A stretch of 64,000 nt of DNA, from contig JAQWRY010000086.1 in the NCBI GenBank assembly GCA_029243485.1, positions 248,001 to 312,000 of the forward strand. Direction: 5' to 3'. The translations under genes and the position numbers were made by a program. Shown here piece by piece: positions 1 through 64,000 of this stretch (positions within the stretch are counted from its first letter, which is position 1; each line of letters starts with the position of its first letter). The stretch comes from Candidatus Binatia bacterium (GTDB lineage: Bacteria; Desulfobacterota; Binatia; UBA12015). The notes under the pieces were generated by a model. The model searched no databases and was not told where the DNA came from. It saw nothing but the letters and a program-made list of their open reading frames with translations.

Positions 1-1320
1 CGAACTAGCGACCGACTGCTGACACTTGCGCGCCGCGGACTGGTCGTTTGGAAGGATCGTTCCATCGAAGGCGACGCCGAACAGATCCACGAAGAAGCCG
101 GTTCCCGCGCCAACAGCCGCATCCGCGACGAGCATCCCGTCCGACGGACCAAAGTCCGGTAGCTCAGTACATTTCTTGGCCTGCAAGTCCGTCACCTTGG
201 ACCGAGCCTTCGCCATCTTCCCCTTAGCATCGGCGGTGACACAGGTTTGCGCCGAACCATTCTTGCCCTTCGAGTACTCCTTGGCGCACTTCAAGACCTC
301 TTTGCCCTGTACCCCCGCGGCGACCCCCAGCTGACCCAGCATCGTGTTCAGGCACTTCTGTTGAGCCTTCCTCTGCGGCGCAGGCGGCGGCGACTCCACC
401 GTCACGGTGAGGCTCGCGCACGTGCCCGGATCCGCACACCCACCTTCGCCGCGGACGAAGATCTCGGTGGTGACAACAGGCATCAGGGTCACTGAAGGGC
501 CGCTACCTACGCTCGCGAAACCGCAGCCATCGACGTACCACTGCCACGCCGTCGCATCGCCCAACGCCGCCCCGCCGATGGACAGCGTCGTGCTCTCCCC
601 GCCAAGAATCGTGGTGCCTCCCGCGACCGTCGGCACCTCGGGTTCGGTGCACGTCGTCGTGCAGGTGAAGCCACACCCGAGGCTTAGGTCGAACGCAGCC
701 GCGTCGTTCGTCTCCCAGCGCGCCAGGTCGTGGATCGCGGCGCCGAACACCGTCGACTCCGCAACGACTACGCCGCAATCATAGCGCGCGTTGTTCGTCT
801 CCGGCGCGATCGCGAATGCGTGCAGTCCGTCCACGAGTTCCGCCGGGTGCGCAGACGTGTTCGTGCTCGTCGTATCCGCATCCCAACCTCCGTTCATCTG
901 AAGCCCCGCCACGAGGACGCCTCCCTGATGTGCGAATACCTGGTCGCCGGAGGTGGAGAATTGCAGCCCCCCACCAATCGTCGTCCCGGCCGATTCTCCC
1001 ACCGCGTCGAGCACTTCGAGGGGCGACTGGACCGCGACGAACTCACTTCCGCACGGGTAGTCCGCATCGAACGTCAGCTCGAACGCGCCTTCGCCCGACC
1101 GAAAGCCCCCTCCCGCGAGCCAGCCCCGATCGGTGAACGTAACGAAGGTGCCCGCCGTCACCGCGCGAAGGAGCACGAACGAAACCGCGTCCGCGCCCGT
1201 CGACTTATACCCCGTGAACGCGAGATCTCCCGCCTCGAGCGTCGTCTGCGCCCGGGCTTCGCTCTGTACCAACGCGCAAATCGCGCCGAGCACACACAAC
1301 AACACTACTACCTTCCGCAT
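1..1320 (-). CDS. Secreted modular protein, 3' end beyond the window
   Basis: An uninterrupted minus-strand frame of 440 codons runs from an ATG at 1320 to the window edge, so the C-terminus is missing. It opens with a signal peptide (MRKVVVLLCVLGAICALV, ending near EARAQ). Residues about 25-215 form a domain beginning EAGDLAFTGYKSTGADAVSF and containing FVTFTDRGW, a pattern seen in exported proteins that start with GD-x-x-FTGY. Residues about 225-305 resemble an Ig-like domain (WQWYVDGCG). From about residue 310 a helical stretch with regularly spaced cysteines follows (KCLNTML, KCAKEYSKGK, TCVTADAKGKMAKA, KKCTELPDFG). Role unknown; extracellular or outer-surface location is inferred. The plus-strand frames here are antisense shadows. 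Confidence 0.8.
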   Translation of the reverse strand, partial: MRKVVVLLCVLGAICALVQSEARAQTTLEAGDLAFTGYKSTGADAVSFVLLRAVTAGTFVTFTDRGWLAGGGFRSGEGAFELTFDADYPCGSEFVAVQSPLEVLDAVGESAGTTIGGGLQFSTSGDQVFAHQGGVLVAGLQMNGGWDADTTSTNTSAHPAELVDGLHAFAIAPETNNARYDCGVVVAESTVFGAAIHDLARWETNDAAAFDLSLGCGFTCTTTCTEPEVPTVAGGTTILGGESTTLSIGGAALGDATAWQWYVDGCGFASVGSGPSVTLMPVVTTEIFVRGEGGCADPGTCASLTVTVESPPPAPQRKAQQKCLNTMLGQLGVAAGVQGKEVLKCAKEYSKGKNGSAQTCVTADAKGKMAKARSKVTDLQAKKCTELPDFGPSDGMLVADAAVGAGTGFFVDLFGVAFDGTILPNDQSAARKCQQSVASS

Positions 1321-1492
1321 TCCACACTCCTTTCGATGGCGCCGTCGGGGCGACCCCGAAGACGAGGGAGCGACTACAATGCGAGAGGCGTGCCGCCGGG
1401 GCAGCGACGAAAACCGCAGGTGCGACGTGGGTGGGAACGCGGAGGGGAGGGGCCACGAAGCGGAACGCTTCAGGCCTGCGAAGCGATTCGCT

Positions 1493-1843
1493 TCAGCCCG
1501 TGGCGCGCGTCAGCTTCTTCTTGCGCGCAGCGTGGCGTGGCTTCGACTCGGCGACACCGAACCGCTTCCGGAGCACCGTGGCGATGCGGCGACGTTCCTT
1601 CGAGGTGAGATCGCCGTCGTACCAGACCGCCACGTTGATCTTCGCGCGCGTGCCTTGCTTGCCTGCAACCGCCGCGAACTCGAGGAGCAACGAGTCCGAA
1701 TCGACGTCCGCTGCTTCGGCCACTTCATCGTAGAGCTTATCGACGTCTTCGGGCGCGGGCCGATCCGATTCGAGGATCGTTCCGACCGCGGCATCGTCCC
1801 TTAGGAACCCTGCGCTCTCGAGAAGTTCTTCGAAGCTACCCAT
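1493..1843 (-). CDS. Hypothetical protein, 116 aa
   Basis: Small soluble protein starting MGSFEELLESAG at an ATG at 1843; a longer upstream extension adds 13 unconvincing residues. The middle is acidic and helical (PAPEDVDKLYDEVAEAADV), followed by a hydrophobic strand-like segment (AKINVAVWYDGDLTSKE) and a basic tail ending in a Lys/Arg-rich stretch (ARKKKLTRATG). The composition looks like real coding sequence. No family recognised and no neighbour gives a functional clue. Confidence 0.5.
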   Translation of the reverse strand: MGSFEELLESAGFLRDDAAVGTILESDRPAPEDVDKLYDEVAEAADVDSDSLLLEFAAVAGKQGTRAKINVAVWYDGDLTSKERRRIATVLRKRFGVAESKPRHAARKKKLTRATG

Positions 1844-1910
1844 CGCCCTTACCAAACCGCACGAATGGAAAGTCGAGTCCAATACCGCGCAGATGCGCTA
1901 ACGCACAGGA

Positions 1911-2370
1911 CTATCGGAGACGGCCGCTCATTCCCCACGGCAACTCGGAGAAACGCTTGGTCTTCAAGTCGAAACCAAGCGCGCGTAGTTTCCGCCGCAA
2001 GTGCTGCACGTCCCAGAAAAACTCTTCTTCGACTCCATCGGGAAGGCGCACGCGGTGCATCTTCTCAAGGCAGCCGGCGAGGATTCGCTCGCTCGGCGAC
2101 TCGAACTTCAAGTCACCGAAGCTGACACAGCCGCCGGGGTTCAGGCGCGCCGCAACCTGTGCGAAGAGAGCCTACGTCTCGTCGTCGGTCAGATGGTCGA
2201 TCGCATAGGAGCTGACGACCAGCCGGACCGGATCAACGTCCACCGCGTCCACGATTACCTGGAGGACGTCTACGTGGAGGACGGACACCGCGGCCGAGGG
2301 CTCGGGAAGGAGCTCGTCGCCGGCAACGATCAGGCTAGCCAAACCGGTAACAAGACCGGTAACGATGTCG
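1911..2370 (-). pseudogene. Decayed SAM-dependent methyltransferase
   Basis: Reading the minus strand gives VVSSYAIDHLTDDE, then an in-frame TAG, then ALFAQVAARLNPGGCVSFGD and a C-terminal part (EEEFFWDVQHLRRKLRALGF). This matches the post-motif-II half of class I methyltransferases (SSYAIDHL and the LNPGG motif). The N-terminal half is not recognisable as a Rossmann glycine loop. The open part is only 2111-1911 (66 codons). The nonsense codon and eroded N-terminus indicate a pseudogene. Confidence 0.6.
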
Positions 2371-2415
2371 GTGCGAGATCAGAGAGCTAGCCTCTAAAGC
2401 ACTGAAAAACTACAT

Positions 2416-2510
2416 GGAGGAGGATCGGGGCCGGTGTCCCGCACGGTCTTCAAAACCGCAGGACCCCTCATTGAGGGGTCGGATGGTTCGACTCCATCCC
2501 TCCTCCGCCA
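2416..2510 (+). tRNA. selC: tRNA-Sec (anticodon TCA)
   Basis: Selenocysteine tRNA with an encoded CCA end. The acceptor stem is 8 bp (2416-2423 GGAGGAGG with 2499-2506 CCTCCTCC) and is followed by discriminator G and CCA. The D-stem is 6 bp with a 4-nt loop (2426-2431/2436-2441), as in bacterial tRNA-Sec. The anticodon loop CTTCAAA (2448-2454) carries TCA at 2450-2452. The variable arm is long, an 8-bp hairpin at 2462-2480. The T-arm is GATGG-TTCGACT-CCATC. The gene implies that UGA can be read as selenocysteine in this organism. No selA, selB, selD or obvious selenoprotein is in the window. Confidence 0.96.
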
Positions 2511-2524
2511 ATGTTCTCAAGAGT

Positions 2525-2800
2525 TTTCGGAAGCGATCGTGAACGAGGTGTCGCAGGTACGTGAAGCCCGTCTGCCAAAGCTCGTTTGGAAGCGATCGGC
2601 GGCGCGGATCAAGACGTAGCCGGACTCGTGATCAGGTCGTGCGCCTTCAGAATGCGATACACGCGGGATTCAGAGATGAATTGGCCCGTCCGGTCCGTCA
2701 TCTGCCACGCCAGCTCCCGAGGCGACTTCCCGGATCGGCCAGCGCCGCTTCGACCGCGCTCGGAGATGCGGTTCCAGTGGCGGCGTGTCGCGGGCTTGCG
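2525..2800 (-). mobile_element. IS3-family transposase relic
   Basis: Minus-strand reading gives SPRELAWQMTDRTGQFISES and RVYRILKAHDLITSPA. This is characteristic of the helix-turn-helix segment preceding the DDE domain in IS3-type OrfB/integrases. After the frame stops near 2609, another frame continues as VLIRAADRFQTSF and a further shift gives LWQTGFTYLRHL, matching the start of the rve domain (family consensus LWQTDFTYL, so the first catalytic Asp reads Gly here). No DDE core and no terminal inverted repeats are seen. The relic starts about 15 bp after the 3' end of tRNA-Sec and is fused to a dehydrogenase relic at its other end. Confidence 0.7.
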
Positions 2801-3052
2801 CGGCTCGAGCCCCGCGGCGCGGGCAGACCACCCGGCGATACCCCCGTCGACGTAAGCTGCGCCGCCACCCGACACGATGTCTGCGACCTCCCGGGCCGTC
2901 GCGGGACTCACCGCATTCGCGTCGAGCTAGAGCCCTCGGAAGCCGAGAGCGGCGACGTCGCGCGCCCACCGAAGACCCCATTCACCGGGGTGCAGCAGTC
3001 CAATCGTCGCTCCCATGCAGACCACGCGCCCTTGTCGCGTCGAACGTGCCAT
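2800..3052 (-). pseudogene. Relic of a 6-phosphogluconate-dehydrogenase-like NAD(P)-binding protein
   Basis: From an ATG at 3052 the minus strand reads IGLLHPGEWG, followed quickly by a segment ending GFRGL, a TAG stop, then LDANAVSPATAREVADIV and AAYVDGGIAG. These are the N-terminal nucleotide-binding loop and the downstream substrate-proximal motif of the beta-hydroxyacid dehydrogenase/DUF1932 type. They are normally about 80 residues apart; here most of the intervening sequence is deleted. The C-terminal half is replaced by the IS3 transposase relic, suggesting the insertion or its later deletion destroyed the gene. Confidence 0.6.
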
Positions 3053-3589
3053 GCGAAATGCCTGTCGGCCCGGGGTTCGTTCCACGAACGTCACAAACCG
3101 CAATTAAATTCACCTTGCCAGATAGCGAAATGGGCCCAAAGTGGAGGAGATGAAACTTTCACTGTCAAACCAGCTCGCCCGGCAAAGACGCGCCCTGCGC
3201 CGCCTGGCGCGCCGGCGCACGCACGTCCGGTTGGGTCGGCCCAATGCCGAAGCCACCGACGCGCACGCGCCGCAAGTCTCTACACAGAGGCTTCGCACCG
3301 CCTGAAACGGCGGTACCAACGTTCAAACGTCACGGCCGGGGGACACGCCGTCGCCCGCCCGTGACAAACACACGTTTGCACGAGGAGATTTATCTGCAGT
3401 TTCCCGTGCACCCTCATGGCACCGTCGTTGCGAAGAACACACACGACCGACGTCGGCAGCCATCAACCTTAGGAAATGGGGCTTCGTCGGTCCACGGCAC
3501 CATACACCCGACGACATCCATGAAAACGGGGTGCGCCGGCCGCTTCGGCCCCCCATAACCGGCGCGGCCGGCGCCCCCACTCCTGAGCT
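3053..3589. other. Intergenic stretch without recognisable gene; GC-rich inverted repeat
   Basis: About 540 bp in which all six frames look non-coding. The only structure seen is an inverted repeat with perfect 9-bp arms, GCGCCGGCC at 3533-3541 and GGCCGGCGC at 3566-3574. It lies just downstream of the minus-strand kinase relic ending at 3590 and could be its former terminator; there is no T-tract. Confidence 0.4.
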
Positions 3590-3890
3590 TCAGAGGGCGG
3601 GGAGCGTCAGCCCCAAACGCGTGCCCGGTTCTCCGGTCGCAACGAGCGAGAGTTCACCGCCGTGGGCCCGTGCGACACGATCGCGGTCGGCCGAGAGCAC
3701 GACGTTCTCGAGGTCCGTCTCCACGTGGACGCTGCCCGCTTCGCAAAGAGGCCCCACCTGCCCGAGCGCGTCGCGGCAGGCGTCCGTCAAATCGAATTCG
3801 ATCTTCTGGAACCCATCGTCCCGGCGCGCGAACGCGAGGAGGTCGCCGACGAGCCAACCGATCCGGTCCAACTCCTCGAGCGCGAACCAC
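3590..3890 (-). pseudogene. Histidine kinase relic (dimerisation helix joined to C-terminal end)
   Basis: The minus strand reads ALEELDRIGWLVGDLLAFAR and then KIEFDLTDACRDALGQV, typical of the segment after the phospho-His helix of a two-component sensor kinase. After VVLSADRDRVA the frame jumps directly to AHGGELSLVATGEPGTRLGL, the very end of the HATPase domain. The N-box, G1 and F/G2 motifs that bind ATP are missing, and there is no N-terminal sensor or His-box. It cannot encode an active kinase. It is distinct from the plus-strand kinase relic at 3984-4541. Confidence 0.65.
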
Positions 3891-3983
3891 CTTCTTCGCG
3901 CTCTCTTTCTTACCCATTGGATCCTTCGTCCCTTTGGGCCCGGAGTGCCTCTTATTTCAAACCCCTAGCTGGCCCAACTTCTG

Positions 3984-4541
3984 ATGAAACCGAACAGGCT
4001 CGCAGGGGAGGACGACGGTCGGTTCGGCGAAGAACACGCGCTCATCCTCACCGAACTCGAGCGCTTCGAGAACCGGGGCGCCGCGCGACTGCGATTCTCT
4101 CGAAAGAAAGAGTTCCACTTCGAGGCCGCGAATCTACGAGACCGCGTCCACGACACGGTCGGGGATCTCAAACCCGCTCTCGCAAAGTCGGGGACCGAAA
4201 TCATGGTCGAGGCGAACGACGGTCTCCGCAGTCAGATCGACGGCGGCAAGGTCCGCCAAGTTCTGGTGAACCTGATCGAGAGCGCACGAGACGCCCTCCG
4301 CGCGGCGGACGGTCGTCGCGAGATCCGTGTCGACCTGAACCGCATGGGAGAGGAGGCTCGCCTCACCGTCGCCGGACCCGGCATCGACGCCGAGGATCTC
4401 CCACATTTGTTCGAACCCTTCTTCTCACGAAAGGCTACCGGGACCGGCCTGGGCCGTGCCATCGTCCAGCGTGCGATCAAAGCCACGGCAGCCGCATTGC
4501 CGCCAGTTCGGTCAATAGGTCTGGAAGCCTATCCGACATAG
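3984..4541 (+). pseudogene. Degenerate NtrB-like histidine kinase relic upstream of an ntrC-type gene
   Basis: A 185-codon frame covers the C-terminal half of a sensor kinase: RFSRKKEFHFEAANLRD, an N-box-like VRQVLVNLIESARDAL (normally N-x-x-x-NA-x-DA), a G1 region reading VAGPGID where DxGxGI is expected, and HLFEPFFSRKATGTGLG for the F/G2 boxes. The sensor, transmembrane part and phospho-acceptor His are absent, the key Asn and Asp residues have changed, and the C-terminal end is aberrant. It sits 33 bp upstream of the intact response regulator at 4575, so it was probably the cognate kinase. A residual function is possible but unlikely. Confidence 0.6.
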
Positions 4542-4574
4542 ATCTACCACTCGCCAGCACTCCGAGGAAAAGCC

Positions 4575-5993
4575 ATGAAAGCATCAATCCTGGTCGTCGA
4601 TGACGAACGCGCCATCTGCCTCGCCATCTCGCGACTCCTCCGCGCACACGGGTACGAGGTCGACACCGCTCCGTCCGCCGAAGCCGCGGTCGAAAAGCTC
4701 GAACAGAGCGTCTTTCACCTCATCATCACCGACCTTAGCATGGGCAAGATGTCGGGAATGGACCTGCTCGAGTGGGTCAGGCAGCACTCGCCGGAAACCG
4801 CGGCCATCATGATCACGGCCTACGGATCGGAGAAGACAGCCGTGGAGGCGATGAAGCTCGGCGCGTCCGACTACGTACCGAAGCCTTTTGACAACGACGA
4901 GCTCGAGCTCAAGGTCGCTCGCGTCCTCGAGACGATGGCAAACAAGCGCGAGAACCGCCTTCTGCGCGAGCAAGTCGAAAGCACGTACCGATTCGAGAAC
5001 CTGATCGGGAAGAGCCCGAGCATGCAGCGCGTCTTCGACGTGATCCGGCGCGTCGCGGACAGTGATCTGACGGTGCTCGTCCGTGGCCCCAGTGGAACGG
5101 GCAAGGAGTTGGTCGCCAACGCGATCCACTACAACAGCCCGCGGCGCGGCAAGGCGCTCGTGAAAGTAAACTGTGCAGCGTTCTCGCGTGAGCTCGTCGA
5201 AAGCGAGCTCTTCGGTCACGAGAAGGGCTCCTTCACGGGTGCGACCGCCACCAAGGAGGGGAAGTTCGAGATCTCGGACGGCGGCACGCTGTTCCTCGAC
5301 GAGATCGGGGACATGGCGCTCGAGACGCAAGCGAAGATCCTCCGCGTTCTTCAGGAAAAGGAACTCGAACGCGTCGGTGGCAACAAGACCATCAAAGTCG
5401 ACGTGCGGATCATCGCAGCCACGAACCAGGACCTCGAAGCCAAGACCAAGCAGGGCACGTTCCGCGAGGACCTGTTCTACCGCCTGAACGTCGTGCCGAT
5501 CCTCCTACCGGCCTTGAAGGATCGGCCCGGAGACATGCCACTGCTCATCACGCACCTCGTCGAGAAGGCGGCAGACCGGCTCCGCCGACCGAAGAAGAAT
5601 GTGTCGCCGACCGCAATGCGGGCACTCCTCGCTCACGAGTGGAAGGGCAACGTGCGAGAGCTCGAGCATGCGATCGAGCAGGCGGTGGTTCTGGGCGCGG
5701 GTGAAGAGATCGAACTCGCGGACCTTCCGGGCGCCATGACCTCCGACACCACGGTCGCCGCAGTGGCTCTCGGCGGCGGTGGAGATAATCCCCAGAGCGC
5801 GACGTTCAAGGAAGCAAAGCAGCGGGTCGTCGAGGGCTTCGAGCGTCAGTTCATCGAGGAAGCGCTCGATCGCCACAACGGCAACATCTCGAAAGCGGCC
5901 GAAGAGATGGGCATGTACCGCCAGCACCTTCAGGGGAAGCTCTCGGAGTACGGCATCGACGCCGCGGTCTATCGCAACCGGAAGAAGAGCTAG
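4575..5993 (+). CDS. NtrC-family sigma-54-dependent response regulator
   Basis: Transcription activator of 472 aa with the usual three domains. The N-terminal receiver has the acidic pair in VVDDE, phospho-acceptor Asp53 (IITDLS) and Lys103 (VPKPF). The central AAA+ domain has Walker A GPSGTGKE at about 171-178 and Walker B TLFLDEIGD. Its sigma-54 contact loop reads GSFTGA (about 218-223) instead of the usual GAFTGA. The C-terminal Fis-type helix-turn-helix ends with NISKAAEEMGMYRQHLQGKL. A GAGGA-type ribosome site precedes the ATG. The kinase partner directly upstream is decayed, so this regulator is probably orphaned or served by a kinase elsewhere. It should activate sigma-54 promoters; targets are not evident. 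Confidence 0.95.
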   Translation: MKASILVVDDERAICLAISRLLRAHGYEVDTAPSAEAAVEKLEQSVFHLIITDLSMGKMSGMDLLEWVRQHSPETAAIMITAYGSEKTAVEAMKLGASDYVPKPFDNDELELKVARVLETMANKRENRLLREQVESTYRFENLIGKSPSMQRVFDVIRRVADSDLTVLVRGPSGTGKELVANAIHYNSPRRGKALVKVNCAAFSRELVESELFGHEKGSFTGATATKEGKFEISDGGTLFLDEIGDMALETQAKILRVLQEKELERVGGNKTIKVDVRIIAATNQDLEAKTKQGTFREDLFYRLNVVPILLPALKDRPGDMPLLITHLVEKAADRLRRPKKNVSPTAMRALLAHEWKGNVRELEHAIEQAVVLGAGEEIELADLPGAMTSDTTVAAVALGGGGDNPQSATFKEAKQRVVEGFERQFIEEALDRHNGNISKAAEEMGMYRQHLQGKLSEYGIDAAVYRNRKKS

Positions 5994-6001
5994 GAACCCG
6001 G

Positions 6002-6043
6002 CCCAAGATGGACCGTCGGCAGGTCGTCGTGAGCCATCTTGGG
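6002..6043 (+). terminator. Inverted repeat after the ntrC-type gene
   Basis: Perfect 10-bp arms CCCAAGATGG (6002-6011) and CCATCTTGGG (6034-6043) with a 22-nt loop, starting 9 bp after the stop codon of the regulator. No U-tract follows, so it may be a structural 3' end or an operator rather than a classical intrinsic terminator. Confidence 0.4.
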
Positions 6044-6145
6044 TCAGGCTCCTCCCGCGCACCCTACATAGGCACTGCCTGCGTCGATACCCATCAAGTC
6101 CGAAGCGGGCACTGCCGATACGATCTCCAGGAGTGCAGAGCGTCC

Positions 6146-6325
6146 ATGACGCGCTGGCAAAAACGGATCTTGAAAACCCTGGTCTACGGAATATTTTTCG
6201 GCGCCGCCGGTATGTACCTGTACATGACACAGGGAGCGCTGCTGGATTCGAGCATCACGGCCATGCTGCAATGGCGCGATGCTTCGAAACAATCGGTCTA
6301 CGGGTACGGCGGCAAGAACAACTAG
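6146..6325 (+). CDS. Small single-pass membrane protein, 59 aa
   Basis: Start chosen at the ATG at 6146 because a CCAGGAG ribosome site lies upstream and the 46 preceding codons of the longer frame look non-coding. The sequence starts MTRWQKRILKTLVYGIFFGA with a basic N-terminus and one hydrophobic segment (about residues 11-28, LVYGIFFGAAGMYLYM), then a short polar tail ending GYGGKNN. Probable inner-membrane small protein. No family recognised. It converges on the sulfatase-like gene with only 17 bp between the stops. Confidence 0.5.
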   Translation: MTRWQKRILKTLVYGIFFGAAGMYLYMTQGALLDSSITAMLQWRDASKQSVYGYGGKNN

Positions 6326-6342
6326 TGCACTAGCCGCTGTCC

Positions 6343-8502
6343 TCAGTTGACGTATCCCAGCGCTTTCAGCTTGTCCTTCATCAAGCGGTCGACCTTCTTT
6401 TGCTTCTCGCCGAAGTCGTCGAACCCGGCTCCACTGCGCCACTGCCCGAAGCGTCGCGCGGCGGCTGCCTCGTCCGGATTGGATCCGTGCGAATTGTGGC
6501 CTTCAGTGGGATCCTGATCGAGATCGAAGAAGCCGTTCATCCCAGTCGACGACCAGACGTAGAGCGAGTCCTTGTCGCGCATGCTCAGCAGATGTCCCGG
6601 GGCCGTGAAGTCGTATTCCTTGTCGACGGGTCGGTAGAGAAAGCCGACCGTCTCGCCGCCACGGATTTCGGTCTCAGTGCCGTCGAGAACAGCGACGAGC
6701 GACTGGCCGTCCATCTCCGGGCCGCCGGGAATCTCCGCGAGCTCGAGGACCGTGGGAAGGATGTCCCGCAGCTGCGCCGGTGTCTTGATGCGCTTGCCGC
6801 CGTCGACCTTACCCGGCCAACGCATGATGAGAGGCACGTGGGTCTCTTCTCGGGTGAGCGCCTTGAAGTGATTCGCAAGGCCATGCTCGCCGAACAGCTC
6901 GCCGTGATCCGACGTGATGATCACGATCGTGTCGTCACTGAGCCCGCGCGCTTCGAGATCGGCGAGGAGCTTTCCGATCTCCGCGTCGAGATACGCGATC
7001 TCGGCATCGTAGAGATCGAGCATCTCGTCCCACTTCGCCTGATCGAACTCCGGCGCCACGTCACGCACAAACGCATTGCTGCTGATCGTGCCGCCGTGGT
7101 CTCGGTGGTAGCGAACGAAGCCCAACTCCGGATCCGCGTCCGAAGCGAACTTCGCGCGGTACTCTTCGGGCGGATCGTATGCGTCGTGCGGATCCATGTA
7201 GTTGATAAATAGGAAGAACGGGCGATCGGGGTCTCTCCCGTCCAGCCAATCGAGTGCGTCGGCGTTGATGCGCTCGGCTCGAACGGCCTCGTTCTGCAGA
7301 AACGTCTTGCGGTGAAAGAGACGTAGGATGCTGTCGCCGGGAGCGACGCCCGTGGCCATCAATATCTTGATCGCAGGGATCTTCTCGAAGACGGAGAGGT
7401 AGAAGATGCGCACCGGGCCGTCGACGGTCTCGTCGAAGCCTTGCTCGAAACCCGAGCCGCGGCCGATCGACATGTTGCCGAGCACCGCTCCGGTCTCGTA
7501 GCCGTTCTCGCGAAACACTTCGGCCGCCGTCGTGAAGTCGGCGCCCAGGAATTTCTCCTGCGCCGCGTCGAACCGGCCCGTCACCATCACGAAGTGACCC
7601 GGGATCGTCCAGGACGACTCCGCGTGCACTTCCTCGAACAGAGCACCGTCCGCGGCCACCGCGTCCAGCACCGGCGACGTCGGGCGGTCGTACCCGTAGC
7701 TCGTGATGTGATCCGCGCGGGTCGTATCCATGACCAACCACAGGACGTTCGGCTTGCCGGTCGGTGCGTCGCCGACGGCGCTCGTGCCGCCTGCGTGCAG
7801 ACGCAGGACGAGAGCCCCCGCCACAAGCACCATCACGACGAGCACCGACGCCGGGGCCACCAGGTTCTGCGTGCCGATCACGAGCGCCTTCAGAGCCCAG
7901 AACGCCAGGAAGTAGAGCCCGACGCACACCCCGAACAGAACCAGGAACGGCCAGATGCCGGAGACCGACAGGCCGATTGGGTACACGAACACATCTAGGT
8001 GATCGCCGACCGCGAGAAGAACGCTGAGCCAGATCGTGAGGTTCAGGAACGTTGCGATCCAACCGGGACCACGGCGCGTGTGGAGAGCAAAGTAGAGCAG
8101 CAGGGTGAGCCCGCCCACGATGAGCGCGAAGATGCTGTTCCCGACGAGTCCCTTCACCGAGATCAGATCAGGAAGAGCCCGATCGTTCAGCGGTAGTCCG
8201 ATGAACACGAAGAAGAGTCCACCGAGGAAGACCGCGCCGAGGAACGGCCCCACCGCAATTCGCGGCAGGAACGGGATGCGTCGCCAGAGGAACGCGACAA
8301 AGCCACCGCCGAGTCCCGCGAGGAAGCCGAGAACGGCGTAGAAGCCGATCGCGAACAGCCATATACCGAGCGGGAGATACAATCCCGTCGCCGTATTGGT
8401 CATCGCCTCGACGACGCCAAAGATAGCCGCTCCACCGCCCCACAAGACGGCTCCGAGAAGGATGTCGTCGAGCAGCTCTCTTCCGATCGATTTCTCGCTC
8501 AT
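6343..8502 (-). CDS. Membrane-anchored sulfatase/phosphotransferase-superfamily enzyme
   Basis: Protein of 719 aa from the ATG at 8502 (an upstream ATG at 8523 adds seven residues). The N-terminal 235 residues contain about eight hydrophobic segments. The rest is an alkaline-phosphatase-superfamily sulfatase domain with the metal motif VMDTTRADH (Asp near residue 259) and a C-terminal HGELFGEHGL metal site. The nucleophile region reads SSWTIPGHF (Thr near residue 299): the sulfatase Cys/Ser-x-Pro-x-Arg motif is not conserved, so formylglycine activation is not expected. Thr-nucleophile relatives transfer phosphoethanolamine or phosphoglycerol. A periplasmic catalytic domain acting on a lipid or envelope glycan is the inferred role. 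Confidence 0.8.
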   Translation of the reverse strand: MSEKSIGRELLDDILLGAVLWGGGAAIFGVVEAMTNTATGLYLPLGIWLFAIGFYAVLGFLAGLGGGFVAFLWRRIPFLPRIAVGPFLGAVFLGGLFFVFIGLPLNDRALPDLISVKGLVGNSIFALIVGGLTLLLYFALHTRRGPGWIATFLNLTIWLSVLLAVGDHLDVFVYPIGLSVSGIWPFLVLFGVCVGLYFLAFWALKALVIGTQNLVAPASVLVVMVLVAGALVLRLHAGGTSAVGDAPTGKPNVLWLVMDTTRADHITSYGYDRPTSPVLDAVAADGALFEEVHAESSWTIPGHFVMVTGRFDAAQEKFLGADFTTAAEVFRENGYETGAVLGNMSIGRGSGFEQGFDETVDGPVRIFYLSVFEKIPAIKILMATGVAPGDSILRLFHRKTFLQNEAVRAERINADALDWLDGRDPDRPFFLFINYMDPHDAYDPPEEYRAKFASDADPELGFVRYHRDHGGTISSNAFVRDVAPEFDQAKWDEMLDLYDAEIAYLDAEIGKLLADLEARGLSDDTIVIITSDHGELFGEHGLANHFKALTREETHVPLIMRWPGKVDGGKRIKTPAQLRDILPTVLELAEIPGGPEMDGQSLVAVLDGTETEIRGGETVGFLYRPVDKEYDFTAPGHLLSMRDKDSLYVWSSTGMNGFFDLDQDPTEGHNSHGSNPDEAAAARRFGQWRSGAGFDDFGEKQKKVDRLMKDKLKALGYVN

Positions 8503-8602
8503 TGGGCCCCTGCCGTCTGCCATGGCGCTGCCGGTGGTCGGACGAGCGCGAATCCCTCCAGTCTAAGGGGACGGGGCCGCCTAGCCAAGTGCGGGATTGG
8601 AC

Positions 8603-8843
8603 TACCTGCGGCTGGAGGCCCCAATGTACTTCCGGGAGAGCGGGGAGAGATCCGTCCGACCAATCATCACCTCGATGAGGGAGAAGCGGTCGCTCTTTTC
8701 GGCCTCTTCGAGCCCGGAGAGAAGATCGGGGCCATGCCTAACCCGTCGCATGCGAGATCTCCCGGAATCCCGAAAATCTGCGAGACTCCCGCGCGACGGA
8801 GATACTCCGCCAGGAACTCACCCAGCGCCATCTTCGACGGCAT
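8603..8843 (-). pseudogene. Internal-deletion relic of a TPP-dependent decarboxylase
   Basis: From an ATG at 8843 the minus strand encodes GEFLAEYLRRAGVSQIFGIP, the N-terminal signature of thiamine-pyrophosphate 2-oxoacid decarboxylases (pyruvate/indolepyruvate decarboxylase or acetolactate synthase type). After about 35 codons a second frame gives LEEAEKSDRFSLIEVMIGRT and DLSPLSRKYIGAS before a TAG at 8603. This matches the C-terminal end of the same family. Roughly 450 residues, including the TPP-binding GDG motif, are missing and the junction is out of frame. Confidence 0.7.
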
Positions 8844-8889
8844 GGCCCCAGGGTACCCGCTCCGGGAAGTTCAAACGAACGCGATCCGA

Positions 8890-9570
8890 CTACCGAACGC
8901 GAACGACCAAAAGCGCATCCGTGTGCTCGACGACATCGACCCGACCTTGGAGTTCCGAGCGATACGCCAGCCACACGCCGGGGAAGTCCGCGTTCTCGGC
9001 CTGGCAGTCGTGCATCGCGATGAGACCTCCCGCCCGAACGAGGGGCAGGAACGCCCGGAGGTCTGCGCGGACCGACTCCTCGTCGTGCGCCCCGTCGATG
9101 AAGACGAGTCGCAAGACGACGCCGCGCCTCGCGAGTTCCGCCGCTCCTTCCAGAGAGGACATCACAATCGGCTCGACCCGGTCACCCACGCCGGCCGCGG
9201 CAACATTCGCCCGAAACGCCTCGAGCGTCGTACCTTCCTTCGCGAGGATCTCGCGGTGCTCCTCTTCGTCGCTGCCCACGTGGTGGTCGATCGCCCAGAC
9301 CTTTGCGTCGATCACATTCGCGTCGCGCAGCGCCCGTGCCAGCACGATCGTCGAGCGCCCCTTCCAGGAACCGACCTCCGCGACGTCGCCCGGGCTTCCC
9401 GCCGCAGCAGCCGCGCGGTAGAGCGCCCGGAGCTCATCCTTCGTAGACCACCCCGGGACCGTCCACGCCCACAGCATCGTCGCCTCCGCCCCGTTGCCGC
9501 GCAGATGCTGAACGCGCGACCGAAGACGCCTGCCGAAATCCCGGATCTCGGCCTCGAACGGAGCGGGCAC
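8890..9570 (-). CDS. Class I SAM-dependent methyltransferase (Methyltransf_24 type)
   Basis: A 226-aa soluble protein. The glycine-rich SAM loop is DVAEVGSWKGRSTIVLARAL. A second acidic motif follows in VWAIDHHVGSD, and the LVFIDGAHDEESVRADL segment with GGLIAMHDC is the catalytic/metal region typical of the Methyltransf_24 and cephalosporin-hydroxylase-like branches. The N-terminus is basic and helical. The substrate is unknown; relatives often modify small molecules or glycans. Transcribed in the same direction as the sulfatase-family gene but separated from it by the TPP relic. Confidence 0.8.
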   Translation of the reverse strand: MPAPFEAEIRDFGRRLRSRVQHLRGNGAEATMLWAWTVPGWSTKDELRALYRAAAAAGSPGDVAEVGSWKGRSTIVLARALRDANVIDAKVWAIDHHVGSDEEEHREILAKEGTTLEAFRANVAAAGVGDRVEPIVMSSLEGAAELARRGVVLRLVFIDGAHDEESVRADLRAFLPLVRAGGLIAMHDCQAENADFPGVWLAYRSELQGRVDVVEHTDALLVVRVR

Positions 9571-9625
9571 GAGTCTCGTCTAGCGTGACTTCTTCTCCAG
9601 TGCGACCTGCGCTAGAAACACGAAC

Positions 9626-10639
9626 ATGAAGCTCGATGCCGGACTTGTCGCTTCGCTGAAAGACATCCCCGCCACCGCACGCGTCGCCGAAGAGACGGGA
9701 TTCGACGCCCTCTGGTCGGCCGAGACGAGTCACGACCCGTACTTGCCACTCCTCCTCGCCGCCGAGCACACCGAGCGGATCAAGCTCGGGACGGCGATCG
9801 CGGTCGCCTTCCCCCGCAGTCCGCTTATCCACGCGATGACGGCATGGGATCTCCAGGCCGCGTCGAACGGCCGGTTCATTCTCGGCCTCGGAACGCAGGT
9901 CAGAGGGCACAACGAGCGGCGCTTCGGCATCAAGTGGGAATCACCGGGGCCCCGTCTGCGCGAGATGATCGAGATGATCCGCGCGGCTTGGGACTGCTTT
10001 CAGAACGGGACGAAGCCGAGCTTCGAAGGGAAGTTCTACCGCTTCACCCTCATGACCCCGTTCTTCCAGCCGCAGCCGATCGAACACCCGAACATCCCGA
10101 TCTACATCGCGGGAGTGAACGACTACATGTGCCGGCTCGCCGGTGAGATGTGCGACGGATTCCACGTGCACCCGCTCAACTCCGTCAAGTACATCACGGA
10201 ATTCGTTCAGCCTAAGATCGCCGATGGCGCCGCGAAGGGGGGGCGGTCCGCAGCCCACTGCAAGCTCACGAGCTCCGTCTTCGTGATCGCGGGCGACAGC
10301 CACGAAGAGCGGAAGCCCCTGCGCCAGATGGTCCGCCAACAGATTTCCTTCTACGCCTCCACGCCCCAGTACCGACCGATCCTCGAGACCCACGGCTGGG
10401 GCGACGTCGGACCGCGGCTCAGCGAGAAGGCCCGCGCCGGCGATTGGGGCGGGATGGCCGAACTCGTCACCGACGACATGCTCGACGTGTTCTCCGTGAC
10501 GGGGCGGTGGGACGACATCGCCGACCTCGTGAAGAGCCGATACGATGGACTGCTCGACCACCTGTGCTTCTACCTCCCGCCGGCGAAGACCGATCCGCCC
10601 GAGCGGTGGCGCGACATCGCGCGCGCGTTCAACGGCTAG
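9626..10639 (+). CDS. LLM-class (luciferase-like) flavin/F420-dependent oxidoreductase
   Basis: A 337-aa protein of the bacterial luciferase-like monooxygenase fold. It starts MKLDAGLVASLKDIPATARV and continues with GFDALWSAETSHDPYLPL and RIKLGTAIAVAFPRSPL, close to the TIGR03617-type F420-dependent subgroup. The middle segment LQAASNGRFILGLGTQVRGH is the family signature. The C-terminus GLLDHLCFYLPP is also characteristic. Whether the cofactor is F420 or FMN cannot be told from sequence alone. The gene converges on the HAD gene with a 4-bp CTAG overlap serving both stop codons. Confidence 0.88.
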   Translation: MKLDAGLVASLKDIPATARVAEETGFDALWSAETSHDPYLPLLLAAEHTERIKLGTAIAVAFPRSPLIHAMTAWDLQAASNGRFILGLGTQVRGHNERRFGIKWESPGPRLREMIEMIRAAWDCFQNGTKPSFEGKFYRFTLMTPFFQPQPIEHPNIPIYIAGVNDYMCRLAGEMCDGFHVHPLNSVKYITEFVQPKIADGAAKGGRSAAHCKLTSSVFVIAGDSHEERKPLRQMVRQQISFYASTPQYRPILETHGWGDVGPRLSEKARAGDWGGMAELVTDDMLDVFSVTGRWDDIADLVKSRYDGLLDHLCFYLPPAKTDPPERWRDIARAFNG

Positions 10640-11262
10640 AGAGAGCGCAGAAGTTCGGGAAGGGCGCGGAGTTCCTCGATCCGGGTATCGTGTTCGACGG
10701 AGCCGCCGACCCCGATGAAGCGGATGCTCGCGGCTTGCGCGGCAGCGAGATCGCTCGGGGAATCCCCGACGTAGACCGCGTCGACCGATTCCACGCCGAG
10801 CCCTTCGAGGCAGTGGAACAGCATGTCGGGCGCGGGCTTCGGGTGCTTCACGTCGCGAATGCCGACGACCATCTCGAACAGCGGCGCCAGCTCAAAGTGC
10901 GCCACGAGTTCCGGAATCGTCGCGCCGCGATTCGTCGCCATTGCCGTTCGGTAATGATCGCGAAGCCAGCGAAGCGTCTCGAAGAGCTCCGGCACCGGCT
11001 CGAGCTGCGCTAGAAACGGCGCGTACTCGGTGGCGTAGGCGGCCTCCATCGCGCGGGCGAGCTTCGCCGGGTCGTCGCCGAACAGCCACTTCATGACCTG
11101 AGGAGTCGCCATGCGATGCGCGTGTTCGCGGCCGTCATCGTCGAGCGGCGGCTCGCCCAGACGCCCCAACACCGCGTTGTAGAAAGCGACGTTCGCCTCG
11201 AAGGAATCGAAGAGAACGCCGTCGCAATCGAGAATGACCAGGGCCCCGGAGGACGGCTTCAC
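10636..11262 (-). CDS. HAD-family phosphatase (phosphoglycolate-phosphatase-like)
   Basis: About 208 aa from the GTG at 11262, which overlaps the stop of the upstream FGGY kinase in a GTGA arrangement, so translation is probably coupled. Motif I is LVILDCDGVLFDSF (Asp nucleophile and DxD). Motif II is the Thr-rich TAMATNRG, motif III Lys is in RDVKHPKPAPD, and motif IV is VYVGDSPSDLAAA. A helical cap lies between motifs I and II. Cytosolic phosphatase of a small phosphorylated metabolite. Cotranscription with the sugar/polyol kinase suggests the two act on related compounds. Confidence 0.87.
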   Translation of the reverse strand: MKPSSGALVILDCDGVLFDSFEANVAFYNAVLGRLGEPPLDDDGREHAHRMATPQVMKWLFGDDPAKLARAMEAAYATEYAPFLAQLEPVPELFETLRWLRDHYRTAMATNRGATIPELVAHFELAPLFEMVVGIRDVKHPKPAPDMLFHCLEGLGVESVDAVYVGDSPSDLAAAQAASIRFIGVGGSVEHDTRIEELRALPELLRSL

Positions 11263-12704
11263 GAGCCGGCCTCGAGCACCAGCGCCACGCGCTTGCCCCA
11301 CGACTCCCGGCGCGAGGCGCGTTCGTCCGCGCTGCTCTTGGGCTCATAGGTTCGCCCCGACGCCCAGCCACCGACGACGTCGTCGTCGCTCCACAGTCCC
11401 GTCGCCCGACCGGCGAGATACGCGGATCCGAGCACCGCGGAGTCGAGCGCCTTCGGGCTCTCGACGACGACACCGGTCGCATCGGCGAGCAGCTCCAGCA
11501 GTAGACCGTTCACCGCGGCGCCACCGTCGACGCGCAGCGTGTCCGGGGGAGAATCTCCGGCAAGGCCGACGAAGGCCTCCGCGCAACGCCAGGCGATTCC
11601 TTCCAGCGCGGCGCGAGCCAGGTGGGCTCGCGTCGTTCCGCGGGAGACCCCACCGATGAGGCCACGCGTCCCCGTGTCCAAATAGGGCGAGCCCAACCCC
11701 TGAAGTGAGGGGACCATCCAAACGCCGTCACTCGAATCCACCGAACGAGCCAGCGGCTCGAGCGACGCCAGGTCGTCGATGACCCCGACGCCGTCGCGCA
11801 GCCACTGCGCGGTCGCGCCGGCTGTGATGACGGCGCTCTCGAAGCAAAATGACCGAACGTCGTCGAGCGCCCAGAGGACCAGGGGGTAGGCACCTTCGGG
11901 CGAGGTACCGAGCTCCGTTCCCGCGTGCCGATCGAGCATGCCCGACGTTCCCAGCGTGAGCTTGATGTCGCCCGGCCGGTGGCACGCGAGCGCGTACATC
12001 GAAGCGTGCTGATCGCCCGCCAGCGACGCGATCGGCACCGCCGCTCCGAACGCGGCGACCGAGGTCTCCCCAAGGATCTGGCTGCTCTGCACGCGCTGCG
12101 GAAGCCACCTCGCATCGAGGCCGAGCGCCTCGACCGCTCGCTCGTCCCATTCACCGGTCATGAAATCGTACAGGCCACTGACGGACAGGTTCGAGTGGTC
12201 GGTCGCGTGCACGCCGCCCCCCGAGAGACAGAAGGCCAGCCACGAATCCAACGTGCCGACCCGGAGCTGTTCGCGCGGAGTATCCCCGCCGTAGTTCTGT
12301 ACGAGCCACTCGTACTTCGACGCGGCCGCCATCGGAATGACGAACACGCCTTCTCCAAGAAGCTCCCCGCAGCGGTCCGTGGTGCGCTGATCCTGCCAGC
12401 CGATCACCGGGCCGTGCGGCCTGCCCGACGCGTCGAACAACGCGCCCGACCCTCTCTGATTCGTGACACCGACGGCGGTCAGATCACCGGCCGCGAGTCC
12501 CGCCGCCGCCAAGGCCTGGGCCACCACGTCCTGCGTCCGTTGCCAGATTTCCGAGGGGTCGTGCTCGACCCAACCCGGATGAGGAAACGCCTGCCCCACC
12601 TCGACGTAGGCGCGACCGGCCACCGTCCCGTCGGCGTGAACCACCGCCGCCCGGACACCCGTGGTGCCTTCGTCGATTCCGAGAACGTGCTCCTTGGCCG
12701 ACAC
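11259..12704 (-). CDS. FGGY-family carbohydrate kinase (glycerol-kinase-like)
   Basis: About 481 aa from the GTG at 12704, just before HVLGIDEGTTGVRAAVVHAD, the FGGY phosphate-1 loop; the longer upstream frame adds 12 basic residues. Other signatures are GVTNQRGSGALFD, VIGWQDQRTTDRC, the catalytic-region SLAGDQHASMYALAC, the LTLGTSGML phosphate-2 loop, and the C-terminal LRVDGGAAVNGLLLELLAD adenosine motif. The glycerol-kinase-type WQDQR and AGDQ motifs favour glycerol or another small polyol; the exact substrate is uncertain. First gene of a two-gene operon with the HAD phosphatase. Confidence 0.88.
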   Translation of the reverse strand: MSAKEHVLGIDEGTTGVRAAVVHADGTVAGRAYVEVGQAFPHPGWVEHDPSEIWQRTQDVVAQALAAAGLAAGDLTAVGVTNQRGSGALFDASGRPHGPVIGWQDQRTTDRCGELLGEGVFVIPMAAASKYEWLVQNYGGDTPREQLRVGTLDSWLAFCLSGGGVHATDHSNLSVSGLYDFMTGEWDERAVEALGLDARWLPQRVQSSQILGETSVAAFGAAVPIASLAGDQHASMYALACHRPGDIKLTLGTSGMLDRHAGTELGTSPEGAYPLVLWALDDVRSFCFESAVITAGATAQWLRDGVGVIDDLASLEPLARSVDSSDGVWMVPSLQGLGSPYLDTGTRGLIGGVSRGTTRAHLARAALEGIAWRCAEAFVGLAGDSPPDTLRVDGGAAVNGLLLELLADATGVVVESPKALDSAVLGSAYLAGRATGLWSDDDVVGGWASGRTYEPKSSADERASRRESWGKRVALVLEAGS

Positions 12705-12740
12705 GACACGAACCCTGCCGCGCCGGACTGCGCCGCGCAA

Positions 12741-12776
12741 CTAGGAGCGAAGCCTTGAGATGACTCAGGCTCCTAG
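12741..12776 (-). terminator. Inverted repeat overlapping the sulfotransferase stop codon
   Basis: Arms CTAGGAGC (12741-12748) and GCTCCTAG (12769-12776), with an inner AGCCTTGAG/CTCAGGCT near-match making a long hairpin. It covers the sulfotransferase stop (12773-12775) and lies upstream of the kinase gene, so it could end minus-strand transcription of the sulfotransferase. It lacks a clear U-tract. Confidence 0.45.
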
Positions 12777-13549
12777 GAACGAAGCCGCGCCAGGTATCGC
12801 CGGGTTTTCCAGCGGTACCGCAGCAAACGATCGATCCTCCGCAGCCAGGTAGGCGTTCCCGATCTTCGCGGGCCGGGGCTCGGCTCTACTTCGTCGAGCG
12901 AACCGAGCCATGTCTCATCCGGTTCATAGCCCCGATCGATCAGAACCGCGGGGAGGTCCCGGTGCCGGAGGACCTCGGCCTTCACCCGCGGAAGGTCGGC
13001 CCGCCAGCCCGCGATCCGCCCCGTCTCCACCGGGCGCACGCCCCCGAGCGCGAGTTTCCCCGTGTTCGTCGGCGCCGCGGTCCGGTGAAACGTCGAAAAG
13101 GTCCCCGTTCGTTCCAAGAAGGCGAAGCGCTCGCCGATCTGCGCCTGGAGGGCGTCCGGCTCCTCGACCAGTTGCTCGTAGCGGACTCGCAAGAAGCGCT
13201 CGTGCGACCCGAGGCGCGCCGCCGCCGCCTCACACGCCTTCCAGTTCTCAAAGTCGCTCAGGTAACGATCCGGACGACCGGCGTGCCGACTCGTGATCAC
13301 GGACCGCGGATCGCGCACCGCGTACAGCACGAACAGGTTCGGGTCGTGTCGAAACGCGGTCTCCAACCGGAGGATGTCGAGCGGCTTCTTGCTGAGGAAC
13401 GAGGCCGCTCCCGTGGGTGGCTCCTCGAACAGCGACTGCTCCCGATCGCAACGCGCGGCGAACCGAAAACCCGCCGTCATCATCTCGAGAAGGAGCGTCG
13501 TGCCACTGCGCTCGCATCCCACGATGTGCACCCTCAAGGTCGCTGCCAT
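12773..13549 (-). CDS. Sulfotransferase-family protein
   Basis: A 258-aa protein starting MAATLRVHIVGCERSGTTLL, where GCERSGTTLL is the 5'-phosphosulfate-binding loop of PAPS-dependent sulfotransferases. The 3'-phosphate motif is YAVRDPRSVITSRHAG, followed by YLSDFENWKACEAAA and the family segment RFLRVRYEQLVEEPDALQAQ. The basic C-terminus (RYRWKTRRYLARLRS) may interact with membrane or acidic substrate. Substrate unknown. A second, unrelated-looking sulfotransferase is at 33371-34639. Confidence 0.85.
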   Translation of the reverse strand: MAATLRVHIVGCERSGTTLLLEMMTAGFRFAARCDREQSLFEEPPTGAASFLSKKPLDILRLETAFRHDPNLFVLYAVRDPRSVITSRHAGRPDRYLSDFENWKACEAAAARLGSHERFLRVRYEQLVEEPDALQAQIGERFAFLERTGTFSTFHRTAAPTNTGKLALGGVRPVETGRIAGWRADLPRVKAEVLRHRDLPAVLIDRGYEPDETWLGSLDEVEPSPGPRRSGTPTWLRRIDRLLRYRWKTRRYLARLRS

Positions 13550-13585
13550 TCCACCCCGATCTCGAAGACCCGAGGAGGTTCTTGC

Positions 13586-13681
13586 ATGGCGATCGAAGAA
13601 GGCAAGTCAGAGAAGGGGAAGGGGATCAAGCACTGGGCGCCCGTCGTCAACGCGGCGCGGCGAAGCACCCCGATCAGGTAA
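13586..13681 (+). CDS. Possible 31-aa small protein
   Basis: Short frame MAIEEGKSEKGKGIKHWAPV ending NAARRSTPIR, preceded by a strong ribosome site (CGAGGAGGTTCTTGC then ATG). It is Lys/Glu-rich with a basic tail and no hydrophobic segment. It starts 37 bp from the divergent sulfotransferase start and is followed by a perfect 10-bp hairpin at 13713-13746, giving a complete small transcription unit. No homologue recognised; could be spurious. Confidence 0.4.
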   Translation: MAIEEGKSEKGKGIKHWAPVVNAARRSTPIR

Positions 13682-13712
13682 TCGCTCTTGTGCAGGAAGG
13701 ATAAGGAGCGAG

Positions 13713-13746
13713 GCCGGCGTGGAGGGCTGGTACCCACCACGCCGGC
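13713..13746. terminator. Hairpin between convergent genes
   Basis: Perfect 10-bp arms GCCGGCGTGG (13713-13722) and CCACGCCGGC (13737-13746) with a 14-nt loop. It lies 3' of both the 31-aa frame and the large minus-strand gene ending at 13759, so it could act in both directions. T-tracts are weak. Confidence 0.55.
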
Positions 13747-13758
13747 TTCGGTCTATCC

Positions 13759-16700
13759 TCAGTCCCCGCTGTAGCGGAGCTGCTGGAAGGTCGGGGTGAC
13801 GGGTCCCTTGGGCTGGAACGTCCGGACCGATGACACCGCGACCTCCCCGAGATCGACACTGACCCGGAGGTCGTTCGAATCGACCAGCGGCAGCTCCTGG
13901 TGCGAGGCCTTGATCCGCAGTTTCCAGCTCGCCGTGCCGCCCTTCCGTGAGAGATTGAGCGAAACCTCACCGCCGGTGGGCAGCAGGTTCGGTGCCTTCT
14001 TCACGCGGAAGCCCGACCCCTTGGCGATCATCGTGCCCGCAGGCATGTAGAACGACGCCAGGATCTTGGTCGGCGAGGAAACCGTCACGGTGATCGCGCC
14101 GGTTCCGTCGAAGGTCGGCGGCACGAGGACACGACCCTGGATCTTAATCCGGCCGCTCCCACCCTTCTTACCCGTCGGCTTCTTCTGCCAACGGCCCGAC
14201 TTGATCTCCTCCCACTCGACGGCGCCCGCCGCTGGAAGATGCAGACTCGCCGCGCGTGCCGTGCCGGTGCCGGTCGCTATCGCCGAGAAGCTCGCGATGC
14301 TGCCCGAGGGAGCCCCGCTCATCACCTGCACCTGAATGGCGCCGCTCTGCCCCGGCGTGAGGGTACCGATGTCCCAGGAAAGGACGCCTTCGACAGTCGG
14401 AGGAGGCACCGTTCCGAGGATTTCGAAGAAGGCGCCGGCGTCGAACGTGACGACCACGTTGTCCACCGAAGCCACGCCGTCGTTCGCGTAGTCGATCGTC
14501 AGATCGATGAGACCTGCCGGCTTGGCCTCCGTCTGCGCCGAAGAAAGCGCGAGCGACAGGCCCGGCGCCGTCTCTACCGACGACAGCAGAGCCACACTGG
14601 CGTTCTCGCCACCCGCCGCACTGAGCGCGGCTTCCGTGCCGAGGATGGCGCCGTTCTGAACCCCACCGCCAACGGCGACGGTCACCTGAATGCTGCCACC
14701 GCCCCCCGGAGGAATATCCCCGAGGAACCAGAAATCATTCGAAGCCGACGCAGGAGGCGGAACCGACCCGACGAAGCTCAGATCCGCATCGTAGACGACA
14801 GTCATCATGGCATCGATGAGCGTCGTGTCGCCGGGGTTTCCGTAGGAGATCGTGTACATCACCTGTCCGCCGGGAGCGACGGGATCGATCGAGGCCGCCG
14901 CGGCGAGCGCGATGCCTTCGACGGTCTGGACGGTGTTCGTCGTGCTCTCGGTGATCAACTGAGCCGAGTCATCTTGCAACGTCGCGTTCGAGAGAAGAAG
15001 CGTGCCGTCGGGCAGGCCGCCATCCACGAGTCCACGAAGCGTGACCGTACCCGACGCTCCAACCGCGAGCGTTCCGAGCGTCCACGTATCGGTCGTGGCG
15101 AAGTCCGGCGCCGGCGTCGCCGACACGAAGATTACGCCCGCCGGCAGAGCCGCCGACAGTACGGTCCCCGTCGCATCGAGCGTGCCCGAGTTTCCGTAGT
15201 TCAGGGCGTAGGTGAGGATGTTGCCCGGCTGAACCGGCTCGGGCGCACCGACGATCCCGAGTTGCAGCGCCGGGATGAGGTCGATGACGGTACTCACCGT
15301 CGCCGTCGAGCTGTTGCTCAGCGCGTCGCTCATGATGCCGGTGAGCGTCGCGATCGAGCCATTGGGTGCGATGGCATCGGCGACGATGGCGATCGTGGCC
15401 GATGCGCCCGGCGCGAGGCTGCCGATCGTAAAGACGTTGTCGGTACCGACGTCCGGGGTCGGAGCGGACGAGAAGAACGCGATCTCCGCCGAGTAGGTCG
15501 CACTCACGACCACTCCGGTCGCCGTGTCACTGCCCGTATTCGAGTAGGTCAGCAGGTACGTAATCTGCCCGCCCGTGATGACCGGGTCCGGCGAATCGGA
15601 CGCAACCAGGCTCAGCGAAGGCGAGCTCTGTGCGGTCGTGTCGACGGACGCCGACGCCGTGTTTCCGAGATCATCGGTGACGGTCGCCGAGGAGGTCAGG
15701 AGCGTCCCATTCGGAACGACCGACGGGAGCTGGACTTGAATGCGAACCCGGGAGCTATCGCCACCACGGATCTGCGGAATCGTCCACGTGTCCCCCAGGG
15801 CAGTATCAGGGGTCACGTCCGCACCCACGTAGGTGAGCAGCGGGTCGTAGCCCAGGTTCAGGACGACATTGAATGCCGTGTCGGTACCCGGGTTGGTGAA
15901 TACGGCGTCGTAGAGCACGATGCCGTCGGCCGGCGCCGGATCCGGGACGTCCGTGATCGCCAGGGTGAGCTGCGGCGCACTCTGTACCGTGTTCGTGGCG
16001 GTCGCTACGGTGTCGTTTGAGAAGACGTCGGTCATCGTGAACAGCGTCGATATCGTGCTGCCGTTCGCGAGCGGGCTCCCAACGTCGACCGTCACGGTGA
16101 TCGTTCCGCCCGCGCCCGGCGGCAACGAGCCGATGCTCCACTGATTGTCCGTACCCGTCTCCGGGGGCGGCGTGGCATCGAAAAAGCTGAGCGCATTCGG
16201 ATAGTCCGCGATCAGCAGGGTGCTGACCGAGTCTGCCGTGCCCAGGTTGGAGTACGTGATCGTGTAGGTTGCCTGCCCGGCCGCAACGAACGGATTTGGC
16301 GCGCTCGCAACCACGCCATAGACGGGATTGCTCTCGATGTTGACCTGCAACGACGCGCTGACCTGCTGTCCGATCGAAGCTTCTTCAAGTGTCGCGGTGT
16401 TCGTGGTGATGGTGCCCGTGGGAAGAGGACTCGCGACGCTAAACGTCGCGGTGACCGAGCCGGAACCGCCGGCCGGAATCGTGCCGATGTTCCACACGAC
16501 GTCGCTGCCGGAGAGCGCACCGCCGCCGGTGGCAGAGACGAACGTGAGATGGGTCGGAACAGGGTCGGTCATAACGACCGTGGTCGCCGGGCCGGTGCCG
16601 ATGTTTGCGTACACCAACGAGAAGGTGACGGTGCCGCCCGCGGCCGCGGGCAGCGGGCTCGCGGTCTTGGAGAGCGTGACGTTCGGCTCGGGGCTGATGG

Positions 16701-17718
16701 CCACCTCCGCCGGGGAACCGAAGACGGAGACCGTGACCCCCGGGCTCCCGTCGAGACCGAAGATCGAAACCGAGCCGTCCGTCGTGTTCGCAACGGCGGC
16801 CTTGGTCGAATCCGGGAAGACGGCGATGCCGGCCGGGTTGCTGCCGACCGGAACCGAGCCGGTGACGAACTGAATTCCGGTCTCGAAGATGGTGACGCTT
16901 CCGTCCTGATCGTTGCTGACCACGCCGGTGAGCCCGTCAGGAGAGACGGCAACACCGAGCGGCCCGGCACCGACCAGAACCGTTCCTACGATCTGAAGGT
17001 CGAGTTCGCGGATCACGGTGACCGTGTTGGCGGAGTCGTTGCTGACGTAAATCTCGCCACCACCGGCCGCGATGCCTTCGGGCGTCGCGCCGACCGGGAT
17101 CTCGTCGATGACGAGGTTCGTCGAGGTGTCGATCACCGACACGGAGTCGTCGGCCCGGTTGGTCACGTACGCGAAGCCACCACTCGGGGAGAGCGCGACA
17201 TCGAAGGGCCCGTTGCCGACCTCGATGTTGGCGATGACGGTGTCGGACGCGCTGTCGATCGCCGCCACCATGCAGACCGGGACGGGCTCGGGGGTCGGCT
17301 CGGGGGTCGGGCCCGGCGTCGGGGAGGGGCCCGGGGTCGGCGTCGGGGAGGGGCCGGGGATGACGCACTCGGTCGACTGAACGACATAGGCCGTGGCGCC
17401 GTCCGGGGTCAAAGCGACAGCCGTCGGATTGCCCGGGACCGGGATCGTCGCCGTCACGGTGTTGGTGGCGATGTCGATCCGACTGACCGTGTTGTCGCCA
17501 CGGTTCGCGACGTAGGCGAAAGTCCCGTTGCTATCGATCGCGATTCCGGTCGGCGCCTGGCCCACCGGAATCGAGGCGACCTGGAGCCCATCTGTGGATT
17601 GCAAGACGTGGACCGTATTGGTCCCCTGGTTGGTGACGTAGATCAGGGGCGCCGCGAGGGCGAGGCTCGGGAGAGCGAGCGCGCAGATCGAGAGCGCGAG
17701 AATACTGGGCTTACGCAA
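13759..17718 (-). CDS. Large secreted protein: YVTN-type beta-propeller plus DUF11-like repeats
   Basis: A 1319-aa exported protein with a classical signal peptide (MRKPSILALSICALALPSLA). Residues about 25-350 are YVTN/YncE-type propeller blades (PLIYVTNQGTNTVHVLQS, FAYVANRGDNTVSRID, GFAYVTNRADDSVSVID). A Pro/Thr-rich linker at about 123-148 interrupts the propeller. From about 355 to 1150 there are roughly seven DUF11/CARDB-like repeats of about 110 residues, each with an LTYVGA/LSFVGS-type strand and a G-T-V-T/Q-V segment. The last about 145 residues (KIQGRVLVPPTFDGTGAITV onward) form a beta module also seen in 56744-57283. An adhesive or structural surface role is inferred. No sortase or PEP-CTERM tail is seen. 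Confidence 0.9.
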   Translation of the reverse strand: MRKPSILALSICALALPSLALAAPLIYVTNQGTNTVHVLQSTDGLQVASIPVGQAPTGIAIDSNGTFAYVANRGDNTVSRIDIATNTVTATIPVPGNPTAVALTPDGATAYVVQSTECVIPGPSPTPTPGPSPTPGPTPEPTPEPVPVCMVAAIDSASDTVIANIEVGNGPFDVALSPSGGFAYVTNRADDSVSVIDTSTNLVIDEIPVGATPEGIAAGGGEIYVSNDSANTVTVIRELDLQIVGTVLVGAGPLGVAVSPDGLTGVVSNDQDGSVTIFETGIQFVTGSVPVGSNPAGIAVFPDSTKAAVANTTDGSVSIFGLDGSPGVTVSVFGSPAEVAISPEPNVTLSKTASPLPAAAGGTVTFSLVYANIGTGPATTVVMTDPVPTHLTFVSATGGGALSGSDVVWNIGTIPAGGSGSVTATFSVASPLPTGTITTNTATLEEASIGQQVSASLQVNIESNPVYGVVASAPNPFVAAGQATYTITYSNLGTADSVSTLLIADYPNALSFFDATPPPETGTDNQWSIGSLPPGAGGTITVTVDVGSPLANGSTISTLFTMTDVFSNDTVATATNTVQSAPQLTLAITDVPDPAPADGIVLYDAVFTNPGTDTAFNVVLNLGYDPLLTYVGADVTPDTALGDTWTIPQIRGGDSSRVRIQVQLPSVVPNGTLLTSSATVTDDLGNTASASVDTTAQSSPSLSLVASDSPDPVITGGQITYLLTYSNTGSDTATGVVVSATYSAEIAFFSSAPTPDVGTDNVFTIGSLAPGASATIAIVADAIAPNGSIATLTGIMSDALSNSSTATVSTVIDLIPALQLGIVGAPEPVQPGNILTYALNYGNSGTLDATGTVLSAALPAGVIFVSATPAPDFATTDTWTLGTLAVGASGTVTLRGLVDGGLPDGTLLLSNATLQDDSAQLITESTTNTVQTVEGIALAAAASIDPVAPGGQVMYTISYGNPGDTTLIDAMMTVVYDADLSFVGSVPPPASASNDFWFLGDIPPGGGGSIQVTVAVGGGVQNGAILGTEAALSAAGGENASVALLSSVETAPGLSLALSSAQTEAKPAGLIDLTIDYANDGVASVDNVVVTFDAGAFFEILGTVPPPTVEGVLSWDIGTLTPGQSGAIQVQVMSGAPSGSIASFSAIATGTGTARAASLHLPAAGAVEWEEIKSGRWQKKPTGKKGGSGRIKIQGRVLVPPTFDGTGAITVTVSSPTKILASFYMPAGTMIAKGSGFRVKKAPNLLPTGGEVSLNLSRKGGTASWKLRIKASHQELPLVDSNDLRVSVDLGEVAVSSVRTFQPKGPVTPTFQQLRYSGD
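17266..17360 (-). repeat. Low-complexity Pro/Thr/Glu linker-coding repeat
   Basis: Tandem GGGGTCGG-type units encode PTPTPGPSPTPGPTPEPTPE inside the propeller of the gene at 13759-17718. The stretch is a likely hypervariable flexible loop. Confidence 0.7.
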
Positions 17719-18099
17719 AGTCTACTCCTTGGTGATACGTCCGTATGGTTCAGAACTCTGAAGAATTGCTCGAGAGCGGCTGGTCCAAGGGCGGTGGGCT
17801 GGGACGGAGGTCAGGAGTAGGCGCCGCACTCCCCTCGGGGATCCGAGAGGCAGGCTTGTTATTGCAAGAAGCAATGCCCGCGCCATCGAGGCCTCGATAG
17901 CGCAAGGACCAACCGCCCATTTAGGCTGGCCCATACGCGCGGTATGGCACGGGCGCACGATCTTCATCCTGTGGTTTCAATTACTGGGACAGCCCAAAAG
18001 TCTGCTTCCGGTGTTCCAGTTGCGGGACGAACGTTCGAATACGGGCCCCGAACGGCGGCCCCGGTGCGCAGGTCGCACAGATGTCCTAAGACCCCGAGC
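17719..18099. other. Divergent intergenic region
   Basis: About 380 bp between the large secreted-protein gene (minus) and the HAD gene (plus). No coding frame is convincing. It must hold both promoters, but no clear -35/-10 or operator was identified. A small TTGC-AAGAA-GCAA hairpin lies near 17862. Confidence 0.3.
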
Positions 18100-18777
18100 A
18101 TGGGGCGTCATCTCCTCCTCTTCGACATCGACGGCACACTCATCCACGCGGACGGGGCGGGGCGGGTAGCCCTCAGCCGGGCACTCTCCTCGGAGTTCGA
18201 CATCCTCGATCCCCGGATCGTCGTCGGGTTCGCCGGCCGTACCGATCGCGCGATCGCCACCGAGGCGCTCTCGAGCCACGGGCTGGAGGCGAGCGAGGAG
18301 CGTTTCGGGCGCTATCTCGCTGCGTACTTGACGCATCTCCCCGGCACGCTCGTCGAGCGCAGCGGACGCATCCTCCCCGGTGCCCGGGAGCTTCTCGACG
18401 CGCTCACCACGCGTGACGACGTGACCCTCGGAATCCTCACGGGGAACTTCGAGGGAGCAGCAAATCTGAAACTGGAGCACTTCGGACTCGCCGAGTTCTT
18501 CGCCGGGGGCGGCTTCGGCGATCACCACCACGATCGCAATGACGTCGCGCGCGCCGCCCAATCCGCGTTTCCAGAACACGCCGGCGCCGACGTCACCGTC
18601 TGGGTGATCGGCGACACCCCCAACGACGTCCGTTGTGCACGCGCTATAGGGGCGCGCGCGGTCGCGGTCGCTGCAGGGTTCGCGACACACGAGGAACTCG
18701 CAGCCGAAGAACCGGATCACCTGCTCGCAGACCTTTGCGACGTCAGCGACTTTCTCGCGCTCCTGGACGACGGGTGA
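18100..18777 (+). CDS. HAD-family hydrolase (phosphoglycolate-phosphatase-like)
   Basis: Start placed at the ATG at 18100 (MGRHLLLFDIDGTLIHADGA); the longer upstream frame has no coding character. It is 225 aa. Motif I is LLFDIDGTLI, motif II Thr is in LGILTGNF, and motif IV is VWVIGDTPNDVRCA. Motif III Lys is not obvious in the NDVARAAQ region; the sequence around HHHDRNDVA occupies that position. Cytosolic phosphatase with unknown substrate. It stands alone. Confidence 0.82.
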   Translation: MGRHLLLFDIDGTLIHADGAGRVALSRALSSEFDILDPRIVVGFAGRTDRAIATEALSSHGLEASEERFGRYLAAYLTHLPGTLVERSGRILPGARELLDALTTRDDVTLGILTGNFEGAANLKLEHFGLAEFFAGGGFGDHHHDRNDVARAAQSAFPEHAGADVTVWVIGDTPNDVRCARAIGARAVAVAAGFATHEELAAEEPDHLLADLCDVSDFLALLDDG

Positions 18778-19008
18778 CCGCGCCAATTATCGCATTGTCC
18801 GCCGGGACGCGCGTGGACAGACTGTGGAGATGTCCGCGCCCGAGGTCGGTGTGATCGAGGTCGTATCCGAGGCCCGATTGCTCAAGCCCGATTTCGGTCC
18901 CGAACCCGAGAGCCAAGACGGCACTCCCTACCCCTGGACGCCATCCCCTACGAGGGACTCGCGTTCCCGTCGCCAACCAAGTCCGTTCGACCCGGTGCCG
19001 GCGCTGCA

Positions 19009-21090
19009 CTAGCGAGCGACGGGTTCGTCGTCGGGCGCGCCGCCGAAAAAGGGGCTCGTCCAGGCGGCGCCGCCGTCGGTCTGAACGACCCGGAGATAGA
19101 GATAGTCCCCCTCGCCGAGGGGCGGTAGATCCGCCACACCCGAGAGTTCGCGCTTGCCCTCGCCCGGGATCGAGACCCGCGGTTCACCCGAGCGGATCAA
19201 GTCGATGCGCTCGATCGGTGCGGTCCCGGCCACGTTCCACGCGAGACGCTGGGGGGTTTCCCCCGCGGCGATGGGAACGTCCGAGCCCATCGGCCGCCCA
19301 TCCAGGGAGGTCTGCACCAGTATACGGGGACCGTTGGTCGCGTAGGATCGCCGGCTCCGCAGAGCGTCGAGGAGTGCACCCCGCGTGCGCGGTTCTTCCG
19401 AAGCGCTCCAGACGGCGGCCACTCCGGATTTGCCGGCGGCGACCTGGGAAAGCCCCGGGTGGCCGTCGTGTCCGTCGCTGCCCCCGGTGAAGCCGAGTCG
19501 GTATCCGAGATCGAGCGCATCACGGACGTAGTTGCCCGGCTTGGGGTTGTAAATCGGCATCGGTGAATCGGGAGACTCGCTACTCCCGTGGACCGACGCG
19601 ATCTCCGTCACCGGCTCGAGTTCGGGATCGGGAGGGATCGACCAATCAATCGGCACCGGGCCGCCCGCCGAGTGGTGAGCGATCGTCAGAACCGGTTCGC
19701 CGCGGAGCGCGCCCCACAGCTTCGGCGGCGTATCGAGGTTCGGTGCGAGCGAGCTCAGCACCCGCAAGTCCTCTAGGTCGTCACCGAAGTGCACCACGTG
19801 CCGGTGCCCCTCGACCCAGTTGGTCCATTCGAAACCGAGGAGCGCGACGAAGCGTCCCGGCGCATGGAACTGCCCCACGTCCGCAACCGTTTGGTCCCAA
19901 AGCTGCGGATTCGCATCCAGCGCCTGGAGGCCCCAATGGTCGTGGTCGGTGATCGCGAGGAAGTCGAGTCCGGCGGCGTCGCGGCCGTACTCGAAGTACT
20001 CCGCCGGGGTCGCGGAGCCGTCGGAGAGCTGCGTGTGGCCCTGGAGGTCTCCCCACAAGAGCGTCGCTCTCTGGGCATCGCCCACCAGCATCGGATTGCT
20101 CTCCGCTTCGAGGGACCGACGGGCCTCGTCCACGTCGGTCTTCGCCCGGACTCGGTAGAGACCCGCCTTGCGGGCCTGCACGTCGACGGTGCGTCGACTC
20201 GCATCCTCCTTCGTGAAGGTGAGGCTCCCCGGCAGGTCAAGACCGGTCGCGCCGTCTGCCAGCTCCAACCGGACGTCCCCCTCGAATGGCGCACCCATGT
20301 TCCCCGCTCGATCGAGGACCGCGACCGTGAGCGGGACCGTCTCCCCGGGCCGTGCCGTACCCGGGAGGGCCAGGTAGAGAAGCGCCGGCCGGGCCGCTCG
20401 AACATCGACGCCCGGCGAGCGCTCGATCAGCTTGCGTACCCCGTCGCCGTCACCGTCGACGGCGATCCACAGCTTCGAGTCGCTCTCGGCGAACCGATCG
20501 ACCTTGGCCGCGCTCGGCCCGGCGCCGAAGTCGATCCGCACGCGTTCACCCGGTGCCAGGGCGCGTCCCTGGATCTCGATACCCAGAAGCTGGGGACCGA
20601 GAGTCTGAGGGACCAACGTAATTCCCTTCGCGTCCGTGTGGACGGTGGTGTAGCCGGGGCCCTTCTCTTCGACGACCTGTGGCGTGTCCCAACCCCAGAA
20701 CGGCGACACCTGCAGGAAGATCATCCCACCGTCTGCAACTCCGAGCGGCCCGGCCTCGTACAGGATGGGGAACCGCGCGCGGGTACTAGCGGTGACTTCC
20801 GGACGAGAACCCAACGCCTCGTGGCCGTCGATCCAGGCGCGACCCCCGCCATCGGCGGGACTACGGACGGTTTCGATGTCCGCGAGCATCTCGGCCTTGA
20901 TCTCCGGGTGCGCCCAGGAGCGCTCAGCCGTGGGGGCCGGCTCGGCCACCGCGGCGGGCGATGTCGCCGGCTCTTGCGCCGGGGAAGCCGGGTTCGTTTC
21001 GTCGCGCGCGCAACCCGATTCGAGCACCGCGAAGACGACCATCAAACCCACCAAAATACTTTGGCCAGCAGGTCGTACAGCGAGCCGCAT
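19009..21090 (-). CDS. Exported PHP-domain protein of the DUF3604 type
   Basis: A 693-aa protein with a hydrophobic N-terminus (SILVGLMVVFAVLESGC) ending in a lipobox-like Cys; Glu at -3 is atypical, so lipidation is uncertain. Residues about 130-330 are beta-rich Ig-like domains. The catalytic part starts with LLWGDLQGHTQLSDGSATPA (PHP-type His-x-His metal site), continues with FLAITDHDHWG and TIAHHSAGG, and includes GFTGGSDGHDGHPG. DUF3604 proteins are PHP-fold putative metallo-phosphoesterases or hydrolases, often exported. Substrate unknown. Confidence 0.87.
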   Translation of the reverse strand: MRLAVRPAGQSILVGLMVVFAVLESGCARDETNPASPAQEPATSPAAVAEPAPTAERSWAHPEIKAEMLADIETVRSPADGGGRAWIDGHEALGSRPEVTASTRARFPILYEAGPLGVADGGMIFLQVSPFWGWDTPQVVEEKGPGYTTVHTDAKGITLVPQTLGPQLLGIEIQGRALAPGERVRIDFGAGPSAAKVDRFAESDSKLWIAVDGDGDGVRKLIERSPGVDVRAARPALLYLALPGTARPGETVPLTVAVLDRAGNMGAPFEGDVRLELADGATGLDLPGSLTFTKEDASRRTVDVQARKAGLYRVRAKTDVDEARRSLEAESNPMLVGDAQRATLLWGDLQGHTQLSDGSATPAEYFEYGRDAAGLDFLAITDHDHWGLQALDANPQLWDQTVADVGQFHAPGRFVALLGFEWTNWVEGHRHVVHFGDDLEDLRVLSSLAPNLDTPPKLWGALRGEPVLTIAHHSAGGPVPIDWSIPPDPELEPVTEIASVHGSSESPDSPMPIYNPKPGNYVRDALDLGYRLGFTGGSDGHDGHPGLSQVAAGKSGVAAVWSASEEPRTRGALLDALRSRRSYATNGPRILVQTSLDGRPMGSDVPIAAGETPQRLAWNVAGTAPIERIDLIRSGEPRVSIPGEGKRELSGVADLPPLGEGDYLYLRVVQTDGGAAWTSPFFGGAPDDEPVAR

Positions 21091-21350
21091 ACGATCCCTG
21101 CTAGCCTCTGCCGGTCAACAATGCGAACGGCATTGGACGCGCCGCCGCAGCCGGTGGGGCATCGAAAAAAAACTTCATTTCCCGCCAATCCGCCTCAACC
21201 CACCCCTCGTTGCGGACGAAGGGTTCACTAAGAACCAAACTCCGGGAAGGCCATGAACTGGCTTCCCATACTCTATTGCTCGGCTATTCCTCGGGGGAGG
21301 GCCAGCCAGCGCGAAAGCGCGGCTACAGTCGAGGGGAAGGTGTGGTTGTT

Positions 21351-22412
21351 GTGCGGGTGGGAACTCTGTCATCCCTGCTTTACGTGGGGGTCATTTTGAT
21401 AGCGGTGGTGACAACAGCACCAACCGCTGACGCGCAGAACATTGCGTGCGGCAACGTCTCTAGTGACGATGCCGACCTCGCGGACGCTTGGGGCGCACTC
21501 GAGGCTGCGTGTCCTTGTGAGTCCGCTAAGGCGACCAAGTGGCGCAAGGAACGCTCTTCGTTCGTGAAGTGCGCACGCAGCTTCGCCAGCGGTGCGATTG
21601 CGAGTGGAGACATCCGCTCGTCGTGTCGGAACGATCTGATGAGAGCGGCGAAGAAGTCGACGTGCTCTCGCACGACGTCGTCGGTGACGTGTTGCAAGAC
21701 TTCTCACAACGGAACGAAGTCATGCAGCGTCGCGAAGAACGAAGAGAAGTGTAAGCCGAACAACCGACGGTTCGCCGAGATCGGCGAAACCGATTCGTGT
21801 CTGGACGCCTGCGACGATCTCGCGGGGCCGTCCTGCCTCGTCGACCAGGACTGCGACGACGGCAACCCCTGCACAGACGACGCCTGTGACGGCACCGGCT
21901 CCTGCGAGAACGTGCTCGACCCGTTCTGCGGGCCGAGCGACGACAACGGCGGTTCGGGCGGCACCTCGTGCACGGGAAAGGGCTCGTCGACGCACGGCCT
22001 CTCCAGCATGGAGCGGCAGCTTGCCGCGTTGATCAACAACTACCGCCAGAATAACGCTTCGATGTCGACCTGTACGTCGCTCAGCAAGGCGGCCCAGGAT
22101 CACGCCAACGATATGCGAGACAAAAAGTACTACTCGCACAAGGGCAGTAACGGCTCCGAGTTCTGGGAGCGCACGTGTGACGCGGGTTACAACGCCGGCT
22201 GCGGGCCCTCCACGTGGATGGGTGAAATCATCACCGGCTGGGCCGGCACTCCCGAGACCGCCTTCCAGATGTGGAAGGGCTCCCCGGGGCATGACGCGCT
22301 CATGAAGGACACCCGCTACACCACGATGGGCATCGGCCACGCGTGCGGCGGCCCTAACGGCCACTACTGGGTGATTGACTTCGGCGCGACCGAAGAAGCG
22401 AGTTGCAACTAG
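21351..22412 (+). CDS. Secreted CAP/SCP-domain protein with Cys-rich N-terminal region
   Basis: Start set at the GTG at 21351, about 10 nt after a GAGGGGAAGG ribosome site, giving a signal peptide VGTLSSLLYVGVILIAVV ending TADAQN; alternative GTG starts lie nearby. Residues about 30-140 are Cys-rich (ACPCESAKATKWRKE, SSCRNDLMRAAKKSTC). A CxxDxDC repeat follows (CLVDQDCDDGNPCTDDACDG). The C-terminal about 150 residues are a CAP domain (LINNYRQNN, AQDHANDMRDKKYYSHKGSN, GEIITGWAGTPETAFQMW, GIGHACGG), the fold of SCP/PR-1 and YkwD proteins. The His/Glu cavity residues are present. Confidence 0.85.
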   Translation: MRVGTLSSLLYVGVILIAVVTTAPTADAQNIACGNVSSDDADLADAWGALEAACPCESAKATKWRKERSSFVKCARSFASGAIASGDIRSSCRNDLMRAAKKSTCSRTTSSVTCCKTSHNGTKSCSVAKNEEKCKPNNRRFAEIGETDSCLDACDDLAGPSCLVDQDCDDGNPCTDDACDGTGSCENVLDPFCGPSDDNGGSGGTSCTGKGSSTHGLSSMERQLAALINNYRQNNASMSTCTSLSKAAQDHANDMRDKKYYSHKGSNGSEFWERTCDAGYNAGCGPSTWMGEIITGWAGTPETAFQMWKGSPGHDALMKDTRYTTMGIGHACGGPNGHYWVIDFGATEEASCN

Positions 22413-22441
22413 CACCGACGCAACGTCGGTGATCGGGAAAG

Positions 22442-22478
22442 CGGGCGTCTCACGAGTTGGGACGCCCGTTCTTCGTTT
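22442..22478 (+). terminator. Intrinsic-type terminator after the CAP-domain gene
   Basis: Arms CGGGCGTC (22442-22449) and GACGCCCG (22461-22468) followed by TTCTTCGTTT, a T-rich run. A smaller ACCGACG/CGTCGGT hairpin lies at about 22416-22432 just before it. Confidence 0.7.
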
Positions 22479-22547
22479 CGGCAGCGGCGACCCCGGACGG
22501 CTTCCGGCCGTGCTTGGCGCTCCTCCCCGGGATGCTAGTAGGCATCC

Positions 22548-24272
22548 ATGCTGGATCTACTCATTCGCAACGGCACCGTCGTCGACGGCACGGGCACCAA
22601 GGGCGAACGCACGGACGTCGGCGTGAAGGACGGCCGCATCGTCTCGATCAGCAAGACCGACGAGAGCGCAGCCCGCACGATCGACGCCGAGGGCCTGGTC
22701 GTTGCGCCCGGGTTCGTCGATCCGCACACGCACTACGATGCCCAACTCTTCTGGGACCCGTTCGCAACCCCGTCCAGTCTGCACGGCGTGACCACCGTGA
22801 TCGGCGGTAACTGCGGCTTCACGCTGGCACCGCTCGGACCGGGTGATGCCGAGTACATTCGCCCGATGATGGCGAAGGTCGAGGGCATGCCCCTCGCCGC
22901 CCTCGAGAACGGCATCGACTGGGAGTGGGATTCGTTCGGCTCCTACCTCGACCGCCTCGACGGCAAGATCGGGGTCAACGCGGGCTTCCTCGTGGGCCAC
23001 TGCGCCCTGAGGCGCACGGTGATGCGCGAAGACGCCGTGGGCAACGACGCCTCCCCCGAGCAGGTCGAGGCGATGGCGAAGCTCCTGCACGAATCGCTCG
23101 CGGCGGGCGGCCTCGGATTTTCCTCCTCGAAGGCCTACACGCACGAAGACGGCGAGTCTCAACCGGTCCCGTCTCGCGCCTCGAACCGCGAGGAGATCCT
23201 CGCGCTTACCTCGGTGGTTCGCGACCACCCCGGCACCACGCTCGAGTTCATCATCGACGGCTGCCTCTCCAGATTCAAAGACGACGAGATCGATCTGATG
23301 GTCGACATGTCGCTCACCGCCGGTCGTCCGCTCAACTGGAACGTGATGGGCGTCAACGCCGCGAACCGGAACTACGAGCACCAGCTCTCCGCCGGGACCC
23401 GTGCAAAGGAACGCGGCGGTCGAATCGTCGCCCTGACGATGCCGACACTCGGCGGCCTCAAGATGAGCTTCCACGACTTCTGCGCGCTCTTCCTCATCCC
23501 AGGGTGGAGCGAGGTCATGAGTCTTCCGGTGCCCGAGCGCATCGAGAAGATGAAGGACCCCGCGGTCCGCAAGAAGATGGACGAGCTCGCCTGCTCGAAG
23601 GACGCGGGCGTCCTGCGCGATCTCTCGCGCTGGGGATGCTACGAGATCGGCGAGACGTTCGCCCCCGAGAACGAGGGTCTGTTCGGTCGCGTGAGCGGTG
23701 ACGTCGCCAAAGAGCGCGGCCAGAGCCCTCAAGACACGCTGTTCGACATCGTCATCGCAGACGGCCTCCGCACCGGCCTGTGGCCGATCCCCGCCGACGA
23801 CGACGCCGAGAGCTGGGAGGCCCGCACCGGCGTCTGGCGCGACGAGCGTGCCCTGATCGGCGGCTCGGATGCCGGCGCGCACCTCGATCGCATGTGCGGA
23901 GCGCGCTACCCTTCCGCCTTCCTCGGCGACGTCGTTCGCGACCGCGGGCTCATCCCCTTGGAGGAAGCGATCCACCTGATGACCGACGCGCCCGCGCGAC
24001 TTTTCGGTCTCCGCGAGCGCGGCCGCATCGCGGTCGGCTGGCACGCGGATCTCGCCGTGTTCGACCCGGCGACCATTCAGGCCGGGCCGATTCACACGCG
24101 CGCCGACCTGCCAGGTGGAACCGAGCGGCTCTTCTCCGAATCCGAGGGCATGAAGCACGTCTTCGTGAACGGACGCGAGATCGTCTGCGACGGGAAGGAG
24201 ACCGGCGAGCTCGCGGGCACCCTCCTGCGATCCGGTCGAGACACCGAAACCGTCGCGATCCCTGCGGGCTGA
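22548..24272 (+). CDS. D-aminoacylase/N-acyl-D-amino-acid deacylase family amidohydrolase
   Basis: A 574-aa metal-dependent amidohydrolase. The N-terminus LDLLIRNGTVVDGTGTKGER begins the small beta-sandwich, and FVDPHTHYDAQLFWDPFATP gives the HxH metal motif typical of D-aminoacylases. Other signatures are VTTVIGGNCGFTLAPL, the C-terminal GGSDAGAHLD with the catalytic Asp, and RIAVGWHADLAVFDP closing the sandwich. It hydrolyses N-acyl-D-amino acids or related cyclic amides; exact substrate unknown. The gene ends 8 bp before the D-cysteine-desulfhydrase-like gene, so D-amino-acid use is a plausible shared theme. Confidence 0.88.
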   Translation: MLDLLIRNGTVVDGTGTKGERTDVGVKDGRIVSISKTDESAARTIDAEGLVVAPGFVDPHTHYDAQLFWDPFATPSSLHGVTTVIGGNCGFTLAPLGPGDAEYIRPMMAKVEGMPLAALENGIDWEWDSFGSYLDRLDGKIGVNAGFLVGHCALRRTVMREDAVGNDASPEQVEAMAKLLHESLAAGGLGFSSSKAYTHEDGESQPVPSRASNREEILALTSVVRDHPGTTLEFIIDGCLSRFKDDEIDLMVDMSLTAGRPLNWNVMGVNAANRNYEHQLSAGTRAKERGGRIVALTMPTLGGLKMSFHDFCALFLIPGWSEVMSLPVPERIEKMKDPAVRKKMDELACSKDAGVLRDLSRWGCYEIGETFAPENEGLFGRVSGDVAKERGQSPQDTLFDIVIADGLRTGLWPIPADDDAESWEARTGVWRDERALIGGSDAGAHLDRMCGARYPSAFLGDVVRDRGLIPLEEAIHLMTDAPARLFGLRERGRIAVGWHADLAVFDPATIQAGPIHTRADLPGGTERLFSESEGMKHVFVNGREIVCDGKETGELAGTLLRSGRDTETVAIPAG

Positions 24273-24280
24273 GCGACGGC

Positions 24281-25273
24281 ATGGCCGCGCGGTTCGACGT
24301 CGAACGTTTCCCGCGGATCGCCCTCGGGCACGGTCCGACACCGCTCGAGCCCCTCGAACGCCTCTCGAAGCATCTCGGAGGCGCGAACCTCTGGGTGAAG
24401 CGCGACGACTGCACCGGACTCGCACTCGGCGGCAACAAGGTTCGGAAACTCGAGTACCTCCTCGCCGAAGCGATCGCCGATGGTGCGGATACGGTCATCA
24501 CCGTCGGCGGCGTGCAGTCGAATCACGCGCGGCAGACCGCTGCGGGCGCTGCGCGACTCGGACTGCGGTGTGAACTCGTGTTGCCGCGGGTCGTGGACCG
24601 ACACGATCCGCTCTACGAAGCCAACGGCAACATCTTGCTGGACCATCTGCTCGGCGCCCACGTGCACCTGATGAACGACGAGGAAGCGGCGGCCGCACGG
24701 GTCGTTCAGCTCATGGAGGACGCGACTGCCCGCGGCGGCAAGGCCGCCTTCTTCCCGAGCGGCGGGTCGACGGCGACCGGTGCGCTCGGCTACGTCCGCG
24801 CGGCCGCTGAGCTCGTTTCCCAGTGCGCCGAACGAAACCTTCGTCCGCGCCTGGTCGTGGTGGCCACCAGCACCGGCGGAACCCTCGCCGGGCTCCTCAC
24901 CGGACTTGCGGCTCTGGACAGCCCGATCGATGTAACCGGCGTCGCGGTCTACGACGCGGCCGAAACTACGCGCGACCGGGTCCGAGCTCTGGTCGCCGAA
25001 ACTGCGACGCTCTTCGGAACGGCCCCGGCGGAAGACGGACGAATTCAGATCGTGGGCGACCAGCTGGGCCCGGCCTACGGCCAACCGACCGAGGCGATGC
25101 GCGAAGCGCTCGAGCTCTGCGCCCGCTTCGAAGGGCTCTTGTTAGACCCGGTATACAGCGGCAAGGCGATGGCAGGGCTGATCGACCTCGTCCGACGGCG
25201 CGAGATCGAACCGAAGGACAGCGCCGTGTTCTGGCACACCGGTGGGAGCCCCGCGCTGTTCGCGTACGGCTGA
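24281..25273 (+). CDS. PLP-dependent D-cysteine desulfhydrase/ACC deaminase-family enzyme
   Basis: Start at the ATG at 24281 (MAARFDVERFPRIALGHGPT), 8 bp after the upstream amidohydrolase stop; 330 aa. The PLP lysine lies in LALGGNKVRKLEYLL, the asparagine motif in GGVQSNHARQTAAGAA, and the phosphate-binding loop is VVATSTGGTLAGLL. LDPVYSGKAMAGLIDL and FWHTGGSPALFAYG at the C-terminus are family signatures. The closest type is D-cysteine desulfhydrase (D-Cys to pyruvate, H2S and ammonia); ACC deaminase cannot be fully excluded. Confidence 0.88.
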   Translation: MAARFDVERFPRIALGHGPTPLEPLERLSKHLGGANLWVKRDDCTGLALGGNKVRKLEYLLAEAIADGADTVITVGGVQSNHARQTAAGAARLGLRCELVLPRVVDRHDPLYEANGNILLDHLLGAHVHLMNDEEAAAARVVQLMEDATARGGKAAFFPSGGSTATGALGYVRAAAELVSQCAERNLRPRLVVVATSTGGTLAGLLTGLAALDSPIDVTGVAVYDAAETTRDRVRALVAETATLFGTAPAEDGRIQIVGDQLGPAYGQPTEAMREALELCARFEGLLLDPVYSGKAMAGLIDLVRRREIEPKDSAVFWHTGGSPALFAYG

Positions 25274-25328
25274 GCGCAGCCCCTGCGAGGACCGGCACGG
25301 CGCCGCGAGCCCTACTTGAGTCATGATA

Positions 25329-26762
25329 CTAGATCGACGGGCGCCGATCGGCCCAGGGCAGCAGCCCTTCGAGCTCCGCGGCGATCTCGATGAGCATATC
25401 CTCGCGACCGAACGGAGCGACCACGTGCGCGCCGACCGGCAACCCGTCGTCCGTCGTGTGAACCGGCACCGAGATCCCGGGCTGTCCGGTCAGATTGAAG
25501 TTGAGGGTGTAGGCCCCGTAGGGCGCGGCGCCCGCGAACGGGGCGAACGGATTGTCGGGGTCCTGGCGAAGCTCCCCGAGGCGCACCGGCGGAGCCCCCG
25601 TCGTGGGGGTGAGCAGAAGATCGAAGCCACCCTCCCACCACGCGGCGACGCGCCGGCCAAACGCGTGCACCGTGTCGACCGCCTCGATGTACTTCACGGC
25701 ATCGTAGTCCCTGGCCGCCTCCGACATCGCCCAGGTGAGTGGCTCGACGTCAGCCGCGGTTACCGGACGGCCGACTTTCGCAGCCCAGGTAGAAAGCGCG
25801 AACCGAACCGACGACGCCACGATCGTCACGTACGCCGACACGGCGAACGCATCGTCGAGTGCCTCGGGGTACGCGATCTCGACGGTATGGCCTTCGGCTT
25901 CGAGTGCACGCGCGGCCTTCTCGGCCGCCTGCGCACAGGCAGGGTGGACGTCCATCCCCCGCGGCCCGGTCGTCATGAGCCCAATGCGACGTCGCTCGCC
26001 AGGACGAACGAAGCTCGCGAAGGTCGCCGACGGCGGCGGCGCCGCGTATGGATCCCCCGGCATCCTTCCTGACACGACGTCGAGCAGGGCGGCGGTGTCG
26101 CGAACGCTTCGGGACACGACGTGCTCCGCCGAAAATCCGGCCCAGCGCTCGCCGGCGCCGGGTCCGAAGGAGTTCCGACCGCGCGTCGGCTTCAACCCAA
26201 CGAGACCACAGTTCGCAGCTGGGATCCGGATCGAGCCCCCGCCGTCACTCGCGTGCGCGACGGAGACGACGCCGGCAGCCACCGCAGCCGCCGAGCCACC
26301 GCTCGACCCGCCCGGCGAGTGATCGAGATTCCAGGGATTGTGACTGGGGCCGAAGATCGCCGGCTCCGTCGTCGGCATGAGGCCGAGCTCCGGGGTGTTC
26401 GTTCGGCCGAGAAAGCAGAACCCCGCGGCCCGGAGCTTCGCCGTGAAGTGAGCGTCCGAGGGTTCGGTCCACTTCGCGTCGCGCAGGAACTTCGAACCCG
26501 CGTAGGCGGGATCGCCCTCAGACTGGCCACCGAGGTCCTTCAGCAGGAAGGGCACCCCGCGAAACGGACCGTCGGGAAGGGCCGGGTCCGCCGCCTGGCG
26601 CCGCGCCTTCTCGAGCGTCGGGATCACCACGGCGTTGAGCTTGGGATCGAGCTCTTCCACCTTGGCGATGGCGGCATCGACGAGTTCGGTCGGGCTCACC
26701 TCCCCACGGCGCACCAGGTCCGCCTGCGCGGTCGCGTCCAGCCACAAGATCTCGGGATTCAT
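25329..26762 (-). CDS. Amidase (amidase-signature family)
   Basis: Start set at the ATG at 26762 ([20 protein letters not shown]), removing a 62-codon non-coding extension; 477 aa. The Ser-cisSer-Lys triad is visible: Lys in [13 protein letters not shown], cis-Ser in [10 protein letters not shown], and the nucleophile Ser region in [33 protein letters not shown] is a further signature. Cytosolic hydrolysis of an amide; substrate unknown. A clear paralogue is at 43362-44807. Divergent from the thiolase, with a 109-bp shared promoter region. Confidence 0.92.
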
Positions 26763-26871
26763 CGCGGCGGAGTATAGGCACGGGCCTCCCAGGCCGGGAA
26801 GACCCGCCGCCTTTCGGGGCCCGGCGGGGACCGTTATCCGATCCCCAGGTCCCACAAAGGAGAACGAAGCC

Positions 26872-28050
26872 ATGGGTGAAGCCACCATCGTCGCGGGCGC
26901 TCGCACCGCCATCGGAACGGCCCGCAAGGGCTCCCTCACGCAGGTCACGGCCTACGACCTCGGCCGCTGGGCCGTGGAAGAGGCTCACAAACGCTCCGGC
27001 GTTCCGGCCAACGACATCGAAGACCTGGTCCTGGGCGAGTCCCTTCAGGGCGGCGGAGACATCGCCCGGTACGCAGCGGTGGAACTGGGCCTCACGGGAA
27101 TCCCCGGCGTCGCGATGAACCGGCACTGCGCTTCGGGCCTCTCCGCCGTGCAGACGGCTGCCGCGAGCATTCGGGCCGGAATGGACAAGGTCGTGATCGC
27201 GGGCGGAACCGAGAGCCTCTCGACAATGCCGATGATGACAAAGCTCCTCCCCGGCCAGACCGAGCCGCAGATGTGGATGCCAGCGAGCCACCCCGAGACC
27301 CCGGACACACCCGCCTTCGACATGTCCGTCACGGTGGGTTGGAACACGGCTCAGATCGCCGACGTGAGCCGTGCGGCGATGGACGAGTGGGCCTTCCACT
27401 CCCACCAGCGCGCGGCGGCCGCCTCCGCCGAGGGGCGCTTCAAGGACGAGATCGTCCCGATCCAGATCCCCGACGGGCAGGGCGGCAAGCGGACCTTCGA
27501 CACCGACGAGCACCCCCGACCCGGAACGACGCTGGAGAAGCTGGCCAGCCTGAAGCCGATCCACCCGGAGATCGAGGGCTTCAGCATCACGCCCGGCAAC
27601 TCCTCGGGGCTCAACGACGGCGCCGCCGCGGTCGTGATGGTGGACGGCGACTACGCGAAGGCGCACGGCCTCGCCGCCAAGGCCACCGTGAAGTCCTGGG
27701 CTTCGGTCGGTGTCGAGCCGAGGCGCACTGGCCTTGCACCGACGATCGCCATTCCGAAGGCACTCGAGCGCGCCGGCCTCGCCCTGGGTGACGTCGACCT
27801 CTTCGAGATCAACGAGGCGTTCTGCTCGATGGCCGTCGCGACGACACGCATCCTCGGGATCGCGCACGACAAGGTAAACGTGAGCGGCAGCGGTTGCGGC
27901 CTCGGGCACCCGATCGCCTGTACCGGCGCGCGGATGGTCGTGACGATGGTCCACGAGCTCGGCCGACGCGGCGGCGGCATCGGCGTGGTCAGCATGTGCG
28001 CCGGTGGCGGCATGGGATCGGCCACGGTCCTCGAAGTCCAGCCGGCCTGA
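26872..28050 (+). CDS. Thiolase (acetyl-CoA acetyltransferase/3-ketoacyl-CoA thiolase)
   Basis: A 392-aa thiolase starting MGEATIVAGARTAIGTARKG at the ATG at 26872, after an AAAGGAGAA ribosome site. The acyl-accepting Cys86 is in NRHCASGLSA. The second half carries FEINEAFCSMAV, the catalytic His in CGLGHPIACTGARM, and the catalytic Cys in MCAGGGMGSAT. All three catalytic residues are intact, so it should catalyse reversible thiolytic cleavage or condensation of acyl-CoA in beta-oxidation or acetoacetyl-CoA formation. First gene of an apparent three-gene operon. Confidence 0.94.
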   Translation: MGEATIVAGARTAIGTARKGSLTQVTAYDLGRWAVEEAHKRSGVPANDIEDLVLGESLQGGGDIARYAAVELGLTGIPGVAMNRHCASGLSAVQTAAASIRAGMDKVVIAGGTESLSTMPMMTKLLPGQTEPQMWMPASHPETPDTPAFDMSVTVGWNTAQIADVSRAAMDEWAFHSHQRAAAASAEGRFKDEIVPIQIPDGQGGKRTFDTDEHPRPGTTLEKLASLKPIHPEIEGFSITPGNSSGLNDGAAAVVMVDGDYAKAHGLAAKATVKSWASVGVEPRRTGLAPTIAIPKALERAGLALGDVDLFEINEAFCSMAVATTRILGIAHDKVNVSGSGCGLGHPIACTGARMVVTMVHELGRRGGGIGVVSMCAGGGMGSATVLEVQPA

Positions 28051-28055
28051 CGGGC

Positions 28056-28568
28056 ATGTCGGACCGCCGCATACGAACGGCGACCCTCGCCGATCTCCCG
28101 CGGCTGACGGATATCTACAACCACTACGTGCGCGAGACCCCGATCACCTTCGACATCGAGGAGTGGTCGGTCGAGCGGCGGAGAACGGACTGGTTCGAGC
28201 ACTACGCCGAATCGGGGCGTCACCAGCTGCTCGTCGCGATCGCGGGCGACGAGATCTGCGGCTACGCCTCGGCGAGCCAGTTCCGACCGAAAGAGGCGTA
28301 CGACACGACCGTCGAGATCTCGGCGTACCTCGCCCCGCAATTCACGGGACAGGGCCTCGGCCGGGCACTGTACGACACGTTGTTCGCACGGCTTGACGGC
28401 GAAGACGTGCACCGTGCACTCGCCGGAATCACGCTGCCGAATCCGGCAAGCCTCGCGCTGCACGGGCACTTCGGCTTCACACAGGCGGCACACTTCACGG
28501 AAAACGGACGTAAGCTCGGGCGCTACTGGGACGTCGTCTGGCTCGAGAAGAAGATGGGGGAAGCATGA
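28056..28568 (+). CDS. GNAT N-acetyltransferase, phosphinothricin-acetyltransferase-like
   Basis: A 170-aa protein starting MSDRRIRTATLADLPRLTDI at the ATG at 28056, six bp after the thiolase stop. IYNHYVRETPITFDIEEWSV is the hallmark N-terminus of the phosphinothricin/methionine-sulfoximine acetyltransferase branch. The acetyl-CoA loop is APQFTGQGLGRALYD (motif A, Q-x-x-G-x-G), followed by ALAGITLPNPASLALHGHFG (motif B). It likely acetylates a small amine or amino-acid analogue. Overlaps the next gene by 4 bp (ATGA). Confidence 0.9.
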   Translation: MSDRRIRTATLADLPRLTDIYNHYVRETPITFDIEEWSVERRRTDWFEHYAESGRHQLLVAIAGDEICGYASASQFRPKEAYDTTVEISAYLAPQFTGQGLGRALYDTLFARLDGEDVHRALAGITLPNPASLALHGHFGFTQAAHFTENGRKLGRYWDVVWLEKKMGEA

Positions 28569-29581
28569 AAGAACGTCGGCTTGGTCGCAGCGCGCTCAGC
28601 GTCTCGGAGATCTGTCTCGGCACAATGACCTTCGGGTCGATGGCCGACGAGCGCGATAGCCTCGCAATCCTCGATCGGGCCTATGAGGCCGGCGTGAACT
28701 TCCTCGACGTCGCCGAGATCTACCCCGTACCCCCCGACACGAAATGGGCGGGCGCGAGCGAAGAGATCGTCGGCAAGTGGCTGCACGACAAGCCGCGCGA
28801 CTCCCTGTTCGTCGCAACGAAAATCGCCGGTCCGGGCGGCGGCTGGTTCCAGACCCCGGTGCGTGGTGGGAACACCGCGCTCGATCGCCATTCGGTCGAG
28901 CGGGCCCTCGACGCGAGCCTCCGGAAGCTCGGCACCGATTACGTCGACCTCTACCAAACCCATTGGCCCGACCGGATTCTGCCGGCCGAGGAACAAATGG
29001 AAGCCCTCGATCGCGCCGTGCAGGCGGGCAAGGTGCGCGTCCTCGGCTGCAGCAACGAGAGCGCGTACGGGCTCACCAAGCTGCTCTGGGCGTCGGACAT
29101 CCTCGGCGCGGCCCGACACGAGACGATCCAGAACAACTTCAGTCTGCTGAATCGTCGATTCGAGGACGGGCTCTCCGAAGTCTGTCGCGCGGAGAAGGTG
29201 AGCCTACTCCCGTACAGCCCTCTGGGCGGTGGCGTCCTCTCGGGCAAGTACCAGGGCGGGGCCTTCCCCGAAGGAGCCCGGTTCACGTACTACCGCAACC
29301 ACAGTCCACGAACGAAGTTCATGGCCGACCGCTTCGTGAACGAGCGCTCCCTCGAGACCACCGCGCAGCTCGCCGCCGTGGCGGAGAAAGCCGGGATCTC
29401 CGTCGTCACGCTGTCCATCGCGTGGACGCTGACGCACCCGTTCGTCGGTTCGACGATCATCGGCGCGACGAACGTAGATCAACTCGACGAATGCCTCGCC
29501 GCCGCGAAGACGACTCTCTCGCCCGAAGTACTCGCGGAGTGCGACCGCATCACCCGAGCGATTCCCTACCCGCTCGGGTGA
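28565..29581 (+). CDS. Aldo/keto reductase (Tas-like)
   Basis: A 338-aa TIM-barrel NADPH oxidoreductase. It starts MKERRLGRSALSVSEICLGT, the usual AKR opening. The catalytic tetrad is visible as Asp and Tyr in FLDVAEIYPVP, Lys in VATKIAGPGG, and His in LYQTHWPDR. The NADP-binding C-terminus includes STIIGATNVDQLDE. AEIYPVPPDTKWAGASEE places it near the E. coli Tas group. Start overlaps the acetyltransferase stop (ATGA), indicating coupling. Substrate unknown. Confidence 0.93.
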   Translation: MKERRLGRSALSVSEICLGTMTFGSMADERDSLAILDRAYEAGVNFLDVAEIYPVPPDTKWAGASEEIVGKWLHDKPRDSLFVATKIAGPGGGWFQTPVRGGNTALDRHSVERALDASLRKLGTDYVDLYQTHWPDRILPAEEQMEALDRAVQAGKVRVLGCSNESAYGLTKLLWASDILGAARHETIQNNFSLLNRRFEDGLSEVCRAEKVSLLPYSPLGGGVLSGKYQGGAFPEGARFTYYRNHSPRTKFMADRFVNERSLETTAQLAAVAEKAGISVVTLSIAWTLTHPFVGSTIIGATNVDQLDECLAAAKTTLSPEVLAECDRITRAIPYPLG

Positions 29582-29599
29582 CCGCTGCGGCGCCATTCC

Positions 29600-29838
29600 G
29601 CGCCCCAGCTCGTCGATGTCGCGACGGGCGCGGTCGAGAATCGTTCGCACCCGCTCGGCGACCTCGGGATCACCGCCGGAATGCGCGCCCGGCAATCTCA
29701 GCGTCCTCGAGCTGCAGCAACGTCGGATAGACGGTGCCGGCGCTCGCGGGGTACCCGCCGCCCGACCGCTCTTCGAGCTGCTTCATAAGCTCGTAGCCGT
29801 GCTTCGGACCGTCCCCGAGAAGCGAGAGCCGCCGCGGG
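29600..29838 (-). pseudogene. PadR-family regulator relic with internal deletion
   Basis: The minus strand encodes RRLSLLGDGPKHGYELMKQL and SAGTVYPTLLQLEDAEIAG, the winged-helix DNA-binding core of PadR regulators, then stops. A second frame continues HSGGDPEVAERVRTILDRAR and RDIDELG, the C-terminal dimerisation helix end of the same family. The part in between is deleted and out of frame, and the second frame has lost its stop, running on antisense into the aldo/keto reductase gene. Confidence 0.65.
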
Positions 29839-29843
29839 CCGGA

Positions 29844-30557
29844 TCAGGCAGGCGTGGCGGCTCGGTTCTGTTCGCGACGCATCTGCCCGACGAGGACGCG
29901 GGCCGCGTCGTCGAAGATGTGGTCGCCGTAGACCGGGTCGTCGTGGTCGAGGACGAACGTCGCCTGGTAAGGCGTACCCTCGCTGCTTCGGATCTCGCGC
30001 ACTACGTCCTCCACCTCGTCGAGGCGGTGCCCGTGCTTCTCGATGAGCAAGGCTCGGAACCCGGCGTAATGACCTGCCTCGTCGCCGATGACCCGCCGGA
30101 CCAGAGCGCCCAAGCGCTCGCCCAGAAGGTCGTACATCGGGAGGTTTCCGCGGTAGCCGCGGAGCGTCGCCAGCTCGTCGTAGGCGAGCAGGCAGAGAAT
30201 CTCGAACTCGCCGCGGAACAGGTGGGCAACCGCACCGAAGTCCGGCCGGCGCGCCTCCAGCTCATCGGTGGCATTCTCCCCCAGCAGGGTCTCGACGACG
30301 CAGCGGAACGAGCTGAAGTGACGAACTTCGTCGGCGTACCAGCGCGTCAGCATCCCGCGGAACTCGTCGCAAAGCGGGACGTCAAGACGTTCGAGGTAGT
30401 CCACCAGGAAACGAGCGTCGTACTCGGTCACCATGTCGTCACGAAGCGCTGCAAGAAGGCGCGGCCGCACGTCCGCCGGGACTTCCACCAGCCGGTGACG
30501 CGCTGCCTCGGTGACCTCCCGAATACCGGGAGCCGCCGCTTCGAACGGGAGGAACAT
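29844..30557 (-). CDS. Ferritin-like diiron protein
   Basis: A 237-aa helical protein. Two ExxH motifs (EVRH at 77-80; EAGH at 160-163) plus Glu45 in DMVTEYDARF and Glu117/Glu128 in RGEFEILCLLAYDELAT fit the four-helix diiron site of ferritin-like oxygenases and desaturases. The rest (YADEVRHFSSFRCVVETLLG, VIGDEAGHYAGFRALLIEKH) supports this. It may be an oxygenase, peroxidase or storage-like protein; the exact family is not recognised. It starts just downstream (in its direction) of the P450 relic. Confidence 0.6.
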   Translation of the reverse strand: MFLPFEAAAPGIREVTEAARHRLVEVPADVRPRLLAALRDDMVTEYDARFLVDYLERLDVPLCDEFRGMLTRWYADEVRHFSSFRCVVETLLGENATDELEARRPDFGAVAHLFRGEFEILCLLAYDELATLRGYRGNLPMYDLLGERLGALVRRVIGDEAGHYAGFRALLIEKHGHRLDEVEDVVREIRSSEGTPYQATFVLDHDDPVYGDHIFDDAARVLVGQMRREQNRAATPA

Positions 30558-30602
30558 GATCCGGGAAGGTTCTCCAATGGTCCCGGCGCGCGCAAGCCCC
30601 TC

Positions 30603-31155
30603 TCAGGAGAGGAGGGCCGGAAAACGCTCCAAAAGAGAGCGCAGCGCAAATATCGCTTCCCGGCGAGCGAGGATGGCGCCCATGCAGTAGTTCGGGCCGG
30701 ATCCGACGGCGAGGTGCTTCCCATGCTCGCGGCGGACGTCGGACCTGTCGCCGTCGGGGTAGTGCTCGGAGTCCCGGTTGGACGACCCAATGCCGAGGTA
30801 GACGAACTGTCGCTTCGAGATCTTCTCGCCGCGGAACTCGAAATCCTCCGCGGCAACGCACGGCATGAGCGGGTTCGCCGGCTCCACTCGGAGCGATTCC
30901 TCGACGACGTTGCGACAGAGGCTCGCGTCGGCCTGCGTGCTCTGCGGAACGTTCTCGACGAAGGCAGGGATCCCGGAAGAGCGCATCCACGCCGTCGTGT
31001 CAGAACACGAACCAGGCGTTCATCCCTTTGTGGAAGAAGACCGGCCGGTGCTCCCGGAATTAGTGTTAGTCCTCAAAGGGCGCGCGAAGCTTCTCCTCGT
31101 CCTAGAGACAGAACGTCTGCGCTCTCGGGTCGCCGGCAGCATTGGTCGGAGCCAT
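30603..31155 (-). pseudogene. Cytochrome P450 relic with nonsense codons and large deletion
   Basis: From an ATG at 31155 the minus strand reads MAPTNAAGDPRAQTF, then segments such as KLRAPFED, FREHRPVFFHKGMNAWFVF and HDGVDALFRDP. These are interrupted by in-frame TAG, TAA, TAA and TGA, and are clearly a P450 N-terminus. After a frame change the open part 30986-30603 encodes the K-helix ExxR (EESLRVEPANPL), GIGSSNRDSEHYPDG and the heme loop AVGSGPNYCMGAILARREA with its Cys ligand. The central I-helix region is missing. Non-functional. Confidence 0.8.
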
Positions 31156-31236
31156 GCGCCATTCTATCACTAGCCGCGGGGCGCATCTTGCCGCTTGCTC
31201 AGTGCAGAACCCCCTTGCCGCCATTAGAGTCGTGAG

Positions 31237-31563
31237 ATGACGCAGAGGCCCCTCTGGATGCCCAACGCCGACACCGCCGACGGGTTCCCTTCGATGCCCG
31301 TGGGCTTCTGGAACGACGAGGACGGAGCCCGTTACCACCGCGCGTACTTCGAACGCTTCGAGAACGTCTGGCGTCACGGCGACATCGTGGAGGTCACAGA
31401 CCACGGCGGCATGGTGATCTACGGACGCTCCGATGCCGTTCTCAACCCAGGCGGGGTGCGAATCGGTACGGCCGAGATCTATCGCGCGGTCGAGAACCTC
31501 AGTGCGCTCGCCAACCCCGAGGTGCTCGAGCACTTTCGCGATCGCCCCGAGCTTCGCGCGTGA
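31237..31563 (+). pseudogene. Acetoacetyl-CoA synthetase relic, in-frame double deletion, 108 codons
   Basis: A clean open frame pieces together three parts of acetoacetyl-CoA synthetase (usual length about 650 aa): the N-terminal [11 protein letters not shown]; the adenylation-domain end [35 protein letters not shown] and [20 protein letters not shown]; and the extreme C-terminus [19 protein letters not shown]. The ATP loop, the substrate pocket and the whole lid domain are gone, so synthetase activity is impossible. Both junctions keep the reading frame, so a mini-protein could still be made. The stop overlaps the GTG of the next gene. Confidence 0.75.
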
Positions 31564-32912
31564 GGGTCCGTACTTTCCTTCCCAGGGCGTCCCCTCGAAC
31601 CTGGTTCCTCGCGATCGCGGTCGCGATGACCCTCTGCGGGGCGGCCCCCGCGGCGCGGGCCGAGCTGCCGCCCGCGGTACGAACTGCGATCGAAGCGATG
31701 CTCGAGTGCGAACGGCCGGAGGGCGGTTGGATGTACGTGTGCGCGCCCGAGCGGGGCAGCCGCGGCGTCACGAAGATCGTGAATCTCGGCGTACGCGTCC
31801 GCTCCACACTCGGACTCGAGCCCTTCGATCTCATTGTCATGCGGAGCCCCGGCACGCCCGCCGCGGGCCTCCTGCTCCTCGAAGCGTGGGAGCGCAGCGG
31901 TGAGGAGAGATTCCTCGACGACGCGAAGCGCACGGGCGATCTCATCCTGGATCTCCAACTCCCGGGCGGCGGCTGGTTCTCCGAGATGCCGGTCCACGGG
32001 CGAGAACTCGCGTTCTGGTTTAAGTGGTACGTGCCGTGGAGCACCCTCGATGACGACGTCACGACCGGCGCCGTCCGATTGCTGCTGCGACTGTTCCAAG
32101 CGACCGGGGACGAGCGTTACCGCGTCAGCGCCGAGCGCGGCCTCGACCTCCTCGTGGAGGCCCAACTTCCGTCCGGAGCCTGGCCCCTCACCGGCCGCCC
32201 CGTTTGGCTCCGCACCGTATCCCCTTCGTTCGAAGATTTGCCAAGTCTGAACGACGCCGCGACGGCGTCCGTGATCCGGACGCTGATCCTCGGCGCGGAG
32301 ATCCTCGATCAACCCGACCTCCTCGCCGCCGCCGTCCGCGGGGGCGATTGGCTCGTCGACACCCGCCACGCCGCGCCCGCCGCCGGATGGGCGCAGCAGT
32401 ACGACGAGACGGGTCGTGCTGTTCCGGGACGTGCCTTCGAGCCCGTGGCCCTCGCGAGTTGGGAGACACGCCATGCTCTCGACGCACTCGTCGCCCTCAG
32501 CCGCGCGGTCGACGACCAGCGATACTGCTCCGCGATCGACGAGAGCGTGTCCTGGCTCGCGGATTCCGCCCTCGGCCCCGGCTGCTGGGCACGCTTCGTG
32601 TCCCCCGAGACGGGCAAACCGATCTTCATCGATCTGGACGGCAACGAGGTGCCTCATCTCTATCAGGCGAAGCGGCCGTATAGATGGACCGGCGACTACG
32701 GCATACCCGCCTTGTTCGCCGAACTCGAAGTTCCCGCGGACGAGGCCGAGGTGACCCCCCGCATCGCCGGCGACGCGGGAGACTGCCCAGACGCACCGCG
32801 CCGCGCTCGGCGACGACTCGAGGCACGAAACCCCCGCGCCCGCATCGGCGAGGCCGGCTCACAGATGGGTCTCGCGCGTGGCGTCCCACCTTCTCCGTGT
32901 CCGCGACCTTGA
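31560..32912 (+). CDS. Secreted alpha/alpha-barrel protein, pectate-lyase-like
   Basis: A 450-aa protein from a GTG at 31560 that overlaps the preceding stop. Signal peptide [20 protein letters not shown] followed by ARAEL. Helical repeats contain [23 protein letters not shown] and [10 protein letters not shown], an ND segment ([20 protein letters not shown]) and [20 protein letters not shown]. These resemble the PL10-type pectate lyase fold (GGWP, FNDxA, FYDxETGxP motifs). Catalytic residues could not be verified. The last about 50 residues after PADEAEV are low-complexity and may reflect a frameshift near the end. Extracellular or periplasmic. Confidence 0.6.
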
Positions 32913-32943
32913 CCGAGCTTCCCTCGCGAGCCATGCCTCCCGC

Positions 32944-33363
32944 ATGAAGAGCTACCGCAAGGAGCTTTGGTTCCAGATCCCCGGCAGACGCGGACTCGTG
33001 AACATCACTCCCGACGTCACCGACTCCCTGCAAGAGAGCGGCGTCCGTGAGGGGCTCGTCCTCGTTAACGCGATGCACATCACCGCGTCGGTGTTCATCA
33101 ACGACGACGAGCCCGGCCTCCACCACGACTATGAGGAGTTCCTCGAGCGAATCGCGCCACACGCACCGATCGACCAGTACCGCCACAACGACACGGGCGA
33201 AGACAATGCCGACGCCCACATCAAACGTCAGCTCATGGGAAGAGAAGTCGTCGTCGCGATCACCGACGGCGCGCTCGACTTCGGCCCGTGGGAGCAAATC
33301 TTCTACGGCGAATTCGACGGCAGCCGTCGCAAGCGCGTGCTCGTAAAGATCATCGGAGACTAA
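32944..33363 (+). CDS. YjbQ/UPF0047 family protein
   Basis: A 139-aa protein starting [20 protein letters not shown] at the ATG at 32944. It matches the YjbQ family throughout: [74 protein letters not shown]. Members form trimers with a conserved His-containing metal-like pocket and can suppress thiamine-phosphate synthase defects as a weak side activity; the physiological role is unsettled. Starts 31 bp after the pectate-lyase-like gene and 7 bp before the sulfotransferase gene. Confidence 0.9.
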
Positions 33364-33370
33364 AACGACT

Positions 33371-34639
33371 ATGGAACGCCCCGCGGACCTGCACATCGAC
33401 GACCTCGCCCATCCCCGGTTCGACCCGGCCATCCGGGAGATGATGGATCAGGTGGCGGAGGCCTCGGCGCCCGTCCAGTTCACCACGGATGCCGTCCTCC
33501 GTGCGGCATCCGAGCAGACGGGGCTCGAAGACTTCGGAGACGACCAATTCCGCGGACCCCTCGACGCCCTACTTTCGAGCATCGAGCACGAGGGCAACCT
33601 CACTCCCTTCGGGCGAATTAGCTACTTCACCCTGCTCCTCACGCTCGCGAAGAATCGCCTCCAGATTCAGGACCTGCTGATGCGGCACCCGGAGATCCAC
33701 GACATCGAGATCCAGGCCCCGATCGTGATCGCGGGCCTGCAGCGCACCGGCACGACGAACCTGCACAGCATGCTGTCGGCCGACCCGAACCTTCGCTCCC
33801 TTCCTTACTGGGAAAGCCTCGAGCCGGTTCTGGGCCCAGGCGCCATGGCCGAGGAGGGGCAGCCCGATCCCCGAATCGCACTCACGGAGGTCGCGCTTTC
33901 GTTTCAGGAGCAGGTGATCCCGCACTTCAACCGCATGCACGAGATGACGGTCGACCACGCGCACGAGGAGATTCAGATTCTCGCGATCGACTTCTCGACG
34001 ATGCTGTTCGAGTCGATGGCGACGCTCCCCGGGTTCCGCGACTACTACCTCTCCCACGACCAACAGCCGCACTACGAGTATATGAAGACCTGCCTCAAGG
34101 CGCTGACCTGGCTACGCGGCGGGAAGCGCTGGGTTTTGAAGTCCCCACAGCACATCGAGCAGATCCCCGCCGTGCTCGCGACGTTCCCCGACGCGACGGT
34201 CGTGTTCACGCATCGCGACCCGGTCTCCGTCATCGCGTCGACCGCCACGATGCTCGCCTACGCCGCCCGCATGCACCAGAGCCCGGTCGATACGGAGGCG
34301 CTCGGGGCTTACTGGGTCGACCGGACCGAGCGCATGCTTCGTTCGTGCATGCGCGATCGCGACCTCGTAGCGCCCGAGCGCTCCATGGACGTTCTCTTCC
34401 ACGAGTACATGAAGGACGACATGGCCATCGTGCACCAGATCTACGACCTCGCGGGGCAGCCGCTCCCAGCCTCGTCCCGCGCCGCGATGGCCGCCTACAC
34501 TGAAGCGCATCCGCGTGGTCGGTTCGGACGCATCTCGTACAAGTTGGCAGACTTTGGCTTGACTGCCGACGAAGTGCGCGAGCGAACCCGCTTCTACGTC
34601 GATCACTTCGGACTGGAGATGGAGAGCACCGCGCTCTAG
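33371..34639 (+). CDS. Sulfotransferase family protein, 422 aa
   Basis: A large sulfotransferase-fold protein. After an N-terminal helical region (about 110 aa), VIAGLQRTGTTNLHSMLSAD is the PAPS 5'-phosphosulfate loop (G-x-x-R-T-G-T-T). WVLKSPQHIEQIPAVLATFP and VVFTHRDPVSVIASTATML are the 3'-phosphate and Ser/Arg motifs. This long type occurs with lipid and acyl-CoA genes in actinobacteria and deltaproteobacteria; its acceptor is unknown. The stop shares a CTAG with the convergent SpoIIAA-like gene. Confidence 0.87.
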   Translation: MERPADLHIDDLAHPRFDPAIREMMDQVAEASAPVQFTTDAVLRAASEQTGLEDFGDDQFRGPLDALLSSIEHEGNLTPFGRISYFTLLLTLAKNRLQIQDLLMRHPEIHDIEIQAPIVIAGLQRTGTTNLHSMLSADPNLRSLPYWESLEPVLGPGAMAEEGQPDPRIALTEVALSFQEQVIPHFNRMHEMTVDHAHEEIQILAIDFSTMLFESMATLPGFRDYYLSHDQQPHYEYMKTCLKALTWLRGGKRWVLKSPQHIEQIPAVLATFPDATVVFTHRDPVSVIASTATMLAYAARMHQSPVDTEALGAYWVDRTERMLRSCMRDRDLVAPERSMDVLFHEYMKDDMAIVHQIYDLAGQPLPASSRAAMAAYTEAHPRGRFGRISYKLADFGLTADEVRERTRFYVDHFGLEMESTAL

Positions 34640-34995
34640 CGGATCCAGTCGTAGGCCTCGTCGAGGTCGCCGCTTTGGAAGGTCTTCACGGCGCCTTTGA
34701 TGAGGTGGCCGAGGATCTCGACGAGTACGTCGACCCACTGGGGGCCACCGACGATCGCGACTTTGTCGAAATCGGTGCCCATCGTGAGACCCAGTTTCGC
34801 GTCCTCCCACAGGGCCTTCGCTTCCCAGCCCTTGAAGGTTTCATCCGCGTAGAGCAGGGCGCGAACGCTGCCGTGCTTGTCGTCGGCGGCCTTCAGCGCC
34901 GGCGCCCACGTGTCGTGGTAGTCCTCGGCGGTAAGCTTCTCGCTGGCCTGTACCGCGACCAGGTTTCCTTTCGACTCGGGCAGAATACGAAGCAT
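34636..34995 (-). CDS. SpoIIAA-like (STAS-fold) protein
   Basis: A 119-aa protein with a very good ribosome site (AAGGAGAGGACC then ATG). The sequence MLRILPESKGNLVAVQASEK, LTAEDYHDTWAPALKA, RALLYADETFKGWEAKALWE and DFDKVAIVGG matches the SpoIIAA-like family (PF11964), small STAS-fold proteins near CRAL/TRIO lipid-binding folds. Role unclear; probable soluble regulatory or lipid-associated protein. Its stop codon overlaps the convergent sulfotransferase stop in a CTAG tetramer. Confidence 0.85.
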   Translation of the reverse strand: MLRILPESKGNLVAVQASEKLTAEDYHDTWAPALKAADDKHGSVRALLYADETFKGWEAKALWEDAKLGLTMGTDFDKVAIVGGPQWVDVLVEILGHLIKGAVKTFQSGDLDEAYDWIR

Positions 34996-35106
34996 GGTCC
35001 TCTCCTTGTTCGGTCGCTTTCTTACAAAGCCGCGGCCGTCTCTTGCGGGCTCCTCGGGTGAAGTTGCACCGGTACTCCGTCTAAAATCGACTGTCTAACC
35101 ACTCGC

Positions 35107-36190
35107 TCAGTCTGCTCGTCGTCCGTCCACTCTTTGATGGAGACACCGGGATGCTCGCAGGCTACCTGTATAGACGCAGCTCTCGAGCACAGCTTCATCG
35201 CCGTCGCGCACTTCCGCCCGCGCTACGTCGTCCGGTGAACGCAGAGGACGCACCGGTCGCGCCCAGCCACGACGGCTGAAACGTTGTGCATCCACGGGTT
35301 GCAGGTCCGCAGCTCGCGATGGCCGATCAGCACAAGAGCGTCCGGATCCGGAACCTCGCTCACGCACGCGGCATACTCGTCCAAAACCGCGAGGAACGGC
35401 TCCGGCGCGAGATGGACCTTGCGGTCCTTGTGTCGTAGCCGGTGTGCGATACCTCTCCCCATAGGACCGAGATCGATCCCTTGGGGATGCTCGCGGAGCT
35501 TCTTCACGCGCCGACCGTCGGACCAGGGGAGAAACTTGTCTCCGTAGGGACCGGTCCGAAGCGTTGCTGAACACGAGATCGACGTGGTCGTCCGCCAGCC
35601 CCCATGCCGGCGGCAGAATGATGTCCGCGTGGTGCGTCGTCTCGTTCACGTAGAGATCGACCGAAACCATGAAGTCGAGCTTGGACAGAGCTTCGTGGAT
35701 ACTCCGGCCATTGCGCACCCAAAGGACTGGATTCGCGGCGAAGGTCACGCAGTTGCGGTCTTCGCGTCGGCGAACTCCAGGGCGAATCGCGATGTGCTCA
35801 CTCGATTCCTTCGCGGGCTCGGTGCGATCCGCGTCGGGAACGGGGCTCGAGAAGCTGTTCCCGTGCAGGTAGTTCGAGGCCGCGAAGCGCGGGCCCGTGT
35901 CCTGCGAACCCGCGCTGAAGGCATTCTTGGTACGAAACGCCTTCGTGAGGCCCGCGCGGATGGTCAGCGCGCCGTGGTTGTGAACGACCGGGCGCCCCCA
36001 CATGGATGCCGAGCGCATCCTCCCCGTGCTGCTCGCGGATCGCCCACAGGCGCTCGGGATCGTTGTGAACCGCCGGGGTCGCCATCCCTTTGGGACACAC
36101 CAAGCCATGCGAGAGCACGTCCTCTTCGCCCCCCCCCCGGCCGAGATCACCAAAAGCTCCGGTGCACCCCGGAGATCAAGACGAACTACC
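35107..36190 (-). pseudogene. Molybdopterin oxidoreductase relic
   Basis: Three minus-strand frames carry parts of a Mo/W-bis-MGD oxidoreductase in correct order: the N-terminal SHGLVCPKGMATPAVHNDPE (36118 downward); the central NYLHGNSF, CVTFAANPVLWVRNGRSIHE, DFMVSVDLYVNETTHHADII and LPPAWGLADDHVDLVFSNAS; and the C-terminal GIDLGPMGRGIAHRLRHKDR, VLIGHRELRTCNPWMHN (35507-35223). The original protein would be about 700 aa; about 360 codons remain, with several frameshifts. The 4Fe-4S N-terminus is mostly lost. Confidence 0.8.
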
Positions 36191-36206
36191 GAAGGCACCC
36201 CCGGCG

Positions 36207-36896
36207 TCAGGCGCGGGGGCCGTACTCTTTGCGGTAGGCGAGCATCCGCTCGTAGATCTCGTCGCCCAGGAGGACCGTTCCGCCGACCTCGCGGCCGTGA
36301 AGGTCCTGCATGATCTCCTCGATCGTCACGATTGCGCACGTCGACATGGACCAGGTGCGAGAGATCTCGACGAGTGCGACATCGGCGCCGCTTCCGCGCT
36401 CCATGCGGTCGACCGATACGATCAGACCCGCTAGCCGGATGTCGGCCACCGCTCGAAGCTTCGGGACCGTCTCACGGATCGAAGTCCCGGCGGTCGTCAC
36501 GTCCTCGACGATCAGGACACGCTCGCCGTCGGTGAGCTGGTGTCCGACGAGTTGGCCCCCTTCGCCGTGGTCCTTCACCTGTTTGCGGTCGAAACAGAAG
36601 GGCACGTCCCGGGGGCCGCGGCGCGCAAGCTCCATGGCGATCCCTACAGCCAAGGGGATTCCCTTGTAGGCGGGCCCGAAGAGCACATCGAAGTCCTCAC
36701 CGAACCGCTCCGCGATGGTCTGGGCGTAATAGCCCGAAAGGCGCGCGAGCTGAGCGCCGGTGCGGTACTTCCCGGTGTTCACGAAGTACGGGGTTTTCCG
36801 GCCGCTCTTGGTGACGAAGTCCCCGAAGGTGAGGACTTCGCTCTCGACCATGAAGTCGATGAACTCGCGCTTGTAGGGTGCCAGGACTTGGGTCAC
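36207..36896 (-). CDS. pyrE: Orotate phosphoribosyltransferase
   Basis: A 229-aa type I phosphoribosyltransferase. The N-terminal LAPYKREFIDFMVESEVLTF and GRKTPYFVNTGKYRTGAQLA are orotate/PRPP contact regions. DVLFGPAYKGIPLAVGIAMEL is the conserved catalytic segment, and VLIVEDVTTAGTSIRETVP is the PRPP-binding motif. It converts orotate and PRPP to OMP in de novo pyrimidine synthesis. The length fits the PyrE type found in E. coli (213 aa). No other pyrimidine gene is adjacent. Confidence 0.95.
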   Translation of the reverse strand: MTQVLAPYKREFIDFMVESEVLTFGDFVTKSGRKTPYFVNTGKYRTGAQLARLSGYYAQTIAERFGEDFDVLFGPAYKGIPLAVGIAMELARRGPRDVPFCFDRKQVKDHGEGGQLVGHQLTDGERVLIVEDVTTAGTSIRETVPKLRAVADIRLAGLIVSVDRMERGSGADVALVEISRTWSMSTCAIVTIEEIMQDLHGREVGGTVLLGDEIYERMLAYRKEYGPRA

Positions 36897-37036
36897 ACCC
36901 CGAATCTAGCAACCCCGGGGATGCGGTCGAGGCCCGAAAGTGGCTGAGATTCCATCCCCTTGAAGGGCCGTCAGCCCACAGCTAGCGAAACCGAAGCTCA
37001 ATTCACGTCCATCCCAAAGCACGGAGAGACCGCCAC

Positions 37037-37918
37037 ATGGCCAACGAGAACGGCTTCACGCAATTCAAGGGCACCCCGGGTTACATCGCTTCGGGCCCCC
37101 TCGTCGACGCAGTCAACTGCTCGATTGCACTCGAGCGGCCGCTTCTCATCAAGGGCGAGCCCGGAACCGGCAAGACGATGCTCGCGCATCACATCGCCGA
37201 AGGCCTCGGCATGCCCCTGCTCACGTGGCACATCAAGTCGACCAGTAAGGGCGAAGAAGGCCTCTACCTGTACGACACCGTGCAGCGCCTGAACGACTCC
37301 CGCTTCGGCGGCAGCGACGTGTCGGACATCCGGCACTACATCAAGCTCGGCCCGCTCGGGAAGTCCTTCGCGGCCGAGAAGCGCCAGGTGCTCCTCATCG
37401 ACGAGATCGACAAAGCCGACCTCGAGTTCCCAAACGATCTCCTTCGCGAGCTCGACGAGATGCGCTTCACGATCACCGAGACGAACGAAGAGATCGCCGC
37501 CAAACAGCGCCCGGTCGTCATCATCACGTCGAACAACGAAAAAGAGCTGCCCGACGCGTTCCTCCGTCGCTGCATCTTCCACTTCATCGAGTTCCCCGAG
37601 CCGGAACTGATGCGCCAGATCGTCGCCGTGCACCACCCGCACCTCGACGCGACTCTCCTCGACCAGGTCTTGATCAAGTTCTACTGGCTCCGCGAGCAGA
37701 ACGACCTCCGCAAGAAGCCGTCGACCTCCGAGCTCGTCGACTGGATCAGCGCCCTGCTGCGCTCCGGCGTCTCGCTCGACAAGGTCGAGGAGCACATCCC
37801 GTTCGTCGGCGCTTTGCTCAAGAAAGAGCAAGATCTCGAGGCCCTCACGTCCTACGACTCCCGCGGCGGGAAGTACCCGAGCGACTGGAGCGACCTCGGC
37901 CCGCGTTACAACCAGTAG
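37037..37918 (+). CDS. MoxR-family AAA+ ATPase (first MoxR/VWA module)
   Basis: A 293-aa AAA+ protein after a GGAGAGACC ribosome site. Walker A is LIKGEPGTGKTMLAHHIAEG, Walker B is VLLIDEIDKADLEFPND, and sensor 1/arginine region is VVIITSNNEKELPDAFLRRC. A linker IKSTSKGEEGLYLYDTVQRL is typical of the subgroup paired with CoxE-like VWA proteins. MoxR ATPases act with VWA partners as chaperones for cofactor insertion or complex maturation. The partner gene follows 12 bp downstream. Confidence 0.93.
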   Translation: MANENGFTQFKGTPGYIASGPLVDAVNCSIALERPLLIKGEPGTGKTMLAHHIAEGLGMPLLTWHIKSTSKGEEGLYLYDTVQRLNDSRFGGSDVSDIRHYIKLGPLGKSFAAEKRQVLLIDEIDKADLEFPNDLLRELDEMRFTITETNEEIAAKQRPVVIITSNNEKELPDAFLRRCIFHFIEFPEPELMRQIVAVHHPHLDATLLDQVLIKFYWLREQNDLRKKPSTSELVDWISALLRSGVSLDKVEEHIPFVGALLKKEQDLEALTSYDSRGGKYPSDWSDLGPRYNQ

Positions 37919-37930
37919 GTAAGGCGAGTC

Positions 37931-39121
37931 ATGTTCCTCGATCTCTTCTACGGGCTCAAAGAGGAGGGTGTGCCGGTCTCCATGCAGGAGTGGCGCACCT
38001 TTCTGGAAGCACTCGAGAAGGGGCTGCACAGCTCGAGCCTGCTGCGCTTCTACCACCTCGGCCGCAACTGCCTGATCAAGAGCGAGACCTTCTTCGACTC
38101 GTACGACCGCGTGTTCGCGCGCGTGTTCCGCGGCGTCGAAGGGGAGATCGGCGACGACGTCACCGAGAAGATCATGGAGTGGCTGAAGGATCCCGAAGCC
38201 TTCAAGGAGCTCACCGAGGAACAGCTCGCCGAACTCGAGCGCCTCACGTCCGACGAACTCATGCGGAAGTTCCTCGAGACGCTCGCCGAGCAGGACGAGC
38301 GTCACGACGGCGGCGACAAGTGGGTCGGAACCGGCGGGAAGTCACCGTACGGGCACGGCGGCACGCACCCCACCGGCATTCGCGTCGGCGGCCCGGCGAA
38401 GTCGCGGTCCGCGATGAAGGTCGCCGAGGAACGGAACTTCTCGGATTACCGCACCGACCGAATCCTCGACACGCGCCAGCTGCGCGTCGCGCTCCGTCGA
38501 CTGCGGCAGCTCACCCGCCGAGGACAACAGACCGAACTCGACCTCGACGAGACGATCGACGAGACCTGCAAGAACGCCGGCGAGATCGAGCTGGTCTTCC
38601 GCGCGCCCCGCAAGAACGACATCCGCCTCCTGCTCCTCATGGACGTCGGCGGCACGATGGATCCGTTCTTCGAGCCGATGAGCCAGCTGCTCACGGCTCT
38701 GCACGAAGAGCGCGGCCTCCGGGACTTCGCGGCCTACTACTTCCACAACTGCGTGTACGACCACATCTACACGAAGGCCTCGATGCGAAAGGCCGAAGCG
38801 ATCCCGACCGGGGACATCCTGCGCAAGCTGGACGACCGCTGGAAGGTGCTCCTCGTCGGCGATGCCGCCATGCATCCGGCCGAGTTGTTCGAGCCCTTCG
38901 GCAACATCGACCCGCGCAACACCACACCGACGCCGGGCATCCAGTGGCTCAACAAGATCAACCACCACTTCGACCGCAGCGCCTGGATCAATCCCGAAGA
39001 GTCGAAGTACTGGGACAACTACCACACGACGCGAACCGTCCAGAAGATCTTCCCGATGTTCCACCTGAGCGTCGACGGCCTGGCCGAGGCGGTTAAGGCG
39101 CTGGTCGGCGCGCGCACCTAG
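37931..39121 (+). CDS. CoxE-like von Willebrand factor A protein
   Basis: A 396-aa soluble protein. The N-terminus FLDLFYGLKEEGVPVSMQEW is typical of CoxE-like/YehP-type proteins. The VWA fold starts near residue 232; its MIDAS motif reads MDVGGTMDP (Asp238 onward), that is D-x-G-x-T rather than D-x-S-x-S, a recurrent variant in this subgroup. The C-terminal half (HHFDRSAWINPEESKYWDNY) contains the other metal-contact segments. Probably the client-recognition partner of the adjacent MoxR ATPase. Stop overlaps the convergent XRE gene in CTAG. Confidence 0.9.
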   Translation: MFLDLFYGLKEEGVPVSMQEWRTFLEALEKGLHSSSLLRFYHLGRNCLIKSETFFDSYDRVFARVFRGVEGEIGDDVTEKIMEWLKDPEAFKELTEEQLAELERLTSDELMRKFLETLAEQDERHDGGDKWVGTGGKSPYGHGGTHPTGIRVGGPAKSRSAMKVAEERNFSDYRTDRILDTRQLRVALRRLRQLTRRGQQTELDLDETIDETCKNAGEIELVFRAPRKNDIRLLLLMDVGGTMDPFFEPMSQLLTALHEERGLRDFAAYYFHNCVYDHIYTKASMRKAEAIPTGDILRKLDDRWKVLLVGDAAMHPAELFEPFGNIDPRNTTPTPGIQWLNKINHHFDRSAWINPEESKYWDNYHTTRTVQKIFPMFHLSVDGLAEAVKALVGART

Positions 39122-39783
39122 TCTCCTGAGTCCTTCTCCTGTTTCTCGGCATCGACGGCGTAGTGCAGCGCCAGCGCGAACGCCGAGCGCGTGAGTTCGA
39201 GAACCCGCTGGAACCCCTCGTCCGACAGGGTCCGGGCGCGGTCGTCGCCGCGCAAGATGTTCACGAACTCTCGTTCCCGCTCGAACTGCAGCGGGACCTT
39301 CGTCGCACCGACGCCCTCGAACCGTCGCCAGAGATCCGGCGTGTAGGTCCGCGTGTACCGAATGAGAAACGGGGCGGGATCGTGCCGGGCGAGGATGGAC
39401 GACAACCGGAGCACCAAGTCGAAGGAGAGCGCCGCGGTTCCGTTCTCGACGGCTTCCAGGAGCGTCTTGTCCTCCAGGTCGATCGCCGCCGACAGCTCCT
39501 CGATTGTAAGGCCGGCCAGTTCCCGAAGCTCTCGTAGGGAGTGGCCCGCCTCCTCGGCCAGACGGGCGCTGCCCGGCTGCGAGAAGAACGCGGCGCTCGC
39601 ACTCGCGGACGCCGTTCCCGCGTCTACCGCGAGCTGGCGGATCCTCTCTCCGATGTCGCCGGCGAGCTCTTCGGCGATAACGCGCACCCACCCAGCGAGC
39701 GAGCGATCCTCCTCTCGCGAAACCTGGGCCTCCTCCGGATTCGCCGGAAGGTCGGTCGAACTTCTCTGCGCGTCGTCGCCCAT
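39118..39783 (-). CDS. XRE-type helix-turn-helix regulator
   Basis: A 221-aa protein. Residues about 75-135 read GHSLRELRELAGLTIEELSA, AIDLEDKTLLEAVENGTAAL, SFDLVLRLSSIL, an XRE/Cro-type DNA-binding domain. The N-terminal about 70 residues are acidic and helical. The C-terminal part (FEREREFVNILRGDDRARTL, LTRSAFALALHYAVDA) may sense a ligand or dimerise. It ends tail-to-tail with the MoxR/VWA operon, but targets are unknown. Confidence 0.82.
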   Translation of the reverse strand: MGDDAQRSSTDLPANPEEAQVSREEDRSLAGWVRVIAEELAGDIGERIRQLAVDAGTASASASAAFFSQPGSARLAEEAGHSLRELRELAGLTIEELSAAIDLEDKTLLEAVENGTAALSFDLVLRLSSILARHDPAPFLIRYTRTYTPDLWRRFEGVGATKVPLQFEREREFVNILRGDDRARTLSDEGFQRVLELTRSAFALALHYAVDAEKQEKDSGD

Positions 39784-39902
39784 GATCTCGTCCGCTGCAC
39801 AAGGACTCTAACCCACGCAAGGCGTTGGCAGAAATCGCCGCCCAAATGTCATTGGCGCCGCCCGGGCCCAAGGTTAGGTTCGAACTCGAAAGGGGCGCAC
39901 AC

Positions 39903-40088
39903 ATGCAAGTCCCATTTCTCGCGTACGAAGGACTCACCTGCCTGGACCTCATCGGGCCGTACGAAGTGTTCAACTCCACCCCCGGCGGAATCGAGTACGA
40001 CCCGCAGCCCCCGTTCGACGCGGGCTCGCCGGACAAGGCGGGGCCCAAGCTCCAGGAGCTGGCGATGCAGGCGCTCTCCGGCGGCTGA
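39903..40088 (+). pseudogene. DJ-1/PfpI-family relic, in-frame internal deletion, 61 codons
   Basis: Starts MQVPFLAYEGLTCLDLIGPY with EVFN, the N-terminus of the cyclohexyl-isocyanide-hydratase/DJ-1/PfpI family, and joins after about 30 codons to YDPQPPFDAGSPDKAGPKLQ, its C-terminus. About 130 residues, including the nucleophile-elbow Cys, are missing. The join is in frame and both start and stop survive, so translation of a 61-aa product is possible. Enzyme activity is impossible. Ends 1 bp from the convergent enoyl-CoA hydratase stop. Confidence 0.72.
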
Positions 40089-40089
40089 G

Positions 40090-40893
40090 CTACTTCTTCG
40101 TGAAGTCTGGGCGGCGCTTCTCGCGGAGCGCCGCCGTGCCTTCCGCCGCATCCGGGCCGAAGAAGCCGAGCATCTCGAAACCGAGGCTCGCATCAAAGGC
40201 CGGGGCGGCCTGCTGCATCCACAAGTTGAGCGCGCGCTTCGTCCACCGGGCGGCCTCCTGCGGGCCGGTCGCGATCTTCGTAGCGACCTTCATCGCTTCG
40301 TCGCTCAGCTCGGCAAGCGGAACCGCCTTGCTGACGAGGCCGATCCGGTCGGCGGTCTCCCCGTCGACGAAATCCGACGTGAGTAGATAGTACTTGGCCT
40401 TCGCGAGGCCACACATGAGCGGCCAGCAGATCACGGCGTGATCTCCCGCGCCGACACCGAGCCGGAGATGCCCGTCGGTGAAGCGCGCCTCGTTTGCCAT
40501 GAGGCTGATGTCGGCCATGAGGCCAACGGCGAGTCCGGCCCCAACCGCGACGCCGTTGATCGCGGAGATAATGATCTTCTGACAGCGCAGCATCCGGTAC
40601 ACGACATCGCCCGCCTCGCGCATGACCTCCTTCAGCGCGCCGTAGTCTCCTCGGAAGCTCTCGATCCACTCGAGATCGCCACCCGCCGAGAACGCTTCGC
40701 CCGCGCCTGTGATGACGACCACCCGCGTATCGTCGTCGTCGTCGATGTCGTCCCACACCCGGCTCAGGCCCCGGTGGAGGCGCGCGTCGGTCGCGTTCAT
40801 CGCCTCGGGCCGATCGATCGTGACCCAGAGAATTCCATGGTCCCGCCGCTCGAAACGAAGGCCGGGGTACTCCAAAAAATACGCGTCAGACAT
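40090..40893 (-). CDS. Enoyl-CoA hydratase/isomerase family protein
   Basis: Start set at the ATG at 40893 (MSDAYFLEYPGLRFERRDHG), removing a 240-codon shadow extension; 267 aa. Crotonase-fold signatures are GILWVTIDRPEAMNA, the first oxyanion-hole strand AGEAFSAGGDLEWIESF, and the second IISAINGVAVGAGLAVGLMA. RLGVGAGDHAVICWPLMCG corresponds to the catalytic-Glu region; the usual Glu of hydratases is not obvious there, so it could be an isomerase, hydrolase or other crotonase. Works on acyl-CoA esters. Confidence 0.88.
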   Translation of the reverse strand: MSDAYFLEYPGLRFERRDHGILWVTIDRPEAMNATDARLHRGLSRVWDDIDDDDDTRVVVITGAGEAFSAGGDLEWIESFRGDYGALKEVMREAGDVVYRMLRCQKIIISAINGVAVGAGLAVGLMADISLMANEARFTDGHLRLGVGAGDHAVICWPLMCGLAKAKYYLLTSDFVDGETADRIGLVSKAVPLAELSDEAMKVATKIATGPQEAARWTKRALNLWMQQAAPAFDASLGFEMLGFFGPDAAEGTAALREKRRPDFTKK

Positions 40894-40946
40894 GCGGATC
40901 CTGTAGACGCCCAACCGGCGCATTCCAAACCGCCGGGCCGGCGTGC

Positions 40947-41582
40947 TTACGAGTCGCCGAGGGCCCGGGAGAGCGCCAACCGGGCCGCGGGGTCGAGCTC
41001 GGGATCCTCGAGATCCTTGCGCAGAGCGGCGCGGGCGGCGGGACTGAGCCCCGGTTTGTGATGCGCCAATTCGGCCAGGTCGAGGGCGGCGAGGAGGCGA
41101 AGCTTCCGGTGGGGGAGTCGCAGGCCTCCGCGGAGTTGCAGACCGAGATCGCCGTCGGGTTCCGCCTCGTGCGTCGCCTTCCAGAGTGCGCTCACGTAGG
41201 CCAGTGTCGCGGCATCCGGCTCGCTCGGCGCCAAGACCAAGCCTTCCCCGGCGAGTTGGATCGCCTGCCATCGGTCGTTCTCGCGCGTGAGCACGACGAT
41301 CGCCTTCTGACCGCCGGCGTAGCGCATCGGCGACAGCGCATTGCCAAGCGCGAACTCCTCTGGGGGGACGACCCCCCCGAGCGACCGGATGCGTCGCATC
41401 TGCGTCCGGGACGCCGGCGCATCCTCGGTCGCGGCCGTGACCTCGACCAGGACCACACCTTCGGACCGAGCGAGAAGATCCACGAGACTCCCACCAACCG
41501 CCCGAAGATGTGCACCCGCCGCTGCAGCACCGAGGAACACTGCACAGCAGACCCCCGCGCGGATCAGCGCAAGGCGTCGCAC
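40947..41582 (-). CDS. Exported hypothetical protein, 211 aa
   Basis: Start at the GTG at 41582, 19 bp inside the upstream ceramidase-like gene end, indicating coupled translation. N-terminal signal-like LALIRAGVCCAVFLGAAAAG followed by AHLRAVGGSLVDLLARSEGVV. Then a beta-rich region (GQKAIVVLTRENDRWQAIQL) and a C-terminal helical part with a short Arg/Ala/Asp pattern (SPAARAALRKDLEDPELDPA). No family recognised. Operon partner of the lipoprotein hydrolase, so possibly periplasmic and related to it. Confidence 0.65.
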   Translation of the reverse strand: MRRLALIRAGVCCAVFLGAAAAGAHLRAVGGSLVDLLARSEGVVLVEVTAATEDAPASRTQMRRIRSLGGVVPPEEFALGNALSPMRYAGGQKAIVVLTRENDRWQAIQLAGEGLVLAPSEPDAATLAYVSALWKATHEAEPDGDLGLQLRGGLRLPHRKLRLLAALDLAELAHHKPGLSPAARAALRKDLEDPELDPAARLALSRALGDS

Positions 41583-43300
41583 GCCGCGATCCCGTCGGTG
41601 GCGCCAGCGCCGGCAAGAAGCTCGACGGCGGTACACGTCACGTACGCACTGATCTCGACTCCCACCGACAACGTCTCGTGGTAGTGGTCGGGCACGCGAC
41701 GACGCGGGTAGTCCGGGTCGTACGGCTGGTCCCGACACGGGTCCTCCGCCTCATCGAAGATGACCGCCGGGTAGTAGTCGTACTGCGGCACGATATACCC
41801 GATCTCGTCCGGGGACACTCCGATCACCATGCGGTACGGCGCCGTCATCGCGTCGCGGATCGAAGGCTCCGACGGCAGGCCCGTGTCGGCCTCGGGGCAG
41901 TCCGTCCGGCGGTGGCTCTCGACGCCGAGGTAGAGCTCGGGGAACACCTCGCCGGGGACGGTCACCATCTGGACCTGGGGGTCTCCGGCTCCGTTGCGAA
42001 GCGTGACCGCGTACTGCTCCGCCGGGCCGCAGAGGCCGTCGGCCCCTGGGCACAGAGCCGGGTCGTAGACGTCCGGATCCAGATCGAGGATGCCGAGCTC
42101 GCGGCCGAGCTCGAAGGTCATGTTCGACGCGGCGAACCGATACGTCGCGCCGACGATATCGATCTCCGCCACGTCGATGCTCTCGGCCGTGCCCAACTCC
42201 CGCGCGACGACCCCCCCCACGAGGCGACCGATCCGCTCGGTACGAGCGAACCCGAGATCGCTGCGATCGTCGAACTCGTTGCTGCCGTCGGGATTGCGGG
42301 CGGTCGCTCCACCGACACAGGTGTCGCCCACGATCTCGGTCGCACCCATGTCGGCAGTGACGTAAACCGCCGTTCCGCCGAGGGCGCCTTCTACTTCGTC
42401 GCGCAGGTAGTGCACAAAATCGGAGCTGACTTGCTCGTTGTCAGATTCGAGCGACTCAGGGTGCGTCGACCAATTGATGAAGGTCGCGATCACGTCCCCG
42501 CCCGGTGCTTCGAACGCCAAGGCGCGGATCTCGTCGTCGAAGATGAACGGCGGCCGACAGCCGGTGCGCACCTGCATCCCGACGAGGTCTGGGCTTCGCT
42601 CCGGATCGGTCGCCATCACCCGGACCCGGCCGACGTCCGTGAGCGACGCGACGGCTGCCGTGATCCCGCGCGCGACCTGCCTGTCGACGAAGCTCATGTA
42701 CATCGGGAACTTCCCGTCGACCACGGTATCCGGGCCCCAGAGCCCCAGCGCATCGGGCCCCTCGTGGTTGTGGGTGCTGGAGTAGATGAAGTGCGTCACC
42801 CCGTGATCGGCGCCGAGCATCGCCTCGGCGTGAGCGAAGCCGTAGTAGCTGCCGAACTTGAGCTCGCCGATCAGGTCGACCGACACGAACGCAACGCGGG
42901 TCGCGCCGTCATCGAGAACGAGGACCCGCGCCCACAGATCGTCGTGACAGCCCTTCGCGACACGGTCGGCACCGAAGCCCGCCATGTAGATGCCGTCGTA
43001 CTTCCCGGCCGAACCCGAATCGAGGGCTTCATTCCCGGGGTGATCGTCGAAGCTCTCGCCGGCGTCGAACCGACCGTTGCCGTTCGCATCGTCGTAGATC
43101 TCGCCCCACACGCCCGTACCGGTGACGGGCCCGGTCCAATCGGCGTTGTCGCCACACGGCGTGATCGGGATCGCCGCCACGCCCACGCGCAGGGACGAGG
43201 GCGAGGCAACGCTCGCAACCTCTGTGTCGGAACAACCGATCACGAGCAGCAGAACACCGGCCAGAACCAGGGGGATGACTCGTTGACACGCCATCCTCAC
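41564..43300 (-). CDS. Lipoprotein hydrolase of the neutral/alkaline ceramidase type
   Basis: A 578-aa exported protein with a lipoprotein signal (VIPLVLAGVLLLVIGC; Cys23). SLRVGVAAIPITPCG is the classical N-terminal motif of the alkaline non-lysosomal ceramidase family (PF04734). MAGFGADRVAKGCHDDLWAR and VDLIGELKFGSYY follow. IYSSTHNHEGPDALGLWG supplies zinc-binding His residues, and INWSTHPESLESDNEQVSSD the third His and a catalytic-region Ser. Family members cleave ceramide or related N-acyl compounds; specificity here is unproven. Confidence 0.87.
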   Translation of the reverse strand: MRMACQRVIPLVLAGVLLLVIGCSDTEVASVASPSSLRVGVAAIPITPCGDNADWTGPVTGTGVWGEIYDDANGNGRFDAGESFDDHPGNEALDSGSAGKYDGIYMAGFGADRVAKGCHDDLWARVLVLDDGATRVAFVSVDLIGELKFGSYYGFAHAEAMLGADHGVTHFIYSSTHNHEGPDALGLWGPDTVVDGKFPMYMSFVDRQVARGITAAVASLTDVGRVRVMATDPERSPDLVGMQVRTGCRPPFIFDDEIRALAFEAPGGDVIATFINWSTHPESLESDNEQVSSDFVHYLRDEVEGALGGTAVYVTADMGATEIVGDTCVGGATARNPDGSNEFDDRSDLGFARTERIGRLVGGVVARELGTAESIDVAEIDIVGATYRFAASNMTFELGRELGILDLDPDVYDPALCPGADGLCGPAEQYAVTLRNGAGDPQVQMVTVPGEVFPELYLGVESHRRTDCPEADTGLPSEPSIRDAMTAPYRMVIGVSPDEIGYIVPQYDYYPAVIFDEAEDPCRDQPYDPDYPRRRVPDHYHETLSVGVEISAYVTCTAVELLAGAGATDGIAACDALR

Positions 43301-43361
43301 GGATTAGACCCAGCGAGGACGTGGAAGCAAGGCGCACGTGCCACGTCGGGCCACGACTCCC

Positions 43362-44807
43362 TCAGGCACACACCGGCGGCAGCCGGTCTCTCCAGGGCTG
43401 CGCTTCCTCGAGCTGCGCGGCGACGCGGATCAGCACGTCCTCGCGCCCGAGCGCACCCACCAGCTGAACCCCCACCGGCAACCCGTCGCTCGTCCAGTGC
43501 AGCGGCAGGGACACCGCCGGCTGACCGGTGAGATTGAACGCCGGCGTATAGGGTAGCAAAGATAGAATTCGAGCCATCCCCTCCATGGGATTTTCGAGAT
43601 CCGCACCACCGAGCCAGCCGATCTTCGGTGGCGGTATGGCGATCGTCGGCGTCACGAGGACATCGAAGTCGTTCCACCACTGCCCCGCCTCGCGAGTGTA
43701 CATGCCGAGCCACTTCATGTGATTGACGTAGTCTCCCGCGGTCTGGGCTCGGCCGCCCTCCGCGAGGGCCCAGGTGATAGGCTCGACATCCTCTTCCCGG
43801 ATCTCGGCGCCGGCGGCCGTGCCCCATTCGTTCAAAGCGGAGGCGACCCACGCGCCCACGATACCGCTGAACCCGCCCGCCTGTTCCGCGGACCGATCCA
43901 GCACCGCGGGATGCGACGCCTCCACGTGATGCCCCAGCTGCTCCAGGAGCTTCCCCGCACCGGCCACGGCCTGCACGCACTCCGAGTGCACCTCGGCGAT
44001 CCCACCGGGGAAGTCAGACCACACGCCGATCCGCAGGCGGCCCGGCGACGCCCCGACCTCCTCTCCGAAGGGTCGCAGCTGCGGCGGCGCCGCGTAGGGA
44101 TCGCCCGGCATCGGCCCGGCGACGCAATCGAGAATCTGGGCGGTGTCGCGGACGCTCACGCTGACGACGTGGTTCGCGACGAGCCCACTCCAGTACTCGC
44201 CGTACTGAGGTCCGACCGACACTCTGCCCCGCGACGGCTTGAGGCCGACCAGCCCGCACTCGCTGGCCGGGATACGAATGGATCCACCGCCGTCCGCAGC
44301 GTGAGCCGCGGGGACCAGGCGCGCCGCAACGGCGGCGCCGGATCCCCCACTCGAGCCCCCGGTGGAGTGCTCCGTGTTCCACGGGTTGCGCGCCGGGCCA
44401 TATGCCTCGGGCTCCGTCGTCACCGTGAGCCCGAGCTCGGGCGTATTCGTCTTTCCGACAGGGACGAACCCGGCCGTCAGAATCTTGTCGACGTAGTACG
44501 CGTTCTGCGGGGCCACGTAGTTGCGCTCCTTGAGGAAACGCATCCCCGCGTGGAAAGGCGCCCCCGCGAGCGGCGCGTCGAGATCCTTCAGGAGGAAGGG
44601 CACGCCGCGAAACGGCCCGTCCGGAAGCTCCCCCCGGGCCGCGTCACGAGCACTGTCGAAGAGGCTGTGGATGACCGCGTTGAGGGCAGGATTCAGCTCC
44701 TCGATCCGGCCGATGGCCGCCTCGACGAGCTCCATAGGGGAAGCATGGCCGCGGCGGACGAGCTCCGCCTGCGCCACCGCGTCGAGGTGGGAAAATTGGT
44801 CGGCCAT
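43362..44807 (-). CDS. Amidase (amidase-signature family), paralogue
   Basis: Start at the ATG at 44807 (MADQFSHLDAVAQAELVRRG); an upstream ATG at 44831 adds eight residues. It is 481 aa. Catalytic elements are Lys in [15 protein letters not shown], cis-Ser in [12 protein letters not shown], and nucleophile region [37 protein letters not shown] is shared almost word for word with the amidase at 25329-26762, so these are paralogues. Amide substrate unknown. Downstream on the same strand follow the ceramidase-like lipoprotein and its partner. Confidence 0.92.
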   Translation of the reverse strand: MADQFSHLDAVAQAELVRRGHASPMELVEAAIGRIEELNPALNAVIHSLFDSARDAARGELPDGPFRGVPFLLKDLDAPLAGAPFHAGMRFLKERNYVAPQNAYYVDKILTAGFVPVGKTNTPELGLTVTTEPEAYGPARNPWNTEHSTGGSSGGSGAAVAARLVPAAHAADGGGSIRIPASECGLVGLKPSRGRVSVGPQYGEYWSGLVANHVVSVSVRDTAQILDCVAGPMPGDPYAAPPQLRPFGEEVGASPGRLRIGVWSDFPGGIAEVHSECVQAVAGAGKLLEQLGHHVEASHPAVLDRSAEQAGGFSGIVGAWVASALNEWGTAAGAEIREEDVEPITWALAEGGRAQTAGDYVNHMKWLGMYTREAGQWWNDFDVLVTPTIAIPPPKIGWLGGADLENPMEGMARILSLLPYTPAFNLTGQPAVSLPLHWTSDGLPVGVQLVGALGREDVLIRVAAQLEEAQPWRDRLPPVCA

Positions 44808-45021
44808 CGGATTCCTCGCTTTCGGGGACAAGAAGACGTCTGGATGGCTATATCGCAGCCTCCCGACGTCAGGTCCATCGGTCCGATGGGGGCTGCGCTC
44901 GGACCGTTCGGGCCATCGGAAGCAAGCGATCGAAGACTGTTGTTGACCGGCCGAAACAGCTTCCGTAGCTTCACTTTTACCGGGTCATCGTTCGCTCCGC
45001 CCACCGGGCCACCGAATCATC

Positions 45022-46361
45022 TTGGAACCTCTTTCGAATCTGGACCGCGTCGCGGGCAGGCTGAACCGCCTCGCCCTGCAGCGCGCGATCTACCGAACGC
45101 TGGGGCTCGCTCTCCTGTCGGCAGCTCTCCTTGCGCCCGCCGCACTCTGGCTCTCCGGCAGCACCTTCCTCGCCGTGTTCGCCGGCCTCGTCGCCCTTTG
45201 CCTGGGCGTCGCGACCGGTTCGTTCTGGACTCTCCGGTCCCACTGGGCGAAGCGCGCGGAAGCGGCCAGGTGGGTGGAGCACGAGGTCGATCTCGACGAG
45301 CGCCTTCTCACCCTCGTGAGTGCACCTGACGAGCTACGGAAAACACCGCTGTGGGCCGAGCTCGAAACGGACAACGCCCAGCATCTCGACGATTGGCAGA
45401 ACGAGAAGCTCAACATCCCCGCCGTCCCGGCGAACGTGATCCTGCTGGCGGTCGGTCTGATCGTGGCGATCCTCGCGCTGGCGCCGGGAGGTGGCGACGC
45501 CGACTTGCCTCCACCGCCGCCCAGCTTCCTCGCGGACGCCGAGGAGCCCCCGCTTCGCTCGGGCGCGGTTCCGGTGCCGGGCACCGCCAAGGCCGCTGGC
45601 GAACTCTCCGGGGACGGGGTGACCGAAGAAGGCGACGCGCCCGGCATGGCCGCGAGCAACCTCACGGCGGTGAAGGCCCAACTCGGTGAGCGGTTCGCCA
45701 AGTCCTTCGTCGCTTCGCAGCTGGGCGGCGGTGGCCAGAAGGAAGAATCGGACGGCGAAGAAGCCACGGGGATGCGCGGCGACCTCCCGGAGTCCGACAT
45801 GGGCGACTCGAACAACAACGAGGGCGGCATGACGCCGCCCGAAGGTCTCGGTCACATCGTTCAGGACGACGCCGACGACGGCGGACAGACCGTTCGCCGC
45901 TTCGAAGCCGAGGGCGGCGGAGGCACGACCGGCTCCTCCCAGGGCGGCGTTCGCAAGGGCGAGGCCCCCGAGCAGGGTGAGGCGAGCGGCTCTCCCTCCG
46001 AGAGCGACGGCGAAGAGAGCGAACGAGACCCCGACGCCCCCGTGATGGTGTCCGAGGACGACACCAAGATGGTCCCGGGCTCCGGCGGCTCCGGGCCAGG
46101 CGACATGCCGGGCACCGGTCCGCTCCTCGCGGGCTCCCCCCTCGACCTCAGTGGCGGTCGGCGCGTCGCGCGCTTCTCGCTCGCGCTCGGTGCCATGTCC
46201 GACACCGATCCGAACGGCGAGGGCGGAACCATCGACAGCGACGTATACAGCCACATCGCCGAAGGCGAGCGGGGCGAGCAGGAATCCGACGCCGGCGTTC
46301 GGCATGAATCCATCCCTCCCGAGTACGAGACCGTGATCAAACGCGTTTTTGAAAGGAACAC

Positions 46362-46365
<4 letters not shown>
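45022..46365 (+). CDS. Membrane protein with long acidic low-complexity tail, heading a MoxR/VWA operon
   Basis: A 447-aa protein with a TTG start; no better start is seen. Two N-terminal transmembrane segments (TLGLALLSAALLAPAALWL and FLAVFAGLVALCLGVATGSF) and a third at about 138-156 (VILLAVGLIVAILALA) flank a cytosolic-like segment (EAARWVEHEVDLDERLLTLV). From about 165 onward the sequence is Gly/Ser/Asp/Glu-rich and probably disordered. It resembles the DUF4175-type genes that head MoxR-DUF58-BatA operons. The stop overlaps the MoxR ATG by 4 bp. Likely a membrane scaffold. Confidence 0.75.
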
Positions 46366-47365
<1,000 letters not shown>

Positions 47366-47378
<13 letters not shown>

Positions 47379-48325
47379 GTCCTCCTGGCACCGCGACGGG
47401 CGAGAGGCTCGTCGATCAGGTGCTCGCACCCGGAACGATGAACGCGCTCACCCGTGTTCGACTGCGGGTGTCGCATGCGAGTGGGGAGCGCCCGGGGCAT
47501 ACCCGCGTACGCAATCGCAGTGACGCGACCGGCAGCGAGTTGGACCGCCACGTCCCGTACTCGCCCGGCGACGATCTCCGGCGGATCGACTGGGCGACCT
47601 ACGCCCGCCTCGGGGAGCTTCTCACGCGGAAGTTCGTGGCGGAGCGAGAAGTCCCTGTCTGGATCCTGATCGATACGAGTCCGTCGATGGGACCGGCCGG
47701 CGCCTCGACCAAGATCGACATGGCCGCCGCCGTCGCGGGCATGCTCTCGGTGGTCTCCCTCTCCGGGGGCGATCGACTCTACGTCGGAGCCCTTCCCGGA
47801 CGTGCGGGTCGTCGCCAGGGGGGCCTCGAAACCCTCGGACCGCTTCGCGGGGGCCACGGCCTGAACCAGATTCGGGGGTTCCTCGAGACACTCGAGCCGT
47901 CCGACAGCGAAATCGACTTTGCCCCGGCCCTCGAGCAGGCGTTGCGCCACATCCACCACGGATTGGTCGTGCTGATCTCGGACTTTCTCGTTCCACCCGA
48001 TCACATCACGCCCGCGCTCGACGTGATCCGCTCGCAGAAGTGTGAAGGCAAGATCGTCCAGGTCCTGTCTCGAGAGGATCTCGATCCGTCCTGGCTCCGC
48101 GGCCAGGACAAGATCATCGATCGCGAAACCGGCGAGGAGTACACGATCGAGCCCTCGGTCCAGACCTGGAAACGATACGAGGATGCCCTCGGGACACACC
48201 TCGAGGATCTGAAGCGCGCGGCTCTCGAGCGTGGAATGTCCACCGTCGTCACGCTGAGCGACACCGGGTTGGAGCGCTTCCTGCGTGAAGAGCTCCCCCG
48301 CCTCGGACTCCAGTTGGTGCGCTAG
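47366..48325 (+). CDS. DUF58 protein (VWA-like)
   Basis: About 319 aa from the GTG at 47366, inside the MoxR 3' end and after a GGGAAGAA ribosome site. HVPYSPGDDLRRIDWATYAR is the hallmark DUF58 motif. VPVWILIDTSPSMGPAGAST carries the VWA MIDAS-type DxSxS. LVVLISDFLVPPDHITPALD follows. DUF58 proteins are regular partners of MoxR ATPases and may link them to membrane substrates. Lacks the N-terminal membrane pair present in longer DUF58 proteins. Confidence 0.92.
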
Positions 48326-48356
48326 TGCATCGCCGTCGACTTAGGGTGAACTAGGC

Positions 48357-50363
48357 ATGGGCTTCGAGAACCCCGCATGGCTGCTCGGTGTCGGCCTGAT
48401 CGCACCGCTCGTCTGGTTGTACCTGCGGGTGCGGCCGAAGCCGCCGGCCATGGTGTCGAGTCTGCGGATCTGGCGACACGTGCCGTCGCCTGCGGCGCCA
48501 CCGCGACGGCGGCCGAAGCTGCCTCCGGTGTTCTTTCTCCAGGCGCTCCTCATCGTCGTGAGTTCAGTCGCGCTCGCGAGTCCCTATCGGAAGGAGCCGC
48601 GACCGCCCGGTCCGCCGCGCGACGCGGTCCTCGTCGCGGACGTGTCCGCGAGCATGCAGAGCCGGCACGAGGGCTCCACCCGCTTCGAAGCTGCGATCGA
48701 CAGCGCGCAGGCGCGGGCGGTCGAGCTTTCGGGCGAGGGCAGACGCATCACCGTCGTCCGCGCGGGCCCGCAGCCCGAGGCGCTGGGGTCCGGCCTCGAC
48801 GGCGCCGCGGCGCGCGCGAAGCTCGAGGAGCTCGAACCCCTCGACACCTCGGCCAATCTGACAGCGGCCATCGAACTCGCAGCAACACTCGCCGGGCCCG
48901 ACGGGTCGATCGACGTCTTCTCAGACACGGCCGCGAGCGGGATCGTGATGAGCCGCGACGCCCGCGCCATCGCGGACATCCACACCTTCGGTGCGAGCGG
49001 CGAAAACGTCGCGGTGACCGACGTCCGCGTTCAGACTAACCCGTTCGACGAAGAGAGCGCGGCGCGGCTCCTGGTCACCGTCCGGAACTATTCGACCGCA
49101 GCGCGAGAGGTCGGACTCGAAATTCTTCCCTTGGGAGACATCGAGAAGCCGGTCGCGGACGAGACCGACGCAACCGACGCCGAAAAAGCCGCCGGATCCG
49201 ACGAAGCGGAGGCGCCCGCGGACGGCGGGGAAGCCGCCGAAACCGAGATCGGGCCTCAGCTCGTTCACACTCTCACCCTCGAGCCGCGCGGCCAGGAGAT
49301 CGTGAGCGTCGACGGGGTCCGCTGGGCCGGCGCTTTCGAGGCTCGTCTTTCGGCCGACGACGATCTCGCACTCGACGACGTCGTGTTCGGCTACATCCCG
49401 CGCGGCCGATCGGTCGACATCCTCCTGGTCAGTGACGACACCAAGCTCGCGACGCGCCTGGTCTGGCTCGCCGAGCGCGCCGGATCATTCGCGGTCCGTA
49501 CGACCACACCGCAGAACTACGATCCGCAGGACGTGGGCGAGATCACCGTGTTCGATCGGTTCGTCCCCGAGCTGCCGCCCCCATCGAACGTCGCCTACCT
49601 CGCTCCGTCGAGCGGCAACGCCGACGTCACGGTCGTCGAGCAGACCGGCGCGACGAAGGTTGCCGAGCGCCGCGAGCACTCGCTGCTTCGTGGCGTCACG
49701 ACGACAGAAGGGTTGCTCGGCAAAAAGCCCGTCGGCCTCGCGCCCGGAGCGCTCCGCCCCGTGCTCCTTGGCCGTAGCGACGGCCGCGAGATCGCCCTCA
49801 TCCAGGCCGGCGAAATCGGCGGACGCCAGATCGTCACGACCGCGTTCCGAATCGACCCCGCTAAACTCACGCGGGCGGACGATCTCCCGAGCCTCATCTT
49901 CACGCTGAACCTGCTCTCGTTCCTCTCCCCCGAGTCGATCGAGGCGCCGCTGCTCCGGACCACGGGCGAGCGACTCCGGGCAGGCTCCCGGCTGGCCGCT
50001 CCCATCGAGAAGGTCGAGGGTCCCGACGGCTCGCACCGGCTCGGCGCCGGCGCCGACCTGACTCTTGAGCGGGCCGGCGTCTACGAAGCTTCGAGCCGAA
50101 CCGGAACCCGCCCAATGTACGTCAGCTTCATCGACGCCACGGAATCCGACATCCACAGGGAGCCCGACGCCACCGCAGCCGATGAGCCCACGACCGACTC
50201 GCCGACAAAGACGACGGCGGCCGACGGCGATGAGGCGAACTGGACCGAGATTCCCTACCTGCGCGAAGTCCTCCTGGTCGTCGCACTTCTTCTTCTCGCG
50301 GAGTGGCTCTTCGTAGCCGCCGTGGCACCGGGGCGAGCCCGCTCCGCCGGAACGAAAGCCTGA
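48357..50363 (+). CDS. BatA-like membrane protein with VWA domain
   Basis: A 668-aa protein. The N-terminus MGFENPAWLLGVGLIAPLVW with LYLRVRPKPP is the BatA/aerotolerance N-terminal module; a second transmembrane segment is VFFLQALLIVVSSVALA. The VWA domain starts at AVLVADVSASMQSRHEGSTR (MIDAS DxSxS). An acidic Ala/Glu/Asp-rich insertion lies around 264-300. A C-terminal transmembrane segment (EVLLVVALLLLAEWLFVAAV) anchors the end. Periplasmic VWA/beta domains between membrane anchors. TGATG overlap with the next gene shows coupling. Confidence 0.88.
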   Translation: MGFENPAWLLGVGLIAPLVWLYLRVRPKPPAMVSSLRIWRHVPSPAAPPRRRPKLPPVFFLQALLIVVSSVALASPYRKEPRPPGPPRDAVLVADVSASMQSRHEGSTRFEAAIDSAQARAVELSGEGRRITVVRAGPQPEALGSGLDGAAARAKLEELEPLDTSANLTAAIELAATLAGPDGSIDVFSDTAASGIVMSRDARAIADIHTFGASGENVAVTDVRVQTNPFDEESAARLLVTVRNYSTAAREVGLEILPLGDIEKPVADETDATDAEKAAGSDEAEAPADGGEAAETEIGPQLVHTLTLEPRGQEIVSVDGVRWAGAFEARLSADDDLALDDVVFGYIPRGRSVDILLVSDDTKLATRLVWLAERAGSFAVRTTTPQNYDPQDVGEITVFDRFVPELPPPSNVAYLAPSSGNADVTVVEQTGATKVAERREHSLLRGVTTTEGLLGKKPVGLAPGALRPVLLGRSDGREIALIQAGEIGGRQIVTTAFRIDPAKLTRADDLPSLIFTLNLLSFLSPESIEAPLLRTTGERLRAGSRLAAPIEKVEGPDGSHRLGAGADLTLERAGVYEASSRTGTRPMYVSFIDATESDIHREPDATAADEPTTDSPTKTTAADGDEANWTEIPYLREVLLVVALLLLAEWLFVAAVAPGRARSAGTKA

Positions 50364-53020
50364 TGCTCGAGCCCTGGCTACAACTCGGTGACGCGGCGCT
50401 GGCGTTTGCCTCTCCGAAGTACCTCCCGTTCGCGCTCGGCGCGATCGTCATCCTCGCCCTGGCCGTCGTGACGCATCTGCGACGCCGCAACGCGTATCGC
50501 GACGGGAGCCTGGCGAGCACGGACACCGCCCGACTGTGGATCGCCACGACCCTCCGGACGCTCTCGTACCTCGCCGTTGTCGCGGCGATCTCCGGCGCGA
50601 CGCTGGTGGAGACCGAGCGAGAGGATCGCCTCGAGGTGGTGGCTCTCGTCGACGGGTCGGAGAGCATCCCCGCCACCGAGAACGCGTGGATCCAGGCTTG
50701 GCTCGCTGAACTCGCGGGCGGCATGCGCCAGGACGACGCTCTTTCCATCCTGCGATTCGGCAGTGCCCCCGTGCTGGAAGCCGGTCCCGGAGCGCCCTCG
50801 CGCGAGCCCCAGGCCGCGGTGGACGTCGAGCGGGGCGGGACCAACCTGATGGCCGCGATCGAGTCCGGCGCCAACTTCGCGACGCGCAGTGGCGGAAATG
50901 GTGTGGTCGTTCTGCTGACCGATGGAAACGAGACCGCCGGCGACGCCTCGGCGGCCGCCGAAAGCGCGCGGCGCCACGGAGTCCGCGTCCATCCGATCGT
51001 CCCACCCCGCTCGCAGGCTCCGCTCGGCATCGAGCACATCGGGGCTCCGAAGATGGTCCGCTCCGGCCAGGAGATCGACATGGCCGTGGCGATCACGAAC
51101 CGGTCGCAGAACACGCACGAGGCCGACCTCGTCGTGCGCCACTTCGACAAGGAGCTCGGTCGGGTACCGCTGCGTGTCGGCCCGGGACGCTCCGTCGTCG
51201 ACGCCGTGGTTCGCGCCGGGCCGCCGGGACACTACGGCATCTCGATAGACCTCGAAGGCGCGGGCAACGTGACGTCGCTGCAAGGTACGCGAACAGCCTC
51301 GCTGACGGTCCTTGGCCCCCCGCGGATCCTCCTCGTCTCCCCGTCGTCGGCGCTGACGCCGTTGCTGGAGAACGCGGGCTTCCTCGTAGAGCGACGGCCC
51401 GATCTACGGGACGTGGACGCGGCCGACCTCGCCCCGTTCCACGCCGTGGTCCTCGGCGACGTCGCAAGCGTGGACCTTCCGCAGGCGGGCCAGGTGGCGC
51501 TTGAACGCTACGTGCGCGATCTCGGAGGCGGGCTCATCCTGGCTGCCGCGAGCGGGCTCGTCGCGGACGAGAACCTTAAGGACACCCCGCTCGCGCGGCT
51601 CCTTCCAGTGAAGATCGAGAAGCAGGAGCCCCGCAAGCGGGTGCGCCAGCCTTTCGCCCTGTTCCTCATCATCGATCGCTCGTCGAGCATGACCTACGGG
51701 CTGCAGCTGAGCGAGCTCCAACCGACCCGAATCACCTACGCGCGCGACGCGGCGCTGACGCTGATCGATCAGCTCGAGGACCGCGACTGGGTCGGCGCCG
51801 CGGCGTTCGACACCGAGACCTCGCTGCTATCGGCCGTCGAGCCCCTCTCGAAGAATCGCGAGCAGCTCACCGACATGATCGCCCGGCTCGTGCCGAGCGG
51901 GGGCACCGATTTCAAGGAGGCTCTCGAGATCGCGACCCGCCAGCTCCTCGCGCAGAGCCTCCGCACAAAGCACATCATCCTGCTCACGGACGGCGCGAGC
52001 ATCCGCCCGAAGGCCGAACACGACGCGCTGATCGAAGGGCTCGCCAAGTCGGACGTCACGGTCACGTCGATCCGGATCGGCGACGACAAGGACAGCTACG
52101 ACCTCATCCGGAACATCGCTGAGGCGACCGGCGGGCACTTCTATCACGTGAAGGACTCGACCTCGCTTCCCGATCTCATGATCAGCGATACGCGGCGCCG
52201 CGCCGGCCGTGAAGACGACGGCCCGAAGGACGTAGCGTTCCGCCCGCGCATCCGCACAGGCGACGCCGAAGCTCTGGGCGGTCTCGTCACCAAGGACATG
52301 CCGCTGCTGCGGACATTCGCGAAGGTGCCGCTGAAAGACGGAGCGCAAGAGTGGATCGGCGCGGATCACGGCGAGAAGCCGGCCCCCATTCTCGCCGGTT
52401 GGCAGAACGGGCTCGGCCGCGTCGCCGTCTTCACCGCCAACCCGACGCGGGAGTGGCAGAGCTGGGGGGGCGTCCGTCGCTTCTGGTCCCAACTCATCCG
52501 GTGGGCCGCGCGCCCCGAGAGCGCCGAGGAGCTCAGGCTCGCGGTTCAGAATCAGCGCGGCCGGACCGTTCTGGAGATCGACACGTTCGACCGGGAAGAG
52601 GGAACCTCGCTCCTCGTCCGACTGTTCGGCCGGGACGGCGGAACCCACGAACTCCGGCCGACTCCGCTGCGACCGCGCCACTACGAGGTCGAGCTTCCTG
52701 CCGTCGAGACCATCGAGCCCCGGGTCGAGATCGCGATCGAGCGCAACGGCGAAGTCGTCTTCACCCGCGACGAGTGGCTGCCTCAGGCATCGGCAGCCGC
52801 CCAGGCCCGCCGCGAGGACCCCGAGGCGGAGGCCAACATGGCCCTGCTAAAGCAGATCGCCGAGGTCACCGGCGGCTCGGTCAACGCCCCGATCGACAAA
52901 ATTCTGAAACGGGCCCCAGCCGACCGACAGATCACCTTCCCGCTGGCCTACTGGCTCGCCCTCGGCGCGTTCGGACTGGCCCTTATTGACATCGGAGTTC
53001 GGCACACTCGGTTCGAATGA
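50363..53020 (+). CDS. Large membrane VWA/glutamine-amidotransferase-like protein
   Basis: An 885-aa protein from the ATG at 50363. Two N-terminal transmembrane segments (LPFALGAIVILALAVVTHL; LRTLSYLAVVAAISGATLV) are followed by a first VWA-like domain (VVALVDGSESIP). Next come an Ig-like part and a class I amidotransferase-like domain (ILLVSPSSALTPLLENAGFL, FHAVVLGDVAS). A second, complete VWA domain contains ALFLIIDRSSSMTYGLQLSE. VAVFTANPTREWQSWGGVRR is typical of these proteins. A C-terminal segment (LAYWLALGAFGLALIDIGVR) ends in the membrane. Last gene of the MoxR operon. Confidence 0.87.
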   Translation: MLEPWLQLGDAALAFASPKYLPFALGAIVILALAVVTHLRRRNAYRDGSLASTDTARLWIATTLRTLSYLAVVAAISGATLVETEREDRLEVVALVDGSESIPATENAWIQAWLAELAGGMRQDDALSILRFGSAPVLEAGPGAPSREPQAAVDVERGGTNLMAAIESGANFATRSGGNGVVVLLTDGNETAGDASAAAESARRHGVRVHPIVPPRSQAPLGIEHIGAPKMVRSGQEIDMAVAITNRSQNTHEADLVVRHFDKELGRVPLRVGPGRSVVDAVVRAGPPGHYGISIDLEGAGNVTSLQGTRTASLTVLGPPRILLVSPSSALTPLLENAGFLVERRPDLRDVDAADLAPFHAVVLGDVASVDLPQAGQVALERYVRDLGGGLILAAASGLVADENLKDTPLARLLPVKIEKQEPRKRVRQPFALFLIIDRSSSMTYGLQLSELQPTRITYARDAALTLIDQLEDRDWVGAAAFDTETSLLSAVEPLSKNREQLTDMIARLVPSGGTDFKEALEIATRQLLAQSLRTKHIILLTDGASIRPKAEHDALIEGLAKSDVTVTSIRIGDDKDSYDLIRNIAEATGGHFYHVKDSTSLPDLMISDTRRRAGREDDGPKDVAFRPRIRTGDAEALGGLVTKDMPLLRTFAKVPLKDGAQEWIGADHGEKPAPILAGWQNGLGRVAVFTANPTREWQSWGGVRRFWSQLIRWAARPESAEELRLAVQNQRGRTVLEIDTFDREEGTSLLVRLFGRDGGTHELRPTPLRPRHYEVELPAVETIEPRVEIAIERNGEVVFTRDEWLPQASAAAQARREDPEAEANMALLKQIAEVTGGSVNAPIDKILKRAPADRQITFPLAYWLALGAFGLALIDIGVRHTRFE

Positions 53021-53116
53021 CCGCGCCGCCCGGTGCTTTGCATCGGGGAACGTGCTCGTTATACCTCCGATCGGCGGGCCGAATCCGGGGCCGCAGCACC
53101 ACAATCAGGAGGAATC

Positions 53117-53470
53117 ATGGCGTACATCATCACGAGGCTCTGCCGCGACTGTGTGGACACCGGCTGCGTCGCGGTTTGCCCCGTCGACTGCATTTACGAG
53201 CACACCGGCTCCGACAAGGAAACGTTCCCCAACCAGCTCTACATCCACCCGGATGAGTGCATCGACTGCGGTGCGTGCGAGCCCGAGTGCCCGTGGCAAG
53301 CCATCTTCGAAGAGGTCGCCGTGCCCGAAGTCTTCAAGGAAGACACACCCTTGAACTACAAGATGATGGACAACGCGGACGACTTCGCGGTGAAGACGCA
53401 CGACAAGACCGAGCACCCGAGCTCGGACCAGATCGACGAGAACAAGAAGAAGTGGGGCCTCACTTCCTGA
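53117..53470 (+). CDS. Ferredoxin with two Fe-S cluster motifs
   Basis: A 117-aa protein after an excellent AGGAGGAATC ribosome site. [20 protein letters not shown] with CPVDCI supplies one Cys set (C-x2-C-x4-C-x3-CP) and [20 protein letters not shown] the second (C-x2-C-x2-C-x3-CP), in the order of FdxA-type 7Fe/8Fe ferredoxins. The C-terminal extension (about 45 aa, acidic) is family-typical. Cytosolic electron carrier. It lies 96 bp after the MoxR/VWA operon and tail-to-tail with the NorD-like gene, with a terminator hairpin between. Confidence 0.93.
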
Positions 53471-53480
53471 TTCTGAACTC

Positions 53481-53514
53481 GGCCGGGTGATCGGTTCTGC
53501 GAACCCACCCGGCC
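53481..53514. terminator. Hairpin between ferredoxin and NorD-like genes
   Basis: Nine-bp arms GGCCGGGTG (53481-53489) and CACCCGGCC (53506-53514) between two convergent stop codons. Likely bidirectional; the T-tract is weak. Confidence 0.6.
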
Positions 53515-53518
53515 GGCT

Positions 53519-56500
53519 TCACCCCCCTCGAGTCGCCTCCGAGTAGATCTTGGGCAGCTCGAGCGGAAGAGCGCCGATCTCGTCGATGACGAGGTAGCGC
53601 TTCTCTTCACACATCTCGCGCAGGTAATCGTTGCCGGCGCGATCGACTGTGATGCAGAAGGTCGAGATGCCGCTCTTCTGCGCCTCGCGCAGAGCCATCG
53701 CGGTGTCCTTCAGGCCGTAGACGTTCGAGCGACGATCGTCCCCGTAGTCGAAGTCCTGGGGGAACCCGTCCGAGAGCAGGATGAGATGCTTCGACCGCGC
53801 GACGATCGGTCGGAAGTACGTGAGCGCCTGGCGTAGGGCCGCTCCCATCCGCGTCGAACGCTGCGGCTCGATGCCACCGATCCGACTGCGCACCCCCATG
53901 GTCAGTGACTCGTCGAAAGACTTCACCGAGAAGAGCTCGACCTGCCGCCTGCCGTGGCCGGAGAACCCGTAGATCGCGTACAGATCGCCGATCTCCTCGA
54001 GCGCCTGGGACATGATGACGAGCGCTTCCTTCTGGATGTCGATGATTCGGCGCCGCTTCGGCTGGGGCGGGTGGATGGCGAAATCGAAATCGTCCTCGTC
54101 GGTGGGCTCGGCGGGAGGCGGCGGCTCGGTCTCCTCATCGGTCGACGCGGACATGTCGAGCAGGAACAGCGTCGCGACGTCGCGCTCCTCTCGCTTGCGG
54201 GCCGTGTAGAGCTTCGACGACGTGTCGTGTCGCGCCCGGAGGTCCGCGCGGGCTGTCACGACGGCGTTCAGGTCGAAGTCCTCCCCGTCGAGAAGGCCCC
54301 GCAGGACGCGGTAGCCCTCCGGCTTCACCCGCTGGAACTGACGGCGGACCTCGGGCAGCAGCTCCCGATGCTCGGATAGCGCGGCCGTGAAGAACGAACC
54401 GCTGTCCCCATCGACCTCCACGTCGTGCACGTGGCACCAGCCCACGCGGTAATCCTCGATCCGGTGATCCCACTCATCGTGAAGGTGCACGCCCTTGGCT
54501 TCCCGGGTTGGGCGTTGGACCGCGAACATCCGATCTGCGGATTCTCCGCTCCGATCAGCCTTGTCTCCATCCATGCCCGAACCGGTGAGACCTGCGACGA
54601 ACAGGCCGGTGGGATCGATCGCCCCCTCGGACCGCTGCACGGTCAGGTCCGGGTTCTGCTCGAGGTAGGCCTTGAGGAGCTCGGGATCGAGCGGGACACT
54701 CGGCGAGGTTTCGTCCGACCGCTGGCCCTTGCCGTCGCGCGGTTCCTGCACGATCTCGGTCGGATCACCCGCGTCGCCGGGGGCGGCGGCCGTGTCGTCG
54801 TCCTCGAGGTCCAAGAGGTAGGCAAGGGCCGGATCCTCGGCCAGGAACTCCTCGAGCCCATAGACCTTCACGAGCTCTCCCTCGGAGAGCATCCGGCTGA
54901 ACAGGGTGGTGCAACGGGCCGTGTCGTAGACCGTCGCTTCGCCCTCGTGGGCCGCGCGGGCGAACGTGCAGACTTCCGCACCCTTCACGTCGCCGAGGTT
55001 CACGCGCTCGACCGGTCCGCCCAAGGCCAAGTAGAGCATCGCCGCCGAGGGACCGTCCTCGGGTTGAATCTCGTCGGTCGGGAACACTCGCTTCCGGAGC
55101 TCCACGACATCGGCCGCCAGACCCGGGTAGCGCTCCGCCAGACGGGGCATGATCCGCGCCGCTTCGAGGTGCATGAAGAGCCCCGCGGCGGCCTCGGGCG
55201 ATTCGAACCGACGGAAGAACTCGTCGAGCCCGCCCTCGTCCTCGGTCTCCACCCATTGCCGGATGTCGAAGTCGAAGGTCCCCTCGTATTTCCAGAGGGT
55301 GGCGAGCGTCGCCTGCAACTTCATGAGGGTGAAGTTCTCTTCCCAGATCGGGAACACGTTCACGCGCTCGCTCACGGGGACCGTCGCTCCGTCGGTCGCG
55401 ATGGGAGCGAAGAGCCCGCGCGCCTCGACCGGCACCACCGGCAGCCGACCGCCCTCCAGCAACTGGAGGTAGCCTCGGAGCGTCGTGTCGATGTCCTCCA
55501 GTACGACCGCGGCATCGTGTCGGGTAAGGAACGCTCGGGCGCCGCGGGTCTCGAGGCCGAAGAAGGCCTCGGCGGCGACAGGCTGGATCTCGGCGAGAGC
55601 CAGACCCTCACGCACGAACGCTTCCAGATCGTGTCCGTACCCGACCGCGTCGCCGACACGCAGCACCGCCCGCAAGAAGCGCGGCGCCGCCGCCCGCGCC
55701 GGACCCGCGATCTCGTTGGCCAGATCCAGAACCATCCACCGAGCGGGTTGATCCAGACGACGCAGGACCGGCCCCACGACCTCGAGCGCGTCCAGGAGTT
55801 GCGTCGAGTCGCCGGCGAGCGAGCGAGCGAGGGTGACGACCGCGGAGCGGCTGTGGCGCGGCGTTCCCTCGAGGGCGGCAGGCGCCGCCTCGAACACCTT
55901 CCGTCCGCCGATCCGGTCCGCGGCCGAAGCGCGCGTTGCGAGATCCACCGCATCCGCCAGTTCCTCGTCGGAGAGGCCGGGCGCCGCGGGGAGCATGTCG
56001 AAGTGCCCCCCCGTTCGTCGGGATCCGAAGACCGCGGCCTCGCAGTACCGGGCCCAGGACTCGATCACGTCGCCGCCCCGGGTTGAGATCGCGGCGCCGG
56101 CAGCGGTAGCGAACCGCGGCACGAGGGGATCGGTCCGATGGCGCTCCGCGAGCCCGGCCACCGCAGTCGCGCATCCCGGGAGGCGAGCGGCGGCAGGCCG
56201 GTCCGCGAGCCCTTCGAGGGAAGCGACCCCGAACGCCTGTGCGGCGCGGACCGAGTGCGCCCCGATTTCCTCGATCCCGGTGCACCAGTCCCGGATGCTG
56301 GTCGGATCCAGCCCCTCGATCGCAGCGACAGGCAGAGCGACCAGGGCGAGCCCAGCATCGCGACCGGCGCCCTCGAGCTCGACGACACGCCCCAGTGACT
56401 CCGCGTAGGCCAGGGTCCGGTCGGCGCCCATCGATGCGCCGAAGTCCGCCGCGAGATCCCGGATCCGTCCCGCAAAGCCGGGGCTCCGTGCTTCGAGCGC

Positions 56501-56554
56501 TTCCGCGAGACGGAGCAGCGCCGAAGCCGGCGCACTGTCGTCCGCGTGGCTCAT
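53519..56554 (-). CDS. NorD/CbbO-like VWA protein (third module)
   Basis: Start chosen at the ATG at 56554 (MSHADDSAPASALLRLAEAL), 15 codons into the longest frame; 1011 aa. The N-terminal about 600 residues are helical. The C-terminal region has HDEWDHRIEDYRVGWCHVHD, YRVLRGLLDGEDFDLNAVV and the VWA domain TLFLLDMSASTDEETEPPPP, with DxSxS MIDAS, then IYGFSGHGRRQVELFSVKSF and HLILLSDGFPQDFDYGDDRR. This is the architecture of NorD and CbbO, which act with NorQ/CbbQ ATPases to activate a metalloenzyme. No nor or cbb structural gene is nearby. Confidence 0.9.
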   Translation of the reverse strand: MSHADDSAPASALLRLAEALEARSPGFAGRIRDLAADFGASMGADRTLAYAESLGRVVELEGAGRDAGLALVALPVAAIEGLDPTSIRDWCTGIEEIGAHSVRAAQAFGVASLEGLADRPAAARLPGCATAVAGLAERHRTDPLVPRFATAAGAAISTRGGDVIESWARYCEAAVFGSRRTGGHFDMLPAAPGLSDEELADAVDLATRASAADRIGGRKVFEAAPAALEGTPRHSRSAVVTLARSLAGDSTQLLDALEVVGPVLRRLDQPARWMVLDLANEIAGPARAAAPRFLRAVLRVGDAVGYGHDLEAFVREGLALAEIQPVAAEAFFGLETRGARAFLTRHDAAVVLEDIDTTLRGYLQLLEGGRLPVVPVEARGLFAPIATDGATVPVSERVNVFPIWEENFTLMKLQATLATLWKYEGTFDFDIRQWVETEDEGGLDEFFRRFESPEAAAGLFMHLEAARIMPRLAERYPGLAADVVELRKRVFPTDEIQPEDGPSAAMLYLALGGPVERVNLGDVKGAEVCTFARAAHEGEATVYDTARCTTLFSRMLSEGELVKVYGLEEFLAEDPALAYLLDLEDDDTAAAPGDAGDPTEIVQEPRDGKGQRSDETSPSVPLDPELLKAYLEQNPDLTVQRSEGAIDPTGLFVAGLTGSGMDGDKADRSGESADRMFAVQRPTREAKGVHLHDEWDHRIEDYRVGWCHVHDVEVDGDSGSFFTAALSEHRELLPEVRRQFQRVKPEGYRVLRGLLDGEDFDLNAVVTARADLRARHDTSSKLYTARKREERDVATLFLLDMSASTDEETEPPPPAEPTDEDDFDFAIHPPQPKRRRIIDIQKEALVIMSQALEEIGDLYAIYGFSGHGRRQVELFSVKSFDESLTMGVRSRIGGIEPQRSTRMGAALRQALTYFRPIVARSKHLILLSDGFPQDFDYGDDRRSNVYGLKDTAMALREAQKSGISTFCITVDRAGNDYLREMCEEKRYLVIDEIGALPLELPKIYSEATRGG

Positions 56555-56743
56555 CCCACCTCGATTTCGCATTCCCCCGCGAAAACCGCCAGGAAGCACA
56601 CCGAACGTCGAGGGCCGAGCTACCGGGTCCGCCCCAGGGAATGCGGCCGAAGAGCCTAGCCGGTTCCCGCTAAAGTTCCCGCCCTCACCACCCGATGTTC
56701 TCAGCAGGTCGGAGTGGGTCCGGCCGAATGTGGGAGGATAGCC

Positions 56744-57283
56744 ATGCTTATCAGATCCAGTGTTCTCGCTCTCGTTGCGGCCCTGTCCCTGTCCGTCTCT
56801 GTTGATTCCGTTCAGGCACAGGAAATTCCGCAGCCGTTATTCGGAAACTGCTGTTCGTGCAGTGCTGCGATCAAGTTTCGTCCGGCTCTCGATCTGCTCA
56901 AGATCGGCGCCCGCGTCCTCCCTACGCCGACTGCGGTCATCGATCCGGTGGCCACGGGCATGACAATCGATCTGAGCAACGCCGACGGCGGTCTTCTCTC
57001 GACTACGATTCCGCCGGGCGCGTTCGTCGCAAAGAACGGCGGCCAGAAGTTCATCTACAAGAACAAGGCGGCTCGGCTGACGGGCGGCGTTGTGAGCGCC
57101 GTTGTCCAGGAACGGAACGACCAGCACGGTGGCTGGTTGATTAGCGTGAAGGCCTACGGAGACCTCTCCGGCGCCACCCTGGCGGAGATGTCGACCGACG
57201 TCGCCATCGGCACGTCATCGTTCTTCGACACCAGCGATTGGGATCAGCGATCCAAGGGTTGGCGTAAGAAGTTCCAGCAGTAG
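56744..57283 (+). CDS. Secreted small beta-domain protein
   Basis: A 179-aa protein starting MLIRSSVLALVAALSLSVSV at the ATG at 56744, after a GGGAGGATA ribosome site, with signal cleavage near VQAQEI. A double-Cys segment GNCCSCSAAI follows. The rest (PPGAFVAKNGGQKFIYKNKA, VQERNDQHGGWLISVKAYGD) matches the C-terminal module of the large protein at 13759-17718 (PAGTMIAKGSGFRVKKAPNL, GTASWKLRIKASHQELPLVD). It interrupts the NorQ-NorD arrangement on the opposite strand. Function unknown; exported. Confidence 0.72.
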   Translation: MLIRSSVLALVAALSLSVSVDSVQAQEIPQPLFGNCCSCSAAIKFRPALDLLKIGARVLPTPTAVIDPVATGMTIDLSNADGGLLSTTIPPGAFVAKNGGQKFIYKNKAARLTGGVVSAVVQERNDQHGGWLISVKAYGDLSGATLAEMSTDVAIGTSSFFDTSDWDQRSKGWRKKFQQ

Positions 57284-57328
57284 AAGCGACTGCGCTGCCT
57301 CCCTACCCGGTCGGGGCGCCGCAACGCT

Positions 57329-58159
57329 TCACTCTGCGAACAGCGCGGAAACCAGCTCCGACACCTGCCGGAGCATCTCGGGGTCGTCAGTGAGCGAGTT
57401 CGTCACCGCGACGGTGCAGGCCCGTCTGGGCGCGAGCCCCTTGGCGATCAGCTGGCCGGCGTACACGAGGAGCCGCGTACTCACGCCCTCGCCCAGGCCC
57501 GAGCCTCGCAAGTGCCGCACCTTCTCGCCCAGGGTCGCGAGACTGAGCGCGGTATCGGCATCGATACCCGTCTCGTGGCGGACGATCTCTGCCTCGCGGT
57601 CGCGCGGCGGGTAGTCGAAGTCGAGGCTGACGAAGCGCTGCCGCGTCGAGTGCTTCAAGTCCTTCAGGACGCTCTGGTAGCCCGGGTTGTAGGAGATCAC
57701 GAGCAGGAAGCCGGGATCCGCCTCGACGATCTCACCGCGCTTGTCGATCGGCAGGATCCGCCGATGATCGGTGAGCGGATGGATGAGGACGATCGTGTCC
57801 TTCCGCGCCTCGACGACTTCGTCGAGGTAGCAGATCGACCCGGCGCGCACGGATTGCGTCAGCGGACCGTCGATCCATACCGTCTCGTCGCCTTGGATGA
57901 GGTACCGGCCGACGAGATCAGACCCGGTCAGATCTTCGTGGCAGGCGACGGTGATGAGAGACGGCGCGCCGCCCGGCCGCGGCTCGTCGCCCATGAGACG
58001 ATGCGCCATGTACTCGACGAAGCGCGTCTTCCCGCAACCCGTCGGACCCTTGAGGAGAACCGGCAACCGGCACTCGTAGGCAGCGGTGAAGATCTCGATC
58101 TCGTCGTGGATCGAAAGATAGTAGGGCGCGCTAGAGGGCGCTTCGGCGGTAGTCGTCAT
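57329..58159 (-). CDS. NorQ/CbbQ-type MoxR AAA+ ATPase (third module)
   Basis: Start set at the ATG at 58159 ([20 protein letters not shown]); 276 aa. Walker A is [20 protein letters not shown], followed by [20 protein letters not shown] (pore/loop region typical of CbbQ/NorQ). Walker B is [40 protein letters not shown] is a signature of this subgroup. It pairs with the NorD/CbbO-like protein at 53519-56554 although a divergent secreted-protein gene lies between. 25 bp after algH. Confidence 0.92.
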
Positions 58160-58184
58160 GTGCGCTTTCGCTCGGACCGAGAGT

Positions 58185-58751
58185 TCAGTGGATGCCCGGC
58201 CCGGGCGAGATGGCACTCGGCTCGACGCCGAGGGAGCGAATCGCGCTCTCCCACACCTTCTCGGATGGCGTGTGGAAGATCAGATCCATGCTGACCGGTA
58301 CGGTGAGCCAGGCCGACGCGGCCAGCTCGGTATCGAGTTGCCCCGGTCCCCATCCCGCGTAGCCCAAGAGCAGCCGTGCGCGATCGGGTTCGCAGTGGCG
58401 GGGGTCGCCGCCGAGCACGCTCGTGAGATGCGACTGGGAACTCGACATGAAGATTCCGTCGCACACGTTCAACGTCTCGCCTTCCGCCGGCTCGTCGCGA
58501 CACAGGAGCCAGCCGCGCTCCTGATTGACGGGGCCCCCCTCCCAGACCGTGAGGGGGAGGTCGCCGACATCTTCGGACTCGAGCTCGAGGAGTTCGCTGG
58601 CGGGGATCTCGAGGGGACGGTTCACGATGAAGCCCAGGGCTCCGTCGTCGCCGTGGCGGCACAGGAGAACGACCGAACGATGAAAGTTCGGATCTTCGAG
58701 CTGTGGCATGGCCAGCAGCAAGCCTGGGGTGAGTCCGTCTGCGGTCGGCAT
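58185..58751 (-). CDS. AlgH/YqgE family protein (UPF0301)
   Basis: A 188-aa protein starting [20 protein letters not shown] at the ATG at 58751; longer starts would overlap the divergent MFS gene. Signatures are [49 protein letters not shown] and [20 protein letters not shown]. The AlgH family is widespread; a role in transcription-linked regulation has been suggested but the biochemistry is open. Upstream of and probably cotranscribed with the NorQ-like ATPase. Confidence 0.93.
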
Positions 58752-58816
58752 TCCTCGTGCTCCCCGGTCAAGCGTATCCTGGCAGTAGGCCAGGAACAAT
58801 GGTTTCAAATTGATGC

Positions 58817-60010
58817 GTGTCGCAGATCCCATCCCATGAGCGTGCCAATCTCTGGGTCGTCTGCGCAGCGCAGTTTCTATGCCTCGCGGGCATGACCGCC
58901 ATCCTCCCGCTGCTCCCGCTCTACCTCGAGCAGATCGGGGTCGAGGGGCAGGACAACGTCCGCTACTGGACCGGCGCTCTGAGTGCCGCACCCTTCGTGA
59001 TCGCGATCTTTGCTACGCCGATGTGGGGCGCCCTCGCCGACCGCATCGGGCACAAACCGATGGTCGTGCGCTCGGTAATTGGCATCGCGATCGTGAGCGC
59101 GGGCATGGGCTTCGCCACGGCGCCGATCGAACTGCTCGCATGGCGAGGCCTCCAGGGAGCCGTGAGCGGCGTGTTCCCCGCCGCGGTGGGCCTTCTCACG
59201 ACGCTCACCCCGGAGGCGCGAATGGGTCGCTCCCTGGCGATCCTGCAGGCGACTCGGTCAGGCGGGGTGCTCTCCGGTCCCCTCATCGGGGGCGTGCTGG
59301 CCGACGTCGTCGGGATCCGACCGTTGTTCCTCGGCGTGGGAGCGATCGCGATCGTCACCGCCGGCGTCTGCATGCTCGTCCTCGAAGAACGGAGCGAGGC
59401 ACCGCAGCCGCAGAACGCGCTCGGAACACCGCGGTGGCGCGACCTCATGGGCCAGCGCTCGGTGCTGGGGATGCTGGCGGTGGTTCTGATCTACCAGGTC
59501 GCCGTCATGTCCTCGTGGCCGACGATGGCTCTCTTCGTCGAACAGCTCGGCATCGAGAAGGACGCCGTCGCTACGATGACCGGCGTCGTGATCTTCGCGC
59601 AGGGTCTTCCGGCGATGCTCTTGGCGACGAGCTGGGTCCGCCTCGTTCCCCGGTTCGGCCTCGCGCGGGTCCTCGGAACGGCCGTCATTCTGTCCGGCGT
59701 GCTGAACTTCGCAGTGGGGCTCGCGCCGGGCATCGTGAGCGTCCTGGTCCTGCGCGCCCTCACCGGCGCGGCGATGGCCGGCTTCATCCCGCTCTCGTTC
59801 CAATGGTTGAACGGCTACGCGCCCGAAAACGCGCGTGGACGAATGGCCGGGATCAGCTCGACGTCCATGATGCTGGGCAACGTCATCGGTTCGTTCCTCG
59901 GAAGCTGGCTGTCGGTGGAGATCGGGCTGGGGGCCACGTTCTGGGTGCCCGGAATCGTCCTCACGATCACAGGCGTCACTTTCGCTATCGCATCGCGCTC
60001 GCGGCGCTGA
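58817..60010 (+). CDS. Major facilitator superfamily transporter
   Basis: A 397-aa membrane protein from a GTG at 58817 with about 12 hydrophobic segments. The loop 2-3 motif appears as MWGALADRIGHKPMVVRSVI (G-x-L-x-D-R-x-G-x-K-P), and ILQATRSGGVLSGPLIGGVL resembles the motif C (antiporter) of drug:H+ antiporters in the second quarter. An efflux function (multidrug or metabolite) is the best guess. Substrate unknown. Confidence 0.92.
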   Translation: MSQIPSHERANLWVVCAAQFLCLAGMTAILPLLPLYLEQIGVEGQDNVRYWTGALSAAPFVIAIFATPMWGALADRIGHKPMVVRSVIGIAIVSAGMGFATAPIELLAWRGLQGAVSGVFPAAVGLLTTLTPEARMGRSLAILQATRSGGVLSGPLIGGVLADVVGIRPLFLGVGAIAIVTAGVCMLVLEERSEAPQPQNALGTPRWRDLMGQRSVLGMLAVVLIYQVAVMSSWPTMALFVEQLGIEKDAVATMTGVVIFAQGLPAMLLATSWVRLVPRFGLARVLGTAVILSGVLNFAVGLAPGIVSVLVLRALTGAAMAGFIPLSFQWLNGYAPENARGRMAGISSTSMMLGNVIGSFLGSWLSVEIGLGATFWVPGIVLTITGVTFAIASRSRR

Positions 60011-60034
60011 GCCAGATTCCATAGGCTCTGTCGG

Positions 60035-61132
60035 ATGACCCGATGTGCGCGCGCCCTCTCCATCATGGTCACCGCAATCGTCGTCGGGTTCGTCGGACTG
60101 GAGATCAACCTCCGTGTGTTCGGGGGACCCATCCAGATCTTCAACCCCCTGAACGGCTTCCACGACGGCGACTCGGTCCTGGGGTGGCGCGGCAAGAAGA
60201 ACATCGCGCGGCGCTTCCACACCCCGGAGTTCGACGTGCTGGTCCGTCAGGATGCGGACGGCTTCCGCGCCCCCGAGCCTCCACGCCCCGATGGCGCGCC
60301 GGCAAACCTTCTGGTCCTGGGCGACTCCCTCGCGTGGGGTTGGGGCGTGGAACAAGGCGAGATCTTCACCGACCATCTCCAGCGTGCCCTCGCCCCCGAC
60401 GTCGCCGTCTACAACCGAGCCGTGAACGGATTTTCGACCGGGCAGGAATACCTCCTGCTGCAGCAGGAACTCGACGAGCGGGACTACGCCGGCGTCCTCC
60501 TCATCGTGAGTCGCACAGACATCGGGGACAACGCGGATGACAAGAAACACCGGCCGGCCTTCGACCTAACCAGAGGCGAGCTCACGGACCGCAACCAACC
60601 ACCGCCCGGCGCGCTGAAGAACCCCGTCGAGCGCTTGATCGACGACCACAGCTACGCGGTCAACTTCATCTCGTGGCAGTTCGCGGCTTTGAAGCGGTGG
60701 AAGCAGACATTCGAGAAACCGCGCGAGGAGATTCCTCGCCACGTGCCCGAACCCCACGAAGTCCCGACGCCACCGGTGGACGACGAGAGCCCCGGGGCCC
60801 GCGCGATGCCGGGGTACGGCGTCTCCGAGCGCTTGCTTCTGGAGATCGTTCGAACGTGTCGTGAGCGCGGCGTTCCGCTGCACCTCGCCTACTCCACCAC
60901 GTACCTGCAACAACGACACACTCCGGTCGACGCCGGCTTCCGCGATCTCGTCGAGGAGATCGCCGCGCGCGAGGATACGAGCTTCGTCGACCTGAGCGAC
61001 GCGCTCGAGGCGTTGTACACAGACGGCGTGCCGGCACTCATTCCGCGCGACGGGCACTGGAGCGCTGCGGGTCATCGCGCCGTGGCCGATGTGTTTCTCG
61101 CGAGCGGCGTGCTCTCCCCGCGGTCCCCGTGA
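60035..61132 (+). CDS. Membrane-anchored SGNH-hydrolase-like protein
   Basis: A 365-aa protein with an N-terminal membrane segment (ALSIMVTAIVVGFVGLEINL). The SGNH block I reads LLVLGDSLAWGWGVEQGEIF with the nucleophile Ser, the Gly/Asn region is YNRAVNGFSTGQEYLLLQQE, and the catalytic Asp/His block is RDGHWSAAGHRAVADVF. Esterase/lipase or O-acetyl-handling enzyme facing the periplasm is inferred. It starts 24 bp after the MFS gene and may be cotranscribed. The following structured RNA gene is on the other strand. Confidence 0.8.
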   Translation: MTRCARALSIMVTAIVVGFVGLEINLRVFGGPIQIFNPLNGFHDGDSVLGWRGKKNIARRFHTPEFDVLVRQDADGFRAPEPPRPDGAPANLLVLGDSLAWGWGVEQGEIFTDHLQRALAPDVAVYNRAVNGFSTGQEYLLLQQELDERDYAGVLLIVSRTDIGDNADDKKHRPAFDLTRGELTDRNQPPPGALKNPVERLIDDHSYAVNFISWQFAALKRWKQTFEKPREEIPRHVPEPHEVPTPPVDDESPGARAMPGYGVSERLLLEIVRTCRERGVPLHLAYSTTYLQQRHTPVDAGFRDLVEEIAAREDTSFVDLSDALEALYTDGVPALIPRDGHWSAAGHRAVADVFLASGVLSPRSP

Positions 61133-61139
61133 AAAGGAT

Positions 61140-61300
61140 GACCCAGGTGCGGGGGATTGCTTCGGGCCTACTCACATAAGTAGGTGGGTGCCGCTTGTTC
61201 GCGTCGGGCTTCCCGCAGCACCCGCGGGCTTGTCCTCTAACGACCAGAGGTAGCTCCCTATTCAACAGATGTAGGCAGAACGCTGACCCGCACCCGGGTC
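61140..61300 (-). ncRNA. ssrS: Probable 6S RNA
   Basis: Intergenic 160-nt minus-strand segment that folds as one long interrupted hairpin. The outer stem pairs GACCC and GGTGCGGG at 61300-61285 with CCCGCACC and GGGTC at 61155-61140. An inner stem pairs GCCTAC (61276-61271) with GTAGGC (61171-61166). Asymmetric internal loops and an apical GC-rich hairpin (GGGTGC/GCACCC) follow. Length, closed ends and central bubble fit bacterial 6S RNA, which mimics an open promoter and binds sigma-70 RNA polymerase; the CGGCACCCACCT segment near the 3' end resembles known 6S RNAs. No covariance search could be run. Confidence 0.55.
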
Positions 61301-61332
61301 GACGCGAGCCTACCACCGTTGCCGCGCCGATC

Positions 61333-61740
61333 CTATGCCCTTCTCGGCCGAAACTGGGGCAAACAAACGTCCGTTCCGCGCGGCTCGAAAACGACCTCCA
61401 CCGGAAGACCGACGCGCAGTTCTTCCTTCGGGCAATCGAGAATGTTCGTCATCATGCGAGGCCCTTCTTCGAGCCGGGTGACGACGACGGCGTACGGCAC
61501 CTCGCCCGCGTATGCCGGGTGATACACCTGGTGCATCCAGAAGAAGCTGTACACTTCACCGCGGCCGGACACCGGCGTCCATTCGCTCTCGGTCCAAAGG
61601 CATTTCGCACAGAGGCCCCGCGCGGGGAACCGGAGTGTGCCGCACGACACACACCGCTGGACTTCGAGTCGGCCCTCCTTGGCGGCAGCGAAGAACGGTT
61701 CGAGTTCCGGAGGTACGGTTGGAATGATCGGTTCGGACAT
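61333..61740 (-). CDS. DUF35 OB-fold/zinc-ribbon protein, thiolase partner
   Basis: A 135-aa protein. The N-terminal zinc ribbon has the Cys pairs C-x2-C and C-x2-C in VQRCVSCGTLRFPARGLCAK with C. The OB-fold follows (GEVYSFFWMHQVYHPAYAGE, PYAVVVTRLEEGPRMMTNIL). DUF35 proteins bind thiolase-like partners such as Ltp2 or hydroxymethylglutaryl-CoA synthase-like enzymes. It starts directly at the stop of the thiolase-like gene (no spacer), so the two form one functional unit. Confidence 0.92.
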   Translation of the reverse strand: MSEPIIPTVPPELEPFFAAAKEGRLEVQRCVSCGTLRFPARGLCAKCLWTESEWTPVSGRGEVYSFFWMHQVYHPAYAGEVPYAVVVTRLEEGPRMMTNILDCPKEELRVGLPVEVVFEPRGTDVCLPQFRPRRA

Positions 61741-62913
61741 CTACGAAGCGCTCCTTCCGAAGATCATCGTCGAGTGCGTCGACAGGATGCCGCCGTTCCC
61801 GCTGACCAGTGCCAAGTCGTGCTTCGGAACCTGGCGCTCGCCCCCGTCGCCGCGGATTTGAATGACCGCCTCGGAAATCGGCGTCATCCCCCACATGTAG
61901 AACGAGGAGAGCTGACCGCCGCCGGTGTTCACGGGGAGTTCACCCTCGGGTCCGATGCGGCCGTTCTCGACGAAGGCACCGCCCTCACCCTTTTTGCAGA
62001 AGCCGTAGTCCTCGAGAGTCACCAGGACCGTGAACGTGTAGCAGTCGTAGAGTTCACAGAAGTCGATGTCGGAGAGGCCGACATCGGCCATGTCGAGTGC
62101 CGCCTTCCCGGCCAGGACGGCACCGGACGAGAGGGTCTCGAGGGGATCACCACCCGGGTGCCCCTGCGCAATGCCCCGCACGTGCACCGGGGGTCGCTTC
62201 AGGTCCTTCGCGCGGTCGGCGCTGGTGACGATCACCGCGACCCCACCGTTCGACACGAGACAGCAGTCGAGAAGGTGGAACGGCTCGGCCACCCAGCGAG
62301 ACGCGTGGTAGTCCTCGATCGTCAGGGGCCTGCCACAGAACTGCGCGGACGGATTCCCCTGCGCGAAGGCGCGCTCGCTCACGGCGATCGCACCGAGCTG
62401 ATCCTGCGTGGTCCCGTACTCGTGCATGTGGCGCTGGGCGACCAGCGCGTAGCGACCGTTCACGCCGAACATGCCGTACGCCGCCTCCAGGCCGCCGGAA
62501 TGAGCGTACGCGCTCGCCGTTCCGCCGCTCTTCTTGCCCGACTGCGATTTCGGCGCCTTCAGAGGAGCGTCCGAGAAGACGCACGCGACGGTCGACGCCA
62601 TCCCCGCCTCGATCGCGAGCGCGGCCTGCATGATCATGGCGCCGGCGCTGGCACCGCCCAGGCTGATCGATGCGCTGAGGCTCAGGTTCGAGAGTCCCAT
62701 CGCCTGCTGGACGGCGAACGAGCCCATCGAACCGGAGAGGCCCCAGCTGAGGCCCGGGTTCACGAGGAGCCCGTCGAGGTCCACCGGTTCGAGACCCGCG
62801 TCGTCGAGGGCGAGCCGAATCGCGTCGACGGCGAATCCAACAGCGCTTTTGCCGTAGACCTTGCCCTGGTCGGTGACACCGAGCCCGGCGATGGCCGTGT
62901 GAGTCGGGAGCAT
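61741..62913 (-). CDS. Thiolase-like protein lacking the nucleophile Cys (Ltp/SCPx type)
   Basis: Start at the ATG at 62913 (MLPTHTAIAGLGVTDQGKVY); 390 aa of lipid-transfer-protein-thiolase type. The position of the acyl-accepting Cys reads SASISLGGASAGAMIMQAAL, with no Cys. DFCELYDCYTFTVLVTLEDY, GFCKKGEGGAFVENGRIGPE and LPVNTGGGQLSSFYMWGMTP are characteristic of the SCPx/Ltp group. Loss of the nucleophile plus a DUF35 partner is the pattern of Ltp2-type retro-aldolases in steroid side-chain degradation; that activity is inferred, not shown. Confidence 0.85.
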   Translation of the reverse strand: MLPTHTAIAGLGVTDQGKVYGKSAVGFAVDAIRLALDDAGLEPVDLDGLLVNPGLSWGLSGSMGSFAVQQAMGLSNLSLSASISLGGASAGAMIMQAALAIEAGMASTVACVFSDAPLKAPKSQSGKKSGGTASAYAHSGGLEAAYGMFGVNGRYALVAQRHMHEYGTTQDQLGAIAVSERAFAQGNPSAQFCGRPLTIEDYHASRWVAEPFHLLDCCLVSNGGVAVIVTSADRAKDLKRPPVHVRGIAQGHPGGDPLETLSSGAVLAGKAALDMADVGLSDIDFCELYDCYTFTVLVTLEDYGFCKKGEGGAFVENGRIGPEGELPVNTGGGQLSSFYMWGMTPISEAVIQIRGDGGERQVPKHDLALVSGNGGILSTHSTMIFGRSAS

Positions 62914-63216
62914 GGTTCGAACTGTTAGGGGTGGACCCCGAAACCGACAAGGTGCGGGAATCTGGGATTTCTGCATCCCGCCGCGACGGGTCTTGGCGCG
63001 CCGGCGGTGGAAGCAGGGCGAACGGAACACCGATCATGACGCCCCCACCCTCATTCCCCCTCACACCTGGTCGGCCGCCAGAGGGCGGCCGGTAGGTAGG
63101 CGACCCGTTTGGTTGCCTGGAAACCTCTGGCGCTGGATCCCCCCTCCCGCGCCTGGGCACGGCACGTCCATGCGAGTGGTTTGCGTGGGCGCGCCGTCGC
63201 CTCCAAGGATGCCGCG
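62914..63216. other. Divergent intergenic region
   Basis: About 300 bp between the thiolase-like gene (minus) and the sigma-factor gene (plus). No convincing coding frame. It should contain both promoters. A GGAAAC followed by a GC-rich spacer near 63119 could be an ECF-type -35, but no matching -10 was identified. Confidence 0.3.
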
Positions 63217-63789
63217 GTGGCGGAGCAGCGCGATAGCAACGAGCAGCTCATGGTCCGTGTCGGTCGGGGAGACCGCGACGCGTGCCGGCTTCTCGTGGAG
63301 CGCCACCTCGGCCGAATCCACGCGTTCACCACCCGCGTTCTCGGGAATCGCAGCGAGGGCGAAGACGTCGCGCAGGAGGTGTTCCTGCGACTGTGGAAGC
63401 ACGCTTCGCGCTGGCAACCGACCGGCGCCAAGCTCACGACCTGGCTCCACCGCATCGCACTCAATCTATGCTTGAACCTTAAGGAGCGCCGGCGTGAAAT
63501 CCCGAGCGAGCACGTCCCCGATGCCGCCGATCCCGGCCCCGGGCCGGCGGAGGCCGTCCGCCGCAAAGAAATGGAGCGGCACGTGAACGATGCACTCGCC
63601 GAACTTCCGACGAACCAGCGCGCCGCAATCACTCTGTGCCACTACCAGGGCATGCGTCAGGCGGCGGCCGCGGAGATCCTGGGCTTGAGCGTCGAGGCCC
63701 TGGAGTCTCTCCTCGCGCGCGGGCGCCGTGGCATGCGCTCCCGCCTGGCGGGCGTGGCGAAAGAGCTTCTCGAAGGAGGGACTCCGTGA
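63217..63789 (+). CDS. ECF-type RNA polymerase sigma factor
   Basis: Start set at the GTG at 63217, 7 nt after an AAGGA ribosome site; a longer frame from 63109 adds 36 unlikely residues. It is 190 aa. Region 2 contains ACRLLVERHLGRIHAFTTRV, NRSEGEDVAQEVFLRLWKHA and LTTWLHRIALNLCLNL. Region 4 reads ALAELPTNQRAAITLCHYQG, then AAAEILGLSVEALESLLARG. The QEVFLRLW and LPTNQRAA segments place it near the ECF groups with membrane or cytosolic anti-sigma partners. Its stop overlaps the next gene's GTG (GTGA). Confidence 0.93.
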   Translation: MAEQRDSNEQLMVRVGRGDRDACRLLVERHLGRIHAFTTRVLGNRSEGEDVAQEVFLRLWKHASRWQPTGAKLTTWLHRIALNLCLNLKERRREIPSEHVPDAADPGPGPAEAVRRKEMERHVNDALAELPTNQRAAITLCHYQGMRQAAAAEILGLSVEALESLLARGRRGMRSRLAGVAKELLEGGTP

Positions 63790-64000
63790 ACGACCGACTG
63801 GAAAGACTACACGAAGTCCTGGCCGCCTACGGCGCCTCCGAGGACTGCTGGCCGGTCGAAGATCGCGCAGCGCTGCTCACCCTGCTCGAAGAGTCCGAGC
63901 CCGCGAGAGCCTTGCGGGACGAAGCGGCAGACCTGGATTCGCTACTCGACCTCGGCGGTGCGATCGACGCGCCGACCCGAGCACTCAAAGACCGCATCCT
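63786..64000 (+). CDS. Probable anti-sigma factor, truncated by the window edge
   Basis: Starts at the GTG at 63786, overlapping the sigma-factor stop by 4 bp, and reads on past the window end (71 codons visible). The visible part (RLERLHEVLAAYGASEDCWP, DRAALLTLLEESEPARALRD, LDSLLDLGGAIDAPTRALKD) is helical and acidic, like the N-terminal cytosolic region of ECF anti-sigma proteins. No transmembrane segment is visible yet. Assignment rests mainly on position. Confidence 0.65.
   Translation, partial: MNDRLERLHEVLAAYGASEDCWPVEDRAALLTLLEESEPARALRDEAADLDSLLDLGGAIDAPTRALKDRI

Follow-up and report, generated by a model that had tools for sequence, protein, structure and literature searches.

Two proteins of the window, that is, of the whole stretch of 64,000 nt that was analyzed, share a C-terminal module, which is an uncatalogued domain family that the searched libraries do not contain. 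The module has about 140 residues and is predicted to fold as an Ig-like beta-sandwich, and its carriers are mostly exported proteins of unrelated architecture. We hypothesize that it serves at the C-terminus as a targeting or anchoring domain, which works like the T9SS CTD but is not one, and we give this hypothesis an even chance. The end position and the cargo were observed directly, and the sorting role is what we infer. If the hypothesis is true, a large C-terminal domain family has been named that offers a sequence handle on the secretomes of these bacteria; even as an accessory domain, the module annotates hundreds of exported proteins.

The first of the two proteins is an exported protein of 1319 aa, encoded on the reverse strand (13759–17718). 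It is composed of a signal peptide, a YVTN/lactonase-type beta-propeller (approximately residues 25–340), about seven DUF11 repeats, and the C-terminal module. Pfam yielded matches to DUF11 (8.9e-54, 7 stretches) and Lactonase (2.4e-10), and NCBIfam to beta_rpt_yvtn (5.4e-40). The module itself (13771–14211, reverse strand; HMM envelope E 2.7e-19) ends three residues before the stop codon and lacks the CxHxC entry motif. Three of the four DUF11 proteins of the source genome end in the module, one of the three only weakly (E 0.0077).

The second protein, a translated ORF of 179 aa on the forward strand (56744–57283), consists of a signal peptide, the module, and almost nothing more, and it had no match in Pfam or NCBIfam. 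The signal peptide (56744–56818, forward strand) was read by eye, with the expected cleavage at ...SVQA/QEIPQP. The module (56849–57277, forward strand; HMM E 7.6e-45) starts with CCSC and ends one residue before the stop codon. Outside of the module, the gene is flanked by a CbbQ/NirQ/NorQ-type AAA ATPase gene (57329–58216, reverse strand; Pfam AAA_5 4.7e-31, CbbQ_C 2.3e-28) and, on the other side, by the gene of a 1026-aa VWA protein (53519–56599, reverse strand; Pfam VWA 1.9e-5). This arrangement is syntenic, i.e., relatives of the 179-aa gene also sit between a cbbQ-type gene and a VWA gene.

The initial annotation had claimed that the last roughly 145 residues of the 1319-aa protein and most of the 179-aa protein share one module, and the two segments are indeed homologous. 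A direct BLASTP comparison yielded 31 identical residues of 89 (E = 4e-4 for one comparison). Their local alignment score was 69, while the maximum among 2000 shuffles of the 1319-aa tail was 51, and none of the other 248 frames of the window with 120 aa or more reached 69 against the module of the 179-aa protein (top score 58). An HMM of 86 copies, built without the 1319-aa tail and without all copies linked to it by BLASTP at E < 1e-5, recovered the tail at E 1.5e-11. An equivalent held-out HMM, with 31 copies left, recovered the 179-aa protein at E 1.6e-20; each of these two profiles may still include the other window segment as a row. When all copies similar to either segment were removed, the remaining 25 copies recovered the 179-aa protein (E 3.7e-19), but not the 1319-aa tail, and therefore, the tail is a divergent member of the family. 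In four HMM iterations, reversed frames never passed the threshold of E 1e-4. The motif noticed at first sight corresponds to conserved columns, namely P-x-G (0.55, 0.88), Y-x-[DN], GG (0.58, 0.89), and [WY]-R followed by [AG].

Further copies were found genome-wide, as the initial annotation had proposed to check. The source genome contains nine at E < 1e-12, found with a profile in which most of the nine are themselves rows, and the 179-aa protein alone as query found four other places at E < 1e-5. Within the class, which is probably Binatia and has been little studied, 56 of 148 genomes harbor the module, with at least 569 copies in total. Among 198 sampled genomes of the phylum, none of those from other classes contained it; this search used a weaker seven-row profile at E <= 1e-5 and scored up to 20 candidates per genome. 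The suggested lineage specificity is thus supported within the sampled genomes, and the whole-genome sampling was confined to this phylum. All named records found for these bacteria are metagenome assemblies. The Pfam, NCBIfam, and PDB sequences yielded no significant match to the module, the Pfam and NCBIfam scan having been performed with 67 members and matches listed to E 0.1. Several weak early hits were dropped, as they were outside of the better profile's list at E 0.01: an alpha/beta hydrolase that might carry the module at its N-terminus (L012, E 0.016) and the loci L003–L005. An origin from mobile elements was also discarded. A tblastn search of plasmids and phages with the 179-aa protein and a search of plasmids with a remote-branch member (see below) found nothing, and a scan of viral contigs confirmed no relative.

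Next to the family proper, there is a remote branch that is related to the module (hhalign probability 96.5%, E 7e-10) and caps thermolysin-, M43-, and GH8-type enzymes. Eleven weak matches were read in the source genome; eight of them lie near the C-terminus and the other three at a distance of 85, 236, and 399 residues from the stop.

The predicted fold is based on AF2 models of both segments. The 179-aa protein was modeled as an Ig-like beta-sandwich with eleven strands (pLDDT 82.9, pTM 0.76), while the model of the 1319-aa tail, with ten strands, is poor (pLDDT 58, pTM 0.57). A difference in fold would have spoken against a common module, but the main strands occur in the same order in both models. 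Foldseek found no match in the PDB at E <= 0.001, and the best VIA Z scores for the two models were 5.8 and 6.2, mostly to generic Ig-like domains; no T9SS CTD structure was prominent among the matches listed. The cysteines in columns 1 and 5 are both present in 60 of 95 copies, only one is present in 16, and neither in 19, and those in columns 67 and 87 co-occur in six of six cases. This covariation suggests that the pairs form disulfides. Polar and turn residues are conserved in columns D18, D33, N45, D72, D104, and G136-W137.

The position of the module was quantified with 95 non-redundant carriers, which were obtained by removing hits that covered fewer than 85 model positions or whose C-terminal end was open (127 to 120) and by a subsequent 70% redundancy reduction; the alignment row from locus L054 ends before a frame break. 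In 80 of the 95 carriers the stop follows within 10 residues after the module, and in 90 within 25 residues. A second set, from families other than that of the window, gave a very similar picture, with a stop within 10 residues in 22 of 23 cases. In the five exceptions, the module is followed by another 66 to 676 residues, and in two of them it is close to the N-terminus (L109, L049). Every one of 127 ORFs contains a single module (E <= 1e-4), in contrast to the seven DUF11 repeats of the window protein. Among the 68 carriers whose N-terminus is closed, a rule-based prediction gave a signal peptide for 56, compared with 81 of the 317 frames of the background (Fisher p 2e-18). We also considered that lipoproteins might be excluded from the carriers, as expected for a "choice of anchor", but the lipoprotein pattern was found in 3 of the 56 exported carriers versus 8 of the 81 exported background frames, which is not a significant difference (p 0.52).

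The host open frames range from 135 to 3041 residues, with a median of 506. Of the 74 cargo parts longer than 150 aa, 30 were scanned, and 19 of these had a Pfam match at 1e-4, to DUF11, DUF7507, SdrD_B, GEVED, pAdhesive_15, beta-helix/NosD, DUF3604, FG-GAP, CAP, and disintegrin-like repeats. Only 1 of the 17 long-match DUF3604 proteins of the source genome (L153–L169) has the module, judged by the length of the C-terminal extension, and thus, the same enzymes are also made without it. The DUF3604 protein of the window (19009–21090) starts with a lipobox-like sequence and lacks the module. Within the family of the window, modules whose cargo is related resemble each other more closely (0.37, 0.31), showing that modules partly descend together with their cargo. 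For unrelated cargo, the likeness within one genome was 0.240 versus 0.233 between genomes, and 160 of 1000 label shuffles were as high. Co-evolution with a single receptor is therefore not indicated, and concerted evolution within genomes was not seen.

We propose that the carriers would be synthesized with a Sec signal peptide at the N-terminus and the sandwich as the last domain, would cross the inner membrane via Sec, and would then fold in the periplasm, including disulfide formation. A shared component of the outer membrane or the cell surface would recognize the folded C-terminal domain, and unrelated cargo could thereby be brought to the same place: propeller/DUF11 stalks, SdrD_B-type adhesins, and beta-helices, and in the remote branch metallopeptidases and a glycosidase. 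The module would drive translocation, surface retention, or both. The anchoring or targeting role suggested at the outset agrees with the strict end position, the occurrence of one copy per protein, the predicted signal peptides, and the varied cargo; on the other side stand the five carriers with a non-terminal module and a search in which no machine, partner, protease cleavage site, or anchor for the module was found. More speculatively, and with rather low confidence, the module might belong to a class-specific cell-surface sorting or outer-membrane export route, of an origin independent of T9SS, that would read the sandwich and serve more than 20 cargoes in some genomes, enzymes as well as adhesins. 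The 179-aa-type protein beside cbbQ would then be a candidate component or regulator.

The search for a partner included the clustering of 2114 neighboring frames from 112 loci, and no family was found beside more than eight loci. The sixteen largest clusters were listed and named by eye; at the top were a frame resembling short-chain dehydrogenases, a frame that appears to be antisense, and a beta-helix protein, followed by the cbbQ/AlgH-like neighborhood of the 179-aa relatives and a PAS-sensor-like frame in four loci. The phyletic pattern of the module offers a further way to seek the partner gene. The GspD of the T2SS is present in 145 of the 148 genomes of the class, and therefore, its presence does not explain the distribution of the module. 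Two or more full-length GspD were counted in 22 of the 56 genomes with the module versus 4 of the 92 without it (p 1e-7). A tree with midpoint rooting, built from 40 GspD of 27 genomes, contains two deep clades, and the clade with 24 rows is represented in 16 of 17 module-bearing versus 6 of 10 other genomes (p 0.047). The counts include top matches only, copies are lost in fragmented genomes, and the pattern follows families, and thus, we regard it as a lead and not as evidence.

The module could alternatively be an accessory binding domain without any sorting role, which binds a polysaccharide, the matrix, or a surface ligand and has been added to the ends of secreted enzymes and adhesins in the manner of carbohydrate-binding or pre-peptidase C-terminal (PPC) domains; we consider this possible, though rather unlikely. 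Ig-like sandwiches are common binding folds, and this explanation would fit the generic Ig matches, the N-terminal copies, the enzymes and adhesins among the cargo, which often have such domains, the 16 DUF3604 proteins without the module, and the partial descent with the cargo. In addition, one of the 67 members had a borderline hit to the lectin model BP39L (E 0.094). However, binding modules are often repeated or internal, and the strict end position and the occurrence of never more than one copy per protein would be unusual for them. The syntenic gene with the module alone behind a signal peptide and the lack of PPC and CBM profiles among the matches of the 67 members also argue against it. 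A structural cap, i.e., a stable, disulfide-braced end domain that protects long stalks from proteolysis or aids folding without a specific partner, seems improbable to us. The co-varying cysteine pairs and the great length of many hosts would agree with such a cap, but enzymes are also capped in the remote branch, the module stands alone in the 179-aa protein, and in our judgement, the conserved polar and turn residues exceed the apparent need of a mere cap. A chance likeness of low-complexity Lys/Gly strands is hardly credible and was rejected: the modest pairwise E value and the loss of the 1319-aa tail in the joint hold-out are outweighed by the held-out HMMs, the shuffles, the reversed-frame control, and the common strand order.

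The proposed targeting or anchoring domain can be compared with several known systems. The NCBIfam "choice-of-anchor" families (NF041940) are tied to variable C-terminal anchors, and one of 67 members had a match to choice_anch_X that was not significant (E 0.0093). Carbohydrate-binding and PPC-type accessory domains are beta-sandwiches that secreted enzymes carry as fusions, frequently at the C-terminal end. The module differs from them in the missing profile matches mentioned above, in its single occurrence per ORF, and in its presence on adhesin-like proteins and alone. In Myxococcota, which are diderms but not Bacteroidota, the MYXO-CTERM/myxosortase system is described as tagging the C-terminus of dozens of surface proteins in each genome (PMC11980579). 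The tag consists of a short Cys motif followed by a transmembrane helix and an arginine-rich tail, whereas the carriers of the module end in a globular domain, and no 19-residue stretch within the last 45 residues of any of the 95 carriers exceeds a mean hydropathy of 1.6.

The T9SS CTD of Bacteroidota resembles the module in the N-terminal Sec signal peptide, in the location at the very C-terminus, apart from the exceptions described above, in the low sequence identity, and in the many unrelated cargoes. The T9SS CTD is a seven-stranded Ig-like sandwich of 70–100 aa, and the module is predicted to be an Ig-like sandwich of about 140 residues with eleven strands. No T9SS profile (Por_Secre_tail, T9SS sorting models) was among the Pfam and NCBIfam matches of the 67 members at E 0.1, and the machinery profiles SprA_N and PorV_fam were found in 0 of 39 and 0 of 148 genomes, respectively, in searches without a positive control. 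According to the descriptions in PMC11285876 and PMC4804311, CTD proteins combine a Sec signal peptide with a C-terminal Ig-like beta-sandwich of low identity on many unrelated cargoes, and some of them act within the T9SS itself; PMC11285876 describes T9SS genes as absent outside the FCB phyla. If the proposed route exists, it would be a second case, beyond the FCB group, in which a folded C-terminal sandwich serves as the signal for sorting.

The window encodes two proteins that share a C-terminal domain of about 140 residues, here called the module. In the 1319-aa protein (13759-17718, minus strand), a tail follows a signal peptide, a propeller of the YVTN/lactonase type and about seven DUF11 repeats. 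The 179-aa protein (56744-57283, plus strand) comprises a signal peptide and one domain. No Pfam or NCBIfam model matched either the tail or the domain of the short protein. The two domains align pairwise with an E-value of 4e-4, and the alignment score was 69, versus at most 51 in 2000 shuffles. A profile built without the tail and its close rows refound the tail at E 1.5e-11, and the respective profile for the 179-aa protein refound this protein at E 1.6e-20. The shared pattern reported in the initial annotation is confirmed, and the finding extends further than first noted. When rows similar to either segment were left out jointly, only the 179-aa protein was refound and the tail was not, showing that the tail is a divergent member of the family.

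Besides the two window proteins, further copies were found both in the window's genome and in related genomes. With the 179-aa protein as lone query, four further places were detected in the window's genome (E < 1e-5). A seven-row profile generated from copies of this genome (A1) matched eight places at E < 1e-6, of which seven had served as its rows, plus two with weaker scores. A broader profile of 67 rows (A8) matched 20 places at E < 0.01, nine of which were below 1e-12. A1 detected copies in 28 of 39 genomes (the window's genome and relatives), including all 14 of the window's family. Of the 148 class genomes, 56 had copies detected by A8 at E <= 1e-6, at least 569 in all. This total includes rows of the profile and is a minimum, as no more than 27 candidates were scored per genome. 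Among 198 sampled genomes of the phylum, A1 found a copy at E <= 1e-5 in four, all of them within the class. The proposed specificity for this lineage therefore held in the phylum sample, but weak copies may exist beyond the class, as A1 misses class genomes that A8 finds. As a separate observation, a tree of 40 GspD secretins of the class (L213-L252) split into two deep clades, and many module-bearing genomes have both.

Eleven weak A8 matches in the window's genome were inspected. Eight lay at most 40 residues from the stop codon, and the remaining three were 85, 236 and 399 residues away. Six of the eight (L142, L143, L147, L149, L150, L152) form a second branch, which matched A8 in a profile comparison with a probability of 96.5% and an E-value of 7e-10. 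The parts of these proteins ahead of the module, the cargo, contain thermolysin, M43, GH8, purple-acid-phosphatase N-terminal, PQQ-propeller and beta-helix domains. The second branch is cysteine-rich, and in the window's genome the proteins that end in it include metallopeptidases and a GH8 enzyme.

The structure predicted for the module of the 179-aa protein from six input sequences is an Ig-like beta-sandwich of eleven strands (pLDDT 82.9, pTM 0.76). The main strands have the same order in the model of the 1319-aa tail, which is of low confidence (pLDDT 58, pTM 0.57). Comparisons with PDB structures yielded mostly generic Ig domains. The best single library matches among the 67 members were NCBIfam FlgD (E 0.0013) and Pfam DUF3710 (E 0.0064), and the Ig-like families Big_1 and TcfC each matched one of the 67 (E 0.03). 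As judged from sequence, the module family is without counterpart in the libraries compared here.

The position of the module was analyzed by searching the retrieved loci in six frames with a domain cut-off of E <= 1e-4. This yielded 127 open frames with a module, none of which had two. Without fragments and redundant frames, 95 carriers remained. The module ended at most 10 residues from the stop codon in 80 carriers and at most 25 residues in 90, while in five it ended 66 to 676 residues ahead of it. The retrieved regions had been picked on score, not position, although the seven seeds lay at or close to the C-terminus. A further batch covered other families than that of the window, and in it the distance was at most 10 residues in 22 of 23 cases. 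In 55 of the 95 carriers, a G-[WFY] pair started among the last 16 residues; 200 shuffles gave a mean of 12.6 such carriers and a maximum of 23. None of the 95 had a C-terminal stretch of strong hydrophobicity. Copies spread over two frames or shortened, at L054, L085, L110 and L146, are assembly frameshifts or decaying genes. The cysteines of the module form co-varying pairs, with p-values that are inflated by the relatedness of the rows. The commonest motif, C-x-H-x-C or C-x-x-C-like, lies at the domain entry, and 60 of 95 carriers have cysteines in both column 1 and column 5 (e.g., at 56849-56863). Paired cysteines would be expected in an oxidising compartment, and the entry motif may be a disulfide, a metal site or an attachment point.

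By rule-based prediction, 56 of 68 carriers have an export signal, versus 81 of 317 background frames; the rules used are crude, and some of the background frames are spurious. Of 74 cargo parts longer than 150 residues, 30 were compared with Pfam and 19 had matches, some below the curated cut-off. The families were DUF11, DUF7507, SdrD_B, GEVED, DUF6923, pAdhesive_15 and beta-helix/NosD as well as DUF3604, DUF7107, FG-GAP/UnbV, CAP, disintegrin-like and DUF4215-type repeats. A 735-residue frame in genome G005 (L103) resembles the window's 1319-aa protein in its propeller and DUF11 matches and in the module at its end, and BLASTP ties the module of the 1319-aa protein to that of this frame and of a second L103 frame. 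The 86 carriers with at least 80 cargo residues fell into 28 similarity clusters, the largest of which (42 carriers) is probably chained via repeats. A 1545-aa DUF11 protein of the window's genome (L191, G000:C70) has Cys-rich repeats at its end and no module. The window's genome contains 37 DUF3604 matches; 17 span much of the profile, and 16 of these 17 proteins are devoid of the module. The window's own DUF3604 protein (19009-21090, minus strand) has a lipobox-like start and also lacks the module.

The anchoring or targeting role raised in the initial annotation is plausible and was partly supported. The C-terminal place and the varied exported cargo are in agreement with it, and we see an even chance that the module is a C-terminal targeting or anchoring domain that acts like the C-terminal domain (CTD) of the type IX secretion system (T9SS). 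Its strongest rival, an accessory binding domain, appears possible but clearly less probable. Against sorting speak the module copies away from the C-terminal end, the DUF3604 enzymes without a module, the descent of modules partly together with their cargo, and the fact that no partner of the module was found. Among the open-licence PubMed Central articles listed on secretion in Binatota or on sorting domains, no title or abstract opening named such a domain, which may have been published elsewhere.

The 179-aa gene lies between a cbbQ-type ATPase gene (57329-58216, minus strand) and a VWA gene (53519-56599, minus strand). Relatives with 71-38% identity occupy the same place, on the strand opposite both neighbours, in G001, G003, G008 and G012, and adjoin cbbQ in two more genomes (G006, G011); in G007 a longer module frame adjoins a partial VWA match. 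The presence of only a signal peptide and the module, together with a place kept across genera, suggests that the 179-aa protein has a function of its own.

The module was not classed as a T9SS CTD because the CTD family profiles do not match it, it is longer, and searches for T9SS machinery in the class genomes, which had no positive control, were empty. In T9SS, some system components themselves bear a CTD (PMC11285876), and PorA is a protein with a CTD that provides input to a signalling path (PMC7712824). The parallel between such components and the 179-aa protein is only suggestive.
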